DNA of 22,451 bases. Source: a virus. Below, in pieces: positions 1 through 22,451 of the stretch (within the stretch, counting starts at the first letter, position 1; each line of letters starts with the position of its first letter). The position numbers and the translations under genes are program-made. The notes beneath the pieces were generated by a model. That model worked only from the letters and a program-made list of their open reading frames with translations, was not told the origin of the DNA and ran no database searches. The stretch spans positions 1 through 22,451 of the IMG/VR virus record IMGVR_UViG_3300043544_000240, one strand, 5' to 3'.

Positions 1-594
1 TTCTAAGTATGTCTGAAGAGATAGTCCTGTGGGAACGGCAGGAGGCTGGGTATCTACATCACTGTCACCTACTTTTTTAGGCACTACCGAATATTCTGTA
101 GATGGATTTGATTTATTACCGCTTGTATCATAACTAATTACTTTTACATAATATGTTGTCCCTCCGCTTAAATCTTGCACATTAAATGTTGATGCTTTGC
201 CTTTTGCCTTTAGAGTAGAAGAGGAAGGAGTAAAGCCAGAATTTGTAGATGCATGAATTTCAAAACCATCCCAATCTGAGGCGGAAGGAGCCTCTATTGT
301 AATAGTGAAACCATTTATAATAGGCGTAATTGAGATATTAGTAGGCACAGGAGGCGGTGTAGTATCTTTAGCATAACCACTTATTTGAGCGGGGACAGAA
401 GATTTTATTCCGTTTTTTACCCCCCAAACTCTGTAATAATAAAGAACATCAGGGTCTAAATTAGTATGAGTATATGTAGTTGCCTTAACAGTAGCTAAAT
501 ACAGCCAATTTTGCCCATCAGTAGAGTATTCAATTAAATATTCATCGTGTATTCCTTGCCAAGAAAGTTTTATATAGCCTCTTTTTTCACTCAC
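1..594 (-). CDS. Fibronectin type III repeat tail/fibre protein, 3' end cut by window edge
   Basis: The frame is open for 198 codons and runs off the left edge, so the C-terminus is missing. I place the start at a GTG (594-592). It overlaps the stop of the upstream hub gene as GTGA and has an AAGGAGG site nine bases ahead; no in-frame ATG fits better. The protein is all-beta with tandem fibronectin type III-like units. The first covers roughly residues 1-78 (IEYSTDGQNW, YYYRVWGVKNG). The second starts at TTPPPVPTNISI near residue 80 and ends near 165 (TTYYVKVISYDTSGN). A third starts at TQPPAVPTGLSL near residue 182. FN3 repeats are common in phage tail and receptor-binding proteins, where they bind glycans weakly or act as spacers. 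Its place directly after the hub gene suggests a tip or side-fibre component. No catalytic motif is visible in the part present. Confidence 0.8.
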   Translation of the reverse strand, partial: MSEKRGYIKLSWQGIHDEYLIEYSTDGQNWLYLATVKATTYTHTNLDPDVLYYYRVWGVKNGIKSSVPAQISGYAKDTTPPPVPTNISITPIINGFTITIEAPSASDWDGFEIHASTNSGFTPSSSTLKAKGKASTFNVQDLSGGTTYYVKVISYDTSGNKSNPSTEYSVVPKKVGDSDVDTQPPAVPTGLSLQTYLE

Positions 595-2285
595 ACCATC
601 AGTCCTCCTTCAAGAGTAAGATTTGTAACAGCTGGAACTATATTCCCTTGCTTTGCAACGGTAGAAAGAATGAGGTCCAATAAATCGCTTATTTTGGTGT
701 CTAACTTTAATGTTGCTCTACCTTCTGTGCTTTTTGTTATTTCTATAATTCTGAATTTATCATCTATGCCTCTTACGATGGAGCGGTATTGAATATAGTC
801 GCCTAATTCTATATCCGTAAGAGAACCTTCTACTTCTATATCTTCTATTGCCCTTTTAATAATGTCTACTTGGAAATTAAAACGAGGTCTTGACCGCTTC
901 TCAAGCTCGTCATTGGCTTTCTGAGTGAGTTGGGTTAAGTCAGATATATTGCTGTCCGAAATCGTTCCATAAATATCTCCATAAGCTTCAATGGAGGATG
1001 AGTTCTCTACCTTTATGAAATACGTATCTATACCGCTACCAGCTCCATAACCGTATATTATATTGGCTAACTTGGAACAGTCTTCGTCTATCGGGGCAGA
1101 TAAAATATCTCCTTTATTTCCTTGTCCGCTTTCAATAAGAGTTATGTATTGGGATTTGTCTTCTCCTATTTTGATTGGTTGTTTATTAGTAGCGTCATAG
1201 TTTACTTGTGGCACAAAAGTGTCTGTTGTCATCTCAAGTTTGAACCTGTTTAAGATGTCTGTCATTAGGCTTAAATTTGTTGTCTCAGAACCAGTTGTAA
1301 TATCTTCAGGGGTGTCAATATTAGATAAACTTGAAGAGATGCCTATATCTTGAAATTCGCTTGTATATACTCCTATTACTTGGATAGCATACAGCACAGG
1401 AGATTTACCATATACGCCTTCTTTATCTGTTAAATCTGTTTTGCTTGTAGTATCAGAAGTATATAAGACTACGCCCACTCTGAGGTGTGTAATCTTGCTA
1501 CCGTTTTGGTCAGCGGAAATAATTATTTCGTGATAACCCTCACCGTTATCGGTATATGTATATTCCATCCAGTTTTGTCTTGTAGTCTCACTTAATCGCC
1601 AATTAGGATTACTTGCGGTTTTAAAATCATAACTGAAATATGTAGTAGTTTCTTCTGATGTTGTGCCTTTTACTCGTAAGATAATCTTTTCTAATTTTGT
1701 ATAATCGGTAAATTGAATGGGTTCAGTAATTATATATCCATAATCCTTGAAATACTCGGTGTTTCCTATCATTTCTGTTCCCAAACATACTGCGTCTCCA
1801 TAATCTTTCCCCTGTAAGAACTCTGTATTAATATCAACTTTAGTTGGACAGTTATCCCAATCCTGTTTCCATGTCCACACACGTTCTATCTTAAATTTTT
1901 TGAGACAATATTTAAGAGCTACATCTATTGTGGGGGCTATGTTTTTTAACCGTGTGTTGGGGGCAAATAAATAGTCGTTTAGCCTTGTAATTGCCCCATA
2001 GCATCTAAATGTAACCATTTCATCAGATAATCTTCTCTCACGAACATAAAAATATCCTTCCTCTTTAAAAGTTCCGTCGTTTCGTTTGCGGACAAGTCTA
2101 ATTAGAGTGTTGTATCTTAAATAAGGTCTGTTATTCTCGTCGTATAAATTGGAGTCTCGGTAGTAAAGAGAAAATGATAGTTCAGAGGCTTGGTTTATTT
2201 TTTTAGATATTGTTATATCACTTGCAAAGCTATTTATTACTGTTACAACATCTTTATCGCTATTTAGGACCTCTATTTGATACAT
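591..2285 (-). CDS. Tail hub / tail-associated protein (Tal, gp37-like)
   Basis: A 564-residue baseplate hub protein. The N-terminal 130 residues follow the pattern of siphophage Tal/gp37-like proteins: a short beta segment (ASDITISKKINQASELSFSL), a strand carrying YNTLIRLVR, then EEGYFYVRERRLSD and VTFRCYGAITRLNDY. The C-terminal half is also typical: SKLANIIYGYGAG, SSIEAYGDIYG, a helix with LTQKANDELEKRSRP, then DIELGDYIQYRS and the final FRIIEITKS strand. In this family the protein caps the tail tube below the tape measure, and its N-terminal domains are homologous to the gp27-type hub. Residues about 178-305 are an extra beta-rich segment inside the hub, perhaps a jelly-roll insertion. 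I see no peptidase motif. The gene starts three bases after the preceding stop behind AGGAGGTAA. The hub assignment is firm; any enzymatic role is unknown. Confidence 0.78.
   Translation of the reverse strand: MYQIEVLNSDKDVVTVINSFASDITISKKINQASELSFSLYYRDSNLYDENNRPYLRYNTLIRLVRKRNDGTFKEEGYFYVRERRLSDEMVTFRCYGAITRLNDYLFAPNTRLKNIAPTIDVALKYCLKKFKIERVWTWKQDWDNCPTKVDINTEFLQGKDYGDAVCLGTEMIGNTEYFKDYGYIITEPIQFTDYTKLEKIILRVKGTTSEETTTYFSYDFKTASNPNWRLSETTRQNWMEYTYTDNGEGYHEIIISADQNGSKITHLRVGVVLYTSDTTSKTDLTDKEGVYGKSPVLYAIQVIGVYTSEFQDIGISSSLSNIDTPEDITTGSETTNLSLMTDILNRFKLEMTTDTFVPQVNYDATNKQPIKIGEDKSQYITLIESGQGNKGDILSAPIDEDCSKLANIIYGYGAGSGIDTYFIKVENSSSIEAYGDIYGTISDSNISDLTQLTQKANDELEKRSRPRFNFQVDIIKRAIEDIEVEGSLTDIELGDYIQYRSIVRGIDDKFRIIEITKSTEGRATLKLDTKISDLLDLILSTVAKQGNIVPAVTNLTLEGGLMV
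604..610 (-). promoter_or_regulatory. Shine-Dalgarno site that fixes the GTG start of the FN3 gene
   Basis: AAGGAGG on the minus strand, nine bases before the GTG at 594. It lies inside the last codons of the hub gene, encoding part of its Glu-Gly-Gly near the C-terminus. It is the main reason for choosing the GTG start. Confidence 0.7.
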
Positions 2286-2288
2286 AAC

Positions 2289-2297
2289 TTACCTCCT
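2289..2297 (-). promoter_or_regulatory. Shine-Dalgarno site overlapping the upstream stop codon
   Basis: AGGAGGTAA on the minus strand, three bases before the ATG of the hub gene. The AGG AGG codons are the last two arginines of the upstream 1287-residue protein and TAA is its stop codon, so the site is shared between coding and initiation functions. This favours coupled translation. Confidence 0.7.
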
Positions 2298-5200
2298 CAG
2301 TGTTATCCTGAATGCACCTTGTCCTTTTATCTTGAACGTATTTTTCTCCCATCTGAGTGCAATAGGGTCTAAGAAATATGTAGAGTTAATACTGGAATTA
2401 ATATTGGAGTTATTCTTAAATACTACTGCTTTTTGTGGATTGATTTCTAATAAATCTGTGCCTGAGATAGAAGTTGCAATAACTATACCTTCTTCTTTAG
2501 GCTCTACAAAATTTGTATCAGTTCCCTCAACAAGGACTAAGTTTTTCCAGTAAGTATTTGCAGTTGAGAAACCAGAAATTCGTAAGGTAATTACACAATA
2601 TGAATATCTCGGTGTAAAAGTAAAAGAATATCGTTTATAAGATGTAGCAGAGGGGTTTGAAATATAATATTGGTCATAGTTTCCAGTATAAATAGAGGGC
2701 AGAGTAGTGAAATCAGGTTCATAATACCAGATACATACGTGACAAGGAACAGGTGATTTTAAATCAAAGCTCATTGTATAGGTTGTGTTAGGCTTAAGTA
2801 TTACCTTTTGTCCTTTCCCATGATGTGAACTTGAATAATTTCTTACCAATATTGCCTGTTCTTTTGCATCATATACGTTGTCATATGCGTTAGAAAGTCC
2901 AGTCCCAAAGTTCCACTCAGGTATAGGTTGCATATGTGTTCCTGTAGGTAGTGGGTTATCAAATAAATTCTTATTGCGTCTTATTATTGTTATGTTCTTC
3001 GCATACTTGTGTTTTACTTTTAATCTTACGTAATCTGTCTCAATTTCAGCAGGATTAGTTCCATCCGAGGGTGATTGAGAACGAACCATAACGTAAATCT
3101 TGTTGTCTGAAGAGACATATTGGGACAAATTGGAAGTAAGCGTTGCCTTAAACGGTGCATAGTAATCAAGAGTTCCATCAAAATCTGCATAATAGACTGT
3201 ATATGCATCAATTTGTGGTGGTTTTGTTAAATCTTCTGTGCTTTCGTCGGCTCTGTTGAGAATTTGTAGATGAGAAAGCATAAAGGCTGTATCGTAATAG
3301 TTAGGTTGTAGTTTGTAAGGTAAACGTGGGTTCACTAATTGCAATTGACACGCTAAGCTATTATTTACATAGAGTTTATAATTTATTCCATCATATATAA
3401 ATTTTAAAAAATGCCAATTATCTTTGGGATAAGTAGAGGAAGAGGAAATTATGTTATATCCCCCGCTTGAATTGTAATAACGTAAAAAAGCTTTATTAAA
3501 CTCATCAAAACCCAAACTTAATGCTTGTGCGTTTGAACTATCAAAAAACCACATTAAATTATATGAGTTATTCCCAGAAAATGGCTTCATCCAGAATTTT
3601 ATTGTAAAAGGCTTATTTATATTTAATATTTGCCCCAAAAGTATATTAAAGTTATCTAAATTTTTTGTGTTTTCTATATATGATTTCCATGCTCTTATGT
3701 ACGCTGAGAAGGAATTTTGTGCCATTGTTGCATTATCTATATATACTGTTTTCCCTGCCATAACTTTTATGCCCCAGTTACTTGAGGTCCAAGATACAAT
3801 CTCTTTTGAGCATCTATACCATCCATTTAAGAGCGGTTCTATATAATCAAAATCTACCTCTGAGCCATTTACATAAGCTTTTACGATTGTGTTATCTATT
3901 GCTGATAAGTCTGAGGCTTTGACGTAGAATTGTACTGATACATAGTATCCTGAAGTTCCTTTTTGTTGATACAAAATTACTCCGTTGTTTCCTCCATTTA
4001 CTACACAGCCATATGAACCTGAGTAGAATTGACCTGATGTGCTTGTTATACTTGCTATCCCTGTTCCGCCAAGTGTATTAACTGTCCATCCTGTTAAACT
4101 GCCACTTTCAAATCCTGAGTTGTCAAATAAATTAGTATAGTTTCTTTCCAACATCAGTGCTTTCCCAGTTTGTCCTTTTCTCCATTCAAGTGCTGTATCT
4201 CTTTCGTTAATCATTAGTCCATCAGCATAGAAAGTGATACTTTGAGCTGATGTTGTATAGACTTTTAAACATGCTTTAAAGCCTTGATTTGAGAAGGTTC
4301 TTGTAATAGATATTCTTTGCCATGAGGATGTGAGAGTAATTGCAGAGGAGACTGTCGTATTTATTGGCGTATCATCTGCTTTTCTTTCCTCAATTACTAA
4401 ATATACAGTTCCACTGCCTTTTAAATAAACACTTGCTGTATAGGTTCTTCCTGCAAAGACGTTAACAGAGCTCGTATAAAATCCTTGTCCAGAGGTAGTT
4501 CCATCACAAACTACTTTTAAGCTTGCCTGTCCTTCCCAGCACGTTGTAGTATCTCTTGATAAGGTAGTTCCACTTGCTGTTGTATTAAAACCGGTTGTAT
4601 CGGTCTCTATGTTGGATTGGTTTTCAGTAAGATAATTGAAAAATCTTCCTGCCTCAAATCGTGGGACGTTTCCTATTACTTTACTTCCATCTAACTGATA
4701 GGCATCACTTCCTCTTGTGAAATCAAATCCACTCATTTCTTGCCCTGTTGCAGGAAGAGAGACCCATGAGGAACCGTTCCAGATATAGTGTAGAGCTGAG
4801 TTTCTTTCTCCTGAGTTCTGTCCTTTCGCTCTTCCTCTCCATTCATATGTTATTTCAGTTAAGTTATTCTTTACTACATTTACATCAGTGTCTATACCAC
4901 TTAAGTCAAAGGCAAATAATTGATATGGATAATAATTGGATGTAGTTGTAGATGTTTTAACTCCTAAATTTTCGCTTGTAGAAAGAGAGGAATAATCAGA
5001 TATCTCAATCCATGAGCTATCAGATGGAGAAACTGATGATGACCCTGTTCTTGTCTTAATTATGTGTTTATTATCTGTAGTTGACCCTGCAGTCTTTCCT
5101 TTATAGTCGTTGCAGTAGCTTTTTTCGAGTGGCTCAACAAAAATAATGGGTTTTGTCTCAACATATCCTGTATAGTCAAAAGATTGAATAAAATCTGGTA

Positions 5201-6152
5201 TAAATCCAATTAGAGTAATCTGATATCCCTGAGAGCTTGTGTTCTTTTCTGGTGCTGTTCTTATTTTTAATACATGTTCTCCCTCTGAAAGACCCGATAC
5301 ACTGAAAAGCGGAGCAACAGTCCAAGTGGATGAATAACAATCTACACTTGTTTCGCTTTCACTATCTACGGAATAATACAAAATACCATGGTCAAATGAT
5401 TTTAACCCTACAACTGTAATTCCAGTTCCGTTAAACGTAAATTCTACATATTCAGAATTGGAGACTGGAGTGAACGATATATTGTCAAACCAGACGTATC
5501 CATCTCCACTTGTGTAATACATGAATGCAAACTGGATATAGTAAACATCTTGGGGAATAGTAATTGAATAATTTTTGTTAATCCAAGAACTGCTGGTGGT
5601 AGTTCCATTTATATATTGGGCTTGGTGGTCTGTTGAATAATTAAATCCCTGAATTATTTTATTTTGCGTTATATTATTTTGGTTCTTGTCATAAAGTCGG
5701 AATAGGACAATAAATTGAGAAGAGGAATTTGTTGAATAGACATAAAAATTGAGATTGTAAGTCTTATTGGGAACTACTTTGTGCAGGACTTTCTCTGCTA
5801 CACCATATCCGCTTGTGCTTCCGTTCCCACATTTAACCGAATAAGCTCCTGTCTTTTTATAAGTGCTATCTCTTGTTGCGGTTGTTGTGCTGGAGTTCCA
5901 GTTGCTTATGATGGCATAGTTCCAGTTCGCTGTTAGGGATGATTGTTCAAATTCTCCGTCTATGATTAAATTATTTGACAGGGCAACTCCATTAAAAAAG
6001 CCGGGATGTTTAATTGTAGCCCAGTCCCCAAAGACGTATAAGTGGGGGCAATAAGAAGGAGAATGAATAGGAGCAGAAAAACATTCTGCGTTTTTATCAT
6101 GGTCATCAGCATTATCGTATGAATAATAAACTGGGAATACAATATCAGCCAT
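2289..6152 (-). CDS. Large baseplate/tail protein with carbohydrate-binding and LamG-like modules
   Basis: A 1287-residue protein built of beta-sandwich modules. Seen in order: a short N-terminal cap; a CBM4/9-like domain at about 60-225 (NLIIDGEFEQS to VWFDNISFTP); a GtGi/dhG-type domain at about 230-315 (FNGTGITVVGLKSFDHG) resembling non-catalytic domains of glycosidases; an unassigned region at about 320-500; CBM-like domains at about 505-655 and 674-812; a LamG/concanavalin-like domain at about 820-963 (FTIKFWMKP, WHFLKFIYDG, YKLYVNNSL); a further CBM-like domain at about 1062-1220; and a C-terminal segment (LLEINPQKAVVF, NTFKIKGQGAFRITLRR) that looks like the last strands of a Dit galectin-like domain. 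The start ATG overlaps the Dit-like gene by eight bases, with GGGAGG ahead of it. Such modules in siphophage baseplates usually bind cell-surface glycans, so a host-adhesion role is likely. Module borders are estimates. Confidence 0.72.
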   Translation of the reverse strand: MADIVFPVYYSYDNADDHDKNAECFSAPIHSPSYCPHLYVFGDWATIKHPGFFNGVALSNNLIIDGEFEQSSLTANWNYAIISNWNSSTTTATRDSTYKKTGAYSVKCGNGSTSGYGVAEKVLHKVVPNKTYNLNFYVYSTNSSSQFIVLFRLYDKNQNNITQNKIIQGFNYSTDHQAQYINGTTTSSSWINKNYSITIPQDVYYIQFAFMYYTSGDGYVWFDNISFTPVSNSEYVEFTFNGTGITVVGLKSFDHGILYYSVDSESETSVDCYSSTWTVAPLFSVSGLSEGEHVLKIRTAPEKNTSSQGYQITLIGFIPDFIQSFDYTGYVETKPIIFVEPLEKSYCNDYKGKTAGSTTDNKHIIKTRTGSSSVSPSDSSWIEISDYSSLSTSENLGVKTSTTTSNYYPYQLFAFDLSGIDTDVNVVKNNLTEITYEWRGRAKGQNSGERNSALHYIWNGSSWVSLPATGQEMSGFDFTRGSDAYQLDGSKVIGNVPRFEAGRFFNYLTENQSNIETDTTGFNTTASGTTLSRDTTTCWEGQASLKVVCDGTTSGQGFYTSSVNVFAGRTYTASVYLKGSGTVYLVIEERKADDTPINTTVSSAITLTSSWQRISITRTFSNQGFKACLKVYTTSAQSITFYADGLMINERDTALEWRKGQTGKALMLERNYTNLFDNSGFESGSLTGWTVNTLGGTGIASITSTSGQFYSGSYGCVVNGGNNGVILYQQKGTSGYYVSVQFYVKASDLSAIDNTIVKAYVNGSEVDFDYIEPLLNGWYRCSKEIVSWTSSNWGIKVMAGKTVYIDNATMAQNSFSAYIRAWKSYIENTKNLDNFNILLGQILNINKPFTIKFWMKPFSGNNSYNLMWFFDSSNAQALSLGFDEFNKAFLRYYNSSGGYNIISSSSTYPKDNWHFLKFIYDGINYKLYVNNSLACQLQLVNPRLPYKLQPNYYDTAFMLSHLQILNRADESTEDLTKPPQIDAYTVYYADFDGTLDYYAPFKATLTSNLSQYVSSDNKIYVMVRSQSPSDGTNPAEIETDYVRLKVKHKYAKNITIIRRNKNLFDNPLPTGTHMQPIPEWNFGTGLSNAYDNVYDAKEQAILVRNYSSSHHGKGQKVILKPNTTYTMSFDLKSPVPCHVCIWYYEPDFTTLPSIYTGNYDQYYISNPSATSYKRYSFTFTPRYSYCVITLRISGFSTANTYWKNLVLVEGTDTNFVEPKEEGIVIATSISGTDLLEINPQKAVVFKNNSNINSSINSTYFLDPIALRWEKNTFKIKGQGAFRITLRR

Positions 6153-6711
6153 TTTCTACTTCCTCCCAAATAGGATATAAGATAGTAAGGGTTAAACTAA
6201 ATCTCCAACCTCTGTATCCTACTTCAGGTATTATTGAGAAGCTTAATTCCTCTCTTAATCCTCGTATCTCCCATATTTTGGTTTTGTTACTATCTATATC
6301 TGTATATACTTTTCTTACATAAAGAGCTGGAACATCTCTTTGTCTCTCATTAGATAGTTTCAAATCTAAGCCTCCAGTATCTAAAGGATACTTAGTAATA
6401 ATTTCTAAATAGTATTTAAATTTTTCTGCTTCCCTTATAGTTTTACCTATAATACTTCCTTCAAGACTGAATTTTCTTGGTTTTTCTTTGTATTTATCTA
6501 TATCAACTCTTCCGCCGGGATAATAAAGAGGCTCAAAGATAACAAGATTTAGGGAAGAACCATCGTTTATATTTGATAATACTACTGTTGTTGTTTGGTC
6601 AAAATTAATTTCTGCGGGGCTGAGATATTGTTCGCTCTCTATCCCGTAAAAAGGGTTAGGAATTCGTGTAAGAGCACTATTGCCTATTACGTAATAAATT
6701 TTGTCAGCCAT
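6145..6711 (-). CDS. Distal tail protein (Dit-like), N-terminal domain only
   Basis: A 188-residue protein matching the N-terminal ring-forming domain of siphophage distal tail proteins: a strand with FSLEGSIIGKTIREAEKFKYYL, then PLDTGGLDLKL, DVPALYVRKVY, and a closing FSLTLTILYPIWEE, the place where many Dit proteins have a conserved aromatic dPyw end of the belt domain. Dit hexamers link the last tail-tube ring to the hub. Complete Dit proteins usually have about 250 residues or more with a C-terminal galectin-like domain, which is absent here; a similar segment appears at the C-terminus of the next gene. The gene starts three bases after the tape measure stop, behind a weak AAAGGGTGG site within the last tape measure codons. 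Its place between tape measure and hub supports the call. Confidence 0.75.
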   Translation of the reverse strand: MADKIYYVIGNSALTRIPNPFYGIESEQYLSPAEINFDQTTTVVLSNINDGSSLNLVIFEPLYYPGGRVDIDKYKEKPRKFSLEGSIIGKTIREAEKFKYYLEIITKYPLDTGGLDLKLSNERQRDVPALYVRKVYTDIDSNKTKIWEIRGLREELSFSIIPEVGYRGWRFSLTLTILYPIWEEVENG

Positions 6712-6714
6712 TTG

Positions 6715-9700
6715 TTAGCCACCCTTTGCATAAGATACATTCTTGACTTTTACACCTACTTGATAAATAACTTGGTCAACAATCTTATTAATATCAATAT
6801 CAGCTACTTGGTCTACATAGATGTTTAGATTATTTATAGTTATTTCTTTTGAAACTTCATTAGTAGCTACTCCACTTACAGTTGTTGGAGTAGGGTTTAT
6901 CCCGACAACTGCATCTCTTATTTCTTTTAAATAGCTTGTCATCTGCTCAAAATATGAAGGGAGGAGATTTAGAGAATTCAAGGGGGCAAGAAGTTGCTTA
7001 AATCCCTCAAGAGCATTTCCAGTTAAATTCGTTATTGATATGGGTTGGTCCTTTTTCTTTTCTTCTTCAACTGGTTTTGCTTCTCCTGTTGATTGATACA
7101 TTTCATCTGCAGCTTGACTCATGGCGTCTGCAGCATCTATTAATTTCTGCCCTATTCCACCAAGTAGCCAATCAAGGGGCTTTAAAAGATAGCCTATCAT
7201 CTTAATTACGAACGCTAAGGCTTTTGTGAACGCAAATATTACAGGTTTGAGAACAGTATTCCAATAAGCTAAAAAAACTTTCCCAATTAACGTAATCACC
7301 ATACCGATAATTTCAGCTAATACTTTAAAGAGAGGCACAAAGGGTTTTAATACATCCATAAAAATTTTTAAGATATTGGCAAGGAATTGAAGTATAGGAA
7401 TGATTATAGGTTTAAGAATTGATTTCCCTATCTGTATAAAATCCTTAAGAAAGCCTTCGTATACGTCTTGGAACATTCCTGCAAACTCGCCTAATACTGC
7501 GACAAGACCTTGCGAAATAAGACCACCGATAAAAGAGCCAATTGGTCCTCCCATCAGTCCTCCTATTAAGTCTATTGTTCCTGCTTTTATAAAACCGCCT
7601 ACCTGTGCTGCAGCCTTTCCTATTGGTGTTTCCTTAAAGAATTTGTCCCATACTCCTTTTACTTTATCAAACATAGAGGCTAATCCTTCTCTTATGCTTT
7701 CTATGCTAATTTCTTTTTTAAGAGAAGTCCCGGGGAAAAGAGTAATAATCTTTTGAGAAAAGAAATCCTTAATTTCTTTAGCGTTTATGCCTAAAGTCTT
7801 ACTTAGTCCATTAGCTACGTCATCTAATTTTTTAGTTGGGTCTAACAAAAGACGAACGCTATTTATAATATTGTCTGTCCCGCTTCCTAATACTTTGAAG
7901 AGAAGTTTGAACCCATTAATTATGCCCTGTATTTTTTCAGGACCTACTATTTGGCCCATTATATCTGATATTCCTTTGGCCATACTTACAAGCCCACCTA
8001 CTACCTTTCCTATGTATCCTTCTTCGGGGAATGCTATATTGGCTATTTTTTCACCTGCGAGTGCTTTTGTTATTTCGTTCCCCATAGTATTTGCTGTAGC
8101 TTCCCAATTCTTAGGGTCTAAAAGGGCTTGGAAAGCTTCGTTCTCTTGTGTCCCTTTAATCCAGAAATTCAACATTTTTAGGGCAAAATTAGAAATAGGC
8201 TGTAATAAGCCTTTATCTATCATTGGTTTAATGTTGTTCCATATATTATTGATATCTTCCCAAGGAGTTTTCTCTTTTCTGCCTCCAAGTAGCCAGAGAG
8301 CTATGTTGGAGAAGCTTTTGGCCATATTTTCTATATTATTCTTGAAATTTGCCATGAATGTGTCTACAAGCCCTTCTTGGAATGCTTTTCTGAAATAATC
8401 TGCGATACCTATTGCGGCACCTTTAAAGTCCCCTTGTGCCCAATCGCTCATAGCTTGTATAAGGGTATTCTTGGCATCAACGAGCCATTTATTAGCAACT
8501 TGATTAATTTTATTTTGTGTCTCTATTAGGTTGTCTAATTTGTTATTTAATTTTTCAATCCCTTGATAGTATATTTCTGCTGTCGCATCTAAGCCATTTA
8601 TAAGGTTTGATAAGACATTTTCAAGCTCTTGTAAGACTTCAGCACTGCCTCCACTTTCCTGCCACTTGCTTAAGAGGTTCATTATTTGAGTTCTTGTCTC
8701 CTCAGAAATCTCTGGAGCACCTAAAATATTCTTTAAATTTTCAGGAACTGTTCCTGATTTTATCATTTCAAGAGCTTGTTGTATTTGAATGCTTAAATCT
8801 TTGGCTTTTTGATATTGTTTTATATATTCATCAATTGCTTTAGATATATCACTGTTTTTAGCAAGTAGTTTGCTTATTGAGGCACTATACTTCTGCATTT
8901 TTTCTATATATTCCTTAGTAGAGATGCTTCCTTCTTGAAAATCTTTTTCAGCCTTTTCAATGTCATTGATAAGGTCGTCAATTTGTTTGTTTAAATTATT
9001 GTAATTAAGCGTTTCTGTTGAGCCTATTTGAAAATACTTAGTAAGGTTTGCTATAAAACCTTTAGCAGATTTAATTTCAGCTAAAGGTGAGAACATGACT
9101 CTTAAGAAAGAGTCAACAAATTCAGGGAGCAATTTGAGCTCTGTTTTAGATGATATTTTACCAGAACCAAGCTTCGGTGAGGATTCTTTCTTTTGTTCTT
9201 CTTTCACTCTTTGTTCTAAAGTATTTTGAATTTGGGGTAGATATTTATTTGCTATTTCCATGGTTCTATTAATTTTGCTAAGCGCATCTTGCCCCGCCAA
9301 AGCCATTACTGCTTCTCCTAAAGCATGTTCTCCGCTAATTTTATTCTTATTATCAGTCTTACCGCTAAAATAAGACTTTATTGTATTCCAAAGCTGGTTA
9401 GCTGTCATCACACCCTTGTGGTAATTTTCAAAAGCACTCATGAGTTTATCGTATAATTGCTGTTTAGCACCATAATTCATTAAAAAGTCTTTTAGTTCTG
9501 TTAGACCTTTTTGTTTCATAATAAGTTCAAAACCCGGAAGTTCCTGCGCAGTAAGCTTTCCGCCTCTCCAAGACTTAATAATATTTTCAAATTCTATTAA
9601 AAATTTTTTTAAGGCCTCTTGCCCTTCTTCACCTTCCTTTAACAAAGACCCTAAATTAGAAAAGGAAACATATTGAGAGGAACGCAATAAAGACCAATTT

Positions 9701-12700
9701 ATGTCTAAAGCAGGTTTTTTAATTTCTTCTTGGAGCAACTTAAGAAAATCTTGTCTTGCCTGTCTTAAGTTCTTATCATCTGTTTCTACTATTTCTAATA
9801 TTTTCTGCACTTTAGAAGGCTTGTTTAGTATTGTTATTTGGTTTTGCGCAGATGATTTAATATTTGATAGATGTTTTTCTATTATATTCATAACTCCTAT
9901 TTCTTGTATTAAGGAAATTCTTATGCTATCTAATAAATTAGTTTGTCTTTTAATCTCTGGTATTTCTATTTTTCTCTCTATATCTATTTTCTTGGGAAGG
10001 TCTCTTATTGTATTTTCCCATCTTTCAATAGCCGCCAAAATGCCAGTTCTAAAGGCATTTCCTGCGTTAATGAGTATAGTTCCCAGAGCTCTTGCCCAGT
10101 CCTCAAGATTTTCTACATTCCCGCCTACTATTCCACCTTCTGCATATCCTACTACTCCTAACTTCTTTCCAGTTTCTATCCAAAGCTGTAGAGCTCTTTT
10201 CCTTCTATGAGAAGATAACGGAATAATTGCCTCAGGTCCTTCCTCACCTACAAGAGCAAGATGAGGCTTACTTGTAATGGTTCCAGTAGCATGTCCTCCC
10301 GAGAAAGCGGAGGCAAGTATATAAATCAAATCTCTTTGCGCAGAAATAAGGTCTATTTGTTGCTTAAGCCATTCTGTTAGTTGTCCTGACATTGCCTTCC
10401 CGAAGAATGTATCTATAAAGCCATATATAGGAGCAAATGCAACTTGGAAGAAGTTCCTTACCTCGGATTTAGCTATATCTCCAAGGGTATCAAAGAAGCC
10501 CTTCCCAAATCTCTGAATAAGACTTTGAGGTTTGTCTATACCAAGAGATTCTTGGATGGCAGAGTTCAATCTATCAATAGCAGATGTAAAAGCATTAGTT
10601 AGAGCACTCTGAAAATCACTAACAATCCCTTTAAACGTTTGGCTCAAATAAAGAAGGAATTGTTTATAATATTTACTAAGGTCTAATCCGCCTTTACCTG
10701 TAAGAAGTCTTGCTATATCACCGCCAAGACTGTATGCAAAAGAATTAAGCAAATTAACTATTCCTTCACCTATTTTATTAATATCGTCATATAACTTCTT
10801 CGCTCCTGCGCTTAGTCCTTCCCTATAAGCGTTTATAAATTCAGAACCCCAATATTCTAAATTAGAAAGAGGCCCCTTTTCTGCTGGAGAATGGCCACCG
10901 CCAAAATATTTAAATAGTTCCTCTGCAATATCCATTGCAATCTTTCTTGCACGGGTAGCTCCTATTTTCATGCCTTCTGCATAAGAATCCATGAAATCTT
11001 CGCCAGCGTTCTTTGCTAATTCAGAAAATTGTTTAAACGTATCTTGCATGTCTTTTAGGAATTCCGAAGAACCTTTAGAGGCATTTTGAAATGCTTTATT
11101 TATACCCATTATCTCAGGAAGAATAAGGGCTAAGGCGGTAATAAAAGCTACTACGGCCAGTGCTACAGGTCCTAAAGTGACACCAAATATAGTTATTCCC
11201 GCAGCTGCACCTGTTGCCGCAGCTTGAAGTGAGGTAAATATTCCTTTGAGAATTACAAAAGCTCTTAGAACACTTGCTACAAGAAAAAGAGCAGAACCTG
11301 CAATTACAGCTACTTTTGCTATGATAAAAAGATAACTAATTATGTCCCCACTTACATTTTTAAAAATCATACCGAAAACTCTATAGGATGTTGCAAGGTC
11401 TCTTAGCCAATTAAAGAAGGGAATAAGAGCTCCTGCAGCACCAATAATTATCTGATTTACAAATCCTTGCCATGCATTACGCATATCTTTTAGCGCTTCC
11501 ATTAATTTTAGAGCATTTGCTTGGTCTTCATCACTGAATACTAAACCAAACATTTTAGCTTTATTTAATCGTTCTGTAATTTTTTCAATATCTTCAGCCA
11601 TAAATAAGGCAAGTCTTGTATTCTCACGGCCGAATATCTTTGTTAAATATGCGCTAATTTGGGCTGAAGAAACACCTGCCTCTCTCAGGGCATGTATACG
11701 GGCAATAAGCTGTCCTAAAATATTTTCAAAGGGTAGCATCATCCCTGAGCTATCTAATATTTGTATACCTAATTCTTGAAGAGCCCTTACACCTACCCCA
11801 CTACCATGAGCTGCATCGTAAATTTTACGAGAGAGAACTGCAAGTGAAGTTGCAAAATGGTCTATACTTTCGTTGGAATAATCAAGAGCTATTCTTAAAG
11901 CTTGAATGTTTTGCGTAGACATTCCTAATCTTTCTGAAAACCATTGGGTCTGTAGAGCGTATTCAGCTACATTACTAAATGCTCTTTCAATTCCCTCAGA
12001 AATCGGTCTGAAAGCAAACATTAAAGAAAGACCAGTCCACGTTAGATTGCGGAAGATATAGTTAAGGTCTCTGGTCTGGCTTATAAAATCTTTGACAGGG
12101 TTCGGAATTGTTTTAGGAATTGCTTCTGACTCAAGAGCTTCTTTTAATCCTAATAGTTTATTCTTTGTATTTTCAATTTCCTGTTGTAACTCTTCATGGG
12201 TTAAGGAATAGTCCTTGAGAAAATTTCCAGCACTGTATAATTCCGTGCCATATGTTCGTATAGCATGCACTGCTTTTTTAGTAAATTCGGGGCTACGTGC
12301 CATCTGTTCCCCAACAGCTTCAACTCTTTCACCTAATTCTCTCAGGTTATTTAGGGCTAATTCTATATTCTCTCTTGATGATAATTGGGACAGCGTAGTA
12401 TCTATATTTTGATATAATTCCATTATCTGTTGTTTCAAATTACCTGTTAGAGGCCTGAACAGAGCACCCATATTCTCCAGTTTTTTGAAGTTTTCTAACA
12501 CAGCCTCTTGAGGAAGACCTAACCTCTGACTTATTTCTTGGAATATTTTTTCCCCTCTATAGCCTACTTTAAGAGCTCTGTAATATTCATTTTGTATCTG
12601 AGCAAGTCTTTCTATTTCACTTAGATTATCTTTAATACTACTTGTTGCCTGTGCAGTATCCTGAGCTGATTTTGAGGCTCCCAGCATAGAACTCGCTACA

Positions 12701-13992
12701 CCTTCCGCTTGCTCCCTTGCTGCAACTAACTGCTCTACAAACTCAGCATAACTTTCTTTAGATATTTCCGGGACCAGTTCCACAGACTGTTGAATAGGAA
12801 CAATCTGTTGTAGAGTAGGTTGAATAGGGACAATATGTCGTGGGACAGGTTCTACTGGGACAAGTGCTCTTCTTTGAGGGAGAGCTCCTAAATAAGCTTC
12901 TGAAATGGCTCTATATTGGGGGAGAAAACGCTCTTTCTGAGAAGAAATATATTGATATAAGTTCTGAAGCTGGGTTAATAAATCTTCAGGTATAAGTCCA
13001 CGGAATGTAGCTCCAAGATACTTACTTATATTAAGTCTTAATTGCTCAATTTGACTAATAAATTTATCATAAATATTGAATACTTGTCTTACTTCTTCCT
13101 CGGTTTGAGGCGTCCCAGCTAACCCGCCTTCAGCTATCGGTTTTTCTAAAAGGCTACTAAATTCCTCAAGTGCTTTTTGATAGGTTACATTTACATTTTG
13201 AATTGTATTTTGTATATCTTGAATATATTGAGGAATAGTTTTATTTAATAAGGCTTCTCGATATTGTTTAAGAGCATCTATTCGCTCCTTAACAAATGGA
13301 GTTATTTCTTTAACAAATTGTTGATACTCAGGACTCTCAGTATGTAGACTTTCTAAACTTGCAGTAAGCCCCCCAAATTTCTCTACTGCACTCTGTGCTA
13401 ACTTATCGGCTTCTCTATAAAATTTAAATATGAGTGCTCTTTGCTTTACAGTTTCTTTTAACCCCTTAAACGTTTGAGAAAGCTCAGGAGTAAGATTAGA
13501 AAGTTGCCCCTTATATTGCTGGGCAAATTGAACAAGCTCCTGAACAGACTTTTGTAAATTTTCTTTTGCTTGTTCTCTTAAGTATCGTATTGAGCCATAT
13601 TCAGATACTAAATGAGCTAAATCTTCGCCAATTAATCCTGATGTCTCACTTCCTGTAATTGATTTATATAACTCATTGAGCTGTTGCGCTAATTTAGAAG
13701 TCTCTGCAATTCTTATCTCTCGTAATTTCTTAATATATCCTACATATTCTCTACCAAGCTCTCCAGCCTTGAGCTCTTTTTCTACCTCTTCTAAAGGCAT
13801 TAAGCCTCTTCTTCTAAGAGTAGAGGCGGAGGGGGTTTCTTTTGATTTAAAACTAAATACGCTCTCCTGTTGGCGGGCAACTTCCTGAAGTTCTTTAATA
13901 CTTTTCTTTGCTTCCTCAACAGTCCTTTTTATCTCAGGAGTTGCCCTATTAATAACATCTATAATTATTTGGAGCCTATATTCTCCTGCCAT
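6715..13992 (-). CDS. Tail tape measure protein, very long (2425 residues)
   Basis: This protein sets tail length and travels inside the tail tube. It is the largest gene here, and its position after the chaperone pair and before Dit is diagnostic. Residues 1-650 are charged and helical, with long predicted coiled coils broken by proline-rich decapeptide repeats near 371-401. Hydrophobic stretches near 880-965 (IAKVAVIAGSALFLVA and on) and near 2137-2300 are typical tape measure membrane-active segments. Two family motifs are visible: GGGHSPAEKGPLSN near residue 1037 and LALVGEEGPEAIIPLS near 1252. I see no lytic transglycosylase or peptidase motif. The start follows AGGAGGGGG by two bases and lies nine bases after the 64-codon chaperone frame. 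At the roughly 0.15 nm per residue known for siphophages, it predicts a tail near 360 nm. Confidence 0.95.
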   Translation of the reverse strand: MAGEYRLQIIIDVINRATPEIKRTVEEAKKSIKELQEVARQQESVFSFKSKETPSASTLRRRGLMPLEEVEKELKAGELGREYVGYIKKLREIRIAETSKLAQQLNELYKSITGSETSGLIGEDLAHLVSEYGSIRYLREQAKENLQKSVQELVQFAQQYKGQLSNLTPELSQTFKGLKETVKQRALIFKFYREADKLAQSAVEKFGGLTASLESLHTESPEYQQFVKEITPFVKERIDALKQYREALLNKTIPQYIQDIQNTIQNVNVTYQKALEEFSSLLEKPIAEGGLAGTPQTEEEVRQVFNIYDKFISQIEQLRLNISKYLGATFRGLIPEDLLTQLQNLYQYISSQKERFLPQYRAISEAYLGALPQRRALVPVEPVPRHIVPIQPTLQQIVPIQQSVELVPEISKESYAEFVEQLVAAREQAEGVASSMLGASKSAQDTAQATSSIKDNLSEIERLAQIQNEYYRALKVGYRGEKIFQEISQRLGLPQEAVLENFKKLENMGALFRPLTGNLKQQIMELYQNIDTTLSQLSSRENIELALNNLRELGERVEAVGEQMARSPEFTKKAVHAIRTYGTELYSAGNFLKDYSLTHEELQQEIENTKNKLLGLKEALESEAIPKTIPNPVKDFISQTRDLNYIFRNLTWTGLSLMFAFRPISEGIERAFSNVAEYALQTQWFSERLGMSTQNIQALRIALDYSNESIDHFATSLAVLSRKIYDAAHGSGVGVRALQELGIQILDSSGMMLPFENILGQLIARIHALREAGVSSAQISAYLTKIFGRENTRLALFMAEDIEKITERLNKAKMFGLVFSDEDQANALKLMEALKDMRNAWQGFVNQIIIGAAGALIPFFNWLRDLATSYRVFGMIFKNVSGDIISYLFIIAKVAVIAGSALFLVASVLRAFVILKGIFTSLQAAATGAAAGITIFGVTLGPVALAVVAFITALALILPEIMGINKAFQNASKGSSEFLKDMQDTFKQFSELAKNAGEDFMDSYAEGMKIGATRARKIAMDIAEELFKYFGGGHSPAEKGPLSNLEYWGSEFINAYREGLSAGAKKLYDDINKIGEGIVNLLNSFAYSLGGDIARLLTGKGGLDLSKYYKQFLLYLSQTFKGIVSDFQSALTNAFTSAIDRLNSAIQESLGIDKPQSLIQRFGKGFFDTLGDIAKSEVRNFFQVAFAPIYGFIDTFFGKAMSGQLTEWLKQQIDLISAQRDLIYILASAFSGGHATGTITSKPHLALVGEEGPEAIIPLSSHRRKRALQLWIETGKKLGVVGYAEGGIVGGNVENLEDWARALGTILINAGNAFRTGILAAIERWENTIRDLPKKIDIERKIEIPEIKRQTNLLDSIRISLIQEIGVMNIIEKHLSNIKSSAQNQITILNKPSKVQKILEIVETDDKNLRQARQDFLKLLQEEIKKPALDINWSLLRSSQYVSFSNLGSLLKEGEEGQEALKKFLIEFENIIKSWRGGKLTAQELPGFELIMKQKGLTELKDFLMNYGAKQQLYDKLMSAFENYHKGVMTANQLWNTIKSYFSGKTDNKNKISGEHALGEAVMALAGQDALSKINRTMEIANKYLPQIQNTLEQRVKEEQKKESSPKLGSGKISSKTELKLLPEFVDSFLRVMFSPLAEIKSAKGFIANLTKYFQIGSTETLNYNNLNKQIDDLINDIEKAEKDFQEGSISTKEYIEKMQKYSASISKLLAKNSDISKAIDEYIKQYQKAKDLSIQIQQALEMIKSGTVPENLKNILGAPEISEETRTQIMNLLSKWQESGGSAEVLQELENVLSNLINGLDATAEIYYQGIEKLNNKLDNLIETQNKINQVANKWLVDAKNTLIQAMSDWAQGDFKGAAIGIADYFRKAFQEGLVDTFMANFKNNIENMAKSFSNIALWLLGGRKEKTPWEDINNIWNNIKPMIDKGLLQPISNFALKMLNFWIKGTQENEAFQALLDPKNWEATANTMGNEITKALAGEKIANIAFPEEGYIGKVVGGLVSMAKGISDIMGQIVGPEKIQGIINGFKLLFKVLGSGTDNIINSVRLLLDPTKKLDDVANGLSKTLGINAKEIKDFFSQKIITLFPGTSLKKEISIESIREGLASMFDKVKGVWDKFFKETPIGKAAAQVGGFIKAGTIDLIGGLMGGPIGSFIGGLISQGLVAVLGEFAGMFQDVYEGFLKDFIQIGKSILKPIIIPILQFLANILKIFMDVLKPFVPLFKVLAEIIGMVITLIGKVFLAYWNTVLKPVIFAFTKALAFVIKMIGYLLKPLDWLLGGIGQKLIDAADAMSQAADEMYQSTGEAKPVEEEKKKDQPISITNLTGNALEGFKQLLAPLNSLNLLPSYFEQMTSYLKEIRDAVVGINPTPTTVSGVATNEVSKEITINNLNIYVDQVADIDINKIVDQVIYQVGVKVKNVSYAKGG
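12790..12879 (-). repeat. Three degenerate 30-bp tandem repeats inside the tape measure gene
   Basis: Three head-to-tail units begin at 12790, 12820 and 12850. The first two share ttgaatagg-acaat-tgt on the plus strand; the third keeps only tgggaca and the tail. In the tape measure protein they encode decapeptides ending in VPVE, IVPIQ and IVPIQ, rich in Pro, Val, Ile and Gln (near residues 371-401). The period is exactly ten codons, so the frame is kept. The segment probably forms a flexible linker between coiled-coil blocks. Confidence 0.65.
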
Positions 13993-14001
13993 TGCCCCCT
14001 C

Positions 14002-14196
14002 CTATCTGAATAATAATAGCCAAGCGGGGCATACAAAACCCCCATCCTTGGAAAGCTCCTTTGCCTGCTCAGAGTCATTCTCTATGCCCCGCATCATTAT
14101 TTCAAAATTCAGCGCAAATTCTAATAGACCAAGCTCTAATATTTCAGAGGGAAGCTTATGATATCGCCTCGCCATCTGGTCTATTAGAAGCGGCAT
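14002..14196 (-). CDS. Tail assembly chaperone, second frame (GT-type extension)
   Basis: A 64-codon frame overlapping the end of the upstream chaperone gene and shifted +1 to it. The sequence (RRYHKLPSEILELGLLEFAL, then a short acidic helix) has the y-lPseil-l pattern typical of the second half of siphophage tail chaperones (lambda T region, or its equivalent in Gram-positive phages). These C-terminal extensions bind the tape measure protein and recruit tail tube subunits. The frame could be made as a fusion by frameshifting, giving about 196 residues. It could also be translated alone from the ATG at 14196, which has GAGGAG four bases ahead. It ends nine bases before the tape measure start. 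The chaperone role is well supported by position; the mode of expression is open. Confidence 0.72.
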   Translation of the reverse strand: MPLLIDQMARRYHKLPSEILELGLLEFALNFEIMMRGIENDSEQAKELSKDGGFVCPAWLLLFR

Positions 14197-14593
14197 TTCG
14201 CTCCTCAGGAAAGGGAGCGTATTCTAACTTCTCCTCTTGTGTAGTTGGTAGACCACTGAACTTCATTATCTCGTTAAATAATTCTGTGCTGTCCTGTTCC
14301 GTTAGTTCGTATATTGATAGTTCTTCATCACTGCATTCCTCAGGAGACTTTTTAACTATCTTGGGCTCTATAACTCCTTGTATGATTATTTCATCCATGT
14401 AGTCTACAATTTTGTCATATCCTACATTTTGAACTATAGTTTCAGGATTACTATCTTCAAATACTCCAATAGGTAAATACGATGCTTTTACTACATCTCT
14501 TACTCTGACTTTTCTTATTACAAAAGAATATCCCGAGGAAAGCACAACTTCTTTTCTTAGTTGTTTCCTATACTCAGAAGGTTTAACAGCCAT
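14156..14593 (-). CDS. Tail assembly chaperone, first frame (G-type)
   Basis: A 145-residue acidic protein in the position of lambda gpG, between tail tube and tape measure. It shows the usual pattern of this family: an N-terminal PSEYRKQLRKEVVLSSGYSF, then IRKVRVRDV, a segment ending in IIQGVIEPKIV, and a late EQDSTELFNEIMKFSGL helix before a low-complexity tail. The chaperone binds the tape measure protein during tail assembly and is not part of the virion in characterised phages. The last 14 codons overlap the second chaperone frame. The start is an ATG behind GTGAGGTGA, 13 bases after the tail tube stop. If frameshifting occurs at CCC (residue Pro127), a minority product near 196 residues is predicted, as in most long-tailed phages. 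Confidence 0.82.
   Translation of the reverse strand: MAVKPSEYRKQLRKEVVLSSGYSFVIRKVRVRDVVKASYLPIGVFEDSNPETIVQNVGYDKIVDYMDEIIIQGVIEPKIVKKSPEECSDEELSIYELTEQDSTELFNEIMKFSGLPTTQEEKLEYAPFPEERNAASNRPDGEAIS
14208..14215 (-). promoter_or_regulatory. Candidate +1 programmed frameshift site CCCTTTCC
   Basis: In the upstream chaperone frame this reads CCC TTT CC. A +1 slip of the Pro tRNA (CCC to CCT) or of the Phe tRNA (TTT to TTC) keeps pairing and enters the 64-codon frame. The +1 frame is only open after a TAG at 14226-14224, and the zero frame stops at 14158-14156, so any shift must lie in this roughly 70-base stretch. No XXXYYYZ -1 heptamer would reach the correct frame. A -2 shift would also work geometrically. 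Confidence 0.45.
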
Positions 14594-14606
14594 CTAATCA
14601 CCTCAC

Positions 14607-15623
14607 TTATGATTGCTTACTTACAACTATCATTAATTCGTCATTAGAACTGGTCCCTTGATATGCGGTAAAATTCATCGTAAAATTAAGAGGATTAGGA
14701 CCAGATACATTTGGTGTTTCACCTGTTATTGCTATTTTAGGGAGAGTTATAGAAGCTTTGAACACATTAGTTTGAATAAAGGAAGCTGCTGTTTCAATTG
14801 ACAGAGCAATAGTAGAAGCGCTTAAAAATTTCTCATACCATTTTGTGTTTTCAAACATAAGCTCAAGTCTTCCTGTAACTTCTCTTCTTCCCTCGGGCAA
14901 ATCAGTTACCACAGCTACTAACTTATTAGGCGTTATATCTGAAGTAGTAATATTCATTACGTTATTAAAGTATCTATCAGTTATGAGATTATGGTTAATT
15001 GTAATTTCAAAGCTCCTAACTTTCACGGCTACTGCTGTCCCATCATTTAACGTAATATTTGAAAACCAAAATTTAGTAACACCTAAAGAAGGAATGGTTA
15101 TAGTCTGAGAGGTAGTAGAAAGCTCTTCCCTCTGCCCCTGAATACTTACTCTTAATCTCACTATACCATTTTCTTCACCTGTTATTGTAAACTGGTTAAC
15201 TTTACAGCCAGAGTAATAGAAATAGTTTCTTTGACTACTCGCATTAGATGTATTTCTGTCTACCAAAAAGCTTAGAGAAGGGAGAGTATCTGCGAGAGTC
15301 CATGTAACAGTATTATTACTTGTATTAACACTTACATTCCCCATACAGGCTTTCATTAAAATTACAAAGGGGTCAGTAGTAGATATAGCAGGTATAAAAA
15401 AGGGTAATTCAATATCTCCAGAAACAGACATACGAGCTGGAGGTTCGTAGTCATATAATCTGCTTCTTGTGGCTGGTATTATCTCTACTCTTGCAGTTTC
15501 TAATGCTGCTCTAATACTCTCCGAAATAAAGGGTAAAGAAGCAGTAATAGAAGTTGGTCTTGTCCCAAAACTTGCTTCTTCTGCCCAAGCAATTTTAGCT
15601 AAACTACCTAATGGAACTGGCAT
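14607..15623 (-). CDS. Major tail tube protein
   Basis: A 338-residue, nearly all-beta protein. The N-terminus, GSLAKIAWAEEASFGTRPT, is the classic opening of Gram-positive-type phage tail tube proteins, in which a short strand is followed by an e-tfGt motif. Later strands include RMSVSGDIELPF, QFTITGEENGIVRLRVSIQG, FEITINHNL and EVTGRLELMF, the beta-sandwich pattern of tube hexamers; the second half repeats the pattern, consistent with the larger, two-part tube proteins. It would stack in hexameric rings around the tape measure to form the DNA conduit. The gene precedes the chaperone pair, the standard place for a tube gene. The start is an ATG with AAGGAGGGGA about eight bases ahead, lying in the end of the 60-residue gene. 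No sheath gene accompanies it, which indicates a non-contractile tail. Confidence 0.85.
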   Translation of the reverse strand: MPVPLGSLAKIAWAEEASFGTRPTSITASLPFISESIRAALETARVEIIPATRSRLYDYEPPARMSVSGDIELPFFIPAISTTDPFVILMKACMGNVSVNTSNNTVTWTLADTLPSLSFLVDRNTSNASSQRNYFYYSGCKVNQFTITGEENGIVRLRVSIQGQREELSTTSQTITIPSLGVTKFWFSNITLNDGTAVAVKVRSFEITINHNLITDRYFNNVMNITTSDITPNKLVAVVTDLPEGRREVTGRLELMFENTKWYEKFLSASTIALSIETAASFIQTNVFKASITLPKIAITGETPNVSGPNPLNFTMNFTAYQGTSSNDELMIVVSKQS

Positions 15624-15627
15624 TTAT

Positions 15628-15810
15628 TTATTCCCCTCCTTCATTCTTCAAAAATTTGGATTTAGTTTCTACTTTTTCAAAAAACGGATTGTTTAACAAA
15701 TCATTTCCTATATCATCTGGAACATCTTTCTCTTCTCCCGGGCTAAAATATATACTAAAATCTCCTTTCCAAACTGTCATAGGATATTCCCCTTTATATC
15801 TAACTTTCAT
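15628..15810 (-). CDS. Small neck/tail protein of unknown function (60 residues)
   Basis: I cannot name this protein. It has an N-terminal beta-hairpin rich in aromatic residues, then FSPGEEKDVPDDIGNDLL and an acidic-basic tail with FEKVETKSK. Small proteins of this form, with a pG...vPd...-Ll pattern, are common between neck and tail tube genes in siphophages and are usually left hypothetical. The gene starts four bases after the tail terminator stop, behind AGGAGGTAA, and ends four bases before the tail tube start. Tight packing between two structural genes argues that it is real and likely a minor structural or assembly factor. It shares a motif with the 54-residue protein at 17310-17474. 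Confidence 0.65.
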   Translation of the reverse strand: MKVRYKGEYPMTVWKGDFSIYFSPGEEKDVPDDIGNDLLNNPFFEKVETKSKFLKNEGGE

Positions 15811-15814
15811 TCAT

Positions 15815-16294
15815 TTACCTCCTCTCTATAGCTGGAAATTGTATTTCTGCTACGTGAACTAAAAAATTGCTAAACATAATAACCGAAATATCTGTAATAG
15901 ATGGTGGCTCATTATAGAACCAAGGTGTAGCTGGGTCCTCAGTCCAGTTTGTCTCTAAAAGCTTCCTTAAAGCAGAACAGACGTTTTCAAGAAGCAAATT
16001 AAACTCTATCTCTGAGGCTCCCTCATCATCTAATCCGTAAAATCCACGTATTACAAATAGATGTCTTCTAAATACTATGAAACTCCCACGGAGCTCCTCC
16101 TTAACAGACTTTCTTGATATCTCCCACCCATTTATCTTAATTATTTGTTTATTTTGATATGTAAGAGGAACTCCATAAAGAGATTTAAAGACATCTTCTC
16201 TATTTGTCCATCTACTATACTTGTGGACTACCCCTATACCATCAACTGAATTAATGGTGTTGTATATCTGATTAAGTATTTCTAAATACGCCAT
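15815..16294 (-). CDS. Tail terminator / tail completion protein
   Basis: A 159-residue protein with the layout of siphophage tail terminators (lambda gpU and equivalents): an N-terminal helix (LEILNQIYNTINSVDGI), a central beta-sheet with RGSFIVFRRHLFVIRGFYGLDD, a long helix (EIEFNLLLENVCSALRKLL), and a last strand, LVHVAEIQFPAIE. Proteins of this type form a hexameric ring that stops tail-tube growth and docks to the head. It lies between the gp10-like protein and the tail tube, as expected. The start ATG overlaps the upstream gene by 23 bases and has GAGGGG ahead. The last codons, AGG AGG TAA, form the ribosome binding site of the next gene. Similarity is at the pattern level, so the assignment is probable rather than certain. 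Confidence 0.72.
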   Translation of the reverse strand: MAYLEILNQIYNTINSVDGIGVVHKYSRWTNREDVFKSLYGVPLTYQNKQIIKINGWEISRKSVKEELRGSFIVFRRHLFVIRGFYGLDDEGASEIEFNLLLENVCSALRKLLETNWTEDPATPWFYNEPPSITDISVIMFSNFLVHVAEIQFPAIERR

Positions 16295-16742
16295 CTATTA
16301 TCCCCTCACAATTTTTAGCAAGATACTCAGCAGTATTCCTAAAATGATAGTATGCTATATTCCCTTTTTTAAGAATTCCTGTCTGAACACGCTTGGCAAG
16401 ACTATAAGCATCTTTGCCTCTTAAACCGTATTTAAGCTCTGCCCATCTTCTTAGAACCTCAAGGGGGACGTAATGAGGCGGTCCCCCCATCTCAACTATC
16501 ATTGGGTAATAGTATGCTTTCTTAATCTTGTTAGGGTCAGAATAAATCTCAGTATGAATGATATTCTCTTCTACACTTGTCTGCCATGTTATACTTCTTA
16601 ACATATCGCCTGTTACGTATGGGATATGTTCAAGAAGATACGTTATTCCTTCCGTTCTCAAGGTTTCCGCAGACTTTAATATTTTAAGTTCTATATCTCT
16701 TGCTAAAGACTCATCTATTTTGATTTCTACTTTAAATTCCAT
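16272..16742 (-). CDS. HK97 gp10-like neck / head-tail connector protein
   Basis: A 156-residue protein matching the HK97 gp10 family: an N-terminal helix (LARDIELKILKSAETLRTEG), the hallmark PYVTGDMLRSITW loop, a beta-hairpin, then YYYPMIVEMGGPPHYVPLEVLRRWAEL, where the vE.G..ph and w-residues are typical, and a closing AYYHFRNTAEYL helix. Members act at the head-tail joint, near the tail terminator. The start overlaps the adaptor gene by 11 bases, and the stop lies 23 bases inside the next gene, so translation is probably coupled. The family call is strong; the exact place in the neck is inferred from gene order. Confidence 0.85.
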   Translation of the reverse strand: MEFKVEIKIDESLARDIELKILKSAETLRTEGITYLLEHIPYVTGDMLRSITWQTSVEENIIHTEIYSDPNKIKKAYYYPMIVEMGGPPHYVPLEVLRRWAELKYGLRGKDAYSLAKRVQTGILKKGNIAYYHFRNTAEYLAKNCEGIIDGVFRNT

Positions 16743-17313
16743 AGCGCCACTCTCCTAATGTTTTGTAGTAAAGAGCCAGTATCTTGTCTGCTCTCTCTGA
16801 ATAGATTCTTGATTTATCCCTATAATTGACTACATCTACAGTCATGGTCGGGTCTGAAGATTGTGCATAATAAGTAGCTATCTCCTCAAGACCTAAATAT
16901 GCTGCATAAATTCCTATTAAGTAATTATGTCTCTCCGTAAGAGGGAACGTATCGGAAGGAGTTGTAGAATATCTTACCCATAAATTAACAGTTGCGTCAG
17001 GAGCTATCTGATAGCCGTAGAGTGATAAGTATGCTCTTATATATCTTATCCCACCCATTATTACAATATTCCAGCTGTATTTCCTACCGTAGCTATCCCA
17101 TATGCTTTCTATAAACGAGACCCCATCAACCCAACCTGATGGGAGACTAAACGCTAATACGCTTGGCACATACGTAAGCTGTTCTATTTTAAAAAGAGGG
17201 TAGTCCACAAGCACCCGCTCAGTTGCAAGAGTTATTAGGTTCTGTTTCTGAGTATCTGTTAAGACCCCTGCTATATCTTGTAGAATATCATTTAGAATAT
17301 CTAAAGAGTTCAT
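16732..17313 (-). CDS. Head-tail adaptor protein (gp6-like)
   Basis: A 193-residue protein in the place of the HK97 gp6 adaptor, which forms a ring below the portal. The N-terminal helices (LDILNDILQDIAG, DTQKQNLITLATERV) and C-terminal helical part (RHNYLIGIYAAYLGLEEIATYYA, DKSRIYSERADKILALYYK) fit the helical-bundle adaptor plan, but a beta-rich insert at about residues 45-125 (AFSLPSGWVDGVSFIESIW and on) makes it longer than the compact HK97 member. Adaptors with such a beta insert occur in other siphophages. The ATG overlaps the stop of the 54-residue gene as ATGA. The assignment rests on fold pattern and gene order together. Confidence 0.68.
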   Translation of the reverse strand: MNSLDILNDILQDIAGVLTDTQKQNLITLATERVLVDYPLFKIEQLTYVPSVLAFSLPSGWVDGVSFIESIWDSYGRKYSWNIVIMGGIRYIRAYLSLYGYQIAPDATVNLWVRYSTTPSDTFPLTERHNYLIGIYAAYLGLEEIATYYAQSSDPTMTVDVVNYRDKSRIYSERADKILALYYKTLGEWRYGI

Positions 17314-17474
17314 TCTTTATCTTTTTTCTCCATTTTTGTTATTTGTTTTTTAGGCACTTCTTCTACTTTCTCAGCTATACCAAGAGCTATTAATTCATTA
17401 GCTTCTTCATCAGGAAATCCTGCTATTTCTCCCGCATTCCATAATTTATAGGTCTGTTTAAATTTAACTATCAT
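17310..17474 (-). CDS. Small head/neck protein of unknown function (54 residues)
   Basis: A short gene easily missed by length filters. The ATG at 17474 has AGAGGTGA eight bases ahead, and the stop overlaps the adaptor start as ATGA. The protein begins MIVKFKQTYKLWNAGEIAGF, continues PDEEANELIALGIAEKVEE, and ends in a lysine-rich tail (KKQITKMEKKDKE). A yn-GEia-f...A--Li-lGiA pattern is common in tiny proteins encoded between capsid and connector genes of siphophages, none of which I can name with confidence. Good ribosome binding site, exact packing and coding-like composition make it a real gene. Role unknown; structural or assembly use is inferred from position. Confidence 0.75.
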   Translation of the reverse strand: MIVKFKQTYKLWNAGEIAGFPDEEANELIALGIAEKVEEVPKKQITKMEKKDKE

Positions 17475-17486
17475 AGATAATCACCT

Positions 17487-17891
17487 CTAAATAGGATATA
17501 CGTTTGCCCCACCTAATACTAATGCTGCGCTTGCTAAAACAGTAGGAGAACTCCCTCCTGAAAAACTTGCAGTTAGAACTGCCCTGATATATCTTTTCCT
17601 TCCTCTTAAATCTACGTTTAATTCTTTCTGTGTATTTGCGGTAGTAATAGTAGCAATAGAAGCACCAGTTATATCAGCCCATGTAGAGCCATCATCTGAC
17701 TCTTGTAATTTGCAGTCTACAGTAAATGAGGTTGGGTTTCCTGAAGTTGCTCCTACATCAACAAAAAGAACTGCGCTTGCATAGTCTAATCTGTCTATGC
17801 TGGGACCATTAACGGAAGAAGAACCAGAATTTGAATGTGGGGCTATTGCCCTTACTACTTTAATATCGCTTCCAATATCTGAATAGACCAT
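17487..17891 (-). CDS. Probable capsid decoration / minor head protein
   Basis: A 134-residue beta-rich protein directly downstream of the major capsid gene. The pattern DRLDYASAVLFVDVGATSG, VDCKLQESDDGSTWADITGA, and RGRKRYIRAVLTASFSGG followed by LVLGG matches a widespread family of small phage head-region proteins. These are usually hypothetical in annotation but placed where decoration or cement proteins occur. It is low in Lys and rich in Ser, Thr, Ala and Gly, as expected for an exposed beta-sandwich. The start ATG has GAGGAGGG at good spacing in the 28-base gap after the capsid stop, the longest gap in the window. A decoration role is inference; a head-tail joining role cannot be excluded. 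Confidence 0.6.
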   Translation of the reverse strand: MVYSDIGSDIKVVRAIAPHSNSGSSSVNGPSIDRLDYASAVLFVDVGATSGNPTSFTVDCKLQESDDGSTWADITGASIATITTANTQKELNVDLRGRKRYIRAVLTASFSGGSSPTVLASAALVLGGANVYPI

Positions 17892-17919
17892 TTACTTCCC
17901 TCCTCTTATTAATTAGTTA

Positions 17920-19098
17920 TTAGGCTCCCCAAGTAACTTGGTTAATTACTACAACAGCTTTCTCATGTCTTACTGCAAAATCATGTCTCATTATTGCTCT
18001 TACTATAGTTTGGTCTAAGGAGTAGGCAGAGACTAAGCTTGTCCCGCTCTTATATGTAGCTTCCTTAGAAACATCAATCACTAATGCCTCATTCTCAGCT
18101 ATAATTAATTCGTCAGCTGCCACAAAATAGATTTCAGTCTCATTTTGCCCTGTGCCTAAATTCTCAGGAATAAAATGGGATACATAATAGGGATAGCCAT
18201 GTAATTTACCGTTTAACATTTCATCCCTGAATACGAAATTACCCATATTATTTACAAGAGTTTTTAAGAAGAACTCAACTCTTGGAGAAATAATCCATAC
18301 TGCAGAACTTGTATTTAGATAAGCCTTCTTTAACTTAAGCTCAGCTTTTGCTAAAGTTTTTATAACAGCATCATATTCGCTACCATCAGGAGTATATATA
18401 TTATCTGGAACTGCCCAATATCTTAAGCCTTTAGGAGTATATCCAGTGCCATCTCCTCTTAAGAAATATCTTTCTTCTGTTTCTGCCATTGCTTTTACTA
18501 AATCATTTCTTACTATCTCATCTACAGACAAAGAAGCATCTCTTAGCAAATCGTTGGAAATTGCGCAAAGTGCTGCCATCTTTTTAGCAGTTAATACAAG
18601 TTGCCCAAAAGAGAGACCAGTTTCTGGAATATCTACACCTTCACCAATATAGTAGCCATTTGCACCACCTGTTTGCTTGGGATAAATAAGTTGGTTGGTG
18701 TTCATTGGTATTCTGTTTTTAACTATTTGCCTTATTACAGATTTTGGTCTTAAATACTCAATTAAATCACGGACGTATTTAGGAAATACCAAGTAGCCAC
18801 CTGCTTCAGAACTTCCCTCGTTAAGTGCCTTAATTAGCATTTCATCTTTATATGCTTTCTCAGCATATCTTATGGCTCCTTCTACAGTTCCGCCACCGTT
18901 TATTAAAGACTTAACAATTCTTGCTACTATAATAGAACCATCTACTTTCTCTTCTTTTGTCTCGGAAACAGGTCTCTTTAATTCTGCCTCCATTTTGTAA
19001 ATCTTCTCCTTTAATTCCTCTACTTCTTTGTTTTTAGTTTCGAGCTTTTCCTTAAGCTCACTAAACTCTTGCTTAATTTCTTTTACTAATTCTTCCAT
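17920..19098 (-). CDS. Major capsid protein, HK97 fold
   Basis: A 392-residue capsid subunit. Residues 1-43 form a charged coiled coil (EELVKEIKQEFSELKEKL and on), the delta domain that acts as internal scaffold. The mature part probably begins near residue 91, just before the conserved SSEAGGYLVFP segment. Further hallmarks are the E-loop (about 138-170), LLRDASLSVDEIVRNDL in the spine helix region, RYFLRGDGTGYTPKGL, and the P-domain end, AIMRHDFAVRHEKAVVVI. Hexamers and pentamers of such subunits build the shell. The gene follows the prohead protease by three bases. Its best Shine-Dalgarno site, GAGGAGGT, lies 13 bases upstream, wider than normal, yet no other start fits better. At the expected position of the HK97 cross-linking lysine there is Ile157 in my manual alignment. 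Confidence 0.93.
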   Translation of the reverse strand: MEELVKEIKQEFSELKEKLETKNKEVEELKEKIYKMEAELKRPVSETKEEKVDGSIIVARIVKSLINGGGTVEGAIRYAEKAYKDEMLIKALNEGSSEAGGYLVFPKYVRDLIEYLRPKSVIRQIVKNRIPMNTNQLIYPKQTGGANGYYIGEGVDIPETGLSFGQLVLTAKKMAALCAISNDLLRDASLSVDEIVRNDLVKAMAETEERYFLRGDGTGYTPKGLRYWAVPDNIYTPDGSEYDAVIKTLAKAELKLKKAYLNTSSAVWIISPRVEFFLKTLVNNMGNFVFRDEMLNGKLHGYPYYVSHFIPENLGTGQNETEIYFVAADELIIAENEALVIDVSKEATYKSGTSLVSAYSLDQTIVRAIMRHDFAVRHEKAVVVINQVTWGA

Positions 19099-19101
19099 TT
19101 C

Positions 19102-20082
19102 TTACTTAGATACCTCCTCTTTAAATTTTCTTATTTCATTTAAAATTTCTTTGAGAATTAATTCATCATCTTTTTTCATATACGAGGAAACTTTTTTATA
19201 GACCTCACCAATTAACGGGTCATTCTTAAGATAATTTATGTTGTCGAGAAATTCATAAGTTACAAAATATGCGTATTCCTTTCCCTCATCCCCCCATTCT
19301 CTACCTAATTTTTGATAAAGTCTCTTTAAAACACTAACTAATCGCTCCTTGTCAGTCTCTGAGATAGAGGCTTTGTTTACATATATTCTTGCGGAAATTA
19401 CAGCACGAGGAATAATATGTGGTCTTCCATCAATTAATCTGACTACTGGAAATTTGTAGCCTCCCATATTTTCATCGTTGTCTGGGTCTACATATAAAAA
19501 GAATTTTCTATATTTCTTCCAGTCTATCTTGTCTTTGTCTCCTGAGCCATCCGAGGAGGCCCATTTTGCTGCATCTCTTCTTGCTACTGCCTCATCCCAT
19601 GAAGCATTATCATCTGCTACTGGAAAATCTAAGCAATCATCTATAATCATCTTTACCTCCACTACATTAGCTTTTTCTAAAGCGGGGAACGTAACTAAAG
19701 AGACTTCATATAGCTTGATTTCTTTTAAATATCTTGTGTTCCCTTTAATATCATAATCTAAAACATCATACCCGTATGAAAGCCCATTAAGAGCTCCTTG
19801 TTTGAGAAGTGCATATGCTTCCTTTCCCCGCTGGATTTCTAAGTTAAGTTCACCTTTAACTTCTACGTAATCAGGCTTCTCAGATAGATAAGCTACACCT
19901 ATTACCTCTTCACGGTTATGTTGCCAAAGGAGCGGAAACTTGCTTTTTTCTCTCAAGGTTTTTGTGAATGCACCTTTCTCTACTATATCGTTATAAGAGT
20001 CTTTCTCGCCGTATACAGTTAACTTGCCTACAAATACGCCACTCTCATCTACTTCAGAAAATTTAATTTCTTTAAACTCCAT
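19102..20082 (-). CDS. Prohead protease with a large extra C-terminal domain
   Basis: A 326-residue protein. Residues 1-146 are a complete HK97-type (U35/S78) prohead protease: VFVGKLTVYGEKDSYNDIVEKGAF, the His motif LLWQHN (His55), the Ser motif ALNGLSYGY (Ser102), and LYEVSLVTFPA (124-134) with a possible acidic partner, Glu126. It should cut the capsid delta domain and itself during maturation. Residues about 150-300 are an additional domain: SWDEAVARRDAAKWA, DWKKYRKFFLYVD, YKFPVVRLIDGRPHIIPRAV, then helices. This resembles a conserved phage domain with lP...dG...vPra-ifAAa pattern, often fused to head proteins. The last 25 residues form a charged helix. Usual family length is about 150-230 residues. 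The start adjoins the portal stop as TAAATG, with GGGGAGGA in the portal end. Confidence 0.88.
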   Translation of the reverse strand: MEFKEIKFSEVDESGVFVGKLTVYGEKDSYNDIVEKGAFTKTLREKSKFPLLWQHNREEVIGVAYLSEKPDYVEVKGELNLEIQRGKEAYALLKQGALNGLSYGYDVLDYDIKGNTRYLKEIKLYEVSLVTFPALEKANVVEVKMIIDDCLDFPVADDNASWDEAVARRDAAKWASSDGSGDKDKIDWKKYRKFFLYVDPDNDENMGGYKFPVVRLIDGRPHIIPRAVISARIYVNKASISETDKERLVSVLKRLYQKLGREWGDEGKEYAYFVTYEFLDNINYLKNDPLIGEVYKKVSSYMKKDDELILKEILNEIRKFKEEVSK

Positions 20083-21318
20083 TTACTCTTCCTCCCCTTC
20101 TTCTCGTCTAATTGTATTTGGGTTTATTAAACCTGAATTAATAATGTCTTGGATTAATACGTTAGCAGGCTGGTATAAGTCATCCTCAGGCATGTCAGGC
20201 TGGTCTAAAAATCTTCTTGCCTCATTCTTAGTTAGTATTCCCGCAAGACGTGCACGAATAACACGGTCCCAAACCTGAACCGCATCCTCAGAAAGAGCTG
20301 GCACATCATCTTTATCATACGTTATCTCGTAATCAGGGTTAAACATAGGGACAAGCCATCTATTCAACTCTCCAACTAATAAGTCGCAAAACGGAAACAC
20401 TGTGTTATAAAATAAACTCTTAAGTGCGTTTCTGAAGCCTGCATTTGAAGTCCCCGTGTCTCTTAAGAAAATCTGAACAGGGATACCAAGAGCAACTGCA
20501 ATCTCTTTAGCAGTGATATTAATTACATCTTGCCAATTAAGGTCTGATGGTCTCAAAGACATCTCTTTCCAGTCAAGACCACCTTCTAAAATTAGAGGCC
20601 TTCCTGCATTTTCAGGCGATGAATAAATCTCATTTATTTGCTGTCTTAAGAACGCAATCTGTTTTTCAGAAAGCCTCTCCTTGCTAATTAACGCTCCTGA
20701 AGGTCTCGCATTATTTTCAATTAGGTTAATATTCCAGTCCTTTGCTCGGTTTGATAAAATAATTGATTTAGAGAGTGCAGTTAAAGGAGAAAGCCCATAA
20801 AGGTCATCTAATGGATTATAATTCTTAATATGCAAAACCTCTTTCCCAGAATACTGTTTACTTCCATACCTATATCCTTTAATGGGAGTTAGAGAGTAAA
20901 AATCAGTATCTCTTATTATTTGAACCTTGTCAGGTCTCAAAATATAAAGTGCTGCAGGCTTCTTAGTATCTGTTGCCAATACAAATACGTTTCCTGAAAG
21001 ATAAAAATCAACCACTATTTGCTTAACAAAAGAAGGCCAAGATTGATTTGGATTAGGAGTATTTAGTAGTCTCACTAAATCATCTTTTTTAACTTCTATA
21101 TTTCCTCTTTTCTTATCAATAACTGTTAGCTTAATTGTGCTTACGTTTTTAGCAATAATATCCACTGCAGCAAATACATAGGGATTAGTCTGATAGCCTT
21201 CTCTTGCAATACTTGAAAAAGACTCCAATTGATATCTTCTCGGAGTAAGACCTAAAAAGATACTTACTGACTGTTTAACACCCATAAAATTTTCTCTCAC
21301 CTTAGTCCAAAAGCTCAT
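20083..21318 (-). CDS. Portal protein, HK97 family
   Basis: A 411-residue portal subunit, close to the usual size of the HK97 family. Recognisable parts are the N-terminal arm, AREGYQTNPYVFAAVDIIA, LLNTPNPNQSWPSFVKQIV, FYLSGNVFVLATD, LYILRPDKVQIIRD, EVLHIKNYNPLDDLYGLSPL, RPSGALISKERLSEKQIAFL, and the stem and clip parts up to EIAVALGIPVQIFL. The portal dodecamer occupies one capsid vertex, binds the terminase during packaging and later the adaptor. The ATG is preceded by GAGGTGAG that overlaps the terminase stop. The C-terminus ends in a run of acidic residues (REEGEEE) whose codons carry the next gene's ribosome binding site. Confidence 0.94.
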   Translation of the reverse strand: MSFWTKVRENFMGVKQSVSIFLGLTPRRYQLESFSSIAREGYQTNPYVFAAVDIIAKNVSTIKLTVIDKKRGNIEVKKDDLVRLLNTPNPNQSWPSFVKQIVVDFYLSGNVFVLATDTKKPAALYILRPDKVQIIRDTDFYSLTPIKGYRYGSKQYSGKEVLHIKNYNPLDDLYGLSPLTALSKSIILSNRAKDWNINLIENNARPSGALISKERLSEKQIAFLRQQINEIYSSPENAGRPLILEGGLDWKEMSLRPSDLNWQDVINITAKEIAVALGIPVQIFLRDTGTSNAGFRNALKSLFYNTVFPFCDLLVGELNRWLVPMFNPDYEITYDKDDVPALSEDAVQVWDRVIRARLAGILTKNEARRFLDQPDMPEDDLYQPANVLIQDIINSGLINPNTIRREEGEEE

Positions 21319-21326
21319 CTCTCACC

Positions 21327-22451
21327 TCATAATATCCAAATCCTTGGAGCACTTTTCTGAGATGATGTATAAACTGCATATCTTAGAGCATCAAGTAAAT
21401 GGTCATTAACACCAACAGGTTCTTCCATAGGCTCACCGTTTCTATCTTCCTTGTATTTATATTCCTCAATCTCTTTAATAAAATTCACACATTGCGGATG
21501 AATATAAATCTTATAAGTCTTTACTGTATTAATTCCAGCAATTATATCTTTCTTGGCAGGATAAACTAATAAATCAGCATCTCTAAATTCTTGAATTCTG
21601 TCTGGCTCAGCAGTATCTGCATAAATAGGGGTATCAGGTATACCATACTTATTTAACTTGTCCTTAATTAAACCAATCAGGACTGAGTTTAATACTTTTG
21701 AAACGTATATCTCATCAAATACATAAAGCTCATCATCTTTGACGCCTATAAGAACAAACGCAGAGGGAGAGTTAAATCCAAAATCTACTCCTGCAATTGC
21801 TTCATCAAAATTGTCAATATTAATAGGGAACTCCTTAACTTCGTAATTGTTATAGACTTTGTTTCTTAATGTCCCCCACCTACCAAGGGCATATACGGTA
21901 TAAAGATATTCATCTACATATTTCAAGTTTTCAAGATATTGCTTATCTGCTTCGGATAGAAATTTGTTATCCTTATACGTGTATTGGAAAATATCAGTAT
22001 TAGACTTAAACTCTCCACGAGGATTTTCAAAAAATAGTTCCTTTAGCCACCTTGCATAGGAGCCGGGGTTAAACGTCATAATCATCTGCCTAAACTCACC
22101 GGGAGGAAGCTCTCTCCCTCTAAGAACAATAGATAAATCTAAAAAATCCTGCATAGAAATCTCATCAACTTCATCTACCCAAACATAATCCACATCAGTT
22201 AATGATTTTAGTTTTCTGACATCATCAAGAGCCCTAAATAAGATTTTATGATTGCCAAACGCAGGAGAAGTTGTAATATATAAATCCGCCTTATTGTAGT
22301 CATATTTGATTTGTAATAAGTCCATCCAGTAAAGAAGAAACTCAATACATGTATTTTTTAACGATGGAAGAGTTTTTCTTGCAATAAAGAATTTTTTATT
22401 CTTGTAAAGAAGCATCTGGAGAACGAGCTTCTGAGCAACAGCATACGACTT
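21327..22451 (-). CDS. Terminase large subunit (PBSX type), N-terminus cut by window edge
   Basis: The frame is open to the right edge, giving 374 visible residues; an ATG at 22415 is internal, not the start. The first two visible residues, Lys-Ser, look like the end of a GxGKS P-loop, followed by YAVAQKLVLQ and ARKTLPSLKNT, the usual continuation in PBSX-type terminases. Walker B is VDYVWVDEVDE (Asp93-Glu94 from the edge). The coupling motif TFNP lies at 126-129. The nuclease domain shows AIAGVDFGFNSPSAF (Asp223), IYADTAEPD (Asp279) and VNDHLLDALRYAVY (Asp350, Asp354). The protein is the packaging motor that cuts concatemeric DNA and pumps it through the portal. The missing part is probably about 30-60 residues, and a small terminase gene is likely just outside. 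Confidence 0.95.
   Translation of the reverse strand, partial: KSYAVAQKLVLQMLLYKNKKFFIARKTLPSLKNTCIEFLLYWMDLLQIKYDYNKADLYITTSPAFGNHKILFRALDDVRKLKSLTDVDYVWVDEVDEISMQDFLDLSIVLRGRELPPGEFRQMIMTFNPGSYARWLKELFFENPRGEFKSNTDIFQYTYKDNKFLSEADKQYLENLKYVDEYLYTVYALGRWGTLRNKVYNNYEVKEFPINIDNFDEAIAGVDFGFNSPSAFVLIGVKDDELYVFDEIYVSKVLNSVLIGLIKDKLNKYGIPDTPIYADTAEPDRIQEFRDADLLVYPAKKDIIAGINTVKTYKIYIHPQCVNFIKEIEEYKYKEDRNGEPMEEPVGVNDHLLDALRYAVYTSSQKSAPRIWIL

Follow-up and report, generated by a model that had tools for sequence, protein, structure and literature searches.

Introduction

The gpG/gpGT pair of phage lambda and the tail assembly chaperone frameshift family around it are treated by Xu, Hendrix and Duda (2004), cited here by way of other papers. 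Frameshifts in tail chaperone genes, +1 cases included, are already known, and a +1 shift is regarded as very likely in the tail chaperone of the haloarchaeal myovirus HSTV-2 (PMC5009743). The Listeria phages PSA, A118 and A500 have +1 sites at CCC (PMC5009743). Another group of +1 sites has been described from viruses of eukaryotes. In influenza PA-X the +1 shift was located by mass spectrometry at UCC_UUU_CGU, where three slip models give the same peptide, and improved pairing of tRNA(Phe) on passing from UUU to UUC was put forward as an argument (PMC3498833). The motif UUU_CGN was proposed for plant amalgaviruses (PMC5052127). Firth and colleagues predicted a UUU_C-based +1 class from eukaryotic viruses, and left open its use in cellular gene expression (PMC3498833).

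The present analysis concerns a stretch of viral DNA of 22,451 nucleotides (IMG/VR virus record IMGVR_UViG_3300043544_000240, positions 1 to 22,451), called the window below. One of its loci is very probably a tail assembly chaperone pair of the lambda G/GT type, in which a +1 shift at CCC_UUU_CCU, most likely by movement of the P-site tRNA from UUU to UUC, would yield a G-T fusion.

Anatomy of the locus

The minus strand of the window carries a head and tail module composed of terminase, portal, protease, capsid, tail tube, G, T, tape measure and more tail genes. The features needed for the argument are the following.

14607..15623, minus strand: tail tube protein, directly upstream of G (Pfam Phage_tube_2, E 2.6e-31)
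14156..14593, minus strand: G, putative short tail assembly chaperone, zero frame, from ATG 14593 to TAA 14158-14156, 145 aa
14224..14226, minus strand: TAG stop of the +1 frame; a shift has to take place downstream of it
14002..14223, minus strand: T, putative C-terminal chaperone domain, +1 frame, open from 14223, 73 residues plus stop
14207..14215, minus strand: candidate slip region CCC_TTT_CCT, with CCC 14215-14213, TTT 14212-14210 and CCT 14209-14207; UUU_C is 14212-14209
14194..14206, minus strand: GAGGAG (14206-14201) and, after four bases, ATG 14196-14194, a rival internal start of T giving 64 aa
14156..14158, minus strand: TAA that ends G in the zero frame; a shift has to take place upstream of it
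14002..14593, minus strand: predicted G-T fusion, 196 aa, by a +1 shift at UUU_C
6715..13992, minus strand: tape measure protein, 2425 aa, directly downstream of T (PHROG 8462, E 2e-25)

An earlier note on this DNA had placed TAG, TAA and ATG at these positions, with CCC-TTT-C inside the overlap and GAGGAG four bases before the ATG, and all of this holds on re-reading, as does its description of T as an overlapping frame lying +1 to G, with the shift confined between TAG 14226-14224 and TAA 14158-14156. The anatomy of the locus is established to this extent. A +1 step introduced in silico at TTT_C gave a fusion of 196 aa containing ...EYAPFLRSEMPLL..., in agreement with the product of about 196 residues that had been foreseen. 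The tape measure protein is long for its gene class and implies a long tail if the usual length scaling holds.

The order tube-G-T-tape measure is the location expected of a chaperone pair. The family of G was approached by sequence and by structure. Sequence matches were weak: DUF7391 was matched by G in six of seven family members, and the G homologue in contig L029 matched the tail assembly chaperone family PHROG 4336 (5.8e-5). An AlphaFold model of G, of medium confidence (pLDDT 67.5), matched tail assembly chaperones of mycobacteriophages in BFVD (E 1e-5, probability 1.00, TM 0.53), and these model matches point to a chaperone fold for G; a fold search of the PDB with the same model gave no match. 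No matches to the window G and T were obtained by tblastn against cultured phages, two scans of genome contigs found no relative, and a search for phage-encoded tRNA found none. Marinitoga phages have a tail tube distantly related to that of the window, and two genes occupy the chaperone position there.

Conservation of the frame arrangement and of the site

Three close homologues were found among IMG/VR contigs, L005, L006 and L007, with G identities of 97, 87 and 63 percent, respectively. The +1 arrangement is kept in all three and CCC_TTT_CCT is unchanged. Where all four sequences encode the same amino acid, the codon shows a synonymous change in 33 of 43 cases upstream, versus 2 of 7 at the site and the first following codons.

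More distant relatives were reached by a tail-tube profile, which led to L024, and by T-domain profiles, which led to the further IMG/VR loci; the signature YHKLP[STN]EI of the T family is common to the window and these loci. L024 has a +1 pair with TCC_TTT_CTT, and its +1-frame stop TAG lies only two bases before TCC_TTT_C, so that almost no room is left for a shift elsewhere. L035 has a +1 pair with TCC_TTT_CCA, and L096 and L097 have +1 pairs with TTT_TTT_CGC. Thus all eight +1 members of the T family in IMG/VR, the window included, have an in-frame UUU_C at the junction, preceded by CCC, UCC or UUU, and on this comparative evidence T would be joined to G by slippage at a conserved site. 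The arrangement also bears on the chance, which we regard as negligible, that an in-frame G-T gene was split by an error of sequencing or assembly. The window is a metagenome contig, and single-base errors can create false frameshifts; however, the +1 arrangement recurs in seven further contigs, in each of which G continues beyond the site as far as a stop of its own. L037-L045 and L094, with T in a -1 arrangement, bear canonical -1 sites instead, which counts in favour of the frameshift reading.

T is not bound to one mode of expression. It stands in a -1 arrangement in L037-L045, with G_GGA_AAG just before the G stop, and in L094, with A_AAA_AAA. Two more T-family loci in -1 arrangement are L036 3462-4147 and L046 3657-4228. 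A canonical -1 heptamer X_XXY_YYZ was considered for the overlap in the window and rejected, since T is +1 there and such sites were seen only in the -1 relatives. The T genes of L029-L033 start at their own ATG, overlapping or adjoining the G stop (e.g. L029 3401-4098, L033 622-1319). The same domain is therefore expressed by three routes in different phages: +1, -1 and an own start codon.

Given the last of these routes, translation of T in the window might begin at ATG 14196 with the help of GAGGAG and yield a free protein of 64 residues without any frameshift, as the earlier note had suggested as a competing explanation. Both elements are present, the SD-like GAGGAG lying four bases before the ATG; L005 has kept the ATG and the motif, and L006 the ATG. 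The position of the ATG is occupied by CTT in L007, ACA in L024 and CTG in L096 and L097, and because of this absence a free T is not accepted as the chief route. In L007 the following ATG has no SD at the normal distance, and a start there would remove conserved residues. Moreover, PFLRSE, encoded upstream of ATG 14196, corresponds to PFLKGD and PFFKGN, which lie within T proteins having their own start, and so the residues before ATG 14196 are most likely part of T. The ATG with its SD-like sequence may serve as an extra start in the three closest sequences, but as the principal source of T it is very unlikely. The alignment of homologues, which had been proposed for deciding between the two, establishes UUU_C as conserved and the internal ATG as not conserved, and favours frameshifting.

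Conservation of UUU_C is not wholly independent of the T protein. The phenylalanine, encoded by TTC in the T frame, is also a conserved T residue, and part of the conservation of CCTTTC may reflect this coding demand. NTT_Y at this place would still let the zero frame read ATT, CTT, GTT or TTT, with either C or T next, so that TTT_C in all +1 lineages exceeds what the T protein requires. Independent +1 lineages in the family of the window are few, about four, and stronger statistical support comes from the Herelleviridae.

Chaperone pairs of the Herelleviridae

A tblastn search of cultured phages with T of L035 gave a weak match only (E 0.6) to Bacillus phage Bobb. Profile comparison showed no homology, and the match was taken as a lead to the Herelleviridae sites, not as a sign of kinship. 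The Bobb pair reads AAC_TCC_TTT_CGA_AGC_TGA, with a +1-frame stop just upstream. Relatives of Bobb G occur in 564 phage records (hosts Staphylococcus, Listeria, Enterococcus, Bacillus, Lactobacillus and others), and 23 were sampled across them. Every one of the 23 has a +1 chaperone pair with an in-frame UUU_C, and in 22 exactly two sense codons separate UUU_C from the G stop. The earlier view that +1 chaperone pairs are rare is not borne out by this sample. The codon after UUU is CGN in 19 records, CAA in 3 and CTG in 1. That before it is ACC, AAC, ACG, ACA or CGA in many, with UUU_C invariant. In 11 of the 23 records a gap of only 14 nt is open to the shift, owing to a stop in the +1 frame. 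Outside the junction, 6 instances of TTT_C were counted over 3282 codons of the sampled G genes.

Slippage right after UUU is already marked in one GenBank record, that of Moonbeam, at position 48971, the last base of UUU; the records of Troll, Maine and LfeInf carry joined chaperone genes. In the Herelleviridae records L056, L059, L063, L064, L067 and L069 the T part of the chaperone goes under the name of RNA polymerase or its beta subunit, and PHROG 1316 bears an RNA polymerase name although it is the +1-frame C-terminal part of the chaperone pair.

Profile comparison of the window family with the Herelleviridae detected no homology of either G or T (hhalign probability 0.2). Convergence is thus a simpler reading than deep homology, and UUU_C would then have arisen in each family separately.

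The probable slip site

Among the 7210 codons of the window, TTT_C occurs in frame 21 times in all, and YCC_TTT_C only once, namely at the junction. A relative of 47 kb likewise has NCC_TTT_C in frame once in about 14100 codons, again at the junction. CCC_TTT_C at the junction is more than would be expected by chance. The site has UUU followed by C, in frame and at the frame junction, as in the +1 class of the PA-X type. CGN after UUU, a preference of that class and not a strict rule, is found in L096, L097 and 19 of 23 Herelleviridae; the window has CCU, L024 CUU and L035 CCA.

The earlier note had taken CCC TTT C as a whole for the slip site, and of this only the UUU_C part, present in eight of eight +1 members, was sustained. 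The shift could in principle be made by CCC in the P site (CCC_U), as at the sites of Listeria PSA, and not by UUU. A +1 slip of tRNA(Pro) on CCC is known (PMC5009743), and the four closest sequences all retain CCC. Beyond these, the codon is UCC in L024 and L035 and UUU in L096 and L097, and many Herelleviridae have ACC, AAC, ACG, ACA or CGA there, with no change in UUU_C. Re-pairing from UCC to CCU would also involve a mismatch at the first position, an argument made in PMC3498833. With the preceding codon so variable, UUU_C is the likely slip and CCC_U an improbable one. Both slips would give Ala-Pro-Phe-Leu; hence a peptide spanning the junction would prove the shift but not which codon slips, and UUU_C is favoured over CCC_U by conservation and not by the peptide.

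The same frame is also reached by a -2 slip, which is known from phage Mu (PMC3498833, PMC5009743) and had been named as an alternative to +1. CCC_UUU_CCU, however, offers no acceptable re-pairing two bases back, and the conserved C after UUU is left unexplained by -2, so that we consider this course highly improbable. A +1 slip at UUU_C, in comparison, would make use of that C.

Several possible aids to the shift were considered. A mechanism of the prfB type (CUU then a stop, with an SD three bases upstream) was rejected, there being no stop at the site; the nearest SD-like GAGGAG upstream of CCC ends 15 bases before it. Nor is there a nearby stop in the window to assist the shift, since seventeen sense codons remain before the G stop. 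Pausing at rare codons was dismissed as a cause because the A-site codon CCU is the commonest Pro codon of the window and CCC makes up 43 of its 254 Pro codons. A hairpin downstream of the site (z about -3.8 to -4.0) is present in the window and its two nearest homologues, L005 and L006. None was found in L007, where pairs are lost, or in L024, and no compensatory change was seen. Limited in this way to the three closest sequences, it was discarded as a stimulator, and no stimulator structure conserved among relatives was found.

Proposed expression of G and G-T

Most ribosomes would read G and stop at TAA 14158-14156, and a minority would slip one base forward at CCC_UUU_CCU. The likeliest step is a move of the P-site peptidyl-tRNA(Phe) from UUU to UUC while the next codon is awaited, UUC pairing better than UUU with the GAA anticodon of tRNA(Phe). 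The slipped ribosomes would go on to read T, and a G-T fusion of 196 residues would result. If the pair works as in lambda, G would form a coat on the tape measure protein, and tail tube subunits would be brought in by the T portion of the fusion. We infer from the comparison of sequences that shifting takes place and that it does so in a minority of ribosomes, and likewise the step in the P site and the function as chaperones.

Discussion

Taken together, the two sets of phages suggest that UUU_C, often as UUU_CGN, is a +1 signal of ribosomes in general. It has probably evolved at least twice independently in bacterial viruses for tail chaperones, once family-wide in Herelleviridae and once in the T family of the window, and would match a class that until now has been known from viruses of eukaryotes. 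In the open-access literature, to which the search was confined and in which Herelleviridae chaperone frameshifts were also looked for, no paper describing the UUU_C class in phages was found. The UUU_C signal is now placed at a quantitative, ratio-setting gene junction of bacterial viruses, in two chaperone families without detectable homology. Its carriers include cultured phages infecting Bacillus, Listeria, Enterococcus and Staphylococcus, which makes the mechanism testable. The analysis also offers an annotation rule for a junction left unjoined in most of the sampled records, and makes visible the expression of one T domain by three routes.

Compared with lambda, the locus has the same order tube-G-T-tape measure, a short G, an overlapping T frame before the tape measure gene and a G model resembling tail assembly chaperones. 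It differs from lambda and most others, which use -1 slippage at a heptamer, in being +1 with UUU_C. With Listeria PSA, A118 and A500 it would share +1 shifting in phage structural genes, and it has the same Pro codon CCC at the site, but those phages slip at CCC next to a stop or pseudoknot, and they do so in capsid and tail-shaft genes where the window has a chaperone pair. HSTV-2 resembles it in having a +1 chaperone pair, although its host is archaeal. The PA-X and amalgavirus sites are like it in shifting +1 on UUU_C; the likeness extends to seven identical bases, UCC_UUU_C, in L024 and L035, to UCC_UUU_CGA in Bobb and to UUU_CGC in L096 and L097. Those sites, however, are used by eukaryotic ribosomes in unrelated genes, and the next codon in the window is CCU, not CGN. 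The Herelleviridae (Bobb, Troll, Moonbeam, A511, Twort and the kayviruses) have, like the window, a +1 junction with an in-frame UUU_C. Their site is usually UUU_CGN, two sense codons short of the G stop, whereas the window has UUU_CCU and seventeen such codons.
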